Of a DNA stretch of 64,000 nucleotides, positions 1-64,000 are shown one piece after another (the stretch's first letter is position 1; every line of letters begins with the position of its first letter). Origin of the DNA: Halosimplex halophilum. Its GTDB lineage: Archaea; Halobacteriota; Halobacteria; Halobacteriales; Haloarculaceae. The stretch covers positions 62,001-126,000 of the forward strand of contig NZ_SRHV01000006.1 of assembly GCF_004698125.1 (NCBI RefSeq). The letters are read 5' to 3'. A model generated the notes under the pieces. The model searched no databases. It was not told the DNA's origin and saw nothing but the letters and a program-made list of their open reading frames with translations. Made by a program: the position numbers and the translations under genes.

Positions 1-1
1 C

Positions 2-301
2 TGCCGGGTCGCGGCCGCCGTCGCGCGCCGGACGCCGCTGTCGCCGACCGTCGGCTCCCGGACGGAGTACGACATCACCGCCGCGGACCCCCCCGAGCGA
101 CAGGCCGAGGACGAACGTCGCCAGGCCGGGGCGGCGACGGCCGTCCTCGACGCTTTCGAGAAACCGCCCGCCTCGCGGATCCGCTCGGAGACGCGCGAGG
201 CGCACATGGCCGACCGGATCCGGGCGCTCCGGCGGGAGGGCGAGGTGGTCGCCGTCGTCGGCCTCGGCCACTTCGACCCGCTCGTCGAGCGGCTGGGTTA
301 G
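2..301 (+). CDS. C-terminal part of a TraB-like protein (5' end outside window)
   Basis: An open frame enters from the left edge and ends at TAG 299-301, giving about 99 residues. The last 35 residues (pattern R-x2-HMADRI, then VVAVVGLGHF before a short tail) resemble the end of TraB/PrgY-type domains, where a hydrophobic strand leads into a G-x-GH motif. The TraB assignment comes from recalled motifs and the N-terminal part is missing, so it is tentative. The stop codon overlaps the stop codon of the convergent SOUL gene by two bases, so the two transcripts meet with no spacer. Confidence 0.5.
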   Translation, partial: CRVAAAVARRTPLSPTVGSRTEYDITAADPPERQAEDERRQAGAATAVLDAFEKPPASRIRSETREAHMADRIRALRREGEVVAVVGLGHFDPLVERLG

Positions 302-966
302 TCGGCGTCGACGACGACCGCGACCTCGTTACGCCGGAGCATCGGGAGCGCGCCGGGACCGTCGTAGCCCATGAAGAAGGGGTCGCCCGAGACCGGGACG
401 CCGGCCCGCTCCAGCGTCGCAGTGAGCCGGTCGGCCTCGCGGGCGACCCGCTCGTCCGTGGGTCGCCAGCGGAACCGCCGGACCGCCAGCGTCCGCTCGG
501 GGACGGCGACCAGTTCCACCGCGTCGGCGGTCGGCAGCGGCGCGGACTCGTAGTCGTACTCGGCGGGGAGGAAAAACGCCATCCGGACGCCCGCCTCGGT
601 CCGCACCGCTTCGACGGGCGCGGTCACGGAGATGGTCCGGCCACCGCTCCGCCCGACCGCCCGTGGCCCCGTGTCCGTAGAGGCCTCGGGGTCGGCCACT
701 TCGACCGGCGCGGCCATCGCGATCTCCGCGTCGCCCTCGTTCTCGCCCGAGATGTACCCGAACAGCCGCCGGAACGCGTCGCTCCGCGAGGGCGCGACCG
801 TCTCGACCGCGACCGCGGCCGGATAGCGCCGGAGTTCCACGTCGTCGACGCTGGCGACCGTCGTGTATGGGACGGTGTCCGTCACCGACCGCTGGTAGAG
901 CGTCCAGGCGCCCGCCGCGGCGGCGAGCCCGGCCAGACCGCCCGCGACCGTTCGTAGTCGAACCAT
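298..966 (-). CDS. SOUL-family heme-binding protein
   Basis: A 222-residue protein from ATG 966. Residues 5-22 form one hydrophobic segment (a membrane anchor or signal). The following part carries the SOUL signature: VPYTTVASVDDVELRRYP near residue 40, then the FRRLFGYISGEN block with an acidic patch, a TAPVEA block, and a C-terminal MGYDGP-type motif. SOUL proteins bind heme or related tetrapyrroles; the role in haloarchaea is not defined. The open frame continues upstream of 966, but the family match begins just after this ATG, so the longer frame is an antisense shadow of the neighbouring amidohydrolase. Convergent with the TraB-like gene. Confidence 0.85.
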   Translation of the reverse strand: MVRLRTVAGGLAGLAAAAGAWTLYQRSVTDTVPYTTVASVDDVELRRYPAAVAVETVAPSRSDAFRRLFGYISGENEGDAEIAMAAPVEVADPEASTDTGPRAVGRSGGRTISVTAPVEAVRTEAGVRMAFFLPAEYDYESAPLPTADAVELVAVPERTLAVRRFRWRPTDERVAREADRLTATLERAGVPVSGDPFFMGYDGPGALPMLRRNEVAVVVDAD

Positions 967-1065
967 GCACCGCGTACGGTGCACGCCGGGATAACCGCGC
1001 CGCTGGGGCCTGCAAGGTGAGGAAGCGGGCCAACCTTTAGGGCGCGGTCGGCCGTCCCGGCGGGT

Positions 1066-1935
1066 ATGGTGCTCGATACCCACACGCACGCCTGGGGGCC
1101 GCCGAGCGAGGCCCACCCGTGGGTCAACGCGGCGCTGGTGGACGACGTCGACGGGTTCGACACCCACACGGTCTACACGGCCGACCGACTCCTCGGCGAC
1201 ATGGACCGGACCGGGATCGACGAGGCGGTCGTCGTCGGCTACCCCCTCCCCGAGTGGACGGACAACTACTACACTCGCCGGGTCGTCGCCGACAGCGACC
1301 GGCTGTACGGGGTCGTGATGGTCGACCCCTTCGCCGAGGGCGCGGCCGACCACCTGCGCGAGTGCATGGCCGTCGACGGCGTCGTCGGCGTCCGCCTCGG
1401 GGCGGCCTGTCCCTACGACCGCATGTGGGAGACGTTCGACCCCGAGGCGACGTGGCTGCGCGACGCCGTCGAGGAGCGGGCCTTCTGGGAGGCCGCGGTC
1501 GAGACGGACGCGGCCGTCCAGATCCTCTGCAACCACCGCCAGCTCGACCAGGCGCTCGAACTGGTCGAGGCCTACCCCGGGCTGACCTACCTCTTCGACC
1601 ACTTCGCCCGCGCCGGCCCGGCGACGCCGACCGACGAGGGGTCGTTCGCCCGCTTCGCCGACCTCGCCGAGTACGACGGCGTCGCGGTGAAAGTCTCCGA
1701 GACGCCCCACGTCTCGGACGCGGCGTTCCCCTACGCGGACGTGCACGACCACGTCCGGTGGCTCGTAGCGGAGTTCGGCCGCGAGCGGGTGATCTGGGGC
1801 TCGGACTACCCGAACGTCAGCGACGTGGCGACCTACGGCGAGAGCCTCCGCTGGCTGGACCGCGTCGACGGCCTCTCCGAAGCGGACCGGACCTGGCTCG
1901 CCGGCCGGTCGTTCCGCCGGCACGTCCTCCAGTGA
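1066..1935 (+). CDS. Amidohydrolase-2 family metal-dependent hydrolase
   Basis: A 289-residue TIM-barrel hydrolase of the amidohydrolase_2 (ACMSD/TIM-hydrolase) type. Metal-ligand candidates are in the expected order: HTH at residues 6-8 on the first strand, H157 (CNHRQ), H179 (LFDHF) and D247 in WGSDYPN. That C-terminal GSDYP motif is the hallmark of the family. Members act on lactones, hydroxy-acids or decarboxylation substrates; the substrate here cannot be told. The ATG at 1066 sits one codon before the first conserved strand. The next gene, a zinc alcohol dehydrogenase, follows after 114 bp on the same strand, so the two may serve one sugar or lactone pathway. Confidence 0.85.
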   Translation: MVLDTHTHAWGPPSEAHPWVNAALVDDVDGFDTHTVYTADRLLGDMDRTGIDEAVVVGYPLPEWTDNYYTRRVVADSDRLYGVVMVDPFAEGAADHLRECMAVDGVVGVRLGAACPYDRMWETFDPEATWLRDAVEERAFWEAAVETDAAVQILCNHRQLDQALELVEAYPGLTYLFDHFARAGPATPTDEGSFARFADLAEYDGVAVKVSETPHVSDAAFPYADVHDHVRWLVAEFGRERVIWGSDYPNVSDVATYGESLRWLDRVDGLSEADRTWLAGRSFRRHVLQ

Positions 1936-2049
1936 ACGGCTGGCCGGGACCGGCATGTACTGCCTCGGCCCCGACGACTGGCGTCCCGGTTCACCCGCAA
2001 GGTATTAGCCGTTCCGAGGGGTCGTTGCGTGTAGTTCTCGGTCGGACCA

Positions 2050-3078
2050 ATGAAGGCAATCGTCCACACCGACGCCCGTTCGGTCGAACTGCAGGAGCGC
2101 GACCGCCCCTCGGTCGGCGCCGGCGAGGTGCTCGTCGCGGTCCACTCGGCGGGCGTCTGCGGGAGCGACGCCCACGCCTACGTCTACGACAGCGGCTACG
2201 AGTGGATCAAGCTGCCCCGGGTCATGGGCCACGAGTACAGCGGGCGGGTCGTCGAGGTCGGGAGCGAGATCGAGGAGTTCCGGGCGGGCGACCCCGTGGT
2301 CGAGGAGCCGATCCACGAGTGCGGGGCCTGTTTCCAGTGTCAGAACGGCCAGGCCAACGTCTGCCGGAACTTCTCGATCACGGGGATGCACCGCGACGGC
2401 GCCTTCGCGGAGTTCGTCGCCGTCGACCCCGAGCACCTCCACGCCGTCCCGGCCGACGTGCCGCTGGGCCACGCGGCCGTGACCGAGCCGACGAGCATCG
2501 CGACGCGGGCCGTCCTCGAACGGTCGGCGACCCGGCCGGGCGACGACGTGCTCGTCGAGGGACCGGGTCCCATCGGCGTGCTCGTCGCGGCCGTCGCGGA
2601 CTCGCTGGGCGCCAACGTCGTCGTCTCCGGGCTCGGCCGGGACGCCGACTACCGGCTCCCGCTGGTCGAGGACCTGGGGATCGCGACGGTCGACCTCGAC
2701 GATGCGGACCTCGGCGAGCGGACCGAGGCGGTCACCGACGGCCGCGGGTTCGACGTGGTGTTCGACGCGACGGGCCACCACAGCGGCGCCGGGACGGCCG
2801 TCGAGCACGTCCGCAAGGGCGGCCAGGTCGTCGTGGTCGGCATCCCCAACGAGACCAGCGAGGTGGCGCTCACGGAGGCGGTCCGCGGCGAGGTCGACAT
2901 CACCACCTCCTACGGCTCGCTGTGGCGGGACTTCGAGCGGGCGCTCCGGCTGATGGAGCGCGGCGAGGTCCCGGTCGAGGCGGTCGCCGACCGGTCGTTC
3001 GACGCGGACGACCCGTCGGCCGCGTTCGAGGCCTTCCTCGCCGGCGAGACCTGCAAGCCGGTCTTCCGCTTCCCGTGA
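2050..3078 (+). CDS. Zinc-dependent medium-chain alcohol/polyol dehydrogenase
   Basis: A 342-residue MDR-family dehydrogenase. Catalytic zinc ligands are C37 (in GVCGSD) and H61-E62 (GHEYSG). The structural zinc lobe has four cysteines at 91, 94, 97 and 105. The NAD(P) Rossmann turn is GPGPIG at about 171. The layout fits the sorbitol/threonine/glucose dehydrogenase branch rather than ethanol dehydrogenases, but substrate cannot be assigned. A TATA-like stretch (GGTATTAGCC, about 2001-2010) lies upstream. Likely neighbour-coupled with the amidohydrolase gene on the same strand. Confidence 0.85.
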   Translation: MKAIVHTDARSVELQERDRPSVGAGEVLVAVHSAGVCGSDAHAYVYDSGYEWIKLPRVMGHEYSGRVVEVGSEIEEFRAGDPVVEEPIHECGACFQCQNGQANVCRNFSITGMHRDGAFAEFVAVDPEHLHAVPADVPLGHAAVTEPTSIATRAVLERSATRPGDDVLVEGPGPIGVLVAAVADSLGANVVVSGLGRDADYRLPLVEDLGIATVDLDDADLGERTEAVTDGRGFDVVFDATGHHSGAGTAVEHVRKGGQVVVVGIPNETSEVALTEAVRGEVDITTSYGSLWRDFERALRLMERGEVPVEAVADRSFDADDPSAAFEAFLAGETCKPVFRFP

Positions 3079-3132
3079 CCGAGCGGGCGACCGCGCCGGC
3101 CGACCGCCGGCGACGGCCGCTCGTCCCCGCGG

Positions 3133-3849
3133 CTACAGCGCGGCCGTCCGCACACGGGCGACCGCGGTGAGCACGGGATAGGTCCACTCGGCGTCGGCGT
3201 AGACGTACTGACAGAGCTCGTGGCCGTCCGTGCCCGAGAGCGGGTCGCGGCGCTGGACCAGGTCCTGGCGCCGCTCGGCGAGGTCGTCCAGGTCCGACTC
3301 GACGCCCTCGGCCGGTCCGGGACCCTCCCAGCGGTCGAGCAGGTCCGCGACCGCGTCGCGGCTCCGGTCGAGCGACGCCAGCTCCTCGTCGAGCTGGTCG
3401 ACGAGGCGCTCGCGCCACCCGACGGCCTCCTCGACGGCCGAGACCAGCGTCGACTTGTAGAACTCGGTGAACCGGGCGCCGCCCTCGCGGCGGAACCCGG
3501 TCGCCACGTCCGCCGAGAGCTCGGCCGCCGCGTGCTCGACCAGCGACTCGCCGTACACCTCCTCGTAGTGGTCGACGCTCATCACCGTCTCCCTGAAGGC
3601 GCTACGGACTCGCTCGACCCGCCGCGGCGACGAGTCGGTCAGCTGTCGTGTCCGGTTCGCTCCCGCAGGTTGCCTGCTCACCGTGTCGATTCCCCCGACT
3701 CGATCGGCGAACCGCACGTACGCCCGCCGCTCGGCTTCGACCTCCGCACGCTCCGCCTCGACCACCTCCTCGGCCGTCGAGAGCGGTTCCAGGACGTGTT
3801 CCCGCAACGTCCGCGAGAGGGGATCGTCCGTCCGGTGTGAGGTCTCCAT
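3133..3849 (-). CDS. Haloarchaeal hypothetical protein, helical (DUF7260-like)
   Basis: About 238 residues from ATG 3849. The frame also opens at TTG 3876, but ATG gives a natural start (METSHRT). The protein is soluble, acidic and mostly alpha-helical, with long charged heptad-like stretches: residues 15-45 rich in E/R/A, and a second coil around 140-190. No enzyme motif is visible. It reminds me of the haloarchaeal family DUF7260, recalled without a search. Codon use and composition match the neighbours. Convergent with the zinc dehydrogenase gene. Confidence 0.65.
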   Translation of the reverse strand: METSHRTDDPLSRTLREHVLEPLSTAEEVVEAERAEVEAERRAYVRFADRVGGIDTVSRQPAGANRTRQLTDSSPRRVERVRSAFRETVMSVDHYEEVYGESLVEHAAAELSADVATGFRREGGARFTEFYKSTLVSAVEEAVGWRERLVDQLDEELASLDRSRDAVADLLDRWEGPGPAEGVESDLDDLAERRQDLVQRRDPLSGTDGHELCQYVYADAEWTYPVLTAVARVRTAAL

Positions 3850-3970
3850 CGTCTTGGTATCACACCGCACGGTCAAAAGCGTTTCCGGGGGTCGCGGTCC
3901 GGTGCTCGCGGCCGATGGCGTCGGTGTGTCCTCCCGAGACGACGGGTCGTCGCTCCCCCGGGAGCGGGTG

Positions 3971-5227
3971 CTACGTGTCGTCCCTCGGGGTCGGGTCGAT
4001 CTCGTCGAGCGCCTCCGTCGCCACGTCGCCCAGCTCGCCGGCTTCGATGTGGGAGTAGCGTTCGCGGACCATCTCCTCGGAGTTGTCCAGGTAGCGGGCC
4101 GCGACCGTGTAGCCGAACGCGCGGACGAGGACCTCGCCCATCCCGCGGCGCCCGCCGTGGGGTGCGAGGTAGTCGTGTTTCGGGTGGTCGACGTCGACGT
4201 CCGCCTCGTCGGAGAGTCGCCGCAGGATCGACCGCGCGCCGTCCGTCGTGATCGACGGCGGCCGGACGTCCTCGTCGAGCGCCAGCAGGAGGTCGCGAGC
4301 GTGCGCCCCGCGCCGCTCGGCGATCGCGTCCGGTCCCAGCCCCCGGTCCGCCAGCCCCTCCCGTACGAGTTCCGACAGCGTCCGCCGGTCGAACGTCGGG
4401 AACACCGGCCACCGCTCCGTCGGCGGGGACGTCAGCGTCCGGTAGCTCCGCAGCGGCGAGATGGCCGGGTCGGGGAGGCTGGCGGCGTCCCACTGCTGTT
4501 TCTTCCGGTAGACGTCCATACTCCCGTCCTCGAGGTCGATGTCCTCCCACCGGACGCCGCGCCGGCGGGGGTCGTCGGGGTCCCGGAGGAGTTCACCCAC
4601 CCGTACAGCGGTGTACGCGAGGACGACCACGAGCGCCCGGTCGCGGGCCGCCTTCAGCGCCTCGTAGCGCGCCCGCTGCCTGTCGAACGGGTCGGTGTCC
4701 TCCGGGAGTGTCGTGTATGCCTCGATGGACTCGCGCGCCTGCTCGTCGACGTGGCGGGTGAGCGCGTGACGCTGCTCCGATGTCCAGGCCTGCTGGTCGC
4801 CCGGCTTGCGGCCGTCGTCCTCCGGAATCGGCGCGGTCGCGCTCGCCCGCTGGGCGTAGTGGGCCTCCAGGTAGCCCTCGTTGACACACCAGCCGCACCA
4901 CGCCGAGATGTACCGGTAGTAGGTCTGGACCGTGTTCTGCTTGAGTCCGCGGTCGCCGGAAAGGTGGCGGGCGTACTCGCGGAAGACGCGCTCGTCGAGG
5001 TCCTCGAACGTCGGTTCCCGGTCGGCGTCGTCGGGGACGATCCCGGTACAGTCGTCGCCGCGGTCGCCGGCGGCCCACTCGGCGAACCGTCCGAGTTCGC
5101 GGGCGGCGTTCCGCCGGTAGTTCCCGCCCTCGCCGCCGCGACCCTTCCCCTTGTCCTGAAGATAGCGGTCGAAGGAGCTTCGCAACGGTCGCATTGCGGG
5201 CTCTCGTCCGGTTGTCTCGTCGATCAT
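3971..5227 (-). CDS. Tyrosine recombinase / phage-type integrase
   Basis: A 418-residue site-specific recombinase. An N-terminal SAM-like DNA-binding region covers about residues 15-130. The catalytic domain has R209 (TAVRVGELL), lysines 242-243, H357-x2-R360 (HGGRRG) and the nucleophile Y391 (RYSHIEAGEL), so the active site looks intact. The gene is the third of an operon with a winged-helix regulator and a MazF-like toxin; its ATG overlaps the toxin stop by 4 bp. No tRNA gene or obvious direct-repeat att sites were seen at the flanks, so whether it marks an integrated element, or inverts or resolves local DNA, is open. Confidence 0.9.
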   Translation of the reverse strand: MIDETTGREPAMRPLRSSFDRYLQDKGKGRGGEGGNYRRNAARELGRFAEWAAGDRGDDCTGIVPDDADREPTFEDLDERVFREYARHLSGDRGLKQNTVQTYYRYISAWCGWCVNEGYLEAHYAQRASATAPIPEDDGRKPGDQQAWTSEQRHALTRHVDEQARESIEAYTTLPEDTDPFDRQRARYEALKAARDRALVVVLAYTAVRVGELLRDPDDPRRRGVRWEDIDLEDGSMDVYRKKQQWDAASLPDPAISPLRSYRTLTSPPTERWPVFPTFDRRTLSELVREGLADRGLGPDAIAERRGAHARDLLLALDEDVRPPSITTDGARSILRRLSDEADVDVDHPKHDYLAPHGGRRGMGEVLVRAFGYTVAARYLDNSEEMVRERYSHIEAGELGDVATEALDEIDPTPRDDT

Positions 5228-5580
5228 GCGGGGTCAACGGCCTCCGGGTTGTCCAGGTAGGAGATCGTGGCCGCCGTGACCTGTTCGGTGAACTCGTCGG
5301 TGACCGAGCCCTGCCGGCCGACGACGTGGATCCCGTCTTTCAGCGTGGCGACCGTCCAGGGCAAGACGTAGCTCTGCTGCCCTGGTTCGCCACGGACCCA
5401 CGCCTCGCTCGGCACGGCGAAGCTGCCTGCGTGGTGGGACTGCGTGGTGAATGCGACGGCGATCGACTCCTCGTCGGGGTAGGGCATTCGCTCGCCGGAA
5501 ACGACCAGCCACGGGCGGGGGTTGCCGCCGTCCGTCTCGAACGGATCGGGGGCCCAGACTACAGTTCCGCGGTCAGCCAT
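5224..5580 (-). CDS. PemK/MazF-like toxin-family protein
   Basis: A 118-residue protein with the compact PemK/MazF beta-barrel pattern: GTVVWAPDPF at the N-terminus, the PRPWLVVSGE strand where MazF has RPALVVS, an AVAFTTQ strand, then LPWTVATLKDGI (the conserved ThrLeu-Lys region) and a C-terminal helix. MazF homologues are mRNA endoribonucleases. It lies 6 bp behind the winged-helix gene, which would be its antitoxin or repressor, and overlaps the recombinase start by 4 bp (ATGA). Being inserted between a regulator and a recombinase suggests an addiction function for a mobile region. Confidence 0.75.
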   Translation of the reverse strand: MADRGTVVWAPDPFETDGGNPRPWLVVSGERMPYPDEESIAVAFTTQSHHAGSFAVPSEAWVRGEPGQQSYVLPWTVATLKDGIHVVGRQGSVTDEFTEQVTAATISYLDNPEAVDPA

Positions 5581-5586
5581 CCGATA

Positions 5587-5985
5587 TCACGACTCCTCGT
5601 CGTCCTGGTCGGCCGTTGAATCGACAGGGTCGACCGCGGTTTCCATCCAGGTCTCGACGTCGTCGACGGAGAACCCGCCGTCGATGGCGTCGGCCGTGGC
5701 GGCGCCGTGAAACCCTGCCGACGCGACCGCGTGCTCGGCGTCGGCGATCGTCCAGAACCGGTCGCGGTGGTCGACGAGCCCGTGTTCCTCGAGTCGCTTC
5801 AGTGTGGGGCCGACGCTCCCCTCAGGCACGTCGACGGCGTCGACGATCTCCCGCTGGCGAAACGCCTGGTCGGCGTGCTCGAGGAGGAAGCGATACACCG
5901 CACCCTGCGTGGTGTCCGGCGCGAGGTCGGGGAGCGACGGTCCGTCCTCGTCGATAGACCGGAACTCGTCTTTCGAGATCGGCAT
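5587..5985 (-). CDS. Winged-helix (MarR-like) regulator, putative antitoxin
   Basis: A 132-residue protein with a winged helix-turn-helix at about residues 28-80: VYRFLLEHAD, FRQREIVDAVDV, SVGPTLKRLEEHGLV, and a wing around HRDRFW. The C-terminal tail is acidic. First gene of the three-gene operon, with a clean leaderless promoter (TATA-like box 26-35 bp before ATG 5985). Haloarchaeal MazF-like genes are often preceded by such regulators, so it probably represses the operon and may neutralise the toxin; that second role is inference. Confidence 0.75.
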   Translation of the reverse strand: MPISKDEFRSIDEDGPSLPDLAPDTTQGAVYRFLLEHADQAFRQREIVDAVDVPEGSVGPTLKRLEEHGLVDHRDRFWTIADAEHAVASAGFHGAATADAIDGGFSVDDVETWMETAVDPVDSTADQDDEES

Positions 5986-6010
5986 CTTGAGTATCGGTTT
6001 GTATCAGAAG

Positions 6011-6020
6011 CTATTATGTC
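6011..6020 (-). promoter_or_regulatory. TATA-like box of the wHTH-toxin-recombinase operon
   Basis: On the minus strand the sequence reads GACATAATAG, 26-35 bp upstream of ATG 5985. This is the usual spacing for a leaderless haloarchaeal transcript. Confidence 0.55.
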
Positions 6021-6143
6021 TTATTGGCAGTGCTCTCGACACGGACTGGTGGATGGTGATGTTCGCTGGTTTTTCCCAGGGCTGGGGACCTCCTCGCGCG
6101 GTTCCACGTTTCGTGCTCCCCCGACGGCGGCGGGATACTTCAA

Positions 6144-6177
6144 AGTGGTCGTGATTATTGGGGTAATCACGACCACT
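6144..6177. repeat. Perfect 14-bp inverted repeat with 6-nt loop
   Basis: Left arm AGTGGTCGTGATTA (6144-6157), spacer TTGGGG (6158-6163), right arm TAATCACGACCACT (6164-6177); all 14 pairs match. It lies in the AT-rich gap about 160 bp upstream of the winged-helix gene. It could be an operator, a recombinase core or resolution site for the adjacent tyrosine recombinase, a transposon-end hairpin, or an RNA hairpin. No protein-coding context explains it. Confidence 0.8.
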
Positions 6178-6438
6178 CTATAATTCTACGTTTCGCTAGA
6201 AAACGGGGTCTTCAACCCTCGTCAAGGCGAATCCTGGGACTTCTTGGATTTATAAATATTATACCGCTATATGGAATGTGGACAGCCTCTGTTGCATAAG
6301 TTCCAGCGCAGATAGAGAGAACGGTGACAGTGGGTAGCACCGTCCGCGTTCCCGGGGTTCGGCACGGTCCCCGGCGTGTTCTCCGGCCGATGTCTCGTCG
6401 TCAGACCCGTCTCCGAGCGTCTTGTCTCCTGGCATCGC

Positions 6439-8664
6439 CTATTCGGGCGTGTCCGTCGGAGTCTCCGTTCCCGGGGTCTCTCCACTGTCTTCAGGCGTGT
6501 CCGTCTCCTCGTCGTCGCCCTCGGGGACTTCGATATCGGGGACTTCGACCTCCTCGCCTTCGCCGGCGGGGACGAGACGGAACACCTCGCCCGCCTCCTG
6601 GAGGAGGCGCCCGGTCCGGCTGGCGAGTACGTACACGTCGCCGTCGGCGTCGCGCCCGAACGCCTGGACGTACCGGTTCAACTCGCCGTTCTCGCCGCCC
6701 TCGACGACGAGTTCCGACCACTGCCAAGGCTGTTCATCGGGCGGCGTGACCTCGACATCCGGTTCGGTGTTCTCCCCTGCCCCCTCGCTGGCCGTCTCCG
6801 TCGCGGTTCCGTCGGCCGTCGGCGTGGCGGTTGGCGACTCGGTCGGAGTCTCCGTCGCTGTCGTTTCGGCCGGCGTCGCAGTACCGGTGGTCGTCTCTTC
6901 TCCGTCAGCAGCCGTCTCCGAGGGCATCGCGGCGAAGAGTCGGCCCTGCGGCTCGACGAAGCTGGCGCTCCAGTCGCCGAAGACGTACTGGCCAGACAAC
7001 TCACTGATGGCATCGCCGTCGTAGACGTACCCCCCGGTGATGGAGATGCCGACCGACTGGTTCTGATACTGGTGGGGGTACTCGAGCACCGGGTCGACGA
7101 ACTCGCTCCCGTCGTACGGAGCCTCGTCCGGTTCGCTGTCCGGACACTCCGCGGGCACTTCGGTCGGGGTTTCGGGAGAGAAGCAGTGGAACCCCTCCTT
7201 CACGTTCCAGCCGTAGTTGCCGCCGTTCTCGATAACGTCGACCTCCTCGAACAGCGCCTGCCCGACGTCAGCGGCGATGAGCGTGTCGCCATCGAACGAC
7301 ATCCGCCACGGGTTCCGAAGGCCGTAGGCGTATATCTCATCGTAGCCACTCGTGCCCACGAACGGGTTGTCGGACGGTATCTCGTACGGCAGGTCGCCGC
7401 CGGCGGTCGTGGCTGTCCCCTCGCCATCCGTCGGCGGGGCAGTCGCCGTTTCGGTGCCCGTCGCCGTCCCCGTCGTCTCTCCGGCCGCGCCCACGTCGAT
7501 ACGGAGAACCTTCCCGAGGAGGTTCGCCTCGACGTTCTGGGCGTTGCCGCCCTCGTTCTCGTCGTACCAGTCCTCGACGTGGCCCAGCCCGATGTCGTGA
7601 GCGTTGCCCCCGTCACCGATGGTCGTGTAGAGGTACCCATCGGGTCCGAACACCACCTCGCCGCCGTTGTGGTTGAACTGCGGCGAGGGAACCTCGAGGA
7701 TGACCTCCTCCGAGTCGGGGTCCACAGACGTGAACTCTTGGTCTCCGTCGGTCTCGAACACCGAGAGCACCTCGATGTGGTCGAAGTCGTCGGGGAACTC
7801 CCGGTCACCGGGACCGACCAGACCGTCACCGGCGGGTTCCGCCGCGCTGTACCGCACGTAGAACTGGCCGGTCTCTTCGAAGTTCGGGTGGAAGTCCAGA
7901 CCGAGGAACCCCCGTTCGTCGAACCCATCGCGCTCCTCGGGTTCCATGAGCACCCTGTCGGCGATGTCGAGGACCGGTTCGTCCTCGAGACCGTCCTCCC
8001 CGTGGACGTACACCTGTCCGGGCTGGTCCACGAGGACGTACGTGTTCTCTTCGCCGGGCACCGACCGGAGCGTAACGGGGTTGACGAGGGGCCCGTCGGC
8101 GACCTGCTCGACGCCCACGGACGGCCCCTCCGGGACGAACCCGTCGGCCCCAGCGGGCGTCTCTCCGTCGCCGGTCGGCGTGCCGTCCTCGGTCGGCGTC
8201 CCGCCCGCGCCGGCGCTCACCTCGATGTCCCCGACCATGCTCGTCGGGTGGACCGTACAGATGTACTCGGCCATCTCCTCGCTCGCCGTGAAGGTGAACG
8301 AGTGAGTCTCGCCTTCCTCGCTGAACACGTCCGTCCCGACGAGCTCCTCGCCGTTTTCGTCGCGGATCACGAAGTCGTGGGGCTGGCCGTCGAGGTTCTC
8401 CCACGTTATCTCGTACTCGGTGCCCGCCTGAAGTTCGAGCGTGGGGTTCGTCTCGTCCGCGATCTCGTCCGGCGACTGCCCCTGCCAGCCGGCGACTTCC
8501 CCGCCGAACTCGTAGGCGGTCTGCTGGGACCCATAGGCGAGGCCGCCGGCCCCCGCGAGGAGTCCGGCTGCGCCCGCGACGCTGAGGAATCGCCGCCGCG
8601 AGGTCGGGAGTACCTCGTACTCACTGCTCTGTTCGGGTTCTTCTGGTGGTTGCTGGTCGCTCAT
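6439..8664 (-). CDS. Exported cupredoxin-sugar dehydrogenase (GSDH/PQQ-type) fusion
   Basis: About 741 residues from ATG 8664 (a GTG two codons earlier is possible). Order: Tat signal SRRRFLSVAGAAGLLAG (about residues 23-40); halocyanin/plastocyanin-like domain (about 45-145) with type-1 copper ligands visible as H in GQPHDF and C-x-H-x3-M in ICTVHPTSM; a Thr/Gly-rich linker; then a glucose/sorbosone-dehydrogenase beta-propeller (about 165-690) with the YGLRNPWRMSFD and GGNYGWNVKEG motifs. Thr/Glu/Pro-rich inserts interrupt blades around 390-410 and 590-630, and the tail is acidic and Thr-rich, as in glycosylated surface proteins. The copper domain could accept electrons from the propeller's cofactor; that is inferred from the fusion. 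Confidence 0.85.
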   Translation of the reverse strand: MSDQQPPEEPEQSSEYEVLPTSRRRFLSVAGAAGLLAGAGGLAYGSQQTAYEFGGEVAGWQGQSPDEIADETNPTLELQAGTEYEITWENLDGQPHDFVIRDENGEELVGTDVFSEEGETHSFTFTASEEMAEYICTVHPTSMVGDIEVSAGAGGTPTEDGTPTGDGETPAGADGFVPEGPSVGVEQVADGPLVNPVTLRSVPGEENTYVLVDQPGQVYVHGEDGLEDEPVLDIADRVLMEPEERDGFDERGFLGLDFHPNFEETGQFYVRYSAAEPAGDGLVGPGDREFPDDFDHIEVLSVFETDGDQEFTSVDPDSEEVILEVPSPQFNHNGGEVVFGPDGYLYTTIGDGGNAHDIGLGHVEDWYDENEGGNAQNVEANLLGKVLRIDVGAAGETTGTATGTETATAPPTDGEGTATTAGGDLPYEIPSDNPFVGTSGYDEIYAYGLRNPWRMSFDGDTLIAADVGQALFEEVDVIENGGNYGWNVKEGFHCFSPETPTEVPAECPDSEPDEAPYDGSEFVDPVLEYPHQYQNQSVGISITGGYVYDGDAISELSGQYVFGDWSASFVEPQGRLFAAMPSETAADGEETTTGTATPAETTATETPTESPTATPTADGTATETASEGAGENTEPDVEVTPPDEQPWQWSELVVEGGENGELNRYVQAFGRDADGDVYVLASRTGRLLQEAGEVFRLVPAGEGEEVEVPDIEVPEGDDEETDTPEDSGETPGTETPTDTPE

Positions 8665-8937
8665 CTCCACCCGGCGTTCGCCCGAGTCGGCAATAAGAAA
8701 TCACAGGGTGTTTCGACGCCGGCGAGGGAAACGCCGCGTTATCACGCACGCGCCAGATCCTTCGCGTTCATCCGTCCGGTCGCGGCGTCTCGCCCGCATT
8801 TCCGGAACTGGCCCGCGACGCACGCGCCGTCCTCCGGTACTCCGAACGAACTACCCCCCAGCAATCGTTTCTCCCGTAGTTCCTCCGCGCAAGCTCGTCT
8901 TACGCAGGTGGGGTACTCACCGCCAACTCGTCCTACG

Positions 8938-9387
8938 TACCACTTCTCCGTTCCCCTCGACGGCGAGGTCGGCGAGGGTCTCCAGCGGGTCTACGATACT
9001 GACCTCGACGGCGCGACGATCGAGCCGCCCACGGTAAAGCGGGACGGCTGGCACGAGACGAAGGCGTTCAAGAGCTACGCCACACTCTCGGAGTTTCAGT
9101 CGGTCTGCGAGGAGAATGGCATCACGGCCGACCTCCAGTCGATCACCAACGGGCTCGTCGCCGACGATGGACGGTCCGCGTTTGGACTCACAGACCGCCA
9201 GGAGGAGGCACCAACGCTCGCTCTCTCCCGAGGGTACTACGAGACGCCGCGAGCAGTGTCGGCAGACGAACTCGCCGACGAGCTCGGCATTCCGCAGCCG
9301 TCGATGTCTGACCTGTTGCGACGCGCCGAACGGCAGCTCCTGGCGTCGACGCTCGGCAACCAGCGCGAGAGACCGATCGTCCCCTGA
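8938..9387 (+). pseudogene. 5'-truncated bacterioopsin-activator-type (HTH_10) regulator
   Basis: From about 8938 to the TGA at 9385-9387 the frame encodes the second half of an HTH_10 regulator: TYHFSVPLD, a GWHETKAFKSYATLSEF segment, LTDRQEEAPTLALSRGYYE, then the helix-turn-helix ELADELGIPQPSMSDLLRRAE. Family members have about 100 more residues at the N-terminus. Here the upstream in-frame sequence is Arg/Pro/Ser-rich and does not match, and no suitable start codon is present. I read this as the 3' remnant of a decayed gene. Confidence 0.65.
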
Positions 9388-9828
9388 CCGGCCGGCAGCC
9401 GAAACAACCTCGCGACGCCACATGCCGTCACTGGATGCATTGAAACGATCGGTCTCAACTTCCCGGCCGGGGTTACCGTCGTCTTTCAGCGGTCGGCACC
9501 CAGCCCCGGCCTTGAGCGGTGGTGGCCCCTGGAGTCCTCTATTCCCGGTAACGCCGGACTAGGTCCGTGACGGTCGGGCGTAACCGATAGAGCGGGTGTC
9601 CCGACGGTTCGTCCTGACTGCGCTATGTCCGGCGTGACCACGGGCGGTCTCCCGCTACGGCCGCGGTCGCCACGGCCGGTGATCCCCCGAGACGTTCCGT
9701 GCAGTAGTTCCGGTCAAATCGATCGGATATCTGAGTAGGGGCGCTCACTGACCGGATCGTTCGGGTTATTCACTGAATGACGACTGTTACTCTTCTGCAA
9801 TGATCTCGGATCGAGACGCGGATCAGCT
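9388..9828. other. Intergenic, no gene seen
   Basis: This 441-bp stretch between two broken genes holds no frame with protein-like features on either strand, and no clear repeat or hairpin. The patch just before 9829 (TGATCTCGGATCGAGACGCG and neighbours) has lower GC and may hold the old promoter of the cupredoxin pseudogene. Confidence 0.6.
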
Positions 9829-10420
9829 ATGACAGAGATCCCGACGAATCGGCGACGTCGAGCGAACGGACAGAGGAATCGGACGGGACCTGGCGGCCGT
9901 CGCGTCGTCGCGTTCTGGAGGCCGGCGCGGCCATGGGTATCCTGGGAGGGATCGGGAGCCTGGCCGTCGCGGGCCAGCAGCAGACCTTCCGGCTGGGCGG
10001 GGAGATCGCGGCCCGGATCGGTCAGGAGCCCGCCGCCATCGCGGACCGGGAGAACCCGCCGCTCGAGCTGACGGCCGGCGTCGAGTACGAGATAACGTGG
10101 GAGAACCTCGACGGCCAGCCCCACGACTTCCGATCCTGGACGCGGACGGGAACGAACTCGCCGCGACGGAGACGATGTCCGAGCGGGGCGCCGCGCGCTC
10201 GCTGACGTTCACCGCGACCGAGGAGATGGTCGAGTACGTCTGTACCGTCCACCCGACGACCATGGTCGGGGACATGGAGGTGAGTGCCGGGACGGCCGCG
10301 GACGGCACGGCCACCCCGACCGACGGGGCGGGGACCTCTACCGGGACCCCCTCGCCGGACGCCGGCTTCGACGACGGCGGCGAAGGAACGTCGACGGACG
10401 TCGGGGCGCCCGGCGAGTAG
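9829..10420 (+). pseudogene. Frameshifted halocyanin-like cupredoxin, paralogue of the fusion's copper domain
   Basis: Two frames together spell a Tat-exported cupredoxin. An ATG at 9829 opens frame 1 (MTEIPTN). A shift near 9850 is needed to enter the frame carrying SRRRVLEAGAAMGILGG (Tat signal) and the domain up to ITWENLDGQPHDF. A second shift near 10130 leads into ILDADGNELA, SLTFTATEEM, VCTVHPTTMVGDMEVSAG and a Thr-rich tail ending at TAG 10418-10420. Inserting one C at the CC after GACTT would restore HDF-P-ILDADG. The sequence is strikingly close to the copper domain of the 6439-8664 protein, including the H, C, H and M ligands. Sequencing error at C-runs is an alternative to decay. 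Confidence 0.75.
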
Positions 10421-10535
10421 GCGACTTTCTCCCTGTCTCCCTCCGTCTCTACGGGACTGGTCCGCGCTCACCCCATCGCCAGGGGGGTCCGTCGCTGTGG
10501 GCTCTGGCCCAGTGCCGCCGCGCTGTGGGCCCGGA

Positions 10536-11327
10536 TCAGTACCGCCGCGGGCCTTCCCCGTCGGTCACGACCGGCCGGTTCGTCCGGGTCAGTTGCGCCT
10601 CGAAGGAGGCGGCCGACGCGGTTTCGTCGGCGGCGAGTGCGCGCTGCTTCTCGACCTCCGCCTGGACGGCGTCCGTCACCCGCGGGTGGACGCCGAGCGG
10701 GTCGGCGTACTCCACGCCGCCGCGCTCGGGTTCGAGCTCGGCGGGGATGCGGCGCTCGGTCGCCTCGGTCCGGGACAGGAACAGCGGGACGGCGACCGCC
10801 CGGTCCCCGGTGGTGTTGTACCGCACGCAGTCGACGGTGGGGTTCTGCAGGAGATAGCAGGTCACCACCTCCCCGTACTCCGACTGTTCCCGCAGTCGGG
10901 CGGCGTGGTAGTCGGCCGTCTGCCGGTGGTACGGCTTCGAACTGCTCCCGAACCCCACGAGGACGAGCGAGGCGTCGTCGCCGGCCGGGACCAGGCGCGC
11001 GCCACGCTCCTCCAGTACCTCGGTGACCGCCGGGCTCCCCCCGATCGGTTCGCAGTAGTGGACCTCCCCCGGAACGCCGGCGAGCGCGGCGGGGATCCCG
11101 TCGATCGTGTCGTGGCTGTGGGCGGCGCACATCGGGACGGCGTACACCGTGTCGGCGGCGATCCGTTCGAACCCCTCCCGCAGTTCGCGGACCGGTTCGC
11201 TCCCGTAGGTCGCTACCTCGACGGCGTCGACGACGCCGCGCCGGCGGAGCCGGTCGGCGTGTGTCTCGAGTACTTCGCGGGCGTTTCTCGTCTCGCGGGC
11301 GATGAGCAGGAGTGCGTCGGTTGTCAT
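10536..11327 (-). CDS. cbiX: CbiX-like protein (sirohydrochlorin cobaltochelatase family), degenerate active site
   Basis: A 263-residue protein made of two CbiX/chelatase-like halves (about 1-120 and 121-263). The usual GHGS motif at the end of the first strand is ARET here, while FGSSS replaces it in the second half. In the second half the PLF strand continues as LSRTEATERRIP, without the metal-binding His usual at that place; the first half keeps a His-rich MCAAHSHDT segment. CbiX inserts cobalt into sirohydrochlorin in the early-insertion B12 route. A second CbiX with intact motifs is encoded at 22441-23664, so this copy may be specialised or accessory. It is 148 bp downstream of cbiC with its own likely promoter. 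Confidence 0.75.
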   Translation of the reverse strand: MTTDALLLIARETRNAREVLETHADRLRRRGVVDAVEVATYGSEPVRELREGFERIAADTVYAVPMCAAHSHDTIDGIPAALAGVPGEVHYCEPIGGSPAVTEVLEERGARLVPAGDDASLVLVGFGSSSKPYHRQTADYHAARLREQSEYGEVVTCYLLQNPTVDCVRYNTTGDRAVAVPLFLSRTEATERRIPAELEPERGGVEYADPLGVHPRVTDAVQAEVEKQRALAADETASAASFEAQLTRTNRPVVTDGEGPRRY

Positions 11328-11370
11328 TGGTCGGCCACGTGTTCAAACTGATTTGGTCTATTCCAACCAG

Positions 11371-11380
11371 GGTTGTCTTA
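11371..11380 (-). promoter_or_regulatory. Candidate B12-locus operator (TAARACAACC word)
   Basis: On the gene strand it reads TAAGACAACC, 44-53 bp before the cbiX-like start. The same word with one difference (TAAAACAACC) lies 38-47 bp before cbiT. It is followed by CAACCCTGGTTG, a small palindrome. Function is inferred only from position and recurrence. Confidence 0.3.
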
Positions 11381-11475
11381 CGGGTTGCGAGCAACCGGCA
11401 AATAAGTTTTGGTGACCCCGGAGCCGCCGGGCCACCGGTCGGGACGAACCCGATGTCGCTGGTCGGTCCCGTCGT

Positions 11476-12234
11476 TCAGGGGAGTTCGACCTCGCCGCGT
11501 CGCGCGTCGCTCGCGACGTGGACGAGTTCGTTCGTCAGACCGGCCGCCAGCCCGCTCCCGCCGCGGCGGCCGACGTTCGTGATCGCGGGGACGCCGTGGG
11601 CTCCGGCGACCTCCCGGAGTCGCTCCCGGCTGTCGGCGGCTTTGACGAAGCCGACCGGGGTTGCGACCACGACGGCGGGGCGCGTGCCGTCCGCGATGCA
11701 GTCCGCGAGGGCCAGCGCCGCGGTCGGCGCGTTCCCGACGACGGCGACGGCGCCGTCGTAGGCCCCCTGTCGGTCGAGTTCGAGGACGGACGCCGCCGTC
11801 CGCGTCATCCCGGTCTCCTCGGCGAGGTCGGCGCCGTTCCCGATGGCTTTCCGGACGGAGCAGTCGTGTCCCCGGCCGGTGATGCCGGCCGCGGCCATCG
11901 TGATGTCGGCGACGATGGGGCGCTCGTCGAGGACCGCCCGCGCGCCGGCGACGACCGGCTCCGACTCGCGCTCGCCGGTGAACCGCACGAGATGTTGAAA
12001 CTCGGGGTCGCCCGTCGCGTGGACGCTCTTCTGTCTGACGCGGTCGGCCAGCGTCTCGTCCGGGACGAGCTCGCGGACCCGCTCCATGCTCGTCTCGGCG
12101 ATCGCCATCGCGTTCTCGGTGGTCGCACCGAGGTCGGCGTACTCGTCGAAGTCGCCGGTGGCCCCGGTCTCGGTCTCATCTTCGGCGCCGGTACCAGCCG
12201 GCTGACGGCCGTCGCCGCCGTCGTCAGTCGTCAT
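11476..12234 (-). CDS. cbiC: Cobalt-precorrin-8 methylmutase (CbiC/CobH)
   Basis: A 252-residue protein with an acidic, low-complexity N-terminal extension (about 1-35) followed by the CbiC/CobH core. Visible signatures: QKSVHATGDPEF with the catalytic-region His, VADITMAAAGITG, VVGNAPTAALAL, and the P-x-GFV-x-A and GRRGGSGLAAG motifs near the end. The enzyme moves a methyl group from C11 to C12 to give cobyrinate or hydrogenobyrinate. Its start overlaps the end of cobN by 11 bp, so the two are co-transcribed. Confidence 0.93.
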   Translation of the reverse strand: MTTDDGGDGRQPAGTGAEDETETGATGDFDEYADLGATTENAMAIAETSMERVRELVPDETLADRVRQKSVHATGDPEFQHLVRFTGERESEPVVAGARAVLDERPIVADITMAAAGITGRGHDCSVRKAIGNGADLAEETGMTRTAASVLELDRQGAYDGAVAVVGNAPTAALALADCIADGTRPAVVVATPVGFVKAADSRERLREVAGAHGVPAITNVGRRGGSGLAAGLTNELVHVASDARRGEVELP

Positions 12235-15200
12235 CGCCCGACACCTCCGCAGGGCTCGCGCTCCCGGCGCGGGCCTCGATGTCGCCGTCGGCCCGGAGGT
12301 TGATGTCCCGGAGCCGGTCGGCGGTCGCCCCGTCGGCGTCCCACAGGCCGCGGTCGACCGCCTCCAGGAGCGTGTCGCTGATACGCTCCAGGGCCCACGG
12401 GTTCACGTCGCGCAGCCACTCGCGGCGGTCCTCGTCGAACGCGTACTGCTCGGCCACGTCGGCCCAGAGCGCGTCGCTGACGACGCCGGTGGTCGCGTCC
12501 CAGCCGAGGACCACGTCGACCGTCGAGGCGAGGTCGCCGGCGCCCTTGTAGTCGTGCTCTTCCATCGAGTCGAGCCAGTCGGGGTTGAGCACGCGGGCGC
12601 GCATCGCCTTCCGGACCTTCTCCTCGTTGGTGTAGACGGCGACGTTGTCGGGGTCGCTGGAGTCGCCGACGTAGGAGGCGGGCTCCTCGCCCGCGGTCTC
12701 CGCGACGGCGGTGACGAACCCGCCGTGGAAGGCGTACCAGTCGGAGCTGTCGAACTCGTCCTGTTCGGCGGTGTCCTCGATCTTGACGGTCGCCTCGACG
12801 TTGCCGAGGCGGCGCTCGAAGGCGTCGTGGGCCTCGGTCGTCGTCCCGCGGGAGCCCAGCGCGTAGCCGCCCCACTGGACGTACACCTCGGCCAGGTCGG
12901 AGCGGTCGTCCCACTCGCCCTCGTCGACGGCCTTGTTCGTGCCGGCGCCGTAGCCGCCGGGTTTCGTCGTGAACACGCGGTGTCTGGCGGCCGAGGCGGC
13001 GTCGTCGGGATCCATCCCCTCGGCTTCTAGTTCGGCCGCGTCCGCCTCGACGTGTTTCTTCACGTAGTTGCGGTCGTGAGGCTCGTCGAGGCCGACGACG
13101 GCGTCGACCGCGTCGTGGATCACCGACGCCGCGGCTGGGAACGCATCGCGGAACAGGCCCGAGACCCGGGTCGTCACATCGATGCGCGGGCGGCCGAGCT
13201 CGTCCAGCGGGATCGGTTCCACGTCGTCGATCCGGCCGGCGTCGGTCCAGACCGGTTCGACGCCCAGCAGCGCGAGCACCTGCGCGACGGTCTCGCCGCG
13301 GGTGCGGACGGTCGGAGTGCCCCAGGCGACGACGCCGACCTCCTCGGGGTACTCGCCCTCCTCGTCGCGGTGCCGTTCGGCCACGCCGTCGGCCACCTCG
13401 CTGCCGACCGCCCAGGCGGACTTCGCGGGGACCTTCCGGGGGTCGAGCGTGTAGAAGTTCCGCGCGGTCGGGAGCAGGTCGACGCCGCCGCGGGTGGGGG
13501 CGCCGCTGCCGCCCGGCGGGACGTACTCGCCGGCGAGCGCGTCCGCGGTCCGGGGGATCTCCTCGCTGGCGCCCCGAACACGTGGCGCGACCTCCTCGCA
13601 GATGAAGGTCAGCGCCTTCCGCAGGTCGTCGTGAGCGCCGGGTTCGGCCCGCGCGTCGCCGATGGGGTCGACGTCGACGACGAGCAGGTTCATCGTGGTC
13701 TCGCCGGGGGCGGCCTCGCGCTCGCTCGCGGGCAGGTCGAAGCCGTGGTCGGCCAGCGTCTCGACGAGGTCGAGACTGGTCTCGTAGACCGCGTCGGCGG
13801 CCTGCGCGTAGGTCGTTCCGAGCGCCTCGTCGTAGGCGCCCGGTTCGTCCAGCATCCGGTCGTAGTCGACGCCGAGGACGCCCGCGACGCTCTCCCGGAG
13901 ACTCGGGCCGCCGGGGTTCTCCAGGCGCGTCAGCGCGACGAGGTACTCCGTGAGGCGGTCGCCCTCTGGGGGTTCGCCCATCGTGTGTAGCCCCTTGCGG
14001 ATCTGGGTCGTCTTTACGTCGGTGAGGTACTCGTGGACCCGCTCGACCAGGTCGTCGATGTCCAGGTCGTCGCCGTCGACGGCGCCCTCGGCGAGTTCGG
14101 CGCCGGCCTCCTCGGGCCCGCGCACGTCCGCCCGCTCGTCGATCTCGCCCTCGACCCCGAGCTCGACGGCCAGGTCGAGGTCCGCCACCGTCTCGCGGAT
14201 CAGGTCCGCGAGGTGCTCGCCGTCGTCGGTGCGCGCGTCCTCCATGCCGGCCTCGCGGTACCGGTCGGCGAGGTCCTCCAGGTCGGCGAGGTCGTCGTAG
14301 GTCCCGGCCGTGTCCATCACGGGCGTCAGGTAGTCGACGACCGCCGCGTACGACCGGCGCTTGGCCTGCGTGCCCTCGCCCGGGTTGTTGACGATGTAGG
14401 GGTAGACGTTCGGGAGGTCGCCGACCAGCTGGTCGGGGGCGCTCTCGCCGTCGAGGCCGACGGTCTTGCCGGGGAGCCACTCCAGGCTGCCGTGGGTGCC
14501 GAGGTGGACGACGGCGTCGGCCTCGAAGGCGTTCCGGAGCCAGCCGTAGAAGGCGACGTAGTCGTGCGGTGGCTGCAGGTCCGAGTCGTGGTAGACCTTC
14601 GAGGGGTCCATCCCGAAGCCGCGCGGGGGCTGGACGGTGACGAGGACGTTGCCGAACTCGACGCCGGGGACGGCGAACGGCCTGTCGGGCGGGTCGCCCC
14701 ACTCGTCGACGACGTTCGAGCGGAATCGGTCGTCGAGCCCCCCGAACCACTCGCGGTACCGGCTCGGCGACACGGTGTCGACGCTGCGCTCGCGCACGTC
14801 CTCGGGCGCGACCCAGCGGTCGTCGAGCGTCAGCTGGTCGGTCAGCCGCTCGACGAGCGCCTGGCCGCTCTCGGGCCGGCGGCCCCCGAGGTCGTAGCCG
14901 CGCGCCCGGAGTTCGTCGAGCAGGTTGACGGTGCTCGCGGGGCTGTCGAGGCCGAAGGCGGTCCCGATGCCGTCGTCGCTGGGCGGGTAGTTGTGGAGGA
15001 CGACCGCGACGCGCTTCTCGTCGTCGGGGGTGTGGCGCAGCCTCGCCCAGTTGACCGCGAGGCGCGCGGCGTGGTCGACCCGGTCGTCGATCGGGAAGTG
15101 CTGTTTCGGCGCGGTGCCGATGTCGGCGGCGTCGTCGGTGCGCTCCTTCCCGCTGATCGGGTGGGTGATCACGTTGCCGTCGAACTCCGGGAGCGCGACC

Positions 15201-16108
15201 GACAGCGCGAGTTCGAACCCCATGACGCCGGTGTCGCTGCCCTCGTACCGCGAGCGCGACCGCATCGTCGTCACGGTCTGGAGCACCGGGACGCCGAGGC
15301 GGTCGAGGAACACGTCCTCGGCGCCGTCGCCCTCGTCGGCGGCCGACCGGCCGCGCTCGTCCATCGACAGCGAGAACATGAACGAGGAGAGCACGGCGTC
15401 GACGACCGGCTCGCCGTCCGCCAGGAGCCACTCCTCGGTCACCCGCTCTGCGTCCCACTGGCCGTCCGTGTCGGTCGCGGGCTCGCAGAACACCGGGAGC
15501 GCGTCGGCGCCCGCCCGCTCGATGGCGCGGACCTGCGCGTCGACGTAGCGGGTGTTCTCGTGGGTCCAGTGGGACTCGTAGAACCAGACGGCGACCGTCG
15601 GCCGGTCGGGGTCGTGGGTCGCGCGCAGTTCCTCGTAGGTCGCGCCGGGGTGGTCGGGGTGGTAGACGCCCTCCGTCGGCAGCGCCACGGGGTCGTCGTA
15701 CGCCCGGCTCTCGCCGGCGTACTCGTCGACGAGGAACCGGAGGCAGTTGGCGACGTTGCTCGTGCCGCCGCGGTCGAGGTACTCGTAGACGCGGTCGCGG
15801 ACGGCCGCGTCGACGGACGTGTCCTCGACGGCGTAGGCGTCGCCGGTGGACTTCACGACCAGCGGGACGCCCGCCTCGCGCAGGCGCTCGACCGCGTGGT
15901 CGTAGCCGGGCATGCTCTCCTCGGCGCCGTGCAGCCAGAGGACCGCCGCCGCGGCGTCGTCGATCTCGTCGACGAACGCCTCGGCATCCGTCCCGTCCGA
16001 GAGGTCGCTCTCCGAGCGGGCGACCACCTCCGCCTCGCACTCCCCGGCGGCGCGCTGGACCGCCCCCAGTTCGTTCTCCGTCGCGGTGTACAGGCCGATG
16101 GTTGGCAT
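12224..16108 (-). CDS. cobN: Cobaltochelatase large subunit CobN
   Basis: About 1294 residues, the usual size for CobN/BchH-type proteins. Signature blocks include the VVHLGTHGSLEWLPGK region, PNVYPYIVNNPGEGTQAKRR, and the C-terminal GGYGAG and WGGYALG blocks. The ATG at 16108 begins MPTIGLYTATENE right at the expected first strand; longer frames run antisense into the chlID gene. CobN inserts cobalt into the corrin ring using ATP and needs AAA+ and VWA partners. The divergent ChlI-ChlD fusion, only 34 bp away, is the obvious partner. No separate CobS or CobT was seen. Confidence 0.95.
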   Translation of the reverse strand: MPTIGLYTATENELGAVQRAAGECEAEVVARSESDLSDGTDAEAFVDEIDDAAAAVLWLHGAEESMPGYDHAVERLREAGVPLVVKSTGDAYAVEDTSVDAAVRDRVYEYLDRGGTSNVANCLRFLVDEYAGESRAYDDPVALPTEGVYHPDHPGATYEELRATHDPDRPTVAVWFYESHWTHENTRYVDAQVRAIERAGADALPVFCEPATDTDGQWDAERVTEEWLLADGEPVVDAVLSSFMFSLSMDERGRSAADEGDGAEDVFLDRLGVPVLQTVTTMRSRSRYEGSDTGVMGFELALSVALPEFDGNVITHPISGKERTDDAADIGTAPKQHFPIDDRVDHAARLAVNWARLRHTPDDEKRVAVVLHNYPPSDDGIGTAFGLDSPASTVNLLDELRARGYDLGGRRPESGQALVERLTDQLTLDDRWVAPEDVRERSVDTVSPSRYREWFGGLDDRFRSNVVDEWGDPPDRPFAVPGVEFGNVLVTVQPPRGFGMDPSKVYHDSDLQPPHDYVAFYGWLRNAFEADAVVHLGTHGSLEWLPGKTVGLDGESAPDQLVGDLPNVYPYIVNNPGEGTQAKRRSYAAVVDYLTPVMDTAGTYDDLADLEDLADRYREAGMEDARTDDGEHLADLIRETVADLDLAVELGVEGEIDERADVRGPEEAGAELAEGAVDGDDLDIDDLVERVHEYLTDVKTTQIRKGLHTMGEPPEGDRLTEYLVALTRLENPGGPSLRESVAGVLGVDYDRMLDEPGAYDEALGTTYAQAADAVYETSLDLVETLADHGFDLPASEREAAPGETTMNLLVVDVDPIGDARAEPGAHDDLRKALTFICEEVAPRVRGASEEIPRTADALAGEYVPPGGSGAPTRGGVDLLPTARNFYTLDPRKVPAKSAWAVGSEVADGVAERHRDEEGEYPEEVGVVAWGTPTVRTRGETVAQVLALLGVEPVWTDAGRIDDVEPIPLDELGRPRIDVTTRVSGLFRDAFPAAASVIHDAVDAVVGLDEPHDRNYVKKHVEADAAELEAEGMDPDDAASAARHRVFTTKPGGYGAGTNKAVDEGEWDDRSDLAEVYVQWGGYALGSRGTTTEAHDAFERRLGNVEATVKIEDTAEQDEFDSSDWYAFHGGFVTAVAETAGEEPASYVGDSSDPDNVAVYTNEEKVRKAMRARVLNPDWLDSMEEHDYKGAGDLASTVDVVLGWDATTGVVSDALWADVAEQYAFDEDRREWLRDVNPWALERISDTLLEAVDRGLWDADGATADRLRDINLRADGDIEARAGSASPAEVSGDDD

Positions 16109-16142
16109 AACGTTGTTAAACCTCCATTGCACTAATTCAACT
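16109..16142. promoter_or_regulatory. 34-bp divergent promoter between cobN and chlID
   Basis: Only 34 bp separate the two start codons, so each promoter must overlap the other gene's 5' end or both must share elements. It is AT-richer than its flanks. It contains CGTTGTTAAA (16111-16120) and the palindrome AACGTT. The GTTGTTAAA word is close to the GTTGTTTTA word upstream of cbiT read on the same strand. Confidence 0.55.
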
Positions 16143-18341
16143 ATGATTGGTTTCGGCGGGCGGATAAACGCTTCGCTCAGCGGTCCGGACGGGCCGTCGT
16201 TCTCGGAGATAGTGGGACAGGAGGAACTCAAGCGAGCTTTACTGACGGTCGCGGTCGACGACGGGCTGGACGGGCTGCTGGTGCGGGGCGAGAAGGGGAC
16301 GGCGAAGTCGACGGCGGTCAGGGCGCTGGCGGATCTCCTGCCCGAGCAGTCGGTCGTCGCGGACTGTCCGTACGGCTGTCCGCCGGACGAGCCCGCCCGC
16401 CAGTGCGAGGCCTGTCGCGAGCGGACCGACCCGCAGGTCGAACGGCGGCCGGTCCCGCTGGTGACGCTCCCGCTCGGGGCGACCCGCGAGCGGGTGGTCG
16501 GGTCCCTTTCGACGGCGGACGCGCTGGACGGCGAGTTCTCCTTCGAGCCCGGCCTGCTCGCCCGCGCCAACCGCGGCGTCCTCTACGTGGACGAGGTGAA
16601 CCTGCTGGACGACCACCTCGTCGACGTGCTCCTCGACGCGGCGGCGAACGGGGTCAACAGGGTCGAACGCGACGGGGTGAGCGTCGCTCACCCGGCCGAG
16701 TTCACGCTCGTAGGGACGATGAACCCCGAGGAGGGCGACCTCAGACCGCAGCTCCGCGACCGGTTCGCACTGCAGGCGACCGTCGAGGGCTGCCGGACCG
16801 TCGACGATCGGGTCGCGATCATCGAGCAGGCCCTCGGAGGGGAGCGCGGTCGAACCACGACTGACGGCGACGACGGTCCGACCGACCGGGAGCGTCGTCG
16901 TCAACTCACGACCGCTCGCGAGCGGCTCCCGGAGGTCGACCTGCCCACCGAGTTCGCCGCGGAGATAGCGCGGCTCTGCCGGGAGGCGGGCGTCGAGGGC
17001 CACCGCGGCGACATCGCGACGGCCCGCGCGGCCCGCGCGCTCGCGGCGCTGGCCGACCGGCCGACAGTGATCGAGTCGGACGTGCGCACCGCCGCACGAC
17101 TGGCCCTGCCCCACCGGCTGAAGTCGCGCCCGTTCGAGGACGCGCCCGACCCCGAGGAGCGCATCGACGAGAGGTTCGACGGCGGGTCCGGGAGGGACGA
17201 CGGATCCGAGGGGAACGACGGGTCCGACACGGAGGGAGGGGCCGACGCCGACGACGAACCGACCGCGGAGGGGGAGACCGACGGCGACGGAACAGACGGC
17301 GGAGCGGAGACGGGTGACGCCCCGTCCGACGACCCGGGGGAGAGAGACGGCTCGAACGGCGAGGCCGGACCCGGTGGCGGGGACGGCGGGGCGAGTCAGG
17401 GGGGTTCGGCGAGGGGCGGATCGACGACCGACTCGGGGGCCGAATCGGGCGAGCGGGAGGCCGATGGATCCGGGAGCGACGGCGAGTCGGACCCCGAACC
17501 GGACGACACCGACGCGGACGAGGCGGAGCCCGGGAGCCCGGTCGTCCCCGGCCAGCGGCGTGCGGGAGTCGGCGACGCCGACGCGCCCGACCTCTCGATA
17601 CCCGACGCAGTCGACCGGGCGGGGTCGACCGCGGAGGGGCGAGCGCGAGCGCGCGCGACGACCGATGCGGACGGCCCGCGCCTGCGGACCCAGCGGACGG
17701 ACCCGTCGGGCGATGTGGACGCCGCCGCGTCGGTCCGCGCGGCCGCCGCCCGCGGCGGGTCCGCCGTCGAGCGACGGGACCTCCGGGAGTCCGTCCGCCG
17801 CAGCGAGACGGCGGCGCTGGTGGTCTTCGCAGTCGACACGAGCGCGTCGATGCGGGCGGCGATGCGCGCCGCGAAGGGCACGGTGCTCGAACTGCTCCGG
17901 GACGCCTACCAGGGGCGTGACGAGGTCGCGTTCGTCGCGTTCGCCGGCGAGGACGCCGAGGTGTTGCTCCCGCCGACCGACAGCGTCGCCCGCGCCGCCC
18001 GCCACCTCAAGGACCTCCCGACCGGCGACCGGACGCCGCTGCCCGCCGGACTGCGGACCGCCTCGGACGTGCTCGACCGGGCAGACCCGGACGCCGGCGT
18101 CGTCGTCCTCGTCACCGACGGCCGGGCGAACGTCGCCGCCGAGAGCCCGGTCGGCGAGACCCGCGAGGCGGCCCGTCGACTCGCCGAGCGGGACCCTCAC
18201 GTGGTCGTCGTCGACGCCGACGAGCGAGTCGACGGCCTCACCGACACCATCGCCGCTGAGACCGACGGCGTCTGCGTCTCGCTGGCGGACCTGACCGCCG
18301 AGCGGATCGACGCCGCGGTCGCCCGGGAAAGCGAGCTTTAG
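16143..18341 (+). CDS. ChlI-ChlD fusion: AAA+/VWA chelatase subunit partnering CobN
   Basis: About 732 residues. AAA+ (ChlI/BchI) domain: residues 18-340 with Walker A GEKGTAKST (49-57), four cysteines at 75, 79, 88 and 91 that could bind zinc or a cluster, Walker B LYVDEVNLLD (about 147-156) and sensor TLVGTMNPEEGDLR. A long Asp/Glu/Gly linker spans about 345-540. The VWA domain (about 555-732) has an intact MIDAS, DTSAS at about 565-569. It would hydrolyse ATP to drive cobalt insertion by CobN; the same architecture serves magnesium chelatases, but here the neighbours are B12 genes. ATG 16143 is chosen because the frame upstream is an antisense shadow of cobN. Confidence 0.9.
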   Translation: MIGFGGRINASLSGPDGPSFSEIVGQEELKRALLTVAVDDGLDGLLVRGEKGTAKSTAVRALADLLPEQSVVADCPYGCPPDEPARQCEACRERTDPQVERRPVPLVTLPLGATRERVVGSLSTADALDGEFSFEPGLLARANRGVLYVDEVNLLDDHLVDVLLDAAANGVNRVERDGVSVAHPAEFTLVGTMNPEEGDLRPQLRDRFALQATVEGCRTVDDRVAIIEQALGGERGRTTTDGDDGPTDRERRRQLTTARERLPEVDLPTEFAAEIARLCREAGVEGHRGDIATARAARALAALADRPTVIESDVRTAARLALPHRLKSRPFEDAPDPEERIDERFDGGSGRDDGSEGNDGSDTEGGADADDEPTAEGETDGDGTDGGAETGDAPSDDPGERDGSNGEAGPGGGDGGASQGGSARGGSTTDSGAESGEREADGSGSDGESDPEPDDTDADEAEPGSPVVPGQRRAGVGDADAPDLSIPDAVDRAGSTAEGRARARATTDADGPRLRTQRTDPSGDVDAAASVRAAAARGGSAVERRDLRESVRRSETAALVVFAVDTSASMRAAMRAAKGTVLELLRDAYQGRDEVAFVAFAGEDAEVLLPPTDSVARAARHLKDLPTGDRTPLPAGLRTASDVLDRADPDAGVVVLVTDGRANVAAESPVGETREAARRLAERDPHVVVVDADERVDGLTDTIAAETDGVCVSLADLTAERIDAAVARESEL

Positions 18342-18352
18342 CTCGTCCGCAA

Positions 18353-18382
18353 GTTTTACAAACTCAGTTGTTTTTGTACAAA
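18353..18382 (+). promoter_or_regulatory. cbtB promoter region with palindromes
   Basis: The 52 bp between chlID and cbtB contains GTTTTACAAAC (18353-18363), a TATA-like element 31-41 bp before the ATG, and the perfect palindrome TTTGTACAAA (18373-18382) 12-21 bp before it. GTTGTTTTT between them resembles the word upstream of cbiT. The layout suggests separate, repressible control of cobalt uptake; that is inference. Confidence 0.4.
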
Positions 18383-18393
18383 CATACTTTCGA

Positions 18394-18582
18394 ATGACGC
18401 TCGCCACAGACACGGTCGACGGACGGATCGAACAGGCCCGCGTGGAGCTGACGCCGACGCAGGTGGCGGTCGGGCTCGGCCTCGTCGCCGCGCTCGGGTT
18501 CGCCCTCCTCTTCCTGGGCGAGCCGACGGCCCACGACGCGATGCACAACTTCCGACACGGCGCCGGCGTCACCTGCCACTGA
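18394..18582 (+). CDS. cbtB: CbtB, small cobalt-transport membrane protein
   Basis: A 62-residue protein with one transmembrane helix (about 23-41, VAVGLGLVAALGFALLFLG) and a C-terminal tail carrying histidines and a Cys (HDAMHNFRHGAGVTCH). This is the classic CbtB pattern: a single span followed by a His-rich putative metal-binding end. It works with CbtA, encoded 2 bp downstream. Known from B12-regulated loci as a predicted cobalt transporter. Confidence 0.9.
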   Translation: MTLATDTVDGRIEQARVELTPTQVAVGLGLVAALGFALLFLGEPTAHDAMHNFRHGAGVTCH

Positions 18583-18584
18583 CG

Positions 18585-19361
18585 ATGCTCGTCGAGTACG
18601 TGGCCCGCGGGATGAAGGCCGGCCTGGTCGCGGGGCTGGCGTTCGGACTCGTCGTCGCGCTCGTCACGAACCCGCTCGTGGCCGCGGCGGACGGCCTCGC
18701 CGGCGGCGACCACGCGGGTCACGGGCACGACACCGACCACGCTCACGAGGGCGCCGAACACGGCCACGGGGCCGCCGTCGGTGCCGCGGTCACGAACGGC
18801 GTCAGCGTCGCCGCCGGAGTCCTCTGGGGCCTCCTGCTGGGGGCCGTCGTCTTCGGCGTCGGCTTCTACTTCCTCGAGCCCGCGCTCCCCGGAGGGGGCG
18901 AGGTCGGGCGCTACGTGCTGGCCGGACTGGGCTTCCTGACCGTCTCCGGCGCGCCGTGGCTGGCGCTGCCGCCGCGGCCGCCGGGCGCCGAGCAGGCGCT
19001 GCCGGCCGAGACGCGCCTGCCCGTCTACGCGGGGATGATCTGTGCCGGCGCGCTCGCTAGCCTGCTCGCCGTGGCCGCGTACGGGCGGGTCCGCGCCGAC
19101 CGCGGCCCCGTCGTCGCGGCGGTCGCCGCCGCCGTTCCGCTCGCGCTGCTGGCGGTTCCCGCCGCGCTCGCGCCGTCGAACCCGGTCGCCCACGACCTGC
19201 CCGCGGGGCTCGCGGCCGGGTTCGTCGGCCAGGTCGTCGTCGGCCAGGCCGCGCTGTGGCTCGTCCTCGCCGCGGCCCACGTCCGACTCTCCCGGCGCTC
19301 GACCGCGGACGCCTCGGGCGGAGCGACGAGCGGGGCCGACTACGCGGTCACCGTCGACTGA
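18585..19361 (+). CDS. cbtA: CbtA, cobalt transporter membrane subunit
   Basis: A 258-residue membrane protein with five to six hydrophobic spans. A His/Asp-rich loop of roughly residues 40-65 (HAGHGHDTDHAHEG and HGHG) follows the first span, as in CbtA, and would capture Co2+. It follows cbtB by 2 bp, and its stop overlaps the ATG of the next gene (TGATG). Placement among cobN and chlID supports cobalt rather than nickel. Confidence 0.9.
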   Translation: MLVEYVARGMKAGLVAGLAFGLVVALVTNPLVAAADGLAGGDHAGHGHDTDHAHEGAEHGHGAAVGAAVTNGVSVAAGVLWGLLLGAVVFGVGFYFLEPALPGGGEVGRYVLAGLGFLTVSGAPWLALPPRPPGAEQALPAETRLPVYAGMICAGALASLLAVAAYGRVRADRGPVVAAVAAAVPLALLAVPAALAPSNPVAHDLPAGLAAGFVGQVVVGQAALWLVLAAAHVRLSRRSTADASGGATSGADYAVTVD

Positions 19362-19723
19362 TGCGCGACAGAACCGACGAGGTCCGCGAGCGGGGCTTCA
19401 CCGACCACGTGCTGGTCTGCACGAACGACCGCGACTCCGAGTACGCCGCCTGCGCCGAGGCCCACGGCGACGAGGTCTACGAGGCCGTCGCGGCGTGGCT
19501 CCGCGAGCGCGACGTGTTCTGGTCGTCGGTCCACGTCGCCGAGACGAGCTGTCTCGGGCTCTGCTCCGCCGAGGGGACCGCCGTCGCGGTCCACCCGCGG
19601 GGCCGCTGGTACTCCGACGTGGTCCCCGCGGACGTGCCCGCCCTCCTCGAAGCCGAGTTCGGTCCCGGCGCCTCGCGGCTGGGCGTGCCGGCGGACGACT
19701 CGGTCGCGGCGCCCGAGCCGTAG
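19361..19723 (+). CDS. Thioredoxin-like [2Fe-2S] ferredoxin
   Basis: A 120-residue protein from ATG 19361. Cysteines fit the thioredoxin-fold [2Fe-2S] pattern: C in HVLVCTNDRDSEYAAC and the pair in ETSCLGLCSAEG, followed by VAVHPRGRWYSDV, a pattern shared with the C-terminal domain of the CbiX fusion at 22441-23664. Probably an electron carrier for a redox step of corrin synthesis or for cobalt reduction. Last gene of the chlID-cbtB-cbtA group. Confidence 0.85.
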   Translation: MRDRTDEVRERGFTDHVLVCTNDRDSEYAACAEAHGDEVYEAVAAWLRERDVFWSSVHVAETSCLGLCSAEGTAVAVHPRGRWYSDVVPADVPALLEAEFGPGASRLGVPADDSVAAPEP

Positions 19724-19776
19724 TGTCGTCACCGTCGTATCGAGACGCTGATGTGGCAGCCGCCGCAGGCACCGCC

Positions 19777-20469
19777 ATGACGGTCGACGAGTGGACGCCC
19801 GCGAGAGTCCGCGAACTGCACGAGGCGCTGGTCTCGCTCCACGGTCCCGCCGAGCGCGACGGCGAACACGGGACCGACGCCGCGCCCGGCGACGGCGTGC
19901 GACAGCTCCTGACGACCATCCTCTCGCAGAACGTCGCCGACGAGAACACCGACCGAGCGGCGGCGAACCTCTTCGAGACCTACCAGGAGTTCGGGGACAT
20001 CGAGTCGGCGCCCCGCGAGGAACTGGCCGAGGTCATCCGCGTCGCCGGGCTGGCCGACACCAAGGCCGAGCGCATCCAGCGCGCGCTGGCGGCGGTCCGC
20101 GAGGAGACCGGCGGCGCCTACTCGCTGGCGTTCCTCGACGCGATGGACGCCGACGACGCGAAGGCCTGGCTCACCGACATCAAGGGGGTCGGCCCGAAGA
20201 CGGCCAGCGTCGTCCTGAACTTCCACTTCGGCAAGCCGACGATGGCGGTCGACACGCACGTCGAACGGGTCTCCAAGCGGTTCGGGCTCGTGCCCGAGTC
20301 GGCGTCGAACGCCCGTGCCCACGACGAACTCGACCGGGTCGTCCCGGACGGGCTCACCTACTCGCTGCACGTCCTGCTCATCAGCCACGGCCGGACCTAC
20401 TGCAGCGCCCGCGACCCCGACTGCGACAACGCCGTCTGCGAGGCCTACTGTGATTGCGAGGGGTGCTGA
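19777..20469 (+). CDS. nth: Endonuclease III-family DNA glycosylase/AP lyase
   Basis: A 230-residue HhH-GPD protein. The helix-hairpin-helix and catalytic Lys are in IKGVGPKTASVVLNFHFG; the catalytic Asp is in MAVDTHVERV. The C-terminus has a cysteine cluster (CSARDPDCDNAVCEAYCDCEGC) for a [4Fe-4S] centre, with spacing looser than C-x6-C-x2-C-x5-C. It removes oxidised pyrimidines in base-excision repair. It begins 53 bp after the ferredoxin gene on the same strand and is unrelated to B12 by function. Confidence 0.85.
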   Translation: MTVDEWTPARVRELHEALVSLHGPAERDGEHGTDAAPGDGVRQLLTTILSQNVADENTDRAAANLFETYQEFGDIESAPREELAEVIRVAGLADTKAERIQRALAAVREETGGAYSLAFLDAMDADDAKAWLTDIKGVGPKTASVVLNFHFGKPTMAVDTHVERVSKRFGLVPESASNARAHDELDRVVPDGLTYSLHVLLISHGRTYCSARDPDCDNAVCEAYCDCEGC

Positions 20470-20507
20470 GCGGCCCCGAGGGGGTCGCCGGCGCGGTTCG
20501 CCGAGTG

Positions 20508-21959
20508 TCAGTCTCGCCAGGAGGGGTCGGGGCTGCGGTCGACCCTGTCGGGGTACGAGCGCCGCCAGATCCCGTTGACGAACATCGCGACGAACGGCAG
20601 CGCGAAGACCGCGAGGAAGACCGCGTCGGCGTCCAGGCCGGGCGACAGGAGGACGGCGACGACGCCGGCGGCGTAGACGACGGCGAGCGCGACGGCGGCG
20701 GCGACGGCCCGCCGGTCCAGCGGGTCGAACTCGGTGTCCGCGACTGGCAACTCGAAGGCGTCGACGAGTCGTTCGTAGTCCGCGACCGGGCCGATCTGCC
20801 GCTCGGTCTCGTCGTCGCTCCAGCCGTGGGTGAACCGGACGGTTCGCGTCCCGGTCAGCCGGTCGGCCAGTCGGTCGGTCAGGACGTTCAGGTTCCGCAT
20901 TTCCCGCACCGAGACCGACCACTGCGGTTCCTCCAGCCACGCGTCGTGGGCGACGATCCGGTCGTCGTAGCGGCGGTACTCAAGCGGGGCGAACCGGAGG
21001 TACGACGACCCCACGCGGACGGCCAGCGCACCGAAGTACAGCAGGACGACCCCCGCCGTGATGCCGGCGACTACCGCCAGCGGTGCGTCGTCGCCCCCGA
21101 CGAACGCGGTGCCGAACACCCAGATGAAAAAGCAGAGCACGGCGTAGCCGGGCGCGGCCCGTCTCAGCGTCCGCAGCGACGCGGCGACCAGGACGGTCCG
21201 CCGGTCGGTCGGGAACGAGGCGACCGGGTCGCCGTCGGGGACGGTCACCGGCTCGGGCCGTTCGCCGCCCCCGTCCGGACCGGCCAGCCAGCCGGTGAGT
21301 CCCCCGGTTTCCCCGTCGTCCGCTCGGTGGGCGGAGTACTCGACGGCGACCTTGCCGACGACCAGCGCCGCCAGGAGCACGAGGCCGCCCGACTGGGCGA
21401 CGGGCAAGACGAGGAAGACGAGGAAGAACACCCGCCGGGCCGGCGTCTCGATGACGCCGTACGGCGAGACCTCCTCGTACTCCCGCCGGGCGAAGTAGCG
21501 CCGAGCGGACCCGCCGACGCCGGTGACGACGAGGCCGGCGAGGCTGAGGAGCACGTCCGTCCGGGCGAGGGCCGCGCCCGCGTCGACCGTCGAGACCGCC
21601 ACCACTCCCACGAACAGGGTGAACCAGCCGACGCCGGTGACGACGCCCGCGACGAACGGAACCGTCCGCGGGTAGACCGGCGGGAGCCACTCGACGACGG
21701 TGACGCTGCCGCGCTTGTCGATCAGCTCGGCGTCGCCGACGCTGACGACCCCGTCGCGCTCCTCCGGCGGGTGACGCTGAGCGAACAGCGCCTCGAACCC
21801 CGCCAGCGCCAGCGAGAACAGAACTTCGACGGCGTAGAGAACCGCGAGTGCCGCCGCGTCCCAGCCCAGCGCGACGACGCCGACCAGCGGCGCCAGGTTG
21901 GCGAGCAACACCGGCGCGAACGAGTCTTCGAGCGTCTCCGCGGGTCGGAGGGCGGACAT
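20508..21959 (-). CDS. Polytopic membrane protein (DUF6498-like)
   Basis: A 483-residue membrane protein with roughly eight to ten hydrophobic spans in three groups: about 15-60, 95-215 and 290-340, plus two close to the C-terminus. Two soluble loops are acidic, one around 230-270 and one around 345-425 with a WSVSVREMRNLNVL segment. The N-terminal half resembles a family I recall as DUF6498; function is unknown. It is 66 bp downstream of the DUF3209 gene on the same strand, so read-through from the B12 operon is possible, but nothing in the protein suggests a B12 role. Confidence 0.7.
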   Translation of the reverse strand: MSALRPAETLEDSFAPVLLANLAPLVGVVALGWDAAALAVLYAVEVLFSLALAGFEALFAQRHPPEERDGVVSVGDAELIDKRGSVTVVEWLPPVYPRTVPFVAGVVTGVGWFTLFVGVVAVSTVDAGAALARTDVLLSLAGLVVTGVGGSARRYFARREYEEVSPYGVIETPARRVFFLVFLVLPVAQSGGLVLLAALVVGKVAVEYSAHRADDGETGGLTGWLAGPDGGGERPEPVTVPDGDPVASFPTDRRTVLVAASLRTLRRAAPGYAVLCFFIWVFGTAFVGGDDAPLAVVAGITAGVVLLYFGALAVRVGSSYLRFAPLEYRRYDDRIVAHDAWLEEPQWSVSVREMRNLNVLTDRLADRLTGTRTVRFTHGWSDDETERQIGPVADYERLVDAFELPVADTEFDPLDRRAVAAAVALAVVYAAGVVAVLLSPGLDADAVFLAVFALPFVAMFVNGIWRRSYPDRVDRSPDPSWRD

Positions 21960-22025
21960 CCTCGTCTCGAACTCCGCGGTCGTGTCACATAAGCGAACCG
22001 AACCCGGCCGGACCGACGCCGTCGC

Positions 22026-22397
22026 TCACTCTTCGACCGGGAACGCCTCGTGGAGCACGTCGTGAGCCTCGCTGAGACCCTCGAAGACGCTCCCGCCCTG
22101 CGCGGTCAGTCGGTGGACCGCACGTTCGGCGTCGCGGACGGCGACGAGGCGACCCCGAAGGTAGTCGTACTCGGGGTCGTCGGCGTCCGTCGCGGCGATC
22201 TCCGCCTCCAGGTCGACGAGGGCGGCGTCGAGGTGGCGCTCGACGGCCGCGAGCGTCTCGGCGTTCGCCAGCGCCTCGATCGGCCCTTCCAGGTGGCCCT
22301 CCAGTTCCTGCTCCGCGTGCTCGCGGGCGTGGTCGTCGTCCGTACCGAGGACGTTCAACAGTCCGAGTCGCAGCGCTTCGATCTCGTAACAGCTCAT
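22026..22397 (-). CDS. DUF3209 family protein, B12-operon associated
   Basis: A 123-residue acidic, all-helical protein beginning MSCYEIEALRLGLLNVLG, which I recognise as DUF3209, a small haloarchaeal family found beside cbiX. It contains EHAEQELEGHLEGPIEAL and a C-terminal HDVLHEAFPVEE. One Cys (residue 3) and several His could bind metal. It is the last gene of the cbiT-led operon, 43 bp behind cbiX. A role in cobalt handling is guesswork from context. Confidence 0.8.
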   Translation of the reverse strand: MSCYEIEALRLGLLNVLGTDDDHAREHAEQELEGHLEGPIEALANAETLAAVERHLDAALVDLEAEIAATDADDPEYDYLRGRLVAVRDAERAVHRLTAQGGSVFEGLSEAHDVLHEAFPVEE

Positions 22398-22440
22398 GGG
22401 TGTGTGGTGGAGTCGTGTTGCGGTGTGGTTCGCGGGCGGT

Positions 22441-23664
22441 TCAGAGCGTCTGGTCGACGAGTTCGGAGACGATGCGGTCGCGGTCGAGGTGGCCGGAGAC
22501 GATCCGCCCGGCGTCGTCGGCGTCGACGCCGCCGTACCAGACGCCGTCGGGGTAGACGGCGACCATCGGCCCCTCGCCGCAGCGGCCGAGACAGGACGAC
22601 CGCGTGATGCGGGCGTCGCACTCGTCGCTGTCGCGGGCCGCCTGTCGCAGGCGTTCGAGGACTGCGGGCGCGCCGTCGGCGGCGCAGGTCTGGTTGGTGC
22701 AGACGGCGACGTGTTTCTCGGGCGCGTCGTGGACGTGCGGGTCGTCGTCGACGTTCTCGCGGTCGGCGTGTTCGGCCTGGTGGGTCAGCGCCCGCAGCAT
22801 CGCGCGGGCGCCGCCCTGGTCGGCCTCGTAGCCGTCGAGTTCGACCTTGTACTTGCAGGTGTCACAGGACATGTCGACGCTGTCGGTGCGGGCCTCCTGC
22901 CAGCGGTCGCCGAGCACGTCCAGCAGCCGCGGGTCGGTCCCGAGCGGGTCGCCCGCCGCGGCGTCGACGTAGGGGTACTCGTCGTCGAACTCGTCGGCGC
23001 CGTCCCTGATGCGCCCGGTCAGGACGCCGTCGCCGAGCATGTACGGCAGGACGACGACGGCGTCCGGACGGGTCTTGGCGAGGTCGTGGAGCGTCTCCGC
23101 GAGTACCGGTTCGGTGACGCCGACGAACGAAGCCTCCACCCGGTCGAACGCGCGGCCCTCGTAGAGCAGGCGGGCGAGCTTGTGGGCGTCGGCGTTGGCG
23201 TCGGGGTCCGAGGAGCCGCGGGCGCAGAGCACCACGGCCACGTCGTCGGTCTCGCGGTCGACGCCCAGCCGCTCCTCGACCGCGGCCGCGCGGTCGTCCA
23301 GCAGGTCCACGATGGCCGGGTGGACCCCGAGGTGCGCGCCGCTGTGGACGGTCGTCCCCTCGTGGGCCGCACGGGCCTGCTGGACGGCCAGCGGCACGTC
23401 CGTCTTGACGTGGCTCGCCGCGAACAGCGACAGCTGGACGACGGTCACGGTCGAGACCGAGGCCGCGAGCCCCGCGACGGCCTCGTCGATGGCCGGCTCG
23501 GCGAGTTCGAGGAAGCCTGCGTCGACGGGGACGCCCAGCCGCTCCTCCAGGTCCGCGGCGAGCGTCCGGACCTGCTCGTTGGACTTCTCGCGGCGCGAGC
23601 CGTGGCCGACCAGCAGGACGGCCTCGTCGTCGAGACTCGCCGGGGCGGACTGGGTGGCGGTCAC
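22441..23664 (-). CDS. cbiX: CbiX sirohydrochlorin cobaltochelatase with C-terminal ferredoxin domain
   Basis: A 407-residue fusion. CbiX half 1 (about 12-125) has VGHGSRREKSNEQ and ASHVKTDVP with the metal-binding histidines; half 2 (about 140-270) is a repeat beginning VVLCARGSSDPD. A Cys pair in SCDTCKYK starts a linker, followed by a thioredoxin-like [2Fe-2S] domain (about 310-400: CTNQTC, SSCLGRCGEGPMVAVYPDG). Unlike the 10536-11327 copy, its His motifs are intact, so this is the likely working early cobaltochelatase. The start overlaps the preceding gene's stop by 4 bp. Confidence 0.9.
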   Translation of the reverse strand: MTATQSAPASLDDEAVLLVGHGSRREKSNEQVRTLAADLEERLGVPVDAGFLELAEPAIDEAVAGLAASVSTVTVVQLSLFAASHVKTDVPLAVQQARAAHEGTTVHSGAHLGVHPAIVDLLDDRAAAVEERLGVDRETDDVAVVLCARGSSDPDANADAHKLARLLYEGRAFDRVEASFVGVTEPVLAETLHDLAKTRPDAVVVLPYMLGDGVLTGRIRDGADEFDDEYPYVDAAAGDPLGTDPRLLDVLGDRWQEARTDSVDMSCDTCKYKVELDGYEADQGGARAMLRALTHQAEHADRENVDDDPHVHDAPEKHVAVCTNQTCAADGAPAVLERLRQAARDSDECDARITRSSCLGRCGEGPMVAVYPDGVWYGGVDADDAGRIVSGHLDRDRIVSELVDQTL

Positions 23665-24371
23665 CCCAGCTCACCCACCTTCCGGCCGGTCGCCCGTTCG
23701 ACGCTCCGGCGGAGTTTCGCCCGCCGATCGTCGGCGTACAGGCCCGAGTCGCCGCTGCCGGCGTAGACCCACTCGGCGAACGCGGCCGCGTCGGCGTCGT
23801 CGGCCAGCCCGAACCAGTGGCCGCCGGAACTCGTCTCCGAGAGGTCGTCGGTCGGAACCGTCGGGTCGGCGTCGGCAAGTAGGGTCCGGACCGTGCGGAG
23901 CAGGCGCTCGTCGTCGTGGACGAACGAGACGCCGACCGACTCGGAGGACTCGCGGAAACAGACCGTACCGCAGGCCTCCAGCAGGCCCCGCACCAGTTGC
24001 GGGCGGTGCTCGGCCAGCGCGTCGAAGCGGTAGCCGCCGGGCTGGCCGTCGATGGGGAGACCCAGCGCCGCGCCGGCGCGTTCGCCCGGCGCGCCGAACA
24101 CCTGCACCTCGTACTCGTCCTCGAAGCGCGTGACCGAGGCGTCGTGGGCGGACTCGCGCGCCCGCGTCCGGCGGTTCGCGACCGCCCCGTCGGCGCCGGC
24201 GACGGCGCCCAGCGCGTCCGCCGCCGTCTCGTCGCCCGTGCGTACGGTGATCCCGTCGCCCGTCACCTCGCCGTCGCCGGCGACGCGACCCCAGAAGTAC
24301 GCCGTGGCCGGCGTCGCCGCCAGCAGGTCCTCGGCGGGGTCGGGCCGCGGCGGGTCGGCCGCGTCACTCAT
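23661..24371 (-). CDS. B12-operon protein with LAGLIDADG-like fold signature
   Basis: A 236-residue acidic protein of no known activity, translationally coupled to the ferredoxin before it (8-bp overlap) and cbiX after it (4-bp overlap). Two segments look like a two-repeat LAGLIDADG arrangement: AYFWGRVAGDGEV near residue 25 and LVRGLLEACGTVCF near 125, each followed by a beta-rich stretch and helices; a YADDRRAKLRRS segment near the end fits the last helix. The second motif lacks the acidic residue (EACG where DADG is usual), so nuclease activity is unlikely. Proteins like it are, as I recall, labelled only 'cobalamin biosynthesis protein' in haloarchaea. Confidence 0.6.
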   Translation of the reverse strand: MSDAADPPRPDPAEDLLAATPATAYFWGRVAGDGEVTGDGITVRTGDETAADALGAVAGADGAVANRRTRARESAHDASVTRFEDEYEVQVFGAPGERAGAALGLPIDGQPGGYRFDALAEHRPQLVRGLLEACGTVCFRESSESVGVSFVHDDERLLRTVRTLLADADPTVPTDDLSETSSGGHWFGLADDADAAAFAEWVYAGSGDSGLYADDRRAKLRRSVERATGRKVGELG

Positions 24372-24693
24372 CGGCGGCCTCCACGGTCGTCGCGTCGGCC
24401 GGCGTCGCTCCCTCCTCGACCGTCGTCACCTCGATGGCGTCGACCGGACAGGCCGCGGCGGCCTGTCGGGCCGCATCGATCCTGTCGTCGTCGAAGGGAG
24501 CGGCCACCGTCTCGCCGCCGTCCGGTGCCACCTCGCTCGACCCGTCGTCCGGGAGCCCGTCCGCGCGCTCCGCGTCGCCGTCGATGGCGGCCAGGCCGTC
24601 CGCCGCCTCGACGAACCGGTCGTCGCGGACGAGACAGGCGAAGACGCCGTCGCAGGCCGCCCGGTCGAGGGACACGCGGTACTCAGTAGTCAT
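24364..24693 (-). CDS. Small ferredoxin
   Basis: A 109-residue ferredoxin-like protein. The first cluster half has only two cysteines (AACDGVFACLV); the CP motif is near the end (AAAACPVDAIEV). A 40-residue acidic insert separates them. Three cluster cysteines suggest a [3Fe-4S] or a [4Fe-4S] cluster with a non-Cys ligand, as in single-cluster ferredoxins serving P450s. Overlaps cbiH1 by 11 bp and the next gene by 8 bp. Likely redox partner for a step in the pathway. Confidence 0.8.
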   Translation of the reverse strand: MTTEYRVSLDRAACDGVFACLVRDDRFVEAADGLAAIDGDAERADGLPDDGSSEVAPDGGETVAAPFDDDRIDAARQAAAACPVDAIEVTTVEEGATPADATTVEAADE

Positions 24694-25687
24694 ACTTCGA
24701 CTCGTAGCCCCGCGGCGTGACCATCCGGTCGTCCCAGACGTACGTCTCCTCGTTGCCGACGATGATCGTCGTCGTCATGTCGACCAGGTCCGTCTCGCCG
24801 AGTTCTTCGAGGTCGCCGAGTTCGACGATCTCGACCCGTTCGTCCTCGCGGCCGGCGCCGTGGACGATGCCGACCGGCGTGTCGTCGGCGCGGTGCTCTT
24901 CGAGGATCTCGCAGCACTTCTCGAAGTTCGCGCGGCGCTTGCGGCTCCAGGGGTTGTAGATCGAGATGGTGAATCCCTCCTTGGCTGCGGCGTGAAGCCG
25001 CGATTCGATGGTCGGCATGTCCGTGAGGTGGTCCGACAGCGAGATGCTGACGGTGTCGTTCACGAGGGGGGCGCCGAGGCGGGCGCCGCAGGACTGAGCC
25101 GCGGGGACCCCCGGCACCACGTCGAACTCGACCATCGAGGCGGTGGCGCCCTTCGACTCCAGGATTTCGAGCGCGAGCCCGGCCAGCGCGTAGACGTTGG
25201 GGTCGCCGCTCCCGATGATCGCGACGTGGTTGCCGGCCAGTGCGCGGTCGATGGCCTCCTCCGTGCGGGAGACCTCGCCGCACATCGGCGTGTCGTAGAG
25301 TTCCTCGGCGTCCTCCCGAACTCCCTCGGGCAGCAGCTCGACGTAGGTCGTGTAGCCGACGATGTGCTCGGCGTCCAGCAGCGCCTCGCGGGCGCGGGCC
25401 GTCATGCCCTCGGGCTGGCCGGGGCCGAGCCCGACAGCGACAAGCTGGCCGGGGTCGGCGTCGAAGTCGTCGACGGTCGCGCCGACTTCCTCCTCCTCGT
25501 CTGTCGACGAGGCGCCACACCCCGAGGACGACCCGGACGACGAGGTGGAGGACGCGGACCCGCCGCACTTCGAGGACGAGTCCTCGCTCGCCGCGGCCTC
25601 CCCGTCCGGTGTCGAGGCGGCGCCGCACTTCGTTTCGGTGTCTGTGCTCGCGTCCGTCGTGGTGTCGGTGGTGTCGTCGGTGCTCAT
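24683..25687 (-). CDS. cbiH1: Precorrin-3B C17-methyltransferase family, copy 1 (CbiH/CobJ)
   Basis: About 334 residues from ATG 25687. The C-terminal 265 residues are a CobJ/CbiH tetrapyrrole methylase: AVGLGPGQPEGMT (SAM loop), IIGSGDPNVYALAG, VVPGVPAAQSCGARLGAPL, IYNPWSRKRRANF, and TTIIVGNEETYV. The first ~70 residues are an unusual Ser/Thr/Asp-rich extension with three isolated Cys-Gly pairs (KCGA, KCGG, GCGA) and a TDEEEE end; it may bind metal or be a flexible tether. Its start overlaps the cbiH2 stop (TGATG). The family adds the C17 methyl and contracts the ring. Confidence 0.92.
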   Translation of the reverse strand: MSTDDTTDTTTDASTDTETKCGAASTPDGEAAASEDSSSKCGGSASSTSSSGSSSGCGASSTDEEEEVGATVDDFDADPGQLVAVGLGPGQPEGMTARAREALLDAEHIVGYTTYVELLPEGVREDAEELYDTPMCGEVSRTEEAIDRALAGNHVAIIGSGDPNVYALAGLALEILESKGATASMVEFDVVPGVPAAQSCGARLGAPLVNDTVSISLSDHLTDMPTIESRLHAAAKEGFTISIYNPWSRKRRANFEKCCEILEEHRADDTPVGIVHGAGREDERVEIVELGDLEELGETDLVDMTTTIIVGNEETYVWDDRMVTPRGYESKYDY

Positions 25688-26598
25688 CAGAAGTCCTCCA
25701 CGTCGCGCCCGCCGCGGGGCGTGACGAGGTGTTTCCCGTGGTCGTTCTCCCAGACCGCCGTCTCCGCGTTGCCGACGAGGATGGAGGTGCCCATCCCGCC
25801 GACCTCGTCGTCGTGGTCGGTCGCCTCGCCCAGCGTCGTGATCGTGTGGGTCTCGTCGTCCAGATTGCGGCCGGCGTCGCCGCGGCCGGCGTCGTTGAAG
25901 ATGCCGGCGGGCACGTCGTCGGCCCGCTCCTCGCGCAGCACGTCGATGGCCCGCTCGTAGTCGCGCCAGCAGTTGTAGAGGACGACCACGAACCCGGAGA
26001 TGGCGGCCGCGCGCAGTTTCTCCTCGATCTCCGCCCAGCCGCGCCACTTGTCCGACAGCGAAACCGTGCAGAAGTCGTTCGACAGCGGCGCGCCGAGGTT
26101 CGCGGCGCCGCCCAGCGCCGCCGTGACGCCGGGGACGACCTCGATGGGCACGTCCTCGGCGCCCTCCGCCTCGGCCATCGTGAACAGCAGGTCGCTCTTG
26201 CCGTAGACGTTCGGGTCGCCGCCGGAGACGTGGGCCACGTCCTGGCCGGCGCGGACCCGCTCGAAGGCCTCGCGGGCGAGTTCGACCTGCCGACCCATCG
26301 ACGACCGGACGAGTTCCTGCCGGCGGCCGTCCGGCCGTTCGAGGACGGTCCCCGCCTCGCTCCCCGGGCTCTCCGACTCGGCGGTCGCGCCGCCGTCGGT
26401 CGCGGCCTCGACCGCGGCGCTCTCGGGCGGGAGCGTGCCGTCGCGCCGCAGGAACTCCTGGTAGAGGTTGGAGGCGACGACGCAGTCGGCGGTCGCCACC
26501 ACGTCCTTCGCCCGCTGGGTCATCGCGTGGGGCAGCCCGGGGCCGATACCCACGACGTAGAGCGTCCCCATCGCGCCGTCGGCGGTGTCGGCGGCCAC
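25687..26598 (-). CDS. cbiH2: Precorrin-3B C17-methyltransferase family, copy 2 (CbiH/CobJ)
   Basis: A 303-residue methylase from GTG 26598, 1 bp after the cbiG stop; ATG 26571 (MGTLYVVGIGPG) is the alternative. Core motifs: VGIGPGLPHAMT, VSGGDPNVYGKS, VVPGVTAALGGAANLGAPL, LYNCWRDYERAI and GTSILVGNAETAV. An insert of about 50 acidic residues (65-105) lies between strand 2 and the GGDP motif, unlike copy 1. Two CbiH paralogues in tandem are typical of haloarchaeal clusters; which catalyses ring contraction cannot be told. Confidence 0.9.
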   Translation of the reverse strand: MAADTADGAMGTLYVVGIGPGLPHAMTQRAKDVVATADCVVASNLYQEFLRRDGTLPPESAAVEAATDGGATAESESPGSEAGTVLERPDGRRQELVRSSMGRQVELAREAFERVRAGQDVAHVSGGDPNVYGKSDLLFTMAEAEGAEDVPIEVVPGVTAALGGAANLGAPLSNDFCTVSLSDKWRGWAEIEEKLRAAAISGFVVVLYNCWRDYERAIDVLREERADDVPAGIFNDAGRGDAGRNLDDETHTITTLGEATDHDDEVGGMGTSILVGNAETAVWENDHGKHLVTPRGGRDVEDF

Positions 26599-26599
26599 G

Positions 26600-27628
26600 C
26601 TACCGCCCCACCGCCACGGTCACGGCGTCGTCGAACCGCTCCTTCTCGCGGGCGAGTTCGTGGTCGCGGCCGCCGGCGATGGCCGACGCCTCGGCGATGC
26701 CGGGCCAGCCGATCAGCTCCTTCGAGCGCGACGGGGACGGCCCCTCGAAGCGCTCCAGCGTCTCCTTCTCGAAGGCGACGACGCCCGCGCCGATCCGGTC
26801 GGCCGCCTCGTGGAGACCGTCTTCGCCTTCCTTGCGGGTGCCCGTGGCGACGAATGCAACGTCCTCGACGGTGAGGTCGAGGTCCGTGAGCGCGCGCTCC
26901 CAGGCGTCGACCACCTGGTCGGCGTCGACGCCCGACACCGTGCCGGTGCCGAGGACGACACCGCCGTCGTCGGCGTCCCGGTTGCGCTTCAGCACGGTCA
27001 CGTCGTCCTCGACGAGCACTGCCTTCGGCCCGACGAGTCGCTCGACGGGACCGAGTTCGTCGTCCAGCACGGCGAGGTTCGTCGCGACCGTCGAGTCGCC
27101 GTTGACGACGTGGGCGTCGAGGGCCTTGGCCCGCTTCTCGACGCCCTGCTCGTCGGCGGCCTCGCTGGCGGTGGTCATCGCCGGCACCGCGCCCATCGAG
27201 GCGAGGTCGTCGGCGACCTGGTTGGCGCCGTGGTGGCCGCCCGTGATGGGGATGGCCCACGTCAGTTCCTCGTCGACGACGACGATGGCGGGGTCGTCCC
27301 ACTTGTCGTCGAGTAGGCCCGCCGTCTTGCGCATCGCGATGCCGCTGGCCATCAGCCCGACGAAGCAGTCGTACTCGCCCCAGTACTCCTCGAACACGTC
27401 GCCGTGGTACTCCAGGATCTCGACGGACTCGTAGCGGTCGCCGATGCCGTCGACGATGTCCTCCGCGGTGTCCATCTTGCGCTCGAAGGCGATGATGGCG
27501 ATGTCTTCGGCCACCTCACCGTCGGAGTCGGGGGTCGAACAGTGGCCGCTCGACCCGTTCGATTCGGCCGTATCGTTCGTGCCGCTCGATGCGTCCGCGT
27601 CGGTCGTGTCGTCGCTGTCGGTGCTCAT
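26600..27628 (-). CDS. cbiG: Cobalt-precorrin-5A hydrolase CbiG
   Basis: A 342-residue protein: acidic N-terminal extension (about 1-40, with one Cys in SGHCSTPD), CbiG N-terminal domain with YDCFVGLMASGIAMR and the GGHHGANQVADDLA motif, a middle domain, and a CbiG C-terminal domain (VVLGTGTVSGVDADQV, FVATGTRKEGEDGL, RSKELIGWPGIAEASAI). The enzyme opens the C20 delta-lactone and releases acetaldehyde in the anaerobic route. It is 2 bp after cbiF in the operon. Confidence 0.95.
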   Translation of the reverse strand: MSTDSDDTTDADASSGTNDTAESNGSSGHCSTPDSDGEVAEDIAIIAFERKMDTAEDIVDGIGDRYESVEILEYHGDVFEEYWGEYDCFVGLMASGIAMRKTAGLLDDKWDDPAIVVVDEELTWAIPITGGHHGANQVADDLASMGAVPAMTTASEAADEQGVEKRAKALDAHVVNGDSTVATNLAVLDDELGPVERLVGPKAVLVEDDVTVLKRNRDADDGGVVLGTGTVSGVDADQVVDAWERALTDLDLTVEDVAFVATGTRKEGEDGLHEAADRIGAGVVAFEKETLERFEGPSPSRSKELIGWPGIAEASAIAGGRDHELAREKERFDDAVTVAVGR

Positions 27629-27630
27629 TG

Positions 27631-28518
27631 TCAGTCGTCAGCCTCCTGGGTCGTGTCGTCGCCGCTCCCGTCCGCGCCCCCGCCCGATGCCCACCCGTCG
27701 TAGAGGTAGGAGCGCTCGTAGCCGGCCTTCCGGGCGGCGTCGCCGACGACGACCATCGCCGAGGCGCGGTAGCCCGCTTCCTCCAGGCGGTCGCCGATGG
27801 TGCCGATGGTCCCCTCGATCACGTCCTCGTCCGGCCAGGAGGCGTGGTAGACGACCGCGACGGGCGTGTCGGGGTCGTGGCCCGCCTCGACCAGGCGGTC
27901 CATCGTCTCGGCGACGGCGTGGGTCCCCAGGTAGATGCAGGTCGTCACGTCGCCCATCCCGACGAACTCGCCGATGTGGTCGTCCTCCGGGTCCAGCGTC
28001 TCCCCCTGGGGTCTGGTGAACGCGACGTGGTTGGCCACGCCGTTGAGGGTCAACTGGGTCCGTAGCGTCGCGCTGGCGGCGAACGCCGAGGTGACGCCCG
28101 GGACGACGTAGGTCGGCACCCCCTCGTGTTCCAGCGCGTCCATCTGCTCGACGGCCGCGCCGTAGACGGCGGGGTCGCCGCTGTGCAGTCGCACGACTTC
28201 GCGGCCGTCCCCGTAGGCATCGCGCATCAGCGGGACCAGTTCCTCCAGATCCTTGCCGATGGACGAGACCTGCTCGGCGTCGTCGCAGTACTCGTCGAGG
28301 AGTTCGCTGTTGACCAGCGACCCCGCGTGGACGACCAGGTCCGCCCCCTGGACGAGTTCCTTGCCCGTGACCGTCAGGAGTCCGGGGTCGCCGGGGCCGG
28401 CGCCGATGAACGGGATCCCCTCCTGGACCTCCCCCGCGGTGTGGTCCGCGACGCGGGCGTCGCGCTCGGTCGCTCGCCGGGCTGCCTCGGCGTCGATGGC
28501 CGCCTGGGGGTCGGTCAC
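27631..28518 (-). CDS. cbiF: Cobalt-precorrin-4 C11-methyltransferase CbiF/CobM
   Basis: A 295-residue tetrapyrrole methylase. Start is GTG 28518, overlapping the cbiL stop (GTGA). About 32 residues precede the core: [16 protein letters not shown] (SAM loop), [42 protein letters not shown], and [13 protein letters not shown]. These identify the CobM/CbiF class, which methylates C11. An acidic Gly-rich tail of 20 residues closes the protein. Confidence 0.94.
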
Positions 28519-29360
28519 CGGGCCACCTCCCCGGGGAACGCGTCGCCGCCGGACTCGCCCTCGGCCAGTTCCACCAGTTCGACCGGCCGGCGGTCGTCGC
28601 CGCTCGCGTCGTCCCGATCGAGGTCCCCGCCCGGCACGCCGCCGTCGGTGCGGACCTCACCCGTCGGGTCCTCGGCGTCGGCGAACGCCGCGGTCGCGGA
28701 CTCGTCGTCGAGGTCGCGCTTCTCGGCGTAGGCGAGCGTGTAGTAGTCCCGGTCGTCGATCTCGCCCGGGTCCGCCGTGACGACCGTCTCGCCCTGCTCC
28801 ATGTAGAGGCGGCGGCCGAACACCACGTCGTATCCCGCCTCGGTCAGTTGCTCGTGAGTCGCAGGCGCGTCGGTCACCTTGAACAGGACCATGCGGTCGG
28901 GGCCGGTCGGGGCGGCGCCGCGGGCGGCCTCCCGGAGCGCCAGGCTCGCACCCGCCGTCACCTCGACGTCCAGCGCCGTCGTGAACGCGGTGACGGCGCT
29001 GACCCCCGGGACCGTCTCGACGGCCACGTCGGGGTGGAAGGCGTCGAGCGTCCGCCGGAGGTGGCCGAACGTCGAGTAGACGTTCGGGTCGCCCAGCGTG
29101 ACGAAGGCGGCGGTGCCGTCGCGAGCGCGGGGCGCTATCTCGGCGGCCGCCGCCCTCCAGGCGCGCCGGAGTTCGTCCTCGTCGCGGGTCATCGGGAAGT
29201 CCACGTCGCCGACCCGCTCCTCGGAGACGTGTTCGGTCGCCACCGACCGCGAGAGCCGCCCCGGCGAGTAGACCACGTCCGCCGCTTCGAGGACCTCCCG
29301 CCCGCGGACGGTCACGAGGTCGGCGTCGCCGGGCCCGAGCCCGACGCCGTACAGCGTCAC
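28515..29360 (-). CDS. cbiL: Cobalt-precorrin-2 C20-methyltransferase CbiL
   Basis: About 281 residues from GTG 29360, overlapping the cbiT stop by 4 bp (GTGA). Motifs: YGVGLGPGDADLVTVRG, FVTLGDPNVYSTFGHL, ETVPGVSAVTAF and DRMVLFKVTDAP, which separate CbiL/CobI from other tetrapyrrole methylases. The C-terminal 50 residues are acidic and low in complexity. It methylates C20 of (cobalt-)precorrin-2, the first methylation after the cobalt step. Confidence 0.94.
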   Translation of the reverse strand: MTLYGVGLGPGDADLVTVRGREVLEAADVVYSPGRLSRSVATEHVSEERVGDVDFPMTRDEDELRRAWRAAAAEIAPRARDGTAAFVTLGDPNVYSTFGHLRRTLDAFHPDVAVETVPGVSAVTAFTTALDVEVTAGASLALREAARGAAPTGPDRMVLFKVTDAPATHEQLTEAGYDVVFGRRLYMEQGETVVTADPGEIDDRDYYTLAYAEKRDLDDESATAAFADAEDPTGEVRTDGGVPGGDLDRDDASGDDRRPVELVELAEGESGGDAFPGEVAR

Positions 29361-29953
29361 TGTGGCCCTCCGTCCCCGGAGCCATCGGTGCCGCCGCTCT
29401 CGTCGTCCGACACGTCGACGCCGCCGACCAGCATGTACACCGGGTTGTCCGCGTCGAAACTCGTCGCGCCGGCCAGGTCGTAGCCGTGGCTCACCTGGAA
29501 CTGGACGACCTCCGCCAGCAGGTCGCGCTCGCGGAACGCCTCCGTGGCGGCGCCCGCGACTTCGAGCCGCGAGACGTTCATGACGACGCGGTCGACCCCG
29601 GTCTCGACCGCGCGGTCGAGGACCGCCCCGTAGTTTCGGCTCCCGCCGAGAAAGAGGGCGTCGGCGTCGTCGGGCAACCCCTCGGGGGCTTCGGCCGCCC
29701 GGAGGGTCACGCCGTCGGCCGCGTCGTTGGCGGCGAGGTTCTTCCTCGTGGTCTCGAGCCGGTCGGGCTTCCGTTCGAGCGCGGTGACCCGCCCGGCGCG
29801 CCGCGCCGCCTCGACCGTGACGGCGCCGGTACACGAACCGACCTCCGCGAAGTGGTCGGCCGGCCCGAGGTCGAGTCTGTCGAGCAGGACGGCCCTGACC
29901 TCCCGCTTGGTCGGGCCGGCCTTCGCGTCGTGTGGCAGCGATACCTGTGCCAT
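29357..29953 (-). CDS. cbiT: Cobalt-precorrin-6B C15-methyltransferase (decarboxylating) CbiT
   Basis: A 198-residue Rossmann methyltransferase. ATG 29953 gives MAQVSLPHDAKAGPTKREVR, the usual CbiT opening (G-P-T-K-x-E-V-R). SAM motif FAEVGSCTGAVTVEA; ALERKPDRLETTRKNLAAN; LFLGGSRNYGAVL; the tail is acidic. First gene of the ten-gene operon; the TATA-like box lies 24-33 bp upstream, so the transcript is probably leaderless. The enzyme methylates C15 (C5) and removes the C12 acetate carboxyl. Confidence 0.94.
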   Translation of the reverse strand: MAQVSLPHDAKAGPTKREVRAVLLDRLDLGPADHFAEVGSCTGAVTVEAARRAGRVTALERKPDRLETTRKNLAANDAADGVTLRAAEAPEGLPDDADALFLGGSRNYGAVLDRAVETGVDRVVMNVSRLEVAGAATEAFRERDLLAEVVQFQVSHGYDLAGATSFDADNPVYMLVGGVDVSDDESGGTDGSGDGGPQ

Positions 29954-29976
29954 CGCCGAATACAACCACCGTAGGG

Positions 29977-30000
29977 CGTAAAACAATTTTGGTTGTTTTA
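29977..30000 (-). promoter_or_regulatory. cbiT operon promoter with overlapping inverted repeat
   Basis: The gene strand shows TTGTTTTACG (29986-29977), a TATA-like box 24-33 bp before ATG 29953. It overlaps a perfect 7-bp inverted repeat: AAAACAA at 29980-29986 and TTGTTTT at 29993-29999, 6-bp spacer. The upstream arm is part of TAAAACAACC, the word also found before the cbiX-like gene. The arrangement fits a repressor operator over the TATA box. Confidence 0.45.
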
Positions 30001-30101
30001 GGGAAAGTGAGATTGCTCGATCTCCCACTCAGTGGCCGGCGTCCGCAATCTCGGTCGAGTTAGGGCAAAGTTACTTTAGTTACCGGACCCGAGTGGGGAC
30101 G

Positions 30102-30917
30102 ATGCCGAACGACGCGGCCGACCCGGAGGAGTTCGGGGTGCTCCGGAGCAAGCGCAACGCCACGCGGTACCAGATCCTGGTCGAGATCGCCGAGCGCCAG
30201 CCGGCGGTCAACCAGCAGGAGATCGCCGACGCGATCGGGATCACCGCCCAGGCGGTCAGCGACTACCTCCAGGACCTGGTCGAGCACGGGTACGTCGAGA
30301 AGCACGGACGCGGCCGGTACGAGGTGACCAAGGAGGGCGTCGACTGGCTCATCTCCCAGACGGACGAACTGCGCCACTTCGTCCAGCACGTCTCCGAGGA
30401 GGTCATCGGGCAGGTCGAGGTCGAGACGGCGATCGCCACGACCGAAATCGACGAGGGCGAGACCGTCTCGCTGACGATGCGGGACGGCGTCCTGCGGGCG
30501 ATGTCCGGCGACGCCGGGAGCGCGACCGCGGTCGCGGTGACGGACGCCGAGCCCGGTCGGGACGTGGGGATCACGAACTTCGACGGCGTGGTCGACTACG
30601 ACCTGGGGTCGGTGACGATCGTCTCGGTCCCGCAGGTCCAGAACGGCGGGAGTTCGGCGGTCGACACCGAGAGGGTCGTCGAACTCGCCGGGGACCACGA
30701 CCTGCTGGCGGTCGGCGGGGCCGAGGCCGTCGCCGTCGCCGAGGCGACCGACCTCGACCCCGACATCCGGTTCGGGAGCCCCGCGGCCGTCCGGGAGGCC
30801 GCCGCGAAGGGACTGGACATCCTGCTGCTCGCGTCGACGGAGCTGGTCTCGGCGCACACCGACAAACTCCGCGACCAGAACCTCAGCTACGAGGTCGTCG
30901 ACCCGGCGGAGGCCTAG
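30102..30917 (+). CDS. Archaeal winged-helix regulator divergent from the B12 operon
   Basis: A 271-residue protein. A winged helix at about 15-75 has NATRYQILVEIAE, NQQEIADAIGITAQAVSDYLQDLVEHGYVEK and a GRGRYEVTKEG wing. A long alpha/beta C-terminal domain follows, with alternating strands and helices (DVGITNFDGVVDYDLGSVTI; LLAVGGAEAVAVAEA; DILLLASTELVSA) and possible ligand binding. It starts 148 bp from cbiT on the other strand, so it may sense a corrinoid or metal and control the locus; this is position-based inference. ATG 30102 is preferred over GTG 30093; a TATA-like TTACTTTAGTTA lies about 30 bp upstream. Confidence 0.75.
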   Translation: MPNDAADPEEFGVLRSKRNATRYQILVEIAERQPAVNQQEIADAIGITAQAVSDYLQDLVEHGYVEKHGRGRYEVTKEGVDWLISQTDELRHFVQHVSEEVIGQVEVETAIATTEIDEGETVSLTMRDGVLRAMSGDAGSATAVAVTDAEPGRDVGITNFDGVVDYDLGSVTIVSVPQVQNGGSSAVDTERVVELAGDHDLLAVGGAEAVAVAEATDLDPDIRFGSPAAVREAAAKGLDILLLASTELVSAHTDKLRDQNLSYEVVDPAEA

Positions 30918-31101
30918 CGGTCCCGGTCGCGGCCGACACTGCTACGCCGGCGGGCGCGCCCGCTCGAACGGCAGGCCGGCCGCCGTCGGACAGGAAGGGA
31001 AGATTCTTACTCGCGCTCGAACAGGGTCTATGTATCAGCCCGACAGCCGTCGGGAGTTCCGCGGTTCTTGCGGCGTGTCCGCGCAGATCCGAAGGAAACG
31101 C

Positions 31102-33024
31102 ATGAAAACGACACACGATTCACTCGACGAGATACGCGCACGGGTCGACGAAGAGACACCGGACGACATCGCGATCGACAGCGTCCAGTTCGAGGGGCCG
31201 GACCTGGTGGTCTACACCCCCGACGTGGAGGCGTTCGCCGAGCGCGACCGGCTCGTCCCGAACCTGGCGAGCACGTTCAAGAAACGCATCACCGTCCGGC
31301 CGACCGCCGAGGCGCTCGTGCCCGAGCGGGAGGCCGAGGGAGTGATCCGCGAGACGATCCCGGACGACGCCGGGGTCCAGTCGCTCGACTTCGACGGGTC
31401 GACCGGCGAGGTGCTCATCGAGGCCGAGGAGCCCGGTATGGTCATCGGCCGCCACGGCGAGACGCTCGACGAGATCCGGGCCGCGGTCGGCTGGACGCCC
31501 GAGGTGGTCCGGACGCCCCCCATCGAGTCCTCGACCGTCTCGAACGTCCGCAACTTCCTCAAGCAGGAGCGCGACGACCGCCGCGACATCCTCGAGGAGG
31601 TCGGCCGGCAGATCCACCGCCAGCCGACGGCCGACGAGCAGTGGGTCCGCGTCACCACGCTGGGCTGCTGTCGCGAGGTCGGCCGCGCCTCGTTCCTCCT
31701 GTCGACGCCGGAGACCCGCGTGCTCATCGACTGCGGCGACAAGCCCGGCGCCGAGGGCGAGGTGCCCTACCTCCAGGCGCCGGAGGCGCTCGCGGCGGGC
31801 CCCGACTCCATCGACGCCGTCGTGCTCACCCACGCCCACCTCGACCACTCGGCGCTGATCCCGATCCTGTTCAAGTACGGCTACGACGGCCCCATCTACA
31901 CGACCGAGCCGACCCGCGACCTGATGGGCCTGCTCCAGCTCGACTACCTCGACGTGGCGTCGAAGGAGGGTCGGACGCCCCCGTACGACAGCGCGATGGT
32001 CCGGAAGGCGCTCAAACACACGATCCCCGTCGAGTACGGCAACGTCACCGACATCGCGCCCGACGTGAAGCTAACGATGCACAACGCCGGCCACATCCTC
32101 GGGTCGGCCGTCTCGCACTTCCACGTCGGCGAGGGGTTCTACAACGTCGCCTTCTCCGGGGACATCCACTACCGGGACACGCGCCTGCTCGACGGCGCCG
32201 TCAACGACTTCCCGCGGGTCGAGACACTAATCTTGGAGTCGACCTACGGCGGGCGCGACGACTACCAGACCGACCAGGAGGACTCCGAGCGCAAGCTCGA
32301 GACGGTCATCAACGAGGCCCACGCGAAGGGCGGGAAGATCCTGGTCCCGGCGTTCGCGGTCGGCCGCTCGCAGGAGCTCATGCTCGTCCTGGAGGAGGCG
32401 ATGCGCGAGGGCCGGATCCCGACGATGCCGGTGTATCTCGACGGGATGATCCGCGAGGCGACGGCGATCCACGCCGCCTACCCCGACCACCTCCGCAAGC
32501 GGCTCCGCGACCGGATCCTCTACGAGGACGACAACCCGTTCCTCGCCGAGCAGTTCCACCAGGTCGACGGCGGCGACGAGATGCGCCGGGACATCACCGA
32601 CGACGAGCCGGCCATCATCCTGACGACCTCGGGGATGATCACCGGCGGCCCGGTGATGTCCTGGCTGCGCCTGCTGGGCGGCGAGCCGGACAATACGCTG
32701 GTGTTCGTCGGCTACCAGGCCGAGGGGACGCTCGGCCGCCAGATCCAGCAGGGCCGCGACGAGATCTCGCTGAACGACACGTCGGGCCGCGGGGCCGACC
32801 GGGTCGCCCTGAACATGGGCGTCGAGACGGTCGACGGCTTCTCCGGCCACGCCGACCGCCAGGGCCTGGAGACGTTCGTCCAGACGATGAACCCCCGCCC
32901 GGAGACGGTCCTCTGTGTCCACGGCGACGAATCGTCGACCGACCAGCTCTCGTCGGCGCTCTACGAGAAGTTCAACATGCGGACCGTCGCGCCGAAGAAC
33001 CTCGAGACGTTCCGGCTGGCCTGA
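31102..33024 (+). CDS. aCPSF1, KH-domain beta-CASP ribonuclease (transcription terminator nuclease)
   Basis: 640 residues, the full family length. Two N-terminal KH-like domains (about 1-70 and 70-145; GMVIGRHG loop at 112-119) precede the metallo-beta-lactamase domain with HAHLDH at 244-249, AGHILGSA, SGDIHY and STYGGRDDY. The beta-CASP domain contains VGRSQELMLVLEE and SGMITGGP; the C-terminus has GFSGHAD and LCVHGDE. The enzyme trims RNA 3' ends and mediates archaeal transcription termination. ATG 31102 matches the usual N-terminus; an in-frame ATG at 31030 lies about 25 bp after a TATA-like element, which would give a 24-residue extension. Confidence 0.95.
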   Translation: MKTTHDSLDEIRARVDEETPDDIAIDSVQFEGPDLVVYTPDVEAFAERDRLVPNLASTFKKRITVRPTAEALVPEREAEGVIRETIPDDAGVQSLDFDGSTGEVLIEAEEPGMVIGRHGETLDEIRAAVGWTPEVVRTPPIESSTVSNVRNFLKQERDDRRDILEEVGRQIHRQPTADEQWVRVTTLGCCREVGRASFLLSTPETRVLIDCGDKPGAEGEVPYLQAPEALAAGPDSIDAVVLTHAHLDHSALIPILFKYGYDGPIYTTEPTRDLMGLLQLDYLDVASKEGRTPPYDSAMVRKALKHTIPVEYGNVTDIAPDVKLTMHNAGHILGSAVSHFHVGEGFYNVAFSGDIHYRDTRLLDGAVNDFPRVETLILESTYGGRDDYQTDQEDSERKLETVINEAHAKGGKILVPAFAVGRSQELMLVLEEAMREGRIPTMPVYLDGMIREATAIHAAYPDHLRKRLRDRILYEDDNPFLAEQFHQVDGGDEMRRDITDDEPAIILTTSGMITGGPVMSWLRLLGGEPDNTLVFVGYQAEGTLGRQIQQGRDEISLNDTSGRGADRVALNMGVETVDGFSGHADRQGLETFVQTMNPRPETVLCVHGDESSTDQLSSALYEKFNMRTVAPKNLETFRLA

Positions 33025-33088
33025 CAGCCCTCGCCGTCACGCTCGTCCCGCTCCCCTTGAGTCGCCAGTGACCCGACCCCGCGTGTCG

Positions 33089-33721
33089 TCAGCGACGGGT
33101 CGCCGACGACACGCGGAAGACGCGGATGGTGTCGCGGCTGGTGGGCTCGGAGAGCAGCTGGGCGCAGCCGAGGTCGGTGAACACCGCCCGCCAGTCGCGG
33201 TGGAAGAGCGGGAACTCGTCGTCGACGCGGCTCACCTCGGCCTCGCCGCGGCCGCGCCGGGGGCTGTTGCCCTCGTTCTCGGCGGTGACCAGCAGGTCGC
33301 CCGCGACCCGCGTCAGCTCCTCGAACACCCGCTCGTCGTCGGGGTGGATGTGCTGGAGCGTCTCGACCGAGAAGACGGCGTCGAAGGCGCCGTCGTCGTA
33401 CTCCGGGAGCAGGTCCTCGACCGCGCCGGTCCGGAAGTCGCCCGTCTCCGCCAGCCGGGGGTAGCGGTCGGCCATCACGTCGAAGGAGTCTGCGTTGATG
33501 TCGATCCCGGCGAGGTTCTCGAAGCCGCGGTCGCGGAGGTGGGCGAGGTGGCGGCCGGAGCCGCAGCCGACCTCGAGGATCGCCGCCCCGTCGTCGAGGT
33601 AGTAGTCGAACGCGTCGGCGATCGTCTCGCTCACCTCGTTGGGGCCGATCTCGGCGTAGTACTCGGGGGAGTACTTCTCCGAGCGGTCGGCCCAGCCCCG
33701 CCTGTTGTCCTCCGGATCCAT
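33089..33721 (-). CDS. SAM-dependent class I methyltransferase
   Basis: A 210-residue methyltransferase from ATG 33721. SAM-binding motif I is LEVGCGSGRHLAHL at about 48-61; motif II acidic residue lies in LAGIDINADSF; FDAVFSVETLQHIHPDDE is the post-I region of the Methyltransf_11/25 type. A C-terminal part ends RDTIRVFRVSSA. The substrate is unknown. The longer open frame upstream lacks family similarity. Convergent with aCPSF1, 64 bp apart. Confidence 0.85.
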   Translation of the reverse strand: MDPEDNRRGWADRSEKYSPEYYAEIGPNEVSETIADAFDYYLDDGAAILEVGCGSGRHLAHLRDRGFENLAGIDINADSFDVMADRYPRLAETGDFRTGAVEDLLPEYDDGAFDAVFSVETLQHIHPDDERVFEELTRVAGDLLVTAENEGNSPRRGRGEAEVSRVDDEFPLFHRDWRAVFTDLGCAQLLSEPTSRDTIRVFRVSSATRR

Positions 33722-33976
33722 AGCGGGGCGGTGTCGGTCTCGCAAGTTAACGCCATCGCTCCGCTCGACGCGGGACGCCCCCGGCGACGGGGTCGCGTTC
33801 GAATGGGACGAGATCGGGACACGGGGCTGACTCGTGTCGAACGGCTCGTCCCCACGTCGTGCTATCGGGACACGCACTCAAGAAGACCGTGTTCACGCGG
33901 ATCATCACTGACGGCTCGCCGAGATTCGATCCTGCCGAACTCGCCCGGTCGGCGCCCCTCCCGTTCGCCCGCCGCG

Positions 33977-35380
33977 TCAGGGACTGTGAGGCCAGTCGCG
34001 TTCCGGGACGGCGCCGGGGTCGAGCGTCGGCCGGCGGATCCGTCCGTCGGTCCCGACCTCGAGACCGTGTTCCCGGACGTACTCGACGACGGCCTCGTAC
34101 TGAGGGCCGAGCGTCTCGACCACGTCTCCCGGGCCGATGGCGGGGAACAGCGTCTCGATCTCCGCGAAGAACTCGGTGGTCGCGAGGGTGTAGGTCCCGT
34201 CGGGGTCAACCGGCGCGCCGTCGACGCGCGCTTCCCGGAGTTCCCCGGCCGCGTCGTCCCAGACGACGCTGGCGCCGCTGACGTGGCCGAAGTGCCACTC
34301 CGGGAGGTCGTCGGGTGCGGAGGCCAGCGCCAGCCCAGCGAGCGCGTCGCGGAGTCGCTCGCCCCCGAGGCGTATTACAGCGAGATCGGACGAATACGGG
34401 ACGACCCGGACGAGGTCGAAGGCGGTCACGTCCCCGGAGAGCGGCTCGCGGCGGCGGAACCCGCCGCCCGAGTTCACCGCCACGTCGGCGTCCGCCTTCC
34501 AGCGGTGGGCGTCGGTGATCAGGTTCCCCAGCCGGCTCTCGCCCCGCTTGCACGCCGCCATGTCGCAGACGATCGGGTCGTCGGCGGTCCCCGCTACGTC
34601 AGCGAGTCCGGTCGCCGCCATCCGGTCGCGGATCGCCCCGGCGACGCCCGGGTGGACGGGCGCTCCGGCTCCCTCGTGGTGGGTCGCAGTCGGGCGATTG
34701 CCCTCGAAGGTCACTTCCAGCAGGGTGCGGCCTTCCCCGCCGGGGCGACAGACGAGCGTCCCCGCGACGCGGTCGGCGCGGGGCTCGTGGTCGTGGCCGC
34801 CGAGGACGAGGTCCGCGTCGACCGCCCGCGCGAGGGCCGTGTCGTCGCCGCAGTGGGAGACGACGACCGTCCGGTCGACGCCGCGGTCGCGCAGCGCGTC
34901 GAGCGCGGTCCGGGCGGCCGGGATCGGGTCCGCGAACTCGACGGGGGCAGCCGCGGGGTTGATCGCGGCGGTCTCGGGGTGGGCGACGCCGACGAGTCCG
35001 ACGCGTTCCCCGCCGGCCTCAACCACGGTCCAGGGTTCGACGCCCGCGTCCCGGCCGAACCGGGCGCCGTCGCGGGTCGCGTTCGCGCACAGCCAGGGCT
35101 GGGGTGAGTCGGCGACGACCGACAGGAGGGCGTCGAGCCCGTGGTCGAAGTCGTGGTTCCCGAACACCTCCGCGTCCGGGTCGACCCCGCGGAAGAAGTC
35201 GAGCGACTGCCGGCCGTCGGTCACGACCGAGAGGACGCCCGGGCCGGTGTCGTCCCCGCCGCCGCAGACGAGCGTCGCGTCGTCGCGCAGCTGGTCGACC
35301 AGCCCAGCGAGTCGGCCGATCCGCTCGGGGTCGTCGTAAGCCGCCTCGACGTCGGCGTAGTGGAGGACGCGCAGCGGCAT
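33977..35380 (-). CDS. 5'-nucleotidase/UshA-like metallophosphoesterase
   Basis: 467 residues from ATG 35380. The N-terminal metallophosphoesterase domain has GNHDFDHG and VLGGHDHEPRAD intact, plus SHCGDDTA. The usual first motif (D-x-H-G after the first strand) is replaced by HYADVEAAYDD, and the GD-x2 motif reads CGGGDD. The C-terminal 5'_nucleotid_C domain has GESRLGNLITDAHRWKADADVAVNSGGGFRR. No signal peptide is seen, so it should be cytoplasmic, unlike exported UshA. Expected activity is on nucleotides or other phosphate esters. Confidence 0.8.
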   Translation of the reverse strand: MPLRVLHYADVEAAYDDPERIGRLAGLVDQLRDDATLVCGGGDDTGPGVLSVVTDGRQSLDFFRGVDPDAEVFGNHDFDHGLDALLSVVADSPQPWLCANATRDGARFGRDAGVEPWTVVEAGGERVGLVGVAHPETAAINPAAAPVEFADPIPAARTALDALRDRGVDRTVVVSHCGDDTALARAVDADLVLGGHDHEPRADRVAGTLVCRPGGEGRTLLEVTFEGNRPTATHHEGAGAPVHPGVAGAIRDRMAATGLADVAGTADDPIVCDMAACKRGESRLGNLITDAHRWKADADVAVNSGGGFRRREPLSGDVTAFDLVRVVPYSSDLAVIRLGGERLRDALAGLALASAPDDLPEWHFGHVSGASVVWDDAAGELREARVDGAPVDPDGTYTLATTEFFAEIETLFPAIGPGDVVETLGPQYEAVVEYVREHGLEVGTDGRIRRPTLDPGAVPERDWPHSP

Positions 35381-35435
35381 CGTCGGTGTGTCGAAGCCCC
35401 TGTGCAAAACGGTTCGGGGGTCGACGGCCCGACCG

Positions 35436-36653
35436 CTACCGATCCGTCGCGTCGGCCTCGACCATCGCCGCGAAGCGGTCCAGCCCGGCTTCCAGCCGGT
35501 CGAGCCCGTTCGCGAAGCTCAGGCGGAGGTGTCCCTCGCCGCCGGCGCCGAACGCCGAGCCCGGCGCGGTCACGACGCCGCGGTCGGTGAGCAGCCGCTC
35601 GGCGATCTCGGTGTCGGTCCCGGACAGCGCGCTCACGTCGACGAACGCGTAGAACGCGCCCTCCGGCGGGGCGACCGAAACCGCCGGGATCCCGTCGATG
35701 CGGTCGAGGACGTACGCCCGCCGCTCGGCGAAGGCCTCGCGCATCTCGTCGACGGGCTCGCGCGGGCCGGTCAGCGCGCCGAGGGCGGCGTACTGGGCGG
35801 GCGTGTTGACGCAGGAGGTCGTACTCTCGCGGATCTTCGTCACCTGGCCGACCACGTCCCGGGGGCCGGCGAGCCAGCCGACTCGCCAGCCGGTCATCGC
35901 GTAGGCCTTCGAGACGGAGCCGACGGTGAGCACCCACGACTCGCGGTCGATGCGGTCGGCGACTGCCGCGGTCCGGGGCGGCCGCTCCGCGTAGGTCAAC
36001 TGGCGATACACCTCGTCGGCGAGGACGAAGGCGTCGTGGTCGGCGGCCGCCCTGACGACGCGCTCGACCGCCGACTCCGGGAACACCCGTCCCGTCGGGT
36101 TCGACGGCGAGGTGAGGAGAACGACCGCGGTGTCGGGACCGATCGCGTCGACGATCCGTTCCGGGTCGGGCGCGAACCCCGCCCCGGCGGGCATCGGCAC
36201 CTCGACGGGCGTGGCGTCGGCGAGTTTCGCCTGCGAGATCGGATTTGGCCACGCCGGCGTCGGCACGACGACCTCGTCGCCGGGATCGACGACCGCGTGA
36301 ATGGCGAGGTGCAGCGCCTCGACGCCGCCGGTCGTGACGACGACCCCCGAGCCCGGGTCGGGTCTCGGCCCGCCGTCGTCGGCGAGGTGGTCGGCGACCG
36401 CGCCCCGGAGTTCCCCGATGCCGGCGTTGGCGGTGTAGTTCGTGTGCCCGGCGGTCGCAGCCTCGTGAGCGGCCGCGACGACATGGTCCGGGGTGTCGAA
36501 GTCCGGCTCGCCGAACTCCAGGTGGACGAGGTCGCCGTCCTGCTCGGCCGCCAGGTCGAACATCTCGCGGATCCCCTGGGGTTCGACCGCCCGGGCCCGC
36601 TCGGAGACGCGACTCGGCCCCGAGTCGGGACCGGTGTCGGCGCGCTCGGTCAT
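35436..36653 (-). CDS. PLP-dependent class I/II aminotransferase (aspartate aminotransferase-like)
   Basis: 405 residues from ATG 36653. Fold-type I PLP signature: LEFGEPDFDTPDHV, YTANAGIGELR, TTGGVEALHLA, PAWPNPI, SPSNPTGR, ADEVYRQLTY, and the PLP lysine in SVSKAYAMTGWRVGW, with the substrate-carboxylate Arg in HLRLSFAN. It is close to the aspartate/aromatic aminotransferase group used in archaeal amino-acid synthesis. Divergent from the P450 gene (153 bp). Confidence 0.88.
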   Translation of the reverse strand: MTERADTGPDSGPSRVSERARAVEPQGIREMFDLAAEQDGDLVHLEFGEPDFDTPDHVVAAAHEAATAGHTNYTANAGIGELRGAVADHLADDGGPRPDPGSGVVVTTGGVEALHLAIHAVVDPGDEVVVPTPAWPNPISQAKLADATPVEVPMPAGAGFAPDPERIVDAIGPDTAVVLLTSPSNPTGRVFPESAVERVVRAAADHDAFVLADEVYRQLTYAERPPRTAAVADRIDRESWVLTVGSVSKAYAMTGWRVGWLAGPRDVVGQVTKIRESTTSCVNTPAQYAALGALTGPREPVDEMREAFAERRAYVLDRIDGIPAVSVAPPEGAFYAFVDVSALSGTDTEIAERLLTDRGVVTAPGSAFGAGGEGHLRLSFANGLDRLEAGLDRFAAMVEADATDR

Positions 36654-36806
36654 CGGTCGGATCCTCCGCCGTGAGCGGCAAGTACGTTGGGATGTACGGA
36701 GCGACGGCCGTTCGGACGGACCGCGCCGACCGCTCGGCCCCGTCCACTTAAATCGCCGAGTATCCACGCGGCAACGCCGATTGGGCCGGCGGTCCGACGA
36801 CCGGAT

Positions 36807-38141
36807 ATGAGCAGGACGACGGGAGACGCGCCGCTCGCGCCGAAGCGTTCGGGCGTGCCGCTGGTCGGGAGCGCGGTCGTGTTCGCCCGCGACCCCTACG
36901 ACTTCTACGATGACCTCGCCAGTCACGGCGACGTGGTGCGGTTCTCGATGGGCACGTACGACATGGCGACGGTCCTCCACCCCGACGGCATCGAACAGGT
37001 GCTCGTCGACGACTTCGACCGCTTCCGCAAACCCGACCTCGCGGGCGGCGTCGACGCCCTCGCCGACGGCCTGCTCCTCTCGGACGGCGAACAGTGGCGC
37101 CGGCAGCGAACGGGCCTGCAGCCGCTGTTCTACCGCGAGCGCGTCGAGACCTACGCCGAGACGATGGCGACCTACGCGGCCGCCGCGGCCGACGAGTGGG
37201 CGGACGCCGACGCCGTCGAGCTCCCGGAGGTGACCTCGACGTACACGCTCCGGGTGCTCGGGAAGACGCTGTTCGGGATCGACGCCGACGAGTACCGCGA
37301 CGCGGTGCGAGCGGGCGCGGAGGCCATCCTCGAACGCACCAGCCGGAACCCGGTCGCCACCGAGATCCCCCAGTGGGTGCCGACGCCCGCGAACCGCCGC
37401 TACGGGCGGGGGATCGAGCGGCTCGACGCGGTGATCGACGAGTTGCTCGCCGAGCGCGACCCCGACTCCGGTCGCGAGGACCTGCTGTCGCTGCTCGTCG
37501 AGATGGGGAGCGACGGCGACCTGGACGAGTCGGAGATCCGCAGCCAGCTCGTCACCTTCCTGTTCGCGGGCCACGAGACGACCGCGACCGCGCTCACGTG
37601 GGCGCTCGCCGAACTCGGCCGGAGGCCCGACGTGGCAGAACAGCTCCGCGCGGAGGTCGACACCGTCCTCGACGGCGACTGCGCGACCCTCGCCGACCTG
37701 TCCGACCTGGAATACACCGAGCAGGTCCTCCGGGAGACGCTGCGGCGGTACCCGCCGGCGGCGGCCATCTTCCGGGAGACCGACGGACCGGTCACCGTCG
37801 ACGGCTACCGCATCCCCGCCGACACGTTCCTCACCCTGCCGCAGTTCCACGTCCACACCGACGAGCGGTGGTGGGCGGACCCCCTCGAATTCGACCCGAG
37901 CCGGTGGGACGACGTCGACGACCCGCCCGGCGACCGCCCGGAGTACGCGTACTTCCCGTTCGGCGGCGGCCCGCGCCACTGCATCGGGATGCGCTTCGCG
38001 CGCATGGAACTGCGACTCGCGCTGGCGACCGTCGCGAAGCGGTGTCGGATCGTCGACGCCCCCGACGACATCGCGGTCGCCGTCGGGTCGACCGTTCATC
38101 CGGACGGTCCCGTCGAGGTCACGCTGGAACGACGAGAGTGA
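36807..38141 (+). CDS. Cytochrome P450
   Basis: 444 residues from ATG 36807. All P450 marks are present: I-helix FAGHETTATAL, K-helix ETLRRYPP (ExxR), and the heme loop FPFGGGPRHCIG with the thiolate ligand at C392. It is soluble, with no signal. Length and sequence resemble the haloarchaeal CYP174-like group, from memory. Electron donors would be ferredoxin-based; no dedicated partner gene is adjacent. Natural substrate unknown. Confidence 0.93.
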   Translation: MSRTTGDAPLAPKRSGVPLVGSAVVFARDPYDFYDDLASHGDVVRFSMGTYDMATVLHPDGIEQVLVDDFDRFRKPDLAGGVDALADGLLLSDGEQWRRQRTGLQPLFYRERVETYAETMATYAAAAADEWADADAVELPEVTSTYTLRVLGKTLFGIDADEYRDAVRAGAEAILERTSRNPVATEIPQWVPTPANRRYGRGIERLDAVIDELLAERDPDSGREDLLSLLVEMGSDGDLDESEIRSQLVTFLFAGHETTATALTWALAELGRRPDVAEQLRAEVDTVLDGDCATLADLSDLEYTEQVLRETLRRYPPAAAIFRETDGPVTVDGYRIPADTFLTLPQFHVHTDERWWADPLEFDPSRWDDVDDPPGDRPEYAYFPFGGGPRHCIGMRFARMELRLALATVAKRCRIVDAPDDIAVAVGSTVHPDGPVEVTLERRE

Positions 38142-38156
38142 GTCCTGCCCGGCCTG

Positions 38157-38552
38157 TCAGTACGTCTCGACCGGGACGCCGAGCGTCTCGAAGTCGTCCA
38201 CATTGTCGGTGAGGACGGCGTCGTCGAGGATTTCCGCCATTGCCGCAATATATGCGTCGTTGCTGCCGATCCCCGTCGGCGCCCCGGCTTCGTCGTCGGC
38301 TGCTGCAAGCAGTTCGCCTGCCGTGCGCGCCACCTCCTCGTCGATATCGATCCGCGGATAACCGAGCAGCCGGTTGCGGACTTCTGCTTCGGTCGTATCG
38401 CTGCGGGCCGTCGTGACGCCGTAGTACGTCTCCGCGACCACTGGTACCGGTAGCCACTGCATCTCCCCCCGTTCGACGAGTTCGCTCCCCTTCTCGAAGG
38501 CGTCGGGGTCCTCGGCCATCAGGTCGAACAGGTACGAGGAGTCGAGTATCAT
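38157..38552 (-). CDS. vapC: VapC-type PIN-domain toxin
   Basis: 131 residues from ATG 38552. PIN acidic residues are in place: D4 (MILDSSYLFDLM), E at about 41 (VPVVAETYYG), D around 99 (GSNDAYIAAMA) and D near 117 (TDNVDDF). VapC proteins are RNases. The start overlaps the antitoxin stop by 4 bp (ATGA), typical for a toxin-antitoxin operon. Confidence 0.88.
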   Translation of the reverse strand: MILDSSYLFDLMAEDPDAFEKGSELVERGEMQWLPVPVVAETYYGVTTARSDTTEAEVRNRLLGYPRIDIDEEVARTAGELLAAADDEAGAPTGIGSNDAYIAAMAEILDDAVLTDNVDDFETLGVPVETY

Positions 38553-38791
38553 TCGTCGTCGTCCTCGAAGGCCGCTCGCGCGGCAGCGAAGCGGTCGGCG
38601 TCGCGGCCGCGCAGGTCGTCGACGGCCGCCTTCGCCTGCTCGGCCTCCTCGCTCGTCAGGAGTCCCGCCACGTCGTCGGGGTTCGGCCCGCGAGTCATCC
38701 GGCGGAGCGTCTCCTCCATCGTCTCGTCGGGTCGCTTGTGCGCCGAGAGCCACTCGTGGTACTCCTCGGAGACGCGAATCGTCTTGACCAT
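38549..38791 (-). CDS. vapB: VapB-type antitoxin
   Basis: 80 residues from ATG 38791. The N-terminus MVKTIRVSEEYHEWLSAHK gives a beta strand plus helix as in haloarchaeal VapB/RHH antitoxins (DUF7557-like, from memory). The C-terminal acidic helical tail (DRFAAARAAFEDDDE) would bind VapC. It comes first in the pair, as expected, with an AT-rich start region (TCGTATATTCGGATATATGG) just upstream. Confidence 0.8.
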   Translation of the reverse strand: MVKTIRVSEEYHEWLSAHKRPDETMEETLRRMTRGPNPDDVAGLLTSEEAEQAKAAVDDLRGRDADRFAAARAAFEDDDE

Positions 38792-38853
38792 GTCGTATAT
38801 TCGGATATATGGTACAAAGAGCGTTTCGGCCGTGACGAGCGTCGCCCGGTGGA

Positions 38854-39552
38854 CTACTCCTCGCTCTCGCGACCCCTGAACGCGCGCTGGCCGGCCATGA
38901 CCGAGTCGCCCGTCCGTTCGACGGCGACGGTTCCCGCGACGGCGTCGGATTCGCGGGTGATCCGGGCGATCTGGCTGGGGAGGTTGACGACGGCGGCGAG
39001 GAGGATGACGGCGGCGACGGCGACGCCGGCCGGGAGGTACAGCAGGTCCGTGAACGCGGCGACGACGCCGACGCTCAGGGCGAGCGTGCCGGCGACGGTC
39101 CCGAGGATGGCCAGCGTCACCAGCAGCGCCTTCCGGAAGTTGGTCCGCTGGTTGTGCCGGATCCAGTCGGCGTAGCTGTCGACGAGCCGCTCCAGCGCGG
39201 CGGCCTCCGAGGCGTCGCACATCCCCGACAGTCCGTCGGGGTCGGCGCCGACGCGCTGACCCGCGGTGGCGTAGGTCAACCCCGCGGCGGCCGCCGAGAG
39301 GACGAACAGCGCGACGCCCGCCCCGACCGGCGGGTTCAACACGCTTCCGACCGCCGTCACGTCGCTGGCGCCCGCGACGGAGAGCACCGAGAACAGGACG
39401 CCGACGACCGCGACGTTCAGCCGGAACACCGACAGCGCCTTCGCGTCGATGTCGTCGAGCGTCGACAGCTGCGAGTTCAGCGTCCGCTGGGCCTCTTCCC
39501 GAGCGATCCGCAGCGATTCGACGTTCCCCTCGTCCGGCGAATCACCTGACAT
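38854..39552 (-). CDS. Four-span membrane protein of unknown function
   Basis: 232 residues from ATG 39552. An acidic, helical N-terminus (1-40, with EEAQRTLNSQLSTLDDIDAKAL) is followed by two spans (about 43-65, 75-97), a cytosolic linker, two more spans (about 140-165, 168-192) and a 40-residue tail. The N-terminal helix leading into a span pair recalls the membrane-effector (Pycsar/SLATT-like) layout, but this is weak and no sensor or cyclase gene is adjacent. Divergent from the serine protease gene (74 bp). Confidence 0.6.
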   Translation of the reverse strand: MSGDSPDEGNVESLRIAREEAQRTLNSQLSTLDDIDAKALSVFRLNVAVVGVLFSVLSVAGASDVTAVGSVLNPPVGAGVALFVLSAAAAGLTYATAGQRVGADPDGLSGMCDASEAAALERLVDSYADWIRHNQRTNFRKALLVTLAILGTVAGTLALSVGVVAAFTDLLYLPAGVAVAAVILLAAVVNLPSQIARITRESDAVAGTVAVERTGDSVMAGQRAFRGRESEE

Positions 39553-39626
39553 GTAATCCGTTTGTTCCTGGCATCGTGTAATACTATCGTCGCAACCGTT
39601 TTGTGACAGCCGAGCGGACACTCCGT

Positions 39627-40556
39627 ATGGAGATCCCCGAATCGGTCCGGGACGACATCGAGTCGCGAGCGAACGTCGTCGGGACGGCGGTCGGTCCCAA
39701 GCGCGTCGGCGACCGGAAGACCGACGAGGAGGCGCTCATCGTGCTCGTCTCCCGGAAACTCCCCGAGGCGCAGCTCTCTGAGCGCGACCGGATCCCGGAG
39801 GAGATCGAGTTCGACGACACGACGTGCAAGACCGACGTGCAGGAGGTCGGCGACGTGCGGACGCAGGCGGCCGCGGAACCCGGGGAGCGGTACGACCGCG
39901 AGTGCCGCTGGCGGCCGGCGCCGGCCGGCGTCTCGTTCGGCCACGTCGAGACCACCGCGGGGACGCTCGGCAGTCCCCCCCTCGAAACGGAAGACGGGAC
40001 CACGGTCGTCCTGACGAACGCGCACGTCGCGGCCCCGATCGGGGTCGCCCAGCCGGGCGACGACGTGCTCCAGCCCGGCCCGGCCGACGGCGGGACCGAC
40101 GAGGACGTCGTCGGGTCGCTCGTCGAGGGCAGCGAGATCGTCGCCGGCGAACCGAACACGACGGACAGCGCCATCGTGGAGGTCGACCCCGACGACTTCG
40201 AGGATTCGATCCTGGGTATCGGCGAGTTCGCAGGGTTCACCGAGCCGTCGACGGACGCGACGTTCACGAAGAGCGGGCGGACGACGGGCGTGACGACGGG
40301 GGACCTGCGCGGTCGGGACGCCCGCATCAGGGTGCGGGGGTACCACGAGGAGCCGACGCTGTTCACGGGGATCGACGTGTTCGGACCGATGAGCGCCGCC
40401 GGCGACAGCGGCAGCCTGATCGGGGTCGAGGGCGAGGACGGGTTCCGCGCGACGGACCTGCTGTTCGCCGGGAGCGACCGGACGACGCTGGCGGTCCCGA
40501 TGGACGCTGTCGAGGCCGAACACGGTGAACTGACGCCCGCGGCCGACGAAAACTGA
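39627..40556 (+). CDS. Trypsin-fold (chymotrypsin-like) serine protease, intracellular
   Basis: 309 residues from ATG 39627. Catalytic residues in order: His in VVLTNAHVAAP (about 134), Asp in NTTDSAIVEV (about 174), Ser in AAGDSGSLIG (about 262). No signal peptide or span, so it acts in the cytoplasm or needs another export route. The N-terminal ~100 residues form a separate domain with a VVGTAVGPKRVGDRKT strand-turn found in 'Nal1-like' proteases, from memory. Confidence 0.8.
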   Translation: MEIPESVRDDIESRANVVGTAVGPKRVGDRKTDEEALIVLVSRKLPEAQLSERDRIPEEIEFDDTTCKTDVQEVGDVRTQAAAEPGERYDRECRWRPAPAGVSFGHVETTAGTLGSPPLETEDGTTVVLTNAHVAAPIGVAQPGDDVLQPGPADGGTDEDVVGSLVEGSEIVAGEPNTTDSAIVEVDPDDFEDSILGIGEFAGFTEPSTDATFTKSGRTTGVTTGDLRGRDARIRVRGYHEEPTLFTGIDVFGPMSAAGDSGSLIGVEGEDGFRATDLLFAGSDRTTLAVPMDAVEAEHGELTPAADEN

Positions 40557-40586
40557 AAAACGAGGTGAGGTGACCCGTTCGGCGGC

Positions 40587-41015
40587 TCAGCTCCAGCCGT
40601 AGCCCCACTCCTCGAGTTTCGCGAGGACGAGTTCCGGGTTCTCCTGGGCGACGGCCATCGCGGCCTCGGTCACGTCCGTCTTGTACACGTCCTCGCCGAG
40701 CTCGGCCTCCATCTCGGCGACGAGGTCGTCGATGCCGGCCTCGACGTGGTCGCGCAGGAACACCGGCCGCTGGGTCCGGCCGTCCTTGACGCCGTCGCGG
40801 GCGTGGATGTACGGGAGCGACCCGCGCTGGACGCTCTCGCGGGTCGAGTCGACGGCTGCGGTGTCGGTCGTGCCGGCTGTCTCGGGTTCACCGGCCACTC
40901 CGGTCGTCTCGTTCGCACCGGTCCCGGCTTCGGACGCCGCGGTGTCCGTCTCGTCGGCGTCGGTGCCGTCGTCGGGCTCCTCGGCGAACGGGTCGTCGGT
41001 CGACCCCTGTTTCAT
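40587..41015 (-). CDS. Small acidic protein with RHH-like C-terminus, ParA partner
   Basis: 142 residues from ATG 41015. Residues 1-60 are disordered and acidic (runs of D, E, T, A, G). The C-terminal 75 residues fit a ribbon-helix-helix: a strand QRPVFLRDHV, helix GIDDLVAEMEAEL, turn, and helix YKTDVTEAAMAVA, then a helix ending EEWGYGWS. The start overlaps the parA stop by 4 bp. Small RHH proteins encoded right behind ParA ATPases (ParG or omega type) bind centromere repeats with a flexible tail touching ParA; the same role is proposed here. The RHH call is by pattern only. Confidence 0.6.
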   Translation of the reverse strand: MKQGSTDDPFAEEPDDGTDADETDTAASEAGTGANETTGVAGEPETAGTTDTAAVDSTRESVQRGSLPYIHARDGVKDGRTQRPVFLRDHVEAGIDDLVAEMEAELGEDVYKTDVTEAAMAVAQENPELVLAKLEEWGYGWS

Positions 41016-41851
41016 GCTTCCACCGCCTGGGTCTCGCGGATGCGCTCGGCGAGCCGTTCGACCTTCTCGATCGTCTCGAGCTCGTGGTCGCGCTCGCGCT
41101 CGCGGTGCTCGTCGATATAGCGAAATGCGGTACATTGCTCGGCCCAGCACCCTTCCAGTAGCGACGACCGCTCGCGCAGCCGGATCGGGATCTCCCAGCC
41201 GTCGGCCTCGATCTCCTCGAGGAACCGGTCCTGGTCGTTCATCCCCTTGTAGCGGTTCGGGACGACCGCGAGGACGCCCACCTCGATCCCGAGCTGGTCT
41301 TCGAGCCCGCCGACCAGCTGGTCGAGGCCCTGGACGGACTCGTAGCCCTTCCCGCTGGGCTCGAAGGGGATGACGAGGTGGCGGGTCGCGTGGATCGCGT
41401 TGTGGAGTTTGATGTCGGCGGTCGCCGGCGGGTCGACGATGAGCGTGTCGTACGCCTCGTGGACGCCCGCCTCCCGGAGCACGCGCAGCAGTTGCTTGTT
41501 CGGGTTCCACGACTCGCCGAAGTCGGCGGCCTCCTCCTCACGGCGGCGCAGGTGTTTCGACGCGTACTCGAGGATGTTGTGCGACGGGACGATGTCGATC
41601 CCCTCGCTCGTCCGGATCAGGTCCGCGAAGTCGCCGCGCGGGCGGTCGATCATGTGTCGCAGGAGGCTGTCGGCCTGGTCGTCGTCGCGGTCGTCGGCCA
41701 CGTCAAGCAGGTACGACAGCGACGCCTCCTGGGTGTCCAGGTCGACGACGAGCACGTCGCGACCGGCGCGGACCTCCGCCTTCGCGAGGTTCGCGGCGAG
41801 CGTCGTCTTCCCGACACCGCCCGCCTCCGAGTACACCGTGTAGGCCAGCAT
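41012..41851 (-). CDS. parA: ParA/Soj-family ATPase
   Basis: 279 residues from ATG 41851. Deviant Walker A EAGGVGKTT at about 9-17, Walker A' VVDLDTQEASLSYLL, Walker B DTLIVDPPATADIKL, and a VVPNRYKGMNDQDRF loop: ParA/MinD family, close to haloarchaeal chromosomal and plasmid partition ATPases. No N-terminal HTH, so it resembles ParF-type (Ib) ATPases, which rely on a small DNA-binding partner. TATA box TTTTATAG lies 24-31 bp upstream. Three 13-bp repeats begin 47 bp upstream of the start. Confidence 0.9.
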   Translation of the reverse strand: MLAYTVYSEAGGVGKTTLAANLAKAEVRAGRDVLVVDLDTQEASLSYLLDVADDRDDDQADSLLRHMIDRPRGDFADLIRTSEGIDIVPSHNILEYASKHLRRREEEAADFGESWNPNKQLLRVLREAGVHEAYDTLIVDPPATADIKLHNAIHATRHLVIPFEPSGKGYESVQGLDQLVGGLEDQLGIEVGVLAVVPNRYKGMNDQDRFLEEIEADGWEIPIRLRERSSLLEGCWAEQCTAFRYIDEHRERERDHELETIEKVERLAERIRETQAVEA

Positions 41852-41874
41852 ATCCGGCCCGTCGTCCCAATCAG

Positions 41875-41882
41875 CTATAAAA
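41875..41882 (-). promoter_or_regulatory. TATA box of the parA operon
   Basis: Gene strand TTTTATAG, 24-31 bp before ATG 41851. The first repeat block (41898-41936) begins 16 bp upstream of it, so a protein bound there could repress transcription. Confidence 0.65.
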
Positions 41883-41897
41883 CTTAGTCAGACGGTA

Positions 41898-41936
41898 TAG
41901 CTGAGCGGCTTAGCTAAGTTGGGGGGCTATCCCGTC
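41898..41936. repeat. 13-bp repeat block A (3 units) upstream of parA
   Basis: Three adjacent 13-mers in register: TAGCTGAGCGGCT (41898), TAGCTAAGTTGGG (41911), GGGCTATCCCGTC (41924). They share (T/G)RGCT with a G/C-rich end. They lie directly upstream of the parA TATA box, where an autoregulatory operator would be. Confidence 0.65.
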
Positions 41937-42064
41937 CGGTCGCATGTATCGGAACCGACCGGCAGAAGCACTAACTGCGCTCGATGGGCTATGAAGTCGG
42001 TGTTCTATGGGGTTTTGGATCGTCGTCGAACGCTTGCCGCTCAGCTCGCAGTCGTGGACGAGCT

Positions 42065-42155
42065 GAGCTAGACAGATGAGTTAATTGGATGAGCTAAGTG
42101 GATAGGCTAAGTGGATAAGTTAATTAGATAAGCCAATTAGATAAGTTACTCAGGT
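42065..42155. repeat. 13-bp repeat block B (7 units), best conserved
   Basis: Seven head-to-tail 13-mers with no spacers: GAGCTAGACAGAT (42065), GAGTTAATTGGAT (42078), GAGCTAAGTGGAT (42091), AGGCTAAGTGGAT (42104), AAGTTAATTAGAT (42117), AAGCCAATTAGAT (42130), AAGTTACTCAGGT (42143). The consensus is RAGYTAAKTRGAT. The block is strongly AT-rich for this genome. Strict spacing with sequence drift suggests a selected protein-binding array, not a recent slippage product. Confidence 0.85.
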
Positions 42156-42198
42156 GCGCTGCTCGGGTGCGCTTCTCTGTGGGGTGCTCGGGACGAGT

Positions 42199-42328
42199 GA
42201 GCTATCTGGATTAGCTCAGCTACTTGGCTATACTTGTTGGCTAAGCCGGTTGGCTATGTTTGTCAGCTGTTCGGACTGGCTGGCCGGGATAGCTGGTTCC
42301 GGTAGCTGCGTGGTTCGGCTGTCCCGGG
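42199..42328. repeat. 13-bp repeat block C (10 degenerate units)
   Basis: Ten contiguous 13-mers keep RGCT at positions 2-5: GAGCTATCTGGAT (42199), TAGCTCAGCTACT (42212), TGGCTATACTTGT (42225), TGGCTAAGCCGGT (42238), TGGCTATGTTTGT (42251), CAGCTGTTCGGAC (42264), TGGCTGGCCGGGA (42277), TAGCTGGTTCCGG (42290), TAGCTGCGTGGTT (42303), CGGCTGTCCCGGG (42316). The period continues faintly for about 40 bp. The right end gains GC, as if decaying away from the centre. Confidence 0.7.
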
Positions 42329-42494
42329 TATCGACACTGGCCCGGTGAGTCGGTCAGCCTGGTCAGCCGGGCGAGGCGGGATTCCGGACCCACGGGCGCG
42401 GTCGCGTACCGGTGGGCCAGCGTCGCGGCGCCGTTCTCTCGGACGTGGCTTCTGGTACCAAGATTCAAACCGGCGCCTGCCGAACCGGCCGGTC

Positions 42495-43553
42495 ATGTCC
42501 ACGTACGACATCGCGGTGATCCCCGGCGACGGGATCGGGCCGGAGGTCGTCGACGCGACGGCACCGCTGGTCAGGGACGCCGCCGAGGCGTTCGACTTCG
42601 GGATCGAGACAACGACGTTCGACTGGGGCACGGAACGGTACCTCGACCGCGGGGCGATGATGCCCGACGACGGGCTCGACCGGCTCGCCGAGTTCGACGC
42701 GATCTTCCTGGGCGCGGTCGGCCACCCGGAGGTACCGGACCACGTGACGCTCCACGGGCTCCTGTTGCCGATCCGGAAGGGGTTCGACCAGTACGTCTGC
42801 AAGCGGCCGAGCGTCCTCTTCGAGGGCATCGAGAGCCCGCTCCGGGGGTACACGGGCGGCGACATCGACTTCGTGGTCTACCGGGAGAACACGGAGGGGG
42901 AGTACGCCGACGTCGGCGGCCGGGAGCACCGCGGGTTCGACCACGAGACCGCCGTGCAGTCCGCGCTGTTCACGCGCCAGGGGACCGAGCGGATCGTCCG
43001 CGCGGCGTTCGAGGCGGCGGCCGACCGCGAGGGCCGCCTGACGAGCGTCACCAAGTCGAACGCCCAGGCCCACAGCATGGTGTTCTGGGACGACGTGGTC
43101 GAGGAGGTGAGCGCGGAGTTCCCGTCGGTCGAGGTCGAGCGGCTGCTCGTCGACGCGGCGGCCATGGACCTGATCCGCCGGCCGGAGGCGTTCGACGTGC
43201 TCGTCGCTTCCAATCTCTTCGGCGACATCCTCACCGATATCGGCGCACAGGTCACCGGGAGCATGGGGCTGGCGCCGTCCGGGAACGTCCACCCCGGCGA
43301 CGCGTACCCCTCGATGTTCGAGCCGGTCCACGGGAGCGCCCCGGACATCGCCGGCGAGGGCGTCGCCAACCCGCTGGCCGCGGCGCTGTCGTGGTCGATG
43401 CTGTTCGAGCACGTCGGGGAGCAGCGGGCGGCGGACGCGGTGTGGGACGGGGTGGCCGACCAGCTCGCCGACGCGTCCGCCCCGCGGACGGCCGATCTGG
43501 GCGGCGACGCCGGGACCGACGCGGTCGTCGCCGACCTCCGGGACCGGCTGTGA
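42495..43553 (+). CDS. Tartrate/D-malate-type decarboxylating dehydrogenase (isocitrate/IPMDH family)
   Basis: 352 residues from ATG 42495. Family marks: VIPGDGIGPEVV, the HVTLHGLLLPIRKGFDQYV block, YRENTEGEYADVGG, TKSNAQAHSMVFWDDVVEEV, SNLFGDILTDIGAQVTGSMGLAPS and EPVHGSAPDIAG. The LLLPIR-FDQYV-RP pattern is that of the tartrate dehydrogenase/D-malate dehydrogenase branch rather than LeuB. It uses NAD+ and Mn2+/Mg2+. The longer frame upstream overlaps the repeat array and is not coding. Confidence 0.88.
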   Translation: MSTYDIAVIPGDGIGPEVVDATAPLVRDAAEAFDFGIETTTFDWGTERYLDRGAMMPDDGLDRLAEFDAIFLGAVGHPEVPDHVTLHGLLLPIRKGFDQYVCKRPSVLFEGIESPLRGYTGGDIDFVVYRENTEGEYADVGGREHRGFDHETAVQSALFTRQGTERIVRAAFEAAADREGRLTSVTKSNAQAHSMVFWDDVVEEVSAEFPSVEVERLLVDAAAMDLIRRPEAFDVLVASNLFGDILTDIGAQVTGSMGLAPSGNVHPGDAYPSMFEPVHGSAPDIAGEGVANPLAAALSWSMLFEHVGEQRAADAVWDGVADQLADASAPRTADLGGDAGTDAVVADLRDRL

Positions 43554-43805
43554 GGGCTCGACGGCGACGGTCTATACCGGTCCGTTAGGAGGTGCCTACT
43601 GCCGGCCCGCCGGCCTCAGTGCCTCGGTTTTCGCGGGCGAGCGGTTCCGATCCGCCGGTCCAGTCACTCGACGTGAACAAACCCTTAAATGACCGTCGTG
43701 GTAACAGAGGCGCCACGGGGAACCGGGTGATCAACGATACTCCGCATCGAATTCCAGACCGTCCCGTCGGGCGTCGTCGGTGAACTCGCTACGGAACTGC
43801 CGGCG

Positions 43806-44453
43806 GTGCGGCGTATCGAGTTCGAGAACGCCTTCTACGCCGACGACGGCGACTGGATCGAGTCGCTGCTGGTCACCTCCGAGAGCACCGTCGACCCCGA
43901 GACGGCGGTGGCGGCGCTGTCGCGCGTCGAGCTGTTCCACCACGAGCGGATCTCCGACGACGGGTCCGCCCAGCGGACCGACCGGCTGACCGTCGTCGCT
44001 CACGAACCGTACCCGTTCCTGCTCGGCGTCATCCTGCGCGGCAAGGCGATCCCCAACCGGCTCGTGCTGTCGGACGGGCACTTCGACGGCGTCGCCACCG
44101 TCGCCGAGTGGGAGAACTTCCGGACGCTCGCCGACCGGATCCAGGAACAGTTCGGGCGGTTCGAACTGCTGAGCGTCAACCAGGTCGAGACGACCGGCGC
44201 ACCGCTCGGGAGCGGCCAGCTCGGACGGGTCGTCCGGAACGAACTCTCCCGGGAGCAGCTCACCGTCCTCCGGACCGCCCACGCGATGGGGTACTTCGCC
44301 GCCCCCCGGGAGGCCTCCGCCGACGAGATCGCCGCCGAGCTGGAGATCGCACAGTCGACGTTCAGTGAACGGCTCCGCCTCGCGGAGAAACAGCTGTTCG
44401 ACCTGGTCTTCTCCGGCGAGGGAACCGGCCCCGGGGACACCGGGGACCGGTAA
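43806..44453 (+). CDS. HTH_10 (bacterioopsin-activator-type) regulator, start uncertain
   Basis: 215 residues from GTG 43806. The C-terminal HTH is LSREQLTVLRTAHAMGYFAAPRE then SADEIAAELEIAQSTFSERLRLAEKQL. The N-terminal ligand-like domain seems to begin earlier: in-frame codons from about 43737 read ILRIEFQTV and SGVVGELATELPAV, a plausible first strand-helix, but the only candidate start is ATA 43737 right after TGA and TCA-ACG. So the true start is non-canonical, or the ATG was lost. It probably controls the transporter operon that follows, 210 bp downstream. Confidence 0.75.
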   Translation: MRRIEFENAFYADDGDWIESLLVTSESTVDPETAVAALSRVELFHHERISDDGSAQRTDRLTVVAHEPYPFLLGVILRGKAIPNRLVLSDGHFDGVATVAEWENFRTLADRIQEQFGRFELLSVNQVETTGAPLGSGQLGRVVRNELSREQLTVLRTAHAMGYFAAPREASADEIAAELEIAQSTFSERLRLAEKQLFDLVFSGEGTGPGDTGDR

Positions 44454-44650
44454 TCGCCAGTTTCGCCGGGCCCGTTTCGCCCACCCCGACACAGTGGTAT
44501 CGAAATTTATGTAAGTATGTTTCTATAACTATCGTACGTTATTTTCTCGGGTGTGGATCGGGTGATCGGGGCCCGTGGTATCCACACCCACATAAAGAAT
44601 GATTATGATTGGCCGGCATCGGGGGTAGGTTCAGGCGGGTAAGGGGGAAA

Positions 44651-44660
44651 GGCAGGTGAT
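44651..44660 (+). promoter_or_regulatory. Shine-Dalgarno-like site of the ABC transporter operon
   Basis: GGCAGGTGAT lies just ahead of ATG 44664. An ACATAAAG TATA-like element around 44591 implies a leader of about 45 nt, so unlike most genes here this operon seems to be translated from a ribosome-binding site. The 44480-44560 stretch upstream is AT-rich. Confidence 0.45.
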
Positions 44661-44663
44661 GTC

Positions 44664-46640
44664 ATGGCGCGTGACAAACCCTTCGAGATCGAGACAGGTG
44701 AGACATCGCGGCGACGGTTCATCCGCATCGCGGGCGCAGTGGGGCTCGCGGGGATGGCCGGTTGTCCGGGGAACCAGGGCGGCGACGGCGGCGACGGTGG
44801 CGATGGCGGCGATGGCGGTGGCGATGACGGAGACGGTGGCGGCGGTGGCGGCGGTGGTGGCGGCGACGGCCGCTCGATCGAGTCACAGTTCTGGGAGGAG
44901 TGGCCCGTCGAGACGAAGGGCTCGTCGGTCAACGACGAGGCCGTCCAGTTCGAGTACGCGGCCGTCGAGGGCGAGTCCGTCGCGGAGGTCGATATGCACT
45001 TCGCGCAGTCGGAGACGCCGTGGATGCGCGAGCACGCGCTGATGATCCAGGAGTCGTTCAACAGCGTCGGCGTCCCGACGAACCTGATCAACGTCCAGCC
45101 CAGCACCCGGTACGGTGAGTACTGGCGGGCCGACATCGGCCACCCGGTGCCGGTGACGATGAACCTCCACGGACCCGACCCACAGCGCGGGCTCGACCCC
45201 AACCCGTTCCTGATGCGCGCGCACCCGGAGACAGGGGGGAACTACTACAACTACAAGAACGACGAGATCACGGAGCTGCTCGACGAGCAGGCCCAGACAA
45301 TCGGCGACACGGAGGCCCGCGCGGAGATCTGCCGGGAGGTCCAGGAGCTGCTCAACGAGGACGCCTACCTCATCGCCTCGAACTTCCCGGACGTGATCAC
45401 GGTCGCCAACACGGCCGACTGGGAGGGGTACGTCCCGACGCCCGGCAACGGGACGACCCGCGACTCGTTCATCTGGACGCAGGTCAACCTCCAGCCCCAG
45501 GGCGACTCGACGACGTGGGTCAAGGGCGTCACCTCCGGGATGCAGGGGACGAACCTGCCGTGGTCCTCGGGCGGCCAGGAGGAGAAGCGGCTGCTGAACG
45601 TCTACGACGGGCTCTACGACGCCTCGCCGGAACTGGAGATCGTCCCGGCGCTGGCGACCGGCCACGAGGTCGTCGACGACACCACCGTCGAGATGGACCT
45701 GCGCGAGGGGGTCACCTGGCACGACGGCGAGTCGTTCGGCCCCGAGGACGTGAAGTTCAGCGTCGAGATGTACAAGCAGTACACGGCGCCCCAGCAGGGG
45801 CCGTTCTACACGCCGATCGAGGGCGTCGAGGTGCTCTCGAACGACGGCGGCGGGCGCGTGCGGTTCAACCTCACCGAGCCCGACGCCTCGTTTCTCACCC
45901 AGCGGGCGGTCCGTAGCGCGATCATCCCCCAGCACCGCTGGAGCGACGTTGACAGCCCCGGGGAGTACAACCCCGACAACCCCGTCGGGACCGGCCCCTT
46001 CCAGTTCGAGAACTGGTCGCAGGGCGAGGAACTGCGCCTCTCGAAACACGAGAACCACTGGCTGTGGGACGACGACACCCGCGAGGAGATCCTCGGCGAC
46101 CACTTCGTCGCCGGCGACGGGATCGACGAGATGGTCGAGGCCAACGTCGGCAACGTCTCGACGCTCATCGGCGCGATGCAGTCGGGCGACATCGACGCCA
46201 TCGGGACGACGGTCTCCAACCAGCAGGCCGAGCGCGCCGCCAACGCCCAGGGCGTCGAGAAGCAGACGACGGACAACTACGTCCCGACCGACGTGCACCT
46301 CAACCACATCGTCCCGCTGTTCCGCGACAAGACGTTCCGCGTCGCGTTCAGCCACGCCGTCGACAAGCAGGGCTTCGTCGACGACGTGCTCGGCGGCCGG
46401 GGCTCCGCCATCGAGGGTCAGCGGCTCCTCTCGCCGCTGCTGACGCCGTACGTCGCCGAGACCGAGCCCTACGAGTACAACGTCGACCGGGCGCGGACGA
46501 TGCTCCGGCAGGCGGGGTACACCTTCGACGGCAACGACATGCTCGTCTGGCCCCAGGGCGACGCCTGGGACGCCTTCGCCGAGCGCGTCGAGCACGGCCA
46601 CGCCACCCGCTCGGAGTTGGACCAGCAGGACTTCTCCTGA
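44664..46640 (+). CDS. Dpp/Opp-type substrate-binding lipoprotein with permuted domain order
   Basis: 658 residues. Tat-lipoprotein signal RRRFIRIAGAVGLAGMAGC (about 17-35), then a 35-residue Gly/Asp linker. Residues about 90-275 look like the C-terminal third of an SBP_bac_5 protein: HALMIQESFNSVGVPTNL, YYNYKNDEITELLDEQAQT and LNEDAYLIASNF. Residues about 305-640 look like the N-terminal and middle parts: LLNVYDGLYDASPELE, VEMDLREGVTWHDGESF, AFSHAVDKQGFVDDVL, NVDRARTMLRQAGYTFDGND. This is the reverse of the usual order, hence a circular permutation. It binds peptides or another bulky solute outside the membrane. The permease gene starts 3 bp after the stop. Confidence 0.88.
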   Translation: MARDKPFEIETGETSRRRFIRIAGAVGLAGMAGCPGNQGGDGGDGGDGGDGGGDDGDGGGGGGGGGGDGRSIESQFWEEWPVETKGSSVNDEAVQFEYAAVEGESVAEVDMHFAQSETPWMREHALMIQESFNSVGVPTNLINVQPSTRYGEYWRADIGHPVPVTMNLHGPDPQRGLDPNPFLMRAHPETGGNYYNYKNDEITELLDEQAQTIGDTEARAEICREVQELLNEDAYLIASNFPDVITVANTADWEGYVPTPGNGTTRDSFIWTQVNLQPQGDSTTWVKGVTSGMQGTNLPWSSGGQEEKRLLNVYDGLYDASPELEIVPALATGHEVVDDTTVEMDLREGVTWHDGESFGPEDVKFSVEMYKQYTAPQQGPFYTPIEGVEVLSNDGGGRVRFNLTEPDASFLTQRAVRSAIIPQHRWSDVDSPGEYNPDNPVGTGPFQFENWSQGEELRLSKHENHWLWDDDTREEILGDHFVAGDGIDEMVEANVGNVSTLIGAMQSGDIDAIGTTVSNQQAERAANAQGVEKQTTDNYVPTDVHLNHIVPLFRDKTFRVAFSHAVDKQGFVDDVLGGRGSAIEGQRLLSPLLTPYVAETEPYEYNVDRARTMLRQAGYTFDGNDMLVWPQGDAWDAFAERVEHGHATRSELDQQDFS

Positions 46641-46643
46641 CAG

Positions 46644-47627
46644 ATGAGCTTCCGACGATTCCTCATCAAGCGGACCGCGATCGCGGCCGTGCTGACGCTG
46701 GTCGCCGTCAGCATCATCTTCGCGACGCTGCGGCTGCTGCCCAGCGACCCGTTCAGCGGGCTGGTCGCCTCGGGGTCGCTGACGCCGGAACAGGTCGCGG
46801 AGCTGCGGGCCATGTACGGGCTCGACGAACCGATCTACGTCCAGTATCTCAAGTACGTCCGGAACCTGTTCACCCTGCAGTTCGGCGTCTCGCTGACCCA
46901 GCAGCGGCCGGTCGGCGAGATCATCGTCCCGGCGCTGGTGAATACGCTCGTGCTCCTGTTGCCGGCGCTGGTCGTGACGGCGGTCATCAGTTCGATCGCC
47001 GGGATGTACGCCGGCTGGACTCGCGGCTCGCGGTTCGAGCAGGCCGGGATCGTCGTCACCACGTTCTTCCGCGCGACCCCCGTCTTCGTGACGGGCATCT
47101 TCCTGCTCATCGTCTTCGCGTACGGCCTCGGCTGGCTGCCCGCCTTCGGGATGCGCAGCCCGATGGCAAACCCCGAGGGGTACGCCCAGACGTACCTCTC
47201 GGTCGACTTCCTGAGACACTACATCCTCCCCTTCTCGGCGACGGTGCTGTTCTACAGCGGGGACTTCCTGATGCTCGCGCGCAACTCCGTCGTCGAGCGC
47301 AAGGGCTCGGAGTTTCTCATGCTCCACCGCGCGAAGGGGCTCTCGGAGATGGAACAGCTCGCCCGCGCCGGCCGCAACTCCCTGTTGCCGCTGGTGACGT
47401 ACTTCGCGCTGCGGACGGGGATGCTGTTCCAGGGGGTGATCACTCTGGAGGTCGTCTTCGCGTGGCCGGGCATCGGCCGCGCGCTCGTCCAGGCGATCCT
47501 CAACCAGGACTACCCGACCGTTCAGGCCGCCGTGTTCATCATGGCGCTGGCGGTCATCGTGATGAACCTCACCGCGGACGTGGCCTACGCCAAACTCGAC
47601 CCCACCGTCGAGGCGGGTGATGTCTGA
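46644..47627 (+). CDS. ABC transporter permease, DppB/OppB type
   Basis: 327 residues with six predicted spans. N-terminal FLIKRTAIAAVLTLVAVSIIF, then the periplasmic MYGLDEPIYVQYLKYVRNL segment usual in DppB, and the EAA-like cytoplasmic loop around LARAGRNSLLPLV followed by TLEVVFAWPGIGRALVQAI and DYPTVQAAVFIMA. It pairs with the next gene as a heterodimeric channel. Its stop overlaps the next ATG (TGATG). Confidence 0.92.
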   Translation: MSFRRFLIKRTAIAAVLTLVAVSIIFATLRLLPSDPFSGLVASGSLTPEQVAELRAMYGLDEPIYVQYLKYVRNLFTLQFGVSLTQQRPVGEIIVPALVNTLVLLLPALVVTAVISSIAGMYAGWTRGSRFEQAGIVVTTFFRATPVFVTGIFLLIVFAYGLGWLPAFGMRSPMANPEGYAQTYLSVDFLRHYILPFSATVLFYSGDFLMLARNSVVERKGSEFLMLHRAKGLSEMEQLARAGRNSLLPLVTYFALRTGMLFQGVITLEVVFAWPGIGRALVQAILNQDYPTVQAAVFIMALAVIVMNLTADVAYAKLDPTVEAGDV

Positions 47628-48547
47628 TGTCCGGCTACTCCATCGACACCGAGACCGCGAGGGACAGGCTGCGAAACGAGTTCGACCGCGCCCGCCGGAC
47701 GCTGGCGGTCGTCTGGCAGGACACCGGCGCGAAGGTCGGCCTCCTGACGCTGGCCGGCTTCGTGTTCATCGGGATCTTCGGGCCGCTGCTCGCGCCCCAC
47801 CACCCGATCGAGGACACCCTCCGCCGCGGCGGGGCGATGATGCGCCTCTCCTCGCCCAGCCCGAAGGCGCCGCTCGGGACGACCTCCTTCGGGAAGGACG
47901 TGCTGAGCCAGTTCCTCGCCGGCGCGCGGCCGACGCTCATCATCGGGCTGTTCGGCGGCGTCGGGACCGGCGTGCTCGGCTTCCTCGTCGGCCTCACGAG
48001 CGGCTACTTCGGCGGCCGCGTCGACGAGCTGCTGATGCGGCTGACCGACCTGACCTTCGCGCTCCCGCTGTTGCCGATGTCGCTGGTGATCCTGTCGTTC
48101 GTGACGCCGAACGTCTGGCTCATCACGGCCGTGCTGGTGCTGTTCCTCTGGAAGATGCCCGCGCGGGTCATCCGCTCGGAGGTCATGACCGTCAAGGAAC
48201 GCACCTTCGTCAAGTCCGCCCGCGCGAGGGGCGCCGGCCACCTGCGGACGATGTTCCTGCACGTGACGCCGAACGTGCTCGGCATCGGCTTCCTCTACAC
48301 GGCCTACGCGGTCGGGTGGTCGATCGTCGCCGGCGCGTCGCTGGCGTTCCTCGGGTTCGGCGACCCGACGACGACCTCCTGGGGCCGGATGCTCGAACAG
48401 GTGTTCCGCTCGGGCGCGATGCGCGTCGCCTGGTGGTGGGTCCTCCCGCCCGCGATCGGCATCGCCGCCGTCACGACCGCGGTCTTCCTCGTCGGCCGCG
48501 CCTTCGAGGAGATCGTCAACCCCGAACTCCGGAGTGAGCAAGAATGA
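47627..48547 (+). CDS. ABC transporter permease, DppC/OppC type
   Basis: 306 residues from ATG 47627. About 40 cytoplasmic residues precede span 1 (VGLLTLAGFVFIGIFGPLLAP). GTTSFGKDVLSQFLAGARPT is the DppC hallmark (GTDxxGRDVLSR). The EAA loop is ARARGAGHLRTMFLHVTPN. Its stop overlaps the start of the ATPase gene by 4 bp (ATGA). Confidence 0.92.
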   Translation: MSGYSIDTETARDRLRNEFDRARRTLAVVWQDTGAKVGLLTLAGFVFIGIFGPLLAPHHPIEDTLRRGGAMMRLSSPSPKAPLGTTSFGKDVLSQFLAGARPTLIIGLFGGVGTGVLGFLVGLTSGYFGGRVDELLMRLTDLTFALPLLPMSLVILSFVTPNVWLITAVLVLFLWKMPARVIRSEVMTVKERTFVKSARARGAGHLRTMFLHVTPNVLGIGFLYTAYAVGWSIVAGASLAFLGFGDPTTTSWGRMLEQVFRSGAMRVAWWWVLPPAIGIAAVTTAVFLVGRAFEEIVNPELRSEQE

Positions 48548-50646
48548 GTCTGCTCGAAGTCGACGACGTGAAGATCACGTATCGGATGCCCGGCAGCGAC
48601 GTCCGCGCCGTCAACGAGGTCTCGTTCACCATCGAGGAGGGGGACAACTACGGCCTCGTCGGCGAGTCCGGCTGCGGCAAATCGACGCTGGCCAAGTCCG
48701 TCCTCGGCCTGCTCGACGACAACGGCGAGATCCGCTCGGGCAGCATCCGCTTCGACGGCCGCGAACTGCGCGACCTGTCGGAGTCGGAGTGGCAGGAACT
48801 CCGCTGGGAGGAGATCGCCTACATCCCCCAGAGCGCGATGGACTCGCTGGACCCCGTGATGACCGTCGGCGCCCAGATCCGCCAGGCCATCACGAAACAC
48901 CGCGACACCTCGACGGCCGCCGCGAACGAGCGCGTCGCCGAGGTGTTCGAGATCGTCGGCCTCGACCCCGCCCGGACGGACGAGTACCCACACGAGTTCT
49001 CCGGGGGGATGCGCCAGCGGGTCACCATCGCGATGGCGCTCGCGCTCGACCCCGACCTCATCATCGCCGACGAGCCGACGACCGGGCTGGACGTGATCGT
49101 CCAGGACAAGATCGTCCACAAGCTCATGGAGATCCAGGAGGAGGTCGACAGTTCCCTCCTGCTGATCACCCACGACGTGGGCGTCGTCGCCGAGACCTGC
49201 GACGAGGTGTCGGTGCTGTACGGCGGGAAGGTGATGGAGCAGGGCGACACCGACGACGTGTTCGCCGACCCGCGCAACCCCTACACGATGGGGCTGAAAA
49301 ACGCCTTCCCCGAGGTCGACGAGTTCGACCAGCAGGCCATCTCGATCCCCGGGTCGCTGCCCGATCTGGTCGGCGAGCCGACCGGCTGCGTGTTCCGCGA
49401 GCGCTGTCCGTTCGCCACCGAGGAGTGCGAGGACGGCCACCCGCCGCTGGTCGACGCCGGCGACCAGCAGTCTGCGTGCTATCGCGCCGACGAGGCCGAG
49501 GACCTCCAGGAGCGGGCCGCAGACCCCGAGACGTGGGGGATCGACGTGCCCGACGACTCGGAGTCCCGGGAGACGGGCGACGTGATCATGGAGACCGACG
49601 GCCTGGAGAAGTACTTCAAGCAGTCCCAGCCGATCCTCGACGACCTGCTCGGCGAGGACCCCGACTACGTCAAGGCGGTCAACGGCGTCGACCTGAACGT
49701 CCACGAGTCGGAGATCGTCGGCGTCGCCGGCGAGTCCGGCTGCGGCAAGTCCACGCTCGGCGAAGTGGTCTCGGCGCTGCAGAGCCGGACCGGCGGCGAG
49801 ATCCGCTTCGAGGGCCGGTCCGTCGAGGAGCTGCTCGACGAGGACACCGCCGAGTTCCGCTCGCAGGTGCAGTTCATCTTCCAGGACCCGTTCGACTCGC
49901 TGAACCCCCGCCAGACCGTGCGGGCGGCCGTCTCCGAACCGCTGAAGATCCAGGGGGTCGCCCCCGACGAGACCGAGCGGCGCGTCCGCGAGACGGTCGC
50001 TGACGTGGGGCTGAACCCGCCGGAGGCGTACCTCGACCAGCACCCCGACCAGCTGTCGGGCGGCGAGCGCCAGCGGGTCGCCATCGCGCAGGCGCTCGTG
50101 CTCGAACCCGACCTGCTGATCTGCGACGAGCCCGCCTCGATGCTCGACGTGTCGCTGAAGGCCAACATCCTCAACATCCTGCGGGAGATGGCCGACGAGC
50201 GCGACATCGGCATCGTCTACATCTCCCACGACCTGGCGAGCCTCTCGCAGATCACCGACCGGCTGGCGGTGATGTACCTCGGCCGGATCGTCGAACTCGG
50301 CCCCACGGCCGAGGTCGTCGAGAACCCGAAACACCCCTACGCGGCGTCGCTGCTGGCCGCCTCGCCGAAGGCCGACCCGACCGAGGACCGAAAGCGGGTC
50401 CTCCTGCCCGGCGAGCCGCCCAACCCGGTCGACCTCCCGGGCGGGTGTAACTTCGCGCCGCGCTGTCCGAAGGCCACCGAGGAGTGTCGGGGGTCCGACC
50501 CCGACCGCTCGGCGTTCGCCGACGACGGCCACGAGGCGGCCTGCTTCTTCCCCGTCGAGGACGTGGAGGACGAGCTGCTGGAGCGATACGCCCGCGAACG
50601 CGAGCGGGCAGAGGGTGAGGAAGTCGAAGACGAGGCGACGCCGTAG
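48544..50646 (+). CDS. Fused dual ATPase of the Dpp/Opp-type transporter (DppD-DppF)
   Basis: 700 residues with two complete ABC domains. Domain 1: Walker [10 protein letters not shown] (about 40), signature FSGGMRQRV, Walker [14 protein letters not shown], and an oligopeptide C-terminal domain with four cysteines (GCVFRERCPFATEEC). Domain 2: GESGCGKST (about 395), [28 protein letters not shown], and [13 protein letters not shown]. The repeated RCP/C-cluster could carry a [4Fe-4S] centre as in DppD. One polypeptide replaces the usual two. Paralogue at 56484-58643. Confidence 0.93.
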   Translation: MSLLEVDDVKITYRMPGSDVRAVNEVSFTIEEGDNYGLVGESGCGKSTLAKSVLGLLDDNGEIRSGSIRFDGRELRDLSESEWQELRWEEIAYIPQSAMDSLDPVMTVGAQIRQAITKHRDTSTAAANERVAEVFEIVGLDPARTDEYPHEFSGGMRQRVTIAMALALDPDLIIADEPTTGLDVIVQDKIVHKLMEIQEEVDSSLLLITHDVGVVAETCDEVSVLYGGKVMEQGDTDDVFADPRNPYTMGLKNAFPEVDEFDQQAISIPGSLPDLVGEPTGCVFRERCPFATEECEDGHPPLVDAGDQQSACYRADEAEDLQERAADPETWGIDVPDDSESRETGDVIMETDGLEKYFKQSQPILDDLLGEDPDYVKAVNGVDLNVHESEIVGVAGESGCGKSTLGEVVSALQSRTGGEIRFEGRSVEELLDEDTAEFRSQVQFIFQDPFDSLNPRQTVRAAVSEPLKIQGVAPDETERRVRETVADVGLNPPEAYLDQHPDQLSGGERQRVAIAQALVLEPDLLICDEPASMLDVSLKANILNILREMADERDIGIVYISHDLASLSQITDRLAVMYLGRIVELGPTAEVVENPKHPYAASLLAASPKADPTEDRKRVLLPGEPPNPVDLPGGCNFAPRCPKATEECRGSDPDRSAFADDGHEAACFFPVEDVEDELLERYARERERAEGEEVEDEATP

Positions 50647-50725
50647 GTAGCCGGTTCGACCGTCACTTTTTCGAGCGAACTCGCCGGGCGGTTCCCGATC
50701 CGCGGAACCGGAAGAGAAGTACCGT

Positions 50726-52927
50726 TCAGTCGCTCGTGCGGACGAGCGCGTCGACGGCGACCGGCCCGTCCTCGGTGACGACGACGGGGTTGAGGTCGAG
50801 TTCGGCCACGGCGTCGACCGAGGCGGCCAGGTCCCCGACGTTCACGAGCAGGTCGACGACCGGTTCGACCGGCAGGGGGTCGCCCCCGCGGCGGTCGGTC
50901 AGCAGGTCCGCGAGCGCGGTCGCCTCGACGGCTCGGCGGGCGTCGGCCCGCGAGAACGGCGGGACGAGCGTCGCGCTCTCGTCGAGCGCCTCGACCAGCA
51001 CGCCGCCGGGACCGACGGTGACCAGCGAGTCGAACACGTCGCCCGGTGCAACGCCGACCAGCGACTCGACGCCCTCGGCGACCATCGGCTGGACGAGCAC
51101 GCCCGCGATGTCGTCGTCGGCGACGCGCTCGCGGGCGGCCGCCCGGACGGCTCGATAGGCGTCCCGCGCCGCCTCCGGCGATTCGACGCCGAGTTCGACG
51201 GCCCCGGCGTCCGTGCGGTGAGGGAGCGCCGGCGAGTCGACCTTCATCGCGACCGGGCGGTCCAGTTCGACCGCGGCGGCCGCGGCCGCGTCGGCGTCGG
51301 TCGCAACCCGCGTCTCGACGGTCGGCACGTCGAACGCCGAGAGCAGCGGTTCGGCCTCGGTCCAGGTGAGCACGCGGCCGGTCGGGAGGTCGCTCCCGGG
51401 CCGCTCGTCGGCGGTCCTCCCGCGGGCGTCCGCGAGCGCGGCCCGCGGCGGCCGGTCGGCCAGCCGCTCGCGGGCGGCGGCGAAGCCGGTCGCCGACGCG
51501 ACGGCGTCCAGACAGCGCCCGGGGTCCTCGTAGACGGGGACCGACTCCCGAAGTCGGGCGTACGGCGGCGTTTCCGTCGGATCGTCGGGCTCCTTGCGGC
51601 CGGTCCAGAGCACGTAGACGGGGTCGTCGGCCCGCTCGACGACCGATTCGAGGTCGGCGGCGATGGTCTCGGCTCGCTCGTCGACGCCGGGGAGGCCGAT
51701 CGCGAAGACGTAGGCGTCGAAGGCGTCGTCGGCCAGGACGGCGTCGGCTATCTCGGGCAGTACTTCCGCGCCGTACCCCCGGATGTCGGCGGGGTTGTGG
51801 AACTCGCCGTAGGTCAGTAGTTCCTCGATGTCCAGCAGCGCCTCCTCCGTCTCGCCGTCGATGTCCGGGAGCGCGAGGTCGCGCTCGGCGGCCATATCGG
51901 CGAGCAGGCTCGCGAGCCCGCCGCTGGTCGAGGCGACGCAGATGCGGTCGCCGTCGGGGGCGTCGTAGGCGGCGTGGGCGTTCGCGCGGGCGAGCAGGTC
52001 GGGGATGTCCGGGACGCGCTCGACGCCGGTCTGGTCGAAGGCGGCCGCCCAGGCGTCGTCGCTGCCGGTCAGCGAACCGGTGTGCGAGAGCGTCGCTTCC
52101 TCGGCGAGGTCGGACTGGCCGATCTTCACCGTCAGCACCGGCGTCCCCGACCGGACGGCCCGCTCGGCGACGCGCATGAACCGCTCGGGGTCGTCGATCC
52201 CCTCGACGTAGGCGCAGACTACCTCGACCGACGGCTGCTCGGCGAGGTAGGCCACGTAGTCGGTCAGCGACAGGTCCGTCTCGTTGCCCGTCGAGACGAT
52301 GTGGCTGAAGTGCAGGTCCCGGTCGGCCGCCCGCTCGAAGAAGGTCGTGAACGCGAGGGCGCCGGACTGGCTCACGAGCCCGATCCCGCCGGGCTCGGGC
52401 TCGCGGGAGCACGTCGAGGTGAGCGTCGCGCCCCGCGAGGCCATCACGCCGATGCAGTTCGGCCCGACGACCCGGATCCCCGCCTCGGCGGCCGTCTCCG
52501 CGAGCTGCGCCTCCAGTTCGGCCCCCTCGTCGTCGGCCTCGCCGAAGCCAGCGGTCAGCACCAGCGCGACGGGGACGCCCCGTTCGCCGGCCGTCCCGAC
52601 CACGTCGACGACGTACTCCCGCGGGACGCTCACGACCGCGAGGTCGACCGTCTCGGGTACGTCCGCGATGTCGTCGTAACATTTCCGGCCCCACACCTCG
52701 TCGCGGCCGGGATTGACGGGGTACAGCGTCCCGTCGAAGCCGTACTCGAGGAGGTTCTCGACGAGGTTGCCCGAGTAGAACGAATCGGGGCTCGCCCCGA
52801 CGACCGCCACCGACCCGGGGTCGAACAGCGCGTCCAGGTCCGGCGCGGCGACCGCGCCGCCGCGCGCGCCGGCGCCGTCCGCGCTTCCGCGGCCCGTCTC
52901 GGGGCCGTTCGCTCCGTTGTCTGTCAT
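50726..52927 (-). CDS. NDP-forming acyl-CoA synthetase (alpha-beta fusion)
   Basis: About 733 residues from ATG 52927; ATG 52996 would add 23 residues. CoA-binding domain: LFDPGSVAVVGASPDSFYSG near the start, VVGPNCIGVM. Succinyl-CoA ligase-like domain with the phospho-His in ATLSHTGSLTGSD. C-terminal ATP-grasp domain with PVAMKVDSPALPHRTDAGAVELG and VEPVVDLLVNVGDLA. It interconverts acyl-CoA + ADP + Pi and acid + CoA + ATP. Its acyl group is unknown; the CitE-type lyase and hydrolase genes nearby point to a hydroxy- or dicarboxylic acid. Confidence 0.9.
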   Translation of the reverse strand: MTDNGANGPETGRGSADGAGARGGAVAAPDLDALFDPGSVAVVGASPDSFYSGNLVENLLEYGFDGTLYPVNPGRDEVWGRKCYDDIADVPETVDLAVVSVPREYVVDVVGTAGERGVPVALVLTAGFGEADDEGAELEAQLAETAAEAGIRVVGPNCIGVMASRGATLTSTCSREPEPGGIGLVSQSGALAFTTFFERAADRDLHFSHIVSTGNETDLSLTDYVAYLAEQPSVEVVCAYVEGIDDPERFMRVAERAVRSGTPVLTVKIGQSDLAEEATLSHTGSLTGSDDAWAAAFDQTGVERVPDIPDLLARANAHAAYDAPDGDRICVASTSGGLASLLADMAAERDLALPDIDGETEEALLDIEELLTYGEFHNPADIRGYGAEVLPEIADAVLADDAFDAYVFAIGLPGVDERAETIAADLESVVERADDPVYVLWTGRKEPDDPTETPPYARLRESVPVYEDPGRCLDAVASATGFAAARERLADRPPRAALADARGRTADERPGSDLPTGRVLTWTEAEPLLSAFDVPTVETRVATDADAAAAAAVELDRPVAMKVDSPALPHRTDAGAVELGVESPEAARDAYRAVRAAARERVADDDIAGVLVQPMVAEGVESLVGVAPGDVFDSLVTVGPGGVLVEALDESATLVPPFSRADARRAVEATALADLLTDRRGGDPLPVEPVVDLLVNVGDLAASVDAVAELDLNPVVVTEDGPVAVDALVRTSD

Positions 52928-53056
52928 ACCACCGTTCCCTTCCGCGAACAGCCGCCTGAAGGTGCTCCCGGTCGGGGTTCGATGTGCATCGGCCATTAAG
53001 TGGGGGCCGGCGAAACGTCACGGCGCCTTTTGTGGGGATCCGTCGTAGGCCGGCGC

Positions 53057-53863
53057 ATGTCACGCGAGATCGCGCCCGGCGTCCACTGGATCTACGAAGC
53101 CGGGCCGGACCGGACCGCGTCGTGGGACCTCGGCGAACGCGACCCGTCGTGGTACGAGCCGGGGCGGGCGGCATACGTCCCGCAGTGTGCGTACCTGGTC
53201 GACGGCGGCGACGAGACGTTGCTGTTCGACACGCTGTCGCCGGCCAGCACCGGGCACGTCCTGGAGGCGGTCGACGACCTCGTCGGGGACCGCGGGCTGG
53301 ACTACCTCGTCGTCTCGCACCCGGACGTGCCACACGCGGGCAACACCGCCGCGATCCTGGAGGCACACCCGGAGGCGACGCTCGTCGCGCCCGGCTACGG
53401 CAACGACCACGAGCTCTACCGCCTGGCCGACGGCATCCACGTCACGGAGGGCGACGAACTCGACCTGGGCGACCGGACGGTCGAGTTCCACGAGGCGACG
53501 TTCCTCGACGCGCCGGTCTCGGTGTGGATGACCGAGCGGGAGACTGAGACGCTGTTCCCCGTCGACTGGATGGGGTTCGTCCACCGGGAGGACGAGGCGC
53601 TGTCGTTCGTCGACGAACTCGACGGGGAGTTCGACCGCGACCGGCTCGTCGAGTTCCACGGCCGCGTGCTGTTCTGGTACCAGTACGTCGACGTCGAGCG
53701 GACCAACGCCGAGATCGACAACCTCGTCGAGAAGTTCGACCCGGAGATCGTCGCGCCCGCCCACGGGCTCGTCATCCGGGAGGACGCGACCGACTACATG
53801 GAACTGATGAAAGAGGTGACCCGGACCGTCGACGAGCGCGGCCGGATCGGGACCCTGGGGTGA
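53057..53863 (+). CDS. Metallo-beta-lactamase-fold hydrolase, copy 1
   Basis: 268 residues from ATG 53057. MBL layout: a QCAYLVDGGDETLLFDTL strand-turn, the metal motif VVSHPDVPHAGNTAA (about 86-100) in which H-x-D-x2-H replaces the usual HxHxDH, a middle FPVDWMGFVH motif, and the last His in VAPAHGLVI. The changed motif recalls flavodiiron-like MBL domains, but no flavodoxin domain follows. Codes directly upstream of a second MBL gene (2 bp between stop and ATG), so the two probably form a complex or act in sequence. Substrate unknown. Confidence 0.82.
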   Translation: MSREIAPGVHWIYEAGPDRTASWDLGERDPSWYEPGRAAYVPQCAYLVDGGDETLLFDTLSPASTGHVLEAVDDLVGDRGLDYLVVSHPDVPHAGNTAAILEAHPEATLVAPGYGNDHELYRLADGIHVTEGDELDLGDRTVEFHEATFLDAPVSVWMTERETETLFPVDWMGFVHREDEALSFVDELDGEFDRDRLVEFHGRVLFWYQYVDVERTNAEIDNLVEKFDPEIVAPAHGLVIREDATDYMELMKEVTRTVDERGRIGTLG

Positions 53864-53865
53864 CC

Positions 53866-54627
53866 ATGTCGGGGAACAGTTCCGGCCCGACGGTTCCGGT
53901 CACCGACTCCGTCGAGTGGGTCAACCAGTGTTACGACCACGAGGGGCGCCACGAGCACGTCTCGCTGTACCTCCTGCGCGCGCCGGGGGGCACAGTCCTG
54001 ATCGACTCGGGGTCGTTCTACCACCGCGAGGCGATCACCGAAGCGGTCGACGCGGCGACCGGCGGCGCGGGCCCGGACGCCATCGTCCTCTCCCATTCCG
54101 ACTACCCCCACGCGGCGAACGTCGGCCCCCTCGGCGGGGCCACCGAGGACGTGGAACTCGTCGCGTCGTCGGCCTCGCCGGCCCAGCAGGGGTTGCCCGA
54201 GGCCCGCAAGTGCGACATCGGCGGGTCGATGACGGTCGAGGGGCGGCGGCTGAGCTTCATCGACCCGCCGCTGGCCGACCGCTCGCACACGACCTGGATC
54301 TACGACCACGCCGACGGCGTCCTGTTCACCGCCGACGGCTTCGGCAACTACCACGACCCCGGCCAGTGCGACTACCGCTCGGGGGAGTTCCCGGACGCGA
54401 CGCCCGCCGAGGCCATCCGCGCGTACCACGAGGACAACCTCGTGTGGCTCCGCTACGTCGACCCCGCCAAGGTCGAGGCGGCGCTCGACCGGATCTTCGA
54501 GGCGTACGACGTGCGGGCGGTGGCGCCGATCCACGGCAACCCCATCGAGGGCGACGACCTCGACACCTACCGCGACCGCCTGGCCGACGCGATGGCGGCC
54601 ATCGCCGACGACTACACCGTCGAATGA
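53866..54627 (+). CDS. Metallo-beta-lactamase-fold hydrolase, copy 2
   Basis: 253 residues from ATG 53866 (GTG 53860 overlapping the previous stop is possible). VSLYLLRAPGGTVLIDSGS opens the fold; the metal motif is VLSHSDYPHAANVGPL, again H-x-D-x2-H; a TADGFGNYHDPGQC motif gives the bridging Asp; the last His is in APIHGNPIEG. It differs enough from copy 1 to be an old duplication. Convergent with the CitE-type gene (44 bp). Confidence 0.82.
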   Translation: MSGNSSGPTVPVTDSVEWVNQCYDHEGRHEHVSLYLLRAPGGTVLIDSGSFYHREAITEAVDAATGGAGPDAIVLSHSDYPHAANVGPLGGATEDVELVASSASPAQQGLPEARKCDIGGSMTVEGRRLSFIDPPLADRSHTTWIYDHADGVLFTADGFGNYHDPGQCDYRSGEFPDATPAEAIRAYHEDNLVWLRYVDPAKVEAALDRIFEAYDVRAVAPIHGNPIEGDDLDTYRDRLADAMAAIADDYTVE

Positions 54628-54671
54628 AGCATCGACGGCGGTTCGGACGCGGTCAGTGCCGCCCGGGGCGC

Positions 54672-55526
54672 TCACCGGGCGTCCGCGGCGTCGGCACGGT
54701 CGAGGATCCGCTCGGCTCGCTCGACCAGCGGCGGGTCGATCATCTGGCCGTCGACCGTGAACACGCCGGTCCCGTCCGTCTCGGCGGCCCGCTGGCCCTC
54801 GACGACGCGCTCGGCCCACTCGATCGACTCGGCGTCGGGCGTGAACGCCTCGTTGATCACGGGCACCTGGTCGGGGTGGATGGCGAGCTTGCCGTCGAAG
54901 CCGAACTCGACGACCCGCTGGGTCTGTTCCCGGAGCCCCTCGCGGTCCTCGATGTCGGTGTAGACGGTGTCCAGAGCGCCGACGCCCGCCGCGCCGGCCG
55001 CGGCGACGACCCGCTGGCGGGCGTACAGCGACTCGGTCTTCTCGTCGGTGACGGTCGCGCCCACGTCGGCGGTGTAGTCCTGGTCGCCGTAGGCGACGGC
55101 GTCGACGCCCGGGGCCGCGGCGGTCTCCTCGACCGCGACGATGCCCGCGGCCGTCTCCACCAGCGGGATCACGTCGATGTCGTCCGCCCCGAGGTCGACG
55201 AGGTGGTCGCGCAACTGCGCCACGTCGGCGGCCCCTTCGGCCTTCGGGAGGACGATGCTGTCGGGCGGCGTCCCGGTGTCGCCGACGACCGCGTCCACGT
55301 CGTCGCGGCCGCAGCGGTCGTAGGGGTTGATCCTGACGCACAGTTCGGGACCCGGGTCGTCGAGGTCGTCGAGCGTCGCCCGCACGGTCTCGCGCGCGTC
55401 ATCTCTGGCGTCGGGCGCGACGGCGTCTTCGAGGTCGAAGATGACCGCGTCGGCGTCGGTCTCGACGGCCGTCTCCAGCATGTCGCGGTCGTCGCCCGGG
55501 GTGTAGAGCAGCGATCGGCGAACCAT
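54672..55526 (-). CDS. HpcH/HpaI aldolase - citrate lyase beta (CitE)-like lyase
   Basis: 284 residues from ATG 55526. RRSLLYTPGDDRDML and AVIFDLEDAVAPDARDDAR are the CitE entry motifs; Mg-binding Glu in PLVETAAGIVA and the Asp in VAYGDQDYTADVG; GFDGKLAIHPDQVPVINEAF closes the core. CitE-like enzymes of this size without CitD/F partners usually split malyl-, citramalyl- or methylmalyl-CoA. With the acyl-CoA synthetase and thioesterase-like MBL genes next to it, a CoA-ester lyase role is plausible. Confidence 0.87.
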   Translation of the reverse strand: MVRRSLLYTPGDDRDMLETAVETDADAVIFDLEDAVAPDARDDARETVRATLDDLDDPGPELCVRINPYDRCGRDDVDAVVGDTGTPPDSIVLPKAEGAADVAQLRDHLVDLGADDIDVIPLVETAAGIVAVEETAAAPGVDAVAYGDQDYTADVGATVTDEKTESLYARQRVVAAAGAAGVGALDTVYTDIEDREGLREQTQRVVEFGFDGKLAIHPDQVPVINEAFTPDAESIEWAERVVEGQRAAETDGTGVFTVDGQMIDPPLVERAERILDRADAADAR

Positions 55527-55617
55527 ACCGGACCGACGGCTTCGAGGGCGGAAAAACCGGGGGTCGCTCGCACCCCCGGCCGCGGCAACTGTTCGCGAGC
55601 GAGCGGAGACGGTTCCA

Positions 55618-56433
55618 ATGACTGGCAACACGGCGAACGATCCGGACGGTGGAACGAACGACGAAGCGGGCCCCGAGACCGGCAGCGACCGCAAGCGGTC
55701 GGCGGCCGACAGCTTCGGCGACAGCGCGGCGGCGTACCTCGACAGCGCGGTCCACCGGGCCGGCGACGACCTCGATCGGCTGGCGGGCTGGTGCGAGTCG
55801 GCCGACCGGGCGCTGGACGTGGCGACGGGCGCGGGCCACACCGCGGGCGCGCTGGCGGCGGCGGGCGTCGACCGCGTCGTCGCGACCGACGCGGCGCCGG
55901 CGATGGTTGCGACCGCCACGACCGAGTTCCCGTCCGTCGAGGGGGTCGTGGCGGACGCCGAGCGGCTCCCGTTCGACGCCGACGCGTTCGACGCCGCGAC
56001 CTGCCGGATCGCCGCCCACCACTTCCCCGACCCCCGGGCGTTCGTCGGGGAGGTCGCGCGCGTCCTCGAACCCGGCGGGACCTTCGCCTTCGAGGACAAC
56101 GTCGCGCCCGACGACGACGCGCTCGACGACTTTCTCAACCGGGTCGAGCGGACCCGCGACCCGACGCACGTCCGCTCGCACCGCGTGGGGGAGTGGGTCG
56201 AGTGGCTCGAAACCGCCGGGTTCACCGTCGAGACATCGCTCGTGGTGACCAGGACGCTCGAGTTCGAGGCGTGGCTCGGGAACGTCGACGCCTCGCCCGA
56301 GCGGCGCCGGCGGGTCGAGACGGTCTTCGCCGACCGGCCGGCCGGCGCGACCGAGGCCTTCGAGGTGGTCGAGACGGACGACGGGGTCGAGTCGTTCGCC
56401 AACCTGAAACTGCTGGCACGCGCGACCCGGTGA
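55618..56433 (+). CDS. Class I SAM-dependent methyltransferase (UbiE/Methyltransf_11 type)
   Basis: 271 residues from ATG 55618. The first ~30 residues are acidic and disordered. Motif I ALDVATGAGHTAGAL (about 65-79), motif II VVATDAAPAMVATA, motif post-I VVADAERLPFDADAFD, then AHHFPDPRAFVGEVARVLEPGGTFAFED. These point to a UbiE/Coq5-like or related C- or O-methyltransferase; substrate unknown. Divergent from the CitE-type gene (91 bp). Confidence 0.88.
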   Translation: MTGNTANDPDGGTNDEAGPETGSDRKRSAADSFGDSAAAYLDSAVHRAGDDLDRLAGWCESADRALDVATGAGHTAGALAAAGVDRVVATDAAPAMVATATTEFPSVEGVVADAERLPFDADAFDAATCRIAAHHFPDPRAFVGEVARVLEPGGTFAFEDNVAPDDDALDDFLNRVERTRDPTHVRSHRVGEWVEWLETAGFTVETSLVVTRTLEFEAWLGNVDASPERRRRVETVFADRPAGATEAFEVVETDDGVESFANLKLLARATR

Positions 56434-56483
56434 CTCGCGGGCTCCCGGTGGTCGGACGGGTCCGGTCGGCGGGCGCGATCGGG

Positions 56484-58643
56484 TCAGTCGGTCTCGACGA
56501 GCGCGTCGATCCGCGCGGGCTCGGGGACCGCGGAGTCCTCGCTGGGGTGGAAGCAGGCCGCGGCGTGGCCGTCGCCGGCCCAGGCGTCGAGTTCCGGCTC
56601 GGCGCTGTGACACCGTTCGGTCGCCTTCGGACAGCGCGGCGCGAACCGGCAGCCGGTGACCGGTCCCTCGGGGTCGCCGGGGTCGCCCTCGAGGGTGACC
56701 CGCTCGCGGCTCCCCCGCGGGTCCGTCTCCGGGACGGCCGCGAGCAGCGCCTCCGTGTAGGGGTGTTTCGGGTCGGACACGATCCGCTCGGTCTCCCCCC
56801 GCTCGACGAACCGCCCGAGGTACATGATCGCCAGCCGGTCGGCGATCTGCGTGAGGCTCGCCAGATCGTGGGAGATGTAGAGGACGCCGATCCCCTCGGT
56901 GTTGGCCAGCCCGCGCAGGAGGTTGAGCACCTCCGCCTGCAGGGACACGTCGAGCATCGACGCGGGCTCGTCGCAGATGAGGAAGTCGGGGTCGATCACC
57001 AGCGCGCGGGCGATAGCGACCCGCTGGCGCTGGCCGCCCGACAGCTCGTTGGGGTACTTCTCGAGGTGGCGTTCGGCGGGCGCCAGCCCGACCTGTTCGA
57101 GGGTCTCGACGACGGCCTCGTCGCGCTCGCCCGTGCGATAGCCGTGGATCGTCAGCGGCTCCTTGACGAGCTGTTTGACCGTCAGCCGCGGGTTCAGCGA
57201 CTCGTAGGGGTTCTGGAAGACGATCTGGAGCTTCTGGCGGAACGACTGGAGGTTCCCGTCCCGGTAGTGCTCGTGGGAGCGGCCGTCGAAGGTGAACCCG
57301 CCGGCGGTCGGTTCCTCCAGCAGCGCGAGCGTCTGGCCGAGCGTGGACTTGCCGCAGCCGGACTCGCCGACGACGCCGAGGATCTCGCCGCGGGCGACTT
57401 CCAGCGAGACGCCGTCGACCGCGCGGACGTGGGACTGGCCGTCGCCGAGGACCTCCCGGAGCACCTCGCCGCGGCGCTCGTAGACCTCCCGGAGGCTGTT
57501 GGCGAACCCCGTCACCGACGGCGACCCGCCGTCGATCGGGAGCCGGCCCAGCAGCGAGGTCTGCCGTTCGTACCACTTGCGCAGCCCGTCGACCTCGAGG
57601 AGGACCTCCCCGCCCTCGGAGCGGGTGCCGTCGGCGGCCCCGCCCCACGTCGAGGCGTCCGCCGCCTCCGCCCGCATCCGCGTCGCTCGCTCGGCGTGGT
57701 GGCAGGCGACCCGCTGGTTCCGGTAGGGCACGTCGCGGAGGTCGGGCCTACTGGTGGCGCACTCCTCGTCGGCGAACGGGCACCGCGGCTCGAAGATACA
57801 GCCGGTCGGTTCCTCGTCCAGCGTCGGCGGCTTCCCTGGGACCGAGACGAGTTCCCGCCCGTCGTCGTCCAGCGCGGGGTAGGCGTTGCGCAGCCCCATC
57901 GTGTACGGGTTCGACGGGTTCAGGAGGACGTTGTCGACGCGGCCCTGCTCCATCACCGTCCCGCCGTACAGCACGGACATCTCGTCGCAGGTCTCCGCGA
58001 TGACGCTCAGGTCGTGGGTGATGAGCAGCAGCGAGCTGTCCGTCTCCTCCTGGATCTGGAGGATGTTGTCGATGATCTTGTCTTGGACGATCACGTCCAG
58101 CCCGGTGGTCGGCTCGTCGGCGATGATCAGCTTCGGATCGAGGGCGAGCGCCATCGCGATGACGACCCGCTGGCGCATCCCCCCGGAGAACTCGTGTGGG
58201 TACTCGTCGATCCGGTCGGGGTCGAGCCCGACGGTCTCGAACAGTTCGTGTGCGCGTCGGCAGGCGTTGCGGTCGGACACCTCGCGGTGGGTCTGGATCG
58301 CCTGGCGGATCTGCGCGCCGACGGTCATCACCGGGTCGAGCGCGTCGATGGCCGTCTGCGGGATGAAGGCGATCTCCTCCCACAGCAGGTCCTGGCGCTC
58401 GGAGGGCGTCATCGCCCGCAGGTCGCGGCCCTCGAACTCGATCTCGCCGGAGACGATCTCGGCGTGGTCGTCGAGGAGCCCGAGGATCGCCTTCGCCGTC
58501 GTGGACTTGCCCGAGGCCGACTCCCCGGACAGCGCGTAGTTGACGCCGTCCTCGATCGCGAAGGAGACGCCGTTGACGCTGTGGATCGGGCCGTCGCGCG
58601 TGTCGTACCGCACCACCAGGTCCTCGACGTCGAGCAGCGTCAC
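56484..58643 (-). CDS. Fused dual ABC ATPase, Dpp/Opp type, without linked permeases
   Basis: About 719 residues from GTG 58643 (SD-like GCAGGTGG just upstream; GTG 58652 is the other option; the paralogue begins at the matching residue). Domain 1: Walker [10 protein letters not shown] (Ala for Cys), [37 protein letters not shown]. Domain 2: [45 protein letters not shown]. Strongly similar to the 48544-50646 protein, with a longer inter-domain linker. No substrate-binding protein or permease gene is adjacent, so it may energise the 44664-48547 permeases or a distant set. Confidence 0.9.
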
Positions 58644-58944
58644 CGCGACCACCTGCCGCTCGCCGCCCCGACCCGACCCACTACCTGTTCAGAATGCGAC
58701 CAGTCCGACTGCCTCGTGCAGCCATCGTCGAGTCCGACCATCCTGTCCAGAAACTATAACGGATTACCGTTATGAATCCTCGGATCCCACCGATCCCGGA
58801 CACGACAGTCGGACGACCGGTTTCGACCGGCGAGAGTGGCGTTTCGGCGGGCGGTTCCGGTCGCCGGACGGTCGTCGCAGTGTGGCGGACGGAGACCGTC
58901 TCGAACCGGCGAACGAGGGCCGTCCGAGCGGACGGTGATCGGGC

Positions 58945-60162
58945 GTGAGCGGGACGTTTCGGGAGCGGGTCGGCCGGCTCGGCCGCTTCGACGCGCTCGT
59001 GCTCACCTCGGCGCTGTGGTTCCTCGGCAAGTTCGTCAGGTACGCGTTCCCGCCGCTGTTCGAGCGACTCGCCGGCATCTATGCGGTCTCGACGGCGGAC
59101 CTCGGCACGGCCTACAGCGGGCTGTTACTTGTCTACGCACTGCTGCAGTTCCCGTCGGGGCTGCTCGCAGACCGCCTGAGCTCGGTCGTCGTGCTCGGCG
59201 GCGGGGCGGCGCTGGCGGCGCTGGGCGCGCTCGCGCTGGCCGTCGACGCCCCGCTCTGGGTCCTGATCGGCGCCATGCTGGTCGTCGGCGCCGGGACGGG
59301 CGCGCTCAAACCCGTCGGCGTCCGGCTGCTCTCGCGGGTCTACCCCGCGCGGACGGGTCGCGCGCTCGGCGTGTTCGACACCTTCGGGACGTTCGGCGGC
59401 GTGCTCGCCCCCGCGGCGGTCGTCGTCTTCGCGGGCACCGCCGGAGTGGTCGGCGCCGGCTGGCGGACGACGTTCCTGGCCGCCGCGCTCGTCGGCCTGG
59501 CGCTCACCGCCGCGTTCGTCGTCCGCGTCCCCGCGCGGCTCTCGGCGGTCGACGCCGGCCGGACGGGCGACGACCCGACCGTCCCGCTGCGCGAGTACGC
59601 CGCGCTGTTCCGGGAGTGGCGCTTCAGCGTGTTCGTCCTCGTGACGATCCTGTTCTCGTTCGCGCACAACGCCGTCGTCGCCTTCCTCCCGCTGTATCTC
59701 ACCCGCGAGGCGGGGCTCGCGTCGACGACGGCCAACGCGCTCTACAGCGGCCTGTTCGTCGTGAGTCTCGTCCAGCTGGTGACCGGCGAGGTCAGCGACC
59801 GGACGGGGGCGCTCCCGGTGCTGGCGCTGACGCTCGCGCTCGCGACGGCCGGGCTGGGTGGCGTCGTCCTCCTCACCGGTGAGGGCGCCCTCGCCCTGGG
59901 CGCGGCCGTCGTCTGCCTCGGCCTCGGCGCCCACGGCTACCGGCCGGTCCGGGGCGCCTACCTGATGGCCGTGATCCCCGACTCCGTCGCCGGCGGGAGC
60001 CTCGGCGCCGTGCGGACGCTCCTGATGGTCGCCGGCGCCGCCTCGCCCGCCCTGGTCGGCTACCTCTCCGAGACGGCCGGGTTCCAGCCCGCGTTCTGGC
60101 TGCTCGCCGCCGCGTTCGCCGCGGCGACCGCGCTCACCGGCCTCCTCTGGGCTGTCGAGTGA
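58945..60162 (+). CDS. Major facilitator superfamily transporter
   Basis: 405 residues from GTG 58945 with 12 predicted spans. Span 1-3: LWFLGKFVRYAFPPLFERL, YSGLLLVYALLQFPSGLLADRLSS (MFS motif A region, GLLADR), GTGALKPVGVRLLSRVYPARTGRALGVFD in span 4-5. A long cytoplasmic loop around 190-220 is acidic. It resembles drug/organic-anion or nitrate/nitrite-type MFS permeases without a definite class. No neighbouring gene is co-transcribed with it. Confidence 0.85.
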   Translation: MSGTFRERVGRLGRFDALVLTSALWFLGKFVRYAFPPLFERLAGIYAVSTADLGTAYSGLLLVYALLQFPSGLLADRLSSVVVLGGGAALAALGALALAVDAPLWVLIGAMLVVGAGTGALKPVGVRLLSRVYPARTGRALGVFDTFGTFGGVLAPAAVVVFAGTAGVVGAGWRTTFLAAALVGLALTAAFVVRVPARLSAVDAGRTGDDPTVPLREYAALFREWRFSVFVLVTILFSFAHNAVVAFLPLYLTREAGLASTTANALYSGLFVVSLVQLVTGEVSDRTGALPVLALTLALATAGLGGVVLLTGEGALALGAAVVCLGLGAHGYRPVRGAYLMAVIPDSVAGGSLGAVRTLLMVAGAASPALVGYLSETAGFQPAFWLLAAAFAAATALTGLLWAVE

Positions 60163-60697
60163 GACGAGTGAGTCGTTCACCGGAAACCCAGTGTGCGCCG
60201 GCCCGCCTCCGGGAACCGGCTCCCCCACCTCGATCTGTCGGCCTGCCCAGTCCCGTCCCGACAGGTGCCCGACCGAGTCGACGGCGAAGTCGTCACCGTT
60301 CCTCTATTCCCGGTTCACCTAAATTTAGAATCTATCCTTGAAATCATATATGTATGCGTTCCAATTCGAACACGAGTCTTCGACCGCGACGCTCGCTGGA
60401 TCTCCGGTCTTGGACCGAGTACCCGTCGAGTAGCCGTGATATGGTGCTTCTATCGCCAGTGTGGGACGTACTCGACGACGGAACTGAGGGAACGTGGACT
60501 CTCGTCCCCGTCGATCCTATAGATACGGCGATCGACGGCAAAATACCCTGAAATGGGAGTTCTAGAGACGACTCGCGACCGTGGAACCGAACGAGCGAGA
60601 GAAATAATACATTTTTTATACTTCTCGCAACTCCTCTGATATAATATATAATATCGAGCTCCCGTCGGAGGGAGACGACAGTCGGGTTCCGAGACGG
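60163..60697. other. 535-bp intergenic region, no gene seen
   Basis: The left half has average GC and the right half (60540-60660) is AT-rich, with TATAATATATAATATCG around 60645. Short frames (for example 60354-60551 plus and 60450-60719 minus) have Arg/Ser-rich or non-acidic sequence atypical of this organism and no recognisable motif. No tRNA, CRISPR or long repeat seen. Confidence 0.6.
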
Positions 60698-61513
60698 TCA
60701 GCAGGTCCCGTCGTACCACCGGGGCGGATCGACGGTCACGTTGCCGAACCGTTCGAGCGTGAACTCGTATCGAACGCGTCTGGCGTCCTCGAATCCGGCC
60801 GCGCGGTACCCGACGGACAGCGAGCGGACGAGTCCGTCGCCGTCGACGACAGCGGCGACCGAGTAGTCGCGTGCGTCGTCGACGCGGGGCGGCCCAGCAC
60901 CCTCGCCGGCGACGAGGTAGCGCCGCTCGCCGTCGACGCGGCCCGCGGAGACGGTGACGTTCCCCGCAGGAAGCCGGAGGTATCGACGGATCGCCCGCCC
61001 GGTCGCGGCCCCCACCCGCTGTCCCGCCGGCGGAGCCGGGAGGCGGTAGTACTCCCAGGCGTCCGTCCGGAAGTTCTCCAGTCGCACGTGCCCGACGCCG
61101 CCGCTCACGTACTCCGTGTAGTTGTACGCGACCCGCGTCTCCATCCCCAGGTCGACCGTGTACGACTCCGCCCAGAAACGATAGCAGTCCTCGGCGGCGA
61201 CGCGGGCGGCGCGGACGGGACGGGGTTCGGTCGCAGTGGCGTTCGCCCGGGTCGTCGCCCGCCGCTCGCGCCAGACGTACGACCGGTCGGTCAGCGCCTC
61301 CCGGTGGGCGGCCACCAGCGCGTCCAGCCGCAGGTCGCCGTCGCCCCCGACGCCCGGCGGGAGCGCTCGCGTCTCGGTCGCCGTCGCCTGAGTCGCGGTC
61401 GGGACGGGCGCCGGCGTCAGCGTCTCGCGATCGCTCCCTTCCGGGCCGGCGAAGAGGCCGCTACAGCCGGCGAGACAGACGAGGACGACGATACCCAGCG
61501 CACGATACCGCAT
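60698..61513 (-). CDS. Haloarchaeal lipoprotein of unknown function (DUF7537-like)
   Basis: 271 residues from ATG 61513. A Sec-type lipoprotein signal with lipobox LAGC at about residues 14-17 (VLVCLAGCSGLF), a Thr/Pro-rich spacer to residue 50, then a beta-rich domain (about 60-271) with LRLDALVAAHREALTDRSYVW, a YRFWAESYTV stretch, AYNYTEYVSGG and C-terminal RYEFTLERFGNVTV. It resembles cell-surface lipoproteins I recall as DUF7537. The AT-rich region downstream may serve as its 3' end. Confidence 0.75.
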   Translation of the reverse strand: MRYRALGIVVLVCLAGCSGLFAGPEGSDRETLTPAPVPTATQATATETRALPPGVGGDGDLRLDALVAAHREALTDRSYVWRERRATTRANATATEPRPVRAARVAAEDCYRFWAESYTVDLGMETRVAYNYTEYVSGGVGHVRLENFRTDAWEYYRLPAPPAGQRVGAATGRAIRRYLRLPAGNVTVSAGRVDGERRYLVAGEGAGPPRVDDARDYSVAAVVDGDGLVRSLSVGYRAAGFEDARRVRYEFTLERFGNVTVDPPRWYDGTC

Positions 61514-61657
61514 CGGCGACCGTTAGGACCGCACCCGTAAAAGCACGGGCGGTCGACCCGGCGGTCCCGCCGTCGACGACGTCGCTCGTCGGCCGCGCCC
61601 GGAGGCGAGCGGATCCGGAAGGGGCGCGCTTATGCCCCCGCCCTCGCATCCGGGGAT

Positions 61658-63082
61658 ATGCACGATCTCGACGGACGAGTCACCGGTGCCGACGACGTGG
61701 TGATCGGCTTCGTCGGCGGCGGGAGCCGCGACTGGGCGGAGAAGCTGATGCACGCGCTCGCGCTGACCGAGGCGTTCGCCGGCGAGGTCCGGCTCTACGA
61801 CCTCGACTACGAGAGCGCCGCGACGAACGCCGCGCTCGGCCGGAAGGTCCAGGCCCAGGACGAGGCGGTCGGCGACTGGACCTACGAGGCCGTCGAGACG
61901 CTGGAGGCGGCGCTCGACGGTGCCGACTTCGTCGTCTGTTCGACCCAGGACCCGCCCGCGGAGACGTTCGCACACGACCTGGACGTCCCCCAGGAGTACG
62001 GCATCTACCAGACGGTCGGCGACACCGTCGGGCCGGGCGGCACCTTCCGTGCCCTGCGGTCGATCCCGCAGTACCGGGAGATCGCCGCGGCCGTCCGCGA
62101 GCAGTGTCCCGACGCGTGGGTGTTCAACTTCACCAACCCGATGACCGTCTGCACGCGCACGCTCTACGAGGAGTACCCCGACATCAACGCCGTCGGGGTC
62201 TGCCACGAGGTGTACCACGTCCAGGACTGGCTGACCGACCTCGCCGAGCGACACCTCGGGGTCGAGGGCGCGACCTACGACGAGGTGGACGTGACGGTCA
62301 AGGGCATCAACCACTTCACCTGGATCGACGAGGCGCGCCTGCGGGGGACGGACCTCTTCGAGGCCGTCGACGCCGAACTCGCGGCGCGGGACCCGCCCGA
62401 ATACGAGCCCGGGGACCCCGAGGTAGCCGACCAGAGCGTCTTCGCGACCAACCACGAGGTCACCTTCGACCTCTACCGCCGGTACGGGATCCTGCCGGCC
62501 GCGGGGGACCGGCACCTCGCGGAGTTCGTCCCGTGGTATCTCGACCCCGTCGAGGCGCCCGAGGACATCCACCGCTGGGGGATCAGGCTCACGCCCAGCG
62601 AGTACCGCGTCGAGTCCTGGCCCGAGGCCGAGCGCGAGCGCGAGGCGCTGCTGTCCGGCGACGAGCCCATCGACGTGGCCGCGCCGAACGAGGAGATGGT
62701 CGACCTGATGGCCGCGCTGCTGGGCGGCGAGGCCGTCAAGTCCAACGTCAACGTCCCGAACCGCGGGCAGATCCCCGACCTCCGGGAGGGATGCGTCGTC
62801 GAGACGAACGTTCTGTTCACCGAGGACTCGGTGACGCCGCTGACGGCCGGACCGCTCCCCGACCAGGTCCGCAGCCTCGTCGAGACCCACGTCACCAACC
62901 AGGAGACGCTGATCGAGGCCGGCTTCGCCGGCGACCTGGACCTGGCGTTCCGGGCGTTCCGCAACGAGCCGCTCGTCACGCTGGACCCCGCCGAGATCGA
63001 GGCACTGTTCGCGGACCTCGTCGAGGCCGAACGGGAGTACCTCGACGCCTACGACATCGCGGGCGCCGACGTGCTCTCCTGA
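61658..63082 (+). CDS. GH4-family glycosidase (alpha-glucosidase/alpha-galactosidase type)
   Basis: 474 residues from ATG 61658. NAD-binding start VVIGFVGGGSRDWAEKLMHAL; the family-4 motif FNFTNPM at about 156-162; metal-binding Cys-His in VGVCHEVYH (C182, H183); GINHFTW at about 217-223. GH4 enzymes use NAD+ and Mn2+ and a redox-elimination mechanism on alpha- or beta-glycosides, often phosphorylated or uronic. No signal peptide, so cytoplasmic. The acidic C-terminal half is typical for salt adaptation. An SGNH hydrolase gene follows 117 bp downstream. Confidence 0.92.
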   Translation: MHDLDGRVTGADDVVIGFVGGGSRDWAEKLMHALALTEAFAGEVRLYDLDYESAATNAALGRKVQAQDEAVGDWTYEAVETLEAALDGADFVVCSTQDPPAETFAHDLDVPQEYGIYQTVGDTVGPGGTFRALRSIPQYREIAAAVREQCPDAWVFNFTNPMTVCTRTLYEEYPDINAVGVCHEVYHVQDWLTDLAERHLGVEGATYDEVDVTVKGINHFTWIDEARLRGTDLFEAVDAELAARDPPEYEPGDPEVADQSVFATNHEVTFDLYRRYGILPAAGDRHLAEFVPWYLDPVEAPEDIHRWGIRLTPSEYRVESWPEAEREREALLSGDEPIDVAAPNEEMVDLMAALLGGEAVKSNVNVPNRGQIPDLREGCVVETNVLFTEDSVTPLTAGPLPDQVRSLVETHVTNQETLIEAGFAGDLDLAFRAFRNEPLVTLDPAEIEALFADLVEAEREYLDAYDIAGADVLS

Positions 63083-63199
63083 TCCGGCCGTCCCGGTCGT
63101 CGGCGCTGGCCCGATTGTCGGTCCGGCCGGTCCCCGGTCGTTCCCGGCCGCACGCGCCGCGGTCAGTACATTGATGGCGACGCGCCGCGGGGTCGACGT

Positions 63200-64000
63200 A
63201 TGCAGGTCGACGGCATGCAGTTCCACAACGTCGGAGAGCTCCGGCCCCCGGACGACGACGGCGGGCGGCTGATCCAGCGCGTCCCCGAGTCGGTCAGGAC
63301 CGACCTCAACGAGGGGGCCCAGTCGCGGATGCGCCACCCCGCGGGCGTCGAACTCCGGTTCGTCCCCGACGGGCCGGTCGAGCTGACCCTCTCGATGGAG
63401 TCCGGCGGGAGCGCCGACAGCGGGACCGTCCGCGTGTTCTGGGGCCCGATCCAGGGCTACGACGAGTTCGAGATCGGGACGGAACCCACGACGATCGAGG
63501 TGGAGACGCCCGAGAAACTGACGCGGCTGAAACCGTCCGCGACCGAAGACCTCGCCCTCGACCCGCGGGTCTGTCGGGTCTGTCTCCCCGGTGAGCACCG
63601 CGGCGGCTACACGCTGTACCACGGGGCCAGCGGCGAATATCGGCCGCCGAACGACGACGAGCTGCCCGACCGCCGGTATCTCGCCTACGGCACGTCGATC
63701 ACCGAAGGGGAGGCGCCGCTGGGCGAGCACCTGACGTACGTGAACCGGACAGCGCGGCGACTCGGCGCCGACCTGGTCAACCTCGGCTCCTGCGGGACGG
63801 CCTACTGCGACGAGGCCATCGCCGACCACATCGCCGAGCGCGACGACTGGGACGTGGCGACGCTCTCGGTCTCGGTCAACATGGTCGGCACGTTCTCCCC
63901 GGAAGAGTTCCGCGAGCGCGCGGCGAACCTCGTCGACACCGTCGCGAGCGCCCACCCGGGCAAGCCGGTCGCGTGCATCACGATCTTCCGCTGCTCCCGG
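63200..64000 (+). CDS. SGNH/GDSL-like hydrolase, incomplete at the window end
   Basis: 267 codons from ATG 63200 with no stop before 64000. Residues 1-135 are a beta-sandwich-like region (VELTLSMESGG, TVRVFWGPIQGYDEF); an SGNH hydrolase begins at about 155 with RRYLAYGTSITEG (nucleophile Ser), then DLVNLGSCGTAYC (block II Gly) and LSVSVNMVGTF (block III Asn). The catalytic Asp/His pair lies outside the window. Probably an esterase acting on sugar acetyl groups alongside the GH4 enzyme; that link is positional. Confidence 0.8.
   Translation, partial: MQVDGMQFHNVGELRPPDDDGGRLIQRVPESVRTDLNEGAQSRMRHPAGVELRFVPDGPVELTLSMESGGSADSGTVRVFWGPIQGYDEFEIGTEPTTIEVETPEKLTRLKPSATEDLALDPRVCRVCLPGEHRGGYTLYHGASGEYRPPNDDELPDRRYLAYGTSITEGEAPLGEHLTYVNRTARRLGADLVNLGSCGTAYCDEAIADHIAERDDWDVATLSVSVNMVGTFSPEEFRERAANLVDTVASAHPGKPVACITIFRCSR

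What the first reader, a model, noticed from the sequence alone, without database searches (positions are those of the whole stretch)
23661..24371. LAGLIDADG-like protein fixed inside the cobalamin operon
The gene is translationally coupled on both sides inside the B12 operon, yet the protein has two segments like LAGLIDADG helices (FWGRVAGDGEV; LVRGLLEACGTVCF), with the second catalytic acid apparently missing. A homing-nuclease fold recruited into corrin biosynthesis or its regulation (DNA binding without cutting) would be unusual. The function of these haloarchaeal proteins is not established to my knowledge.
Basis: partly seen in the sequence, partly recalled or inferred. Interest (0 to 1): 0.52.

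Follow-up and report, generated by a model that had tools for sequence, protein, structure and literature searches.

The report
Dead nuclease fold in B12 operon
Salt-loving archaea carry, inside their vitamin B12 operon, a protein with the shape of a DNA-cutting homing enzyme that has lost its cutting residues; it is nearly always found with the cobalt-inserting enzyme CbiX and probably helps that step.

Summary
Confirmed: a 236-aa minus-strand ORF (23661-24371) overlapping a ferredoxin gene by 8 nt and cbiX by 4 nt. AlphaFold2 gives a two-domain LAGLIDADG fold (pTM 0.80; best matches I-Tsp061I, I-DmoI, WhiA). It cannot be a classical nuclease: the second catalytic acid is Cys in 140 of 141 orthologues, the first is Asp in only 59 of 141. 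Two cysteines at the former active site are near-invariant.
Orthologues occur in 146 of 151 CbiG-bearing haloarchaeal genomes and in none of the other 141 sampled. In 145 of 151 the gene lies in the operon with a 2Fe-2S-tailed CbiX. The five genomes without it are the only ones with a His-rich-tailed CbiX; in one, that CbiX sits exactly in the missing gene's slot. In bacterial CbiXL such a tail is proposed to store and deliver metal. Three of the five lack heme-copper oxidase.
Best reading: a domesticated, cutting-dead LAGLIDADG protein acting at the CbiX cobalt-insertion step, perhaps in cobalt handling. Mechanism inferred, untested. The gene was already known as function-unassigned (HVO_B0055, by position). 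Genomes lacking it also lack CbiD and CbiJ, so it is not the general filler of those gaps.

The parts
23661..24371 (-). focal gene: catalytically dead two-domain LAGLIDADG-fold protein, 236 aa
24270..24311 (-). first LAGLIDADG-like helix (aa 21-34); D33 is the would-be catalytic acid
   Evidence: D 59, S 55, G 15, A 6, N 6 of 141
23958..24023 (-). second LAGLIDADG-like helix and start of the next strand (aa 117-138) with C134 (in place of the acid) and C138
   Evidence: C134 140 of 141, C138 141 of 141, E132 141 of 141
23910..23918 (-). H152-D153-D154 after the second strand of domain 2; proposed to lie near C134/C138 (by topology only)
   Evidence: H152 130 of 141, D154 138 of 141
22441..23664 (-). 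cbiX, bilobal sirohydrochlorin chelatase with MxCxxC and C-terminal 2Fe-2S thioredoxin-like domain (about 22441-22752)
24364..24693 (-). ferredoxin (Fer4_15), overlaps the focal start
22026..22397 (-). DUF3209 gene, conserved end of the module
24683..25690 (-). cbiH2 (precorrin-3B C17-methyltransferase type); start not refined
25687..26598 (-). cbiH1 (second CbiH-like methyltransferase)
26600..27628 (-). cbiG
27631..28518 (-). cbiF
28515..29378 (-). cbiL (start approximate)
29357..30028 (-). cbiT

Best explanation
The gene encodes a domesticated, pseudo-symmetric LAGLIDADG-fold protein that can no longer cut DNA. It is a fixed component of the haloarchaeal cobalt-early B12 operon and works at the cobalt-insertion step together with the 2Fe-2S-tailed CbiX, most likely in supplying or handling cobalt. 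A Cys134/Cys138 site (perhaps with His152 and nearby acids), lying where the nuclease held its metal, would bind Co(II) or the metallated tetrapyrrole. It would do the job that the His-rich tail of canonical CbiXL is proposed to do. Shown: fold (predicted), loss of catalytic acids, conservation, co-inheritance, and exchange with a His-rich CbiX in one genome. Inferred: metal or tetrapyrrole binding, contact with CbiX, and a link to life in oxygen.
For: Fold: pTM 0.80, pLDDT 76; Foldseek 2dch E 1.1e-5, WhiA 3hyj 7.7e-5; VIA Z 14.0, rmsd 3.3, 183 aligned (2dch) and Z 12.6 (WhiA 8dy7). A second, weaker model of a Halorubrum orthologue again hits 2dch first, E 2.7e-4. Dead site with conserved Cys: C134 140 of 141, C138 141 of 141, D33 59 of 141. 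Co-inheritance: 146 of 292 class genomes have it, CbiG 151 of 292. Among the 151 operons, focal, ferredoxin, 2Fe-2S tail and DUF3209 are all present in 143 and all absent in 4. Exchange: the four module-less genomes' only operon CbiX and the extra CbiX of G052 all end in a His-rich tail (12-40 His), against at most 9 His in about 137 aa for 146 tailed CbiX. In G052 the His-rich CbiX takes the focal slot with the same ATGA overlap, while the 4 other genomes of its genus have focal and a single CbiX. G052 is the only one of 151 with two CbiX at E<=1e-60. Its CbiG nests among ordinary operons. The His-rich region of CbiXL is proposed for metal storage and delivery (PMC7689651, passages). COX1 is absent in 3 of the 151 operon-bearing genomes, and all 3 lack the module.
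Against: No biochemical or genetic evidence. The one-for-one exchange is a single event (G052). The other four focal-less operons (three from one CbiG lineage, plus G129) lack the whole module, so focal cannot be singled out there. G269 and G052 have COX1 but no focal, so it is not strictly needed for aerobic life; oxidases other than PF00115 were not tested. Spatial closeness of C134, C138 and H152 is argued from topology, not measured. H152 is missing in 11 of 141 and C134 in 1. Profile comparison with intein LAGLIDADG domains is weak (P 0.0048, probability 7%). In CbiXL the His-rich region is dispensable for insertion.
Confidence: 0.4

Rival explanations
1. Accessory protein that binds sirohydrochlorin or Co-factor II, not free cobalt: it shields or channels the air-sensitive intermediate between CbiX and the CbiL/CbiH methyltransferases, with ferredoxin and the 2Fe-2S domain keeping it reduced.
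For: Same genetic linkage. All 3 COX1-lacking operon genomes lack the module, chance 1.8e-5 if genomes were independent, which they are not. Conserved aromatics W27 (140 of 141) and Y203 (141 of 141).
Against: Does not explain why a His-rich CbiX, a metal-holding device, takes the focal slot in G052. G269 and G052 are COX1-positive without focal.
Confidence: 0.22
2. Regulator: it binds DNA or RNA polymerase without cutting and controls the cob operon, as WhiA does in Gram-positive bacteria.
For: WhiA is the nearest domesticated relative by fold. A DNA-binding ancestry is implied by the fold.
Against: No HTH found. In WhiA the LAGLIDADG part is degenerate and the HTH binds DNA (PMC3781837, passages). 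Conserved K/R on modelled strands are only R72, R82, R140; median net charge -20. A separate MarR-type gene lies divergently next to cbiT in 41 of the 151 loci. The gene sits mid-operon.
Confidence: 0.13
3. It fills, or helps to fill, the missing CbiD (C1 methylation) or CbiJ (reduction) step, as proposed in general for the four unassigned cob genes.
For: CbiD is absent in 292 of 292 genomes and CbiJ in 22 of 22. PMC8305020 names the unassigned genes as candidates.
Against: Four genomes with cbiT, L, F, G, two CbiH, CbiX and no focal protein also lack CbiD and CbiJ, so something else must serve there. No enzyme family is detected in the protein. PMC8305020 also names the CbiH paralogue HVO_B0058 as candidate for the methylation.
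Confidence: 0.12
4. Decayed selfish homing endonuclease stuck in the operon without a function.
For: LAGLIDADG fold and lost catalytic residues.
Against: 21 columns invariant among 25 orthologues down to 33% identity, median dN/dS 0.18 over 33 pairs, kept in the operon in 145 of 151 genomes, no relative in viral contigs.
Confidence: 0.03

Closest known systems
HVO_B0055 and its haloarchaeal orthologues ('cobalamin biosynthesis protein' in several RefSeq records)
   Same: Same operon position: between cbiX1 (HVO_B0054) and HVO_B0056, next to cbiH2 (HVO_B0057). The RefSeq record of Halorussus aquaticus shows the same order.
   Different: Nothing; it is the same family (orthology to HVO_B0055 inferred from position, its sequence was not held). 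The fold, the dead site and the CbiX exchange are not in the passages I read.
WhiA (DUF199) LAGLIDADG domain
   Same: Two-domain LAGLIDADG fold, lost catalytic residues, domesticated in a host.
   Different: WhiA has a C-terminal HTH that binds DNA; the focal protein has none, sits in a metabolic operon and has conserved cysteines at the former active site.
Monomeric LAGLIDADG homing endonucleases I-Tsp061I and I-DmoI
   Same: Best structural matches, Z 14.0 and 13.3.
   Different: Catalytic acids lost; not in an intron or intein; not mobile.
Bacillus megaterium CbiXL (4Fe-4S MxCxxC plus His-rich region)
   Same: The five His-rich haloarchaeal CbiX have the same layout; the His-rich part is proposed to store and deliver metal.
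   Different: Genomes with the focal gene have a CbiX without the His-rich part, with a 2Fe-2S domain and the LAGLIDADG protein instead.
CobW, cobalt supply protein of the aerobic pathway
   Same: Gene next to a cobaltochelatase gene; functions in Co(II) supply (PMC7689651, passages).
   Different: G3E GTPase, late pathway; only a functional analogy.

Membership tests
LAGLIDADG fold superfamily | alpha-beta-beta-alpha-beta-beta-alpha fold, here twice in one chain | tested here: met
   AlphaFold2 secondary structure and PDB matches; second model agrees with lower confidence
LAGLIDADG fold superfamily | sequence profile match over the curated cut-off | tested here: not met
   Pfam LAGLIDADG_3 14.3 bits against cut-off 22.5 for the window protein; 15 of 25 members E<=0.1, best 4.6e-5; hhalign to intein domains P 0.0048
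LAGLIDADG homing endonuclease | an acidic residue near the end of each LAGLIDADG helix | tested here: not met
   second position C in 140 of 141; first position D in 59 of 141
LAGLIDADG homing endonuclease | encoded in an intron, intein or free mobile gene | tested here: not met
   in the cob operon in 145 of 151 genomes; none in viral contigs
LAGLIDADG homing endonuclease | sequence-specific DNA cleavage | not testable with these tools
   no assay
WhiA | C-terminal HTH domain | tested here: not met
   no HTH family at E<=10; structural matches span residues 13-236 with LAGLIDADG chains
Cobalamin operon component (HVO_B0055 family) | conserved position between ferredoxin and cbiX in a cob operon | tested here: met
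   145 of 151 operons; ferredoxin not detected in one of these (L211)
CbiD or CbiJ replacement | present wherever the ring pathway lacks CbiD and CbiJ | tested here: not met
   G001, G007, G129, G269, G052 lack focal, CbiD and CbiJ
Cobalt chaperone | binds Co(II) and passes it to the chelatase | not testable with these tools
   only indirect: conserved Cys, exchange with His-rich CbiX

The most novel reading that the evidence does not exclude
A homing-endonuclease fold was turned into a cobalt-handling partner of the B12 cobaltochelatase. The nuclease metal site became a cysteine site, and together with ferredoxin, a 2Fe-2S tail on CbiX and DUF3209 it lets the oxygen-sensitive cobalt-early pathway run in air; where it is missing, a His-rich CbiX takes over.
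Probability: 0.27. Interest if true: 0.82.

Novelty: new variant of a known kind. Interest (0 to 1): 0.6.

Why it matters
It would be a LAGLIDADG protein doing metabolic, not DNA, work, and it narrows an open annotation question: four unassigned genes sit in the haloarchaeal B12 cluster. The nearly all-or-none module and the natural exchange in one genome turn a vague 'candidate gap filler' into a specific, quick test: does deletion of HVO_B0055 cause B12 loss that extra cobalt, anoxia or a His-rich CbiX can rescue?

Tried and rejected
Sequence search of the PDB with the protein, the 21-row and the 25-row profile gave only chance matches; fold comparison was needed. Profile comparison with haloarchaeal intein LAGLIDADG domains was weak. 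Search for relatives outside the class: 41 of 392 phylum genomes match at E<=0.01, all in the window's order; one of them (G007, E 0.006, inside a 1218-aa frame) is probably an intein, not checked. A scan of viral contigs found no relative. The idea that focal is the missing CbiD or CbiJ was set back by genomes that lack all three. The idea that tailed CbiX is inactive and focal is the real chelatase was set aside because both expected catalytic His are kept in 146 of 146 tailed CbiX. dN/dS pairs were compared without codon alignment (equal length only); a few high values (0.56, 0.63) are probably misalignments.

Literature searched; no paper linking a homing-endonuclease fold to cobalamin enzymes was seen in these listings. 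That metabolic roles of LAGLIDADG proteins are otherwise undescribed is recall. Which helix positions carry the catalytic acids in LAGLIDADG nucleases is recall, too.

Full report
Observation. The finding is a 236-residue ORF on the minus strand at 23661-24371, with an ATG start. It overlaps the upstream ferredoxin gene by 8 nt and the downstream cbiX gene by 4 nt. The operon reads cbiT, cbiL, cbiF, cbiG, cbiH1, cbiH2, ferredoxin, focal, cbiX, DUF3209.

Fold. Pfam LAGLIDADG_3 is only a hint for the window protein (E 0.049, 14.3 bits against a cut-off of 22.5), but 15 of 25 diverse orthologues match at E<=0.1, the best at 4.6e-5. AlphaFold2 on a 21-sequence alignment gave pLDDT 76 and pTM 0.80, with the order of helices and strands of a LAGLIDADG domain twice over. 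Foldseek put I-Tsp061I first (2dch, E 1.1e-5), with WhiA (3hyj, 7.7e-5) and I-DmoI also among the ten matches at E<=0.001. VIA-align 2 gave Z 14.0 (rmsd 3.3, 183 aligned) for 2dch, 13.3 for I-DmoI and 12.6 for WhiA in an RNA polymerase complex. A Halorubrum orthologue modelled from the same sequences was weaker (pLDDT 63, pTM 0.57), but 2dch was again first (E 2.7e-4). Against this, HMMER profiles found no LAGLIDADG chain in the PDB and hhalign with intein domains was weak. I take the fold as very likely.

Not a nuclease. In 141 full-length orthologues the acid position of helix 2 is Cys in 140 and Ala in 1. The acid position of helix 1 is Asp in 59, Ser in 55, Gly in 15, Ala in 6 and Asn in 6. 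C138, H76, E132, R216, K219 and Y203 are invariant (141 of 141); H152 is kept in 130. Five of 146 genomes' rows were dropped before this count because their profile match was split. Selection is purifying: median dN/dS 0.18 over 33 pairs (equal-length pairs, not codon-aligned).

Distribution. In 292 genomes of the class, 146 hold the protein, 151 hold CbiG and 151 hold the operon type of CbiX. All 146 are CbiG genomes. CbiD is found in 0 of 292, although 6 of 14 control genomes ring. I fetched the CbiG neighbourhood of the 150 other genomes; the window is the 151st. Ferredoxin, focal, 2Fe-2S tail and DUF3209 are all present in 143; one lacks a detected DUF3209 (L142) and one a detected ferredoxin (L211). 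Four lack all four (G001, G007, G129, G269). G052 lacks only focal. In G021 the operon is split and focal lies on another contig. A full scan of the five focal-less genomes found no orthologue elsewhere (one weak match inside a 1218-aa frame in G007). Outside the class no match appeared among the phylum genomes sampled.

The exchange. The CbiX of the four module-less genomes, and the extra CbiX of G052, end in His-rich tails (12-40 His); none has a 2Fe-2S domain. The 146 tailed CbiX have at most 9 His in the corresponding stretch of about 137 residues. In G052 the His-rich CbiX starts at the same ATGA overlap with ferredoxin that focal uses in its sister species, and the 2Fe-2S-tailed CbiX and DUF3209 follow. 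The four other genomes of that genus hold focal and one CbiX. By CbiG, G052 nests among ordinary operons. So in one genome a His-rich CbiX has taken the place of focal alone. In bacterial CbiXL the His-rich region is proposed to store and deliver metal, though it is dispensable for insertion (PMC7689651, passages).

Oxygen. Heme-copper oxidase subunit I is missing in 4 of 292 genomes (G001, G007, G093, G129). Three of these have the operon and all three lack the module. If genomes were independent, this has a chance of 1.8e-5; they amount to two lineages at best. G269 and G052 have the oxidase and no focal. Anaerobic life is inferred from this one marker only.

Mechanism. The genetics point to the cobalt-insertion step: focal is inherited with the tailed CbiX and is missing only where a His-rich CbiX exists. 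The conserved cysteines sit where the nuclease held its metal. I therefore favour cobalt handling for CbiX, at 0.4. Binding of the tetrapyrrole instead is the nearest rival. A WhiA-like regulator is less likely: no HTH, few conserved basic residues on strands, and WhiA itself binds DNA with its HTH (PMC3781837, passages). A general CbiD or CbiJ replacement is unlikely, since focal-less genomes lack those too.

Known or new. PMC8305020 (section 3.3 read in full) lists HVO_B0055 as function unassigned and a candidate for pathway gaps; PMC6719526 (passages) notes missing CbiD and CbiJ in Halonotius. RefSeq names some orthologues 'cobalamin biosynthesis protein'. My ten paper searches listed nothing on its fold or role. 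The gene is known; the dead LAGLIDADG fold, the module and the CbiX exchange appear to be new observations.

Noticed in passing
L064:9940-12800 (G052): Two CbiX genes in tandem, a His-rich one in the focal slot and a 2Fe-2S-tailed one; the only one of 151 genomes with two.
   Followed up: yes
L061, L062, L063, L065: cob operons with His-rich CbiX and without ferredoxin, focal, 2Fe-2S tail and DUF3209; three of the four genomes lack heme-copper oxidase, while G269 has it and its operon groups with G001 and G007, which suggests horizontal transfer.
   Followed up: partly
window 30093-30917: MarR-type HTH gene with DUF7839, divergent from cbiT; a homologue lies divergently within 2 kb of cbiT in 41 loci.
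   Followed up: partly
window 18585-19723: CbtA cobalt transporter gene followed by a small 2Fe-2S-like protein related to the tail of CbiX.
   Followed up: no
L211:9251-10177: The focal gene of G014 carries a run of repeated S-N-A-T residues inserted near the junction of its two domains.
   Followed up: no
L066 and L067 (G021): cob operon split over contigs; the focal orthologue is only about 33% identical to the window protein but keeps both cysteines and has lost the first acid.
   Followed up: partly

Follow-up and report, generated by a model that had tools for sequence, protein, structure and literature searches.

Circular permutation of proteins is easy to engineer and is rarely caught recurring in nature. 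Two natural routes to it are described: duplication, in which a tandem copy is fused and then trimmed, and gene fission followed by fusion (PMC3320104). Among substrate-binding proteins (SBPs), Tp0684/TpMglB-2 of Treponema pallidum (5JX2, 'cluster Bc') is a natural circularly permuted, lipid-anchored protein; the strands of its N-lobe are re-ordered, its permuted part is 13% identical to the canonical sequence, and a single rotation was reported (PMC4990184). The oligopeptide-type SBPs OppA, DppA (E. coli, 1dpp) and AppA (B. subtilis, 1xoc) belong to family SBP_bac_5 (PF00496) of cluster C. Here we analyse an SBP gene in a window of Halosimplex halophilum DNA, by which we mean the whole stretch of 64,000 nucleotides.

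The SBP gene and its operon

The gene occupies positions 44664–46640 of the forward strand, starts with ATG and encodes 658 amino acids; Pfam, pairwise and half-profile searches and a rotation test point to a circularly permuted SBP_bac_5 substrate-binding lipoprotein. Its first codons (44664–44765) specify a putative twin-arginine signal (SRRRFIRIAG) and a lipobox-like MAGC with a predicted lipidated Cys34. The Pfam TAT_signal profile scored 15.7 bits here, under its cut-off of 22.7, and SRRRFI and MAGC are both present in the sequence. A Gly/Asp-rich spacer (aa 35–72; 44766–44879) leads into the canonical C-terminal part, here N-terminal (aa 97–284; 44952–45515). By half-profile limits and alignments, a short junction with approximate limits (aa 276–283; 45489–45512) connects the old C-terminus to the old N-terminus, and the canonical N-terminal part follows, here C-terminal (aa 284–632; 45513–46559). 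This part closes with AGYTFDGNDMLVWPQG (46512–46559), the loop that is cut in the canonical chain, is common to window-type members and forms the domain's new C-terminal end. Beyond it lies a tail, DAWDAFAERVEHGHATRSELDQQDFS (aa ~633–658; 46560–46637), conserved in the ortholog group of the window's protein, with a predicted helix at 633–644. An earlier note had put both the break and the protein end at the AGYTFDGND loop; the break is indeed there, but the protein ends elsewhere, after the conserved tail.

Three genes follow on the same strand: an OppB/DppB-type permease (46644–47627; PF00528 96.4 bits, PF19300 43.4 bits), an OppC/DppC-type permease (47627–48547; PF00528 74.4 bits, PF12911 24.3 bits) and a fused OppD-OppF dual ATPase with two ABC_tran and two oligo_HPY stretches (48544–50646). 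The Pfam matches thus bear out the description of an otherwise standard operon with two permeases and a dual ATPase, and the SBP is encoded together with OppB, OppC and OppD/OppF partners of the Opp/Dpp type. All three partners are kept beside the window's orthologs at 63–72% identity, and in 36 of 37 permuted loci the SBP gene has oppB downstream of it. Since oppB, oppC and the dual ATPase stand behind the SBP gene and are kept in orthologs, the importer itself is ordinary. Very probably, then, the protein is the membrane-anchored SBP of an Opp/Dpp-type importer, with a chain circularly permuted relative to OppA/DppA and a presumed flytrap function. It would bind a putative solute and deliver it to OppBC, with uptake driven by the ATPase. 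Another fused dual ATPase of the oligopeptide type (722 aa) is encoded at 56484–58652 on the reverse strand; no SBP or permease adjoins it among the large frames listed.

The two halves of the chain are in exchanged order

PF00496 matched the window SBP with 177.6 bits (cut-off 32.4), aligning positions 1–284 of the 368-position profile to aa 325–625, and the last quarter of the profile had no Pfam match in the protein. The alignment with Lmo0135 (5isu) was reversed, with the N-terminal part of Lmo0135 at aa 322–620 and its C-terminal part at aa 124–247. AppA, Lmo0135 and a B. anthracis SBP each gave two stretches in reversed order, of which the second was weak. Separate N-half and C-half profiles were built from 60 canonical SBPs and run on all SBP frames. 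On the window SBP, the C-half profile matched aa 119–259 (48 bits) and the N-half profile aa 301–619 (228 bits); the C-half profile scored 52.2 bits on this protein against a maximum of 10.0 over 500 shuffles.

For the rotation test, the core of the protein, without signal, linker and C-terminal tail, was rotated in silico by 170–195 residues. In native order, the core matched positions 38–358 of the canonical profile with 243 bits; after rotation it gave a single continuous match over about 38–512 with 298 bits. A bacterial relative from Aliihoeflea (L046) rose from 288 to 401 bits on rotation, and a canonical control (L072) scored slightly lower after it. No collinear alignment of the window SBP to canonical SBPs was found in Pfam, PDB sequence and fold searches. 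The canonical N-to-C order is absent, the C-half standing ahead of the N-half, and the protein is therefore described here as a permuted relative and not as a canonical SBP_bac_5 member. Both segments are homologous to the parent, their order is exchanged and their ends are complementary. On this sequence evidence, the window SBP is a true circular permutation of the OppA/DppA chain, consisting of signal and linker, C-part and N-part. The earlier note's segment order, a C-terminal-type segment ahead of N-terminal-type ones, accordingly agrees with the half-profiles, the 5isu alignment and the rotation test; it had also read the break position correctly.

Predicted structure of the permuted chain

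The window SBP was modelled with AlphaFold2 from 35 sequences (pLDDT 84.6, pTM 0.81); pLDDT was under 50 for aa 1–66, and confidence was low in the spacer. Sequential aligners matched only aa ~279–635 of the model, and these to the N-terminal ~340 residues of cluster C chains; Foldseek TM-scores normalised by target length were close to 0.5, which fits a match to part of a chain. Structure alignment with AppA gave Z 24.1, and VIA-align placed aa 283–629 of the model on residues 1–345 of DppA (1dpp) with Z 21.6. When aa 97–284 were folded alone (pLDDT 78), all of the top 50 chains were cluster C SBPs matched in their C-terminal third (Z 8.6–10.1); among them, the model matched OppA 350–517, and its residues 1–183 aligned with 1dpp 337–507 (Z 9.0). 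The predicted models thus place the cluster C fold in both chain parts, and aligning each half to DppA/OppA, a check suggested in the earlier note, gave DppA 1–345 and 337–507 with these models. Because the halves match these two ranges, the canonical chain is cut near DppA 337–345, a position which, from DppA domain limits, we take to be inside the C-lobe. The old termini would be connected by a short linker, the new termini opened in this loop, and the signal peptide, lipid anchor and spacer attached at the new termini, with the usual two-lobed flytrap fold probably retained.

Two readings would remove the permutation altogether, and both now appear extremely improbable. One holds that mis-assembly or a recent local rearrangement produced an artefactual gene, which a single window could not by itself exclude; full-length collinear orthologs with 46–82% identity occur in many genomes and dozens of distant relatives share the cut, and with the same order found in independent assemblies we rejected mis-assembly. 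The other sees in the N-terminal 200 residues an additional domain of unrelated origin and in the remainder a truncated SBP, as might be thought from Pfam matching no more than the N-terminal portion of the family profile. However, the C-half profile reaches 52.2 bits where shuffles reach at most 10.0, the rotated core gives one continuous profile match, and the part folded alone lands on the C-terminal third of a cluster C SBP in each of the top 50 chains, at Z 8.6–10.1. The rotation and half-profile tests led us to reject this reading as well.

The window-type arrangement is widespread

A search for homologues in permuted order, a check proposed in the earlier note, returned many independent assemblies. 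Among 145 related genomes, eleven full-length relatives of the window SBP were found at 47–82% identity, and orthologs at 46–60% identity occur in Halorubrum, Natrinema, Halorussus, Haloferax (H. sulfurifontis, L042) and Halarchaeum. More distant relatives with the same order are present in Pseudomonadota, Bacillota, Actinomycetota, Atribacterota, Deinococcota, Thermodesulfobacteriota and one Desulfurococcaceae archaeon. Among the loci read, 66 frames were classified as permuted and 63 as canonical, with 61 distinct permuted genes after removal of duplicates. All permuted frames but L004 end at an AGY-type loop, which in most of them reads AGYxWDxxGxLxYP and is followed by a tail whose length varies. 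A match to the permuted profile at E 1e-70 was present in at least 69 of 145 haloarchaeal genomes (58 of the 109 good ones), and nearly all of these matches extended across the junction. The corresponding figure for Pseudomonadota was 1 of 249 genomes at E 1e-100, likely an underestimate, as only five candidates were scored per genome at a strict threshold. An Atribacteria MAG (L054:1-13300) carries adjoining canonical and permuted SBP operons on one contig.

With the halves restored to one order, 59 permuted rows formed one clade (SH-aLRT 92) in a quick, unrooted tree with several long branches, for which a canonical-first direction was assumed. A divergent haloarchaeal window-type subfamily (L007:673-2535, G000 contig C3, and L161–L169) occurs about once per genome in many genera. 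After nine L007-like rows were added, the best tree found grouped all 69 window-type rows; a single window-type clade had the higher likelihood and was not rejected (p-AU 0.73). L007 was considered as a further independent event and rejected, all window-type cuts standing together in the best tree (p-AU 0.73), and one origin was therefore counted. By sequence comparison, the cut falls in the same loop throughout the window-type members, and the data fit a single ancient event, after which the gene spread both vertically and horizontally.

Further rotations in a related SBP clade

The paralog L004 in the same genome (contig C1) grouped with the canonical L001, outside the window's clade, in a quick tree; canonical relatives aligned to it as ~282–640 and then ~64–270, nearly contiguously. 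A profile built from seven canonical members of this related clade revealed three rotations, with complementary ends near profile positions 410|412, 532|533 and 179|180. Cut-410 proteins run from 412–611 to 64–410 (21 tree rows, two pairs identical), and cut-533 proteins from 533–615 to 62–532 (10 genes). Cut 180, with 180–612 followed by 69–179, is represented by L141 in genome G049; no second copy was found in a further search of 391 genomes. All three kinds keep signal and linker at the new N-terminus. Rotation tests raised the scores from 447 to 678 bits for cut 410, from 539 to 621 for cut 533 and from 493 to 606 for cut 180, and close canonical relatives of the rotated genes are 40–52% identical to them.

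In a careful IQ-TREE analysis, the rotation labels needed three changes, the minimum; the cut-533 group had support of 100/100, and L141 lay inside the cut-410 group (98/95). By these alignments and trees, there are at least four separate rotations in the SBP_bac_5 family, one of which (cut 180) is nested in the cut-410 group. Three further loci were noted. In L140:894-3788 (genome G029), a cut-533 SBP follows a fused N-terminal part of ~400 aa that matches protein kinases weakly (24.6 bits, below cut-off) and includes an internal RR/hydrophobic segment; the whole is perhaps a membrane receptor-like protein. The window's own genome also holds several divergent SBP-like frames of 600–771 aa (L151–L156; contigs C1, C2 and C4) that matched to mid-profile only. 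Canonical L001:1198-3174 (G000 contig C1) has a junction 11 residues longer, exactly at the cut-410 site; this longer loop could be a plain insertion or the trace of an earlier rotation, and it shows that insertions at that site also arise in other ways.

A junction scar and the route of origin

At its healed 410 junction, L141 reads PGGADAYQEHWQG YDGSDTGGSDFEGLSG YPYSPNEND; in most canonical members, 7 residues separate PGGxxxY from YPYG. HWQG is the C-terminal tail in several cut-410 proteins (L129 ESHWQG, L130 RSHWQGN, L177 RDHWQE). The acidic Gly/Ser stretch and F-x-G-L before YPYS resemble cut-410 N-terminal linkers, those compared being PFDGLDAYPYSPNE in L130, AFGGLDAYPYSANE in L177 and FQGLDSYPYGANE in L129. 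Head-to-tail fusion of a cut-410 gene and subsequent trimming at 179|180 would explain this scar, the evidence for which comes from one gene in one genome. Permutation by duplication would proceed through a head-to-tail copy, fusion and trimming at both ends. For the window's clade, this route is most likely, judging from the scar in a related gene. Among the 79 permuted frames, no repeated segment was found at both ends of the protein, and their flanks held no duplication remnants apart from a neighbouring SBP gene in L054; no double-length intermediate was found beside permuted genes. The 1177-aa frame L090 was tried as such an intermediate and rejected, as it contains no second full SBP and gave a Pfam SBP_bac_5 match only, with the best stretch C-terminal. 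With neither remnant nor double-length intermediate found, the duplication route therefore rests on one scar in a relative.

Gene fission with re-fusion in the other order is itself a recognised route (PMC3320104) and would fit the lack of duplicated remnants beside permuted genes, but we regard it as rather unlikely: in the L141 scar, what was once a C-terminus runs into what was once an N-terminal linker, the outcome predicted by head-to-tail duplication; SBP genes in tandem do exist (L096, L106, L113 and L116); and a non-systematic look through the loci read met no separate half-genes. As to why the ends moved, the change may be adaptive, placing the lipid anchor elsewhere on the SBP in a way that favours docking on the permeases, a tentative idea that we hold somewhat less probable than its opposite. 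A tethering reason was proposed for TpMglB-2 by its authors (PMC4990184), the further rotations retain signal and linker at the new N-terminus, and a simple pattern scan found a lipobox-like motif in 39 of 44 permuted archaeal proteins. The same scan, however, found it in just 5 of the 22 bacterial members; the arrangement thus survives where an anchor is lacking, which weakens the idea. Canonical archaeal SBPs are anchored too, and if permuted chains function just as well, neutral change would suffice. We lean towards a picture in which SBP_bac_5 proteins, especially haloarchaeal ones, are recurrently and even serially permuted by head-to-tail duplications that stay in frame and pass through the low-complexity linker of the lipoprotein, the position of ends and anchor being free or useful to move.

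Significance and comparison with known systems

Within this family, the four rotations, the close canonical relatives, the nested event and the scar make the duplication model directly testable and provide an unusually clear natural record of how protein ends can move. Permuted SBPs are natural templates for permuted sensor proteins, and with them one can ask whether ABC importers are sensitive to where the lipid anchor sits. They also fall into an annotation blind spot, where the family profile covers only part of the protein and sequential structure search gives half-length matches. With the permuted profile, no collinear full-length match to a solved cluster C SBP was found in the best 60 of 114 PDB sequences, and the one alignment shown had swapped order. 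The open PMC text yielded TpMglB-2 and no report of a cluster C permutation; within the limits of these literature and PDB searches, the recurrence, the nested event and the scar seem not to have been described before.

The window-type SBPs are an old, widespread permuted clade, and the related SBP clade acquired its own rotations independently of them. The window SBP is homologous to OppA, DppA and AppA over both halves and has the same operon partners and the same predicted fold; it differs from them in its rotated chain, with the canonical C-terminal part first and termini near DppA 337–345. Like TpMglB-2 it is a natural permuted SBP, but TpMglB-2 belongs to a cluster B sugar-binding family, whereas the Pfam match of the window SBP and its best PDB matches, whether found by sequence or by fold, belong to cluster C. 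Saposin/swaposin and the DNA methyltransferases are different proteins for which the same duplication route has been proposed (PMC3320104); compared with them, the SBP family displays four rotations, one nested in another and bearing a scar.
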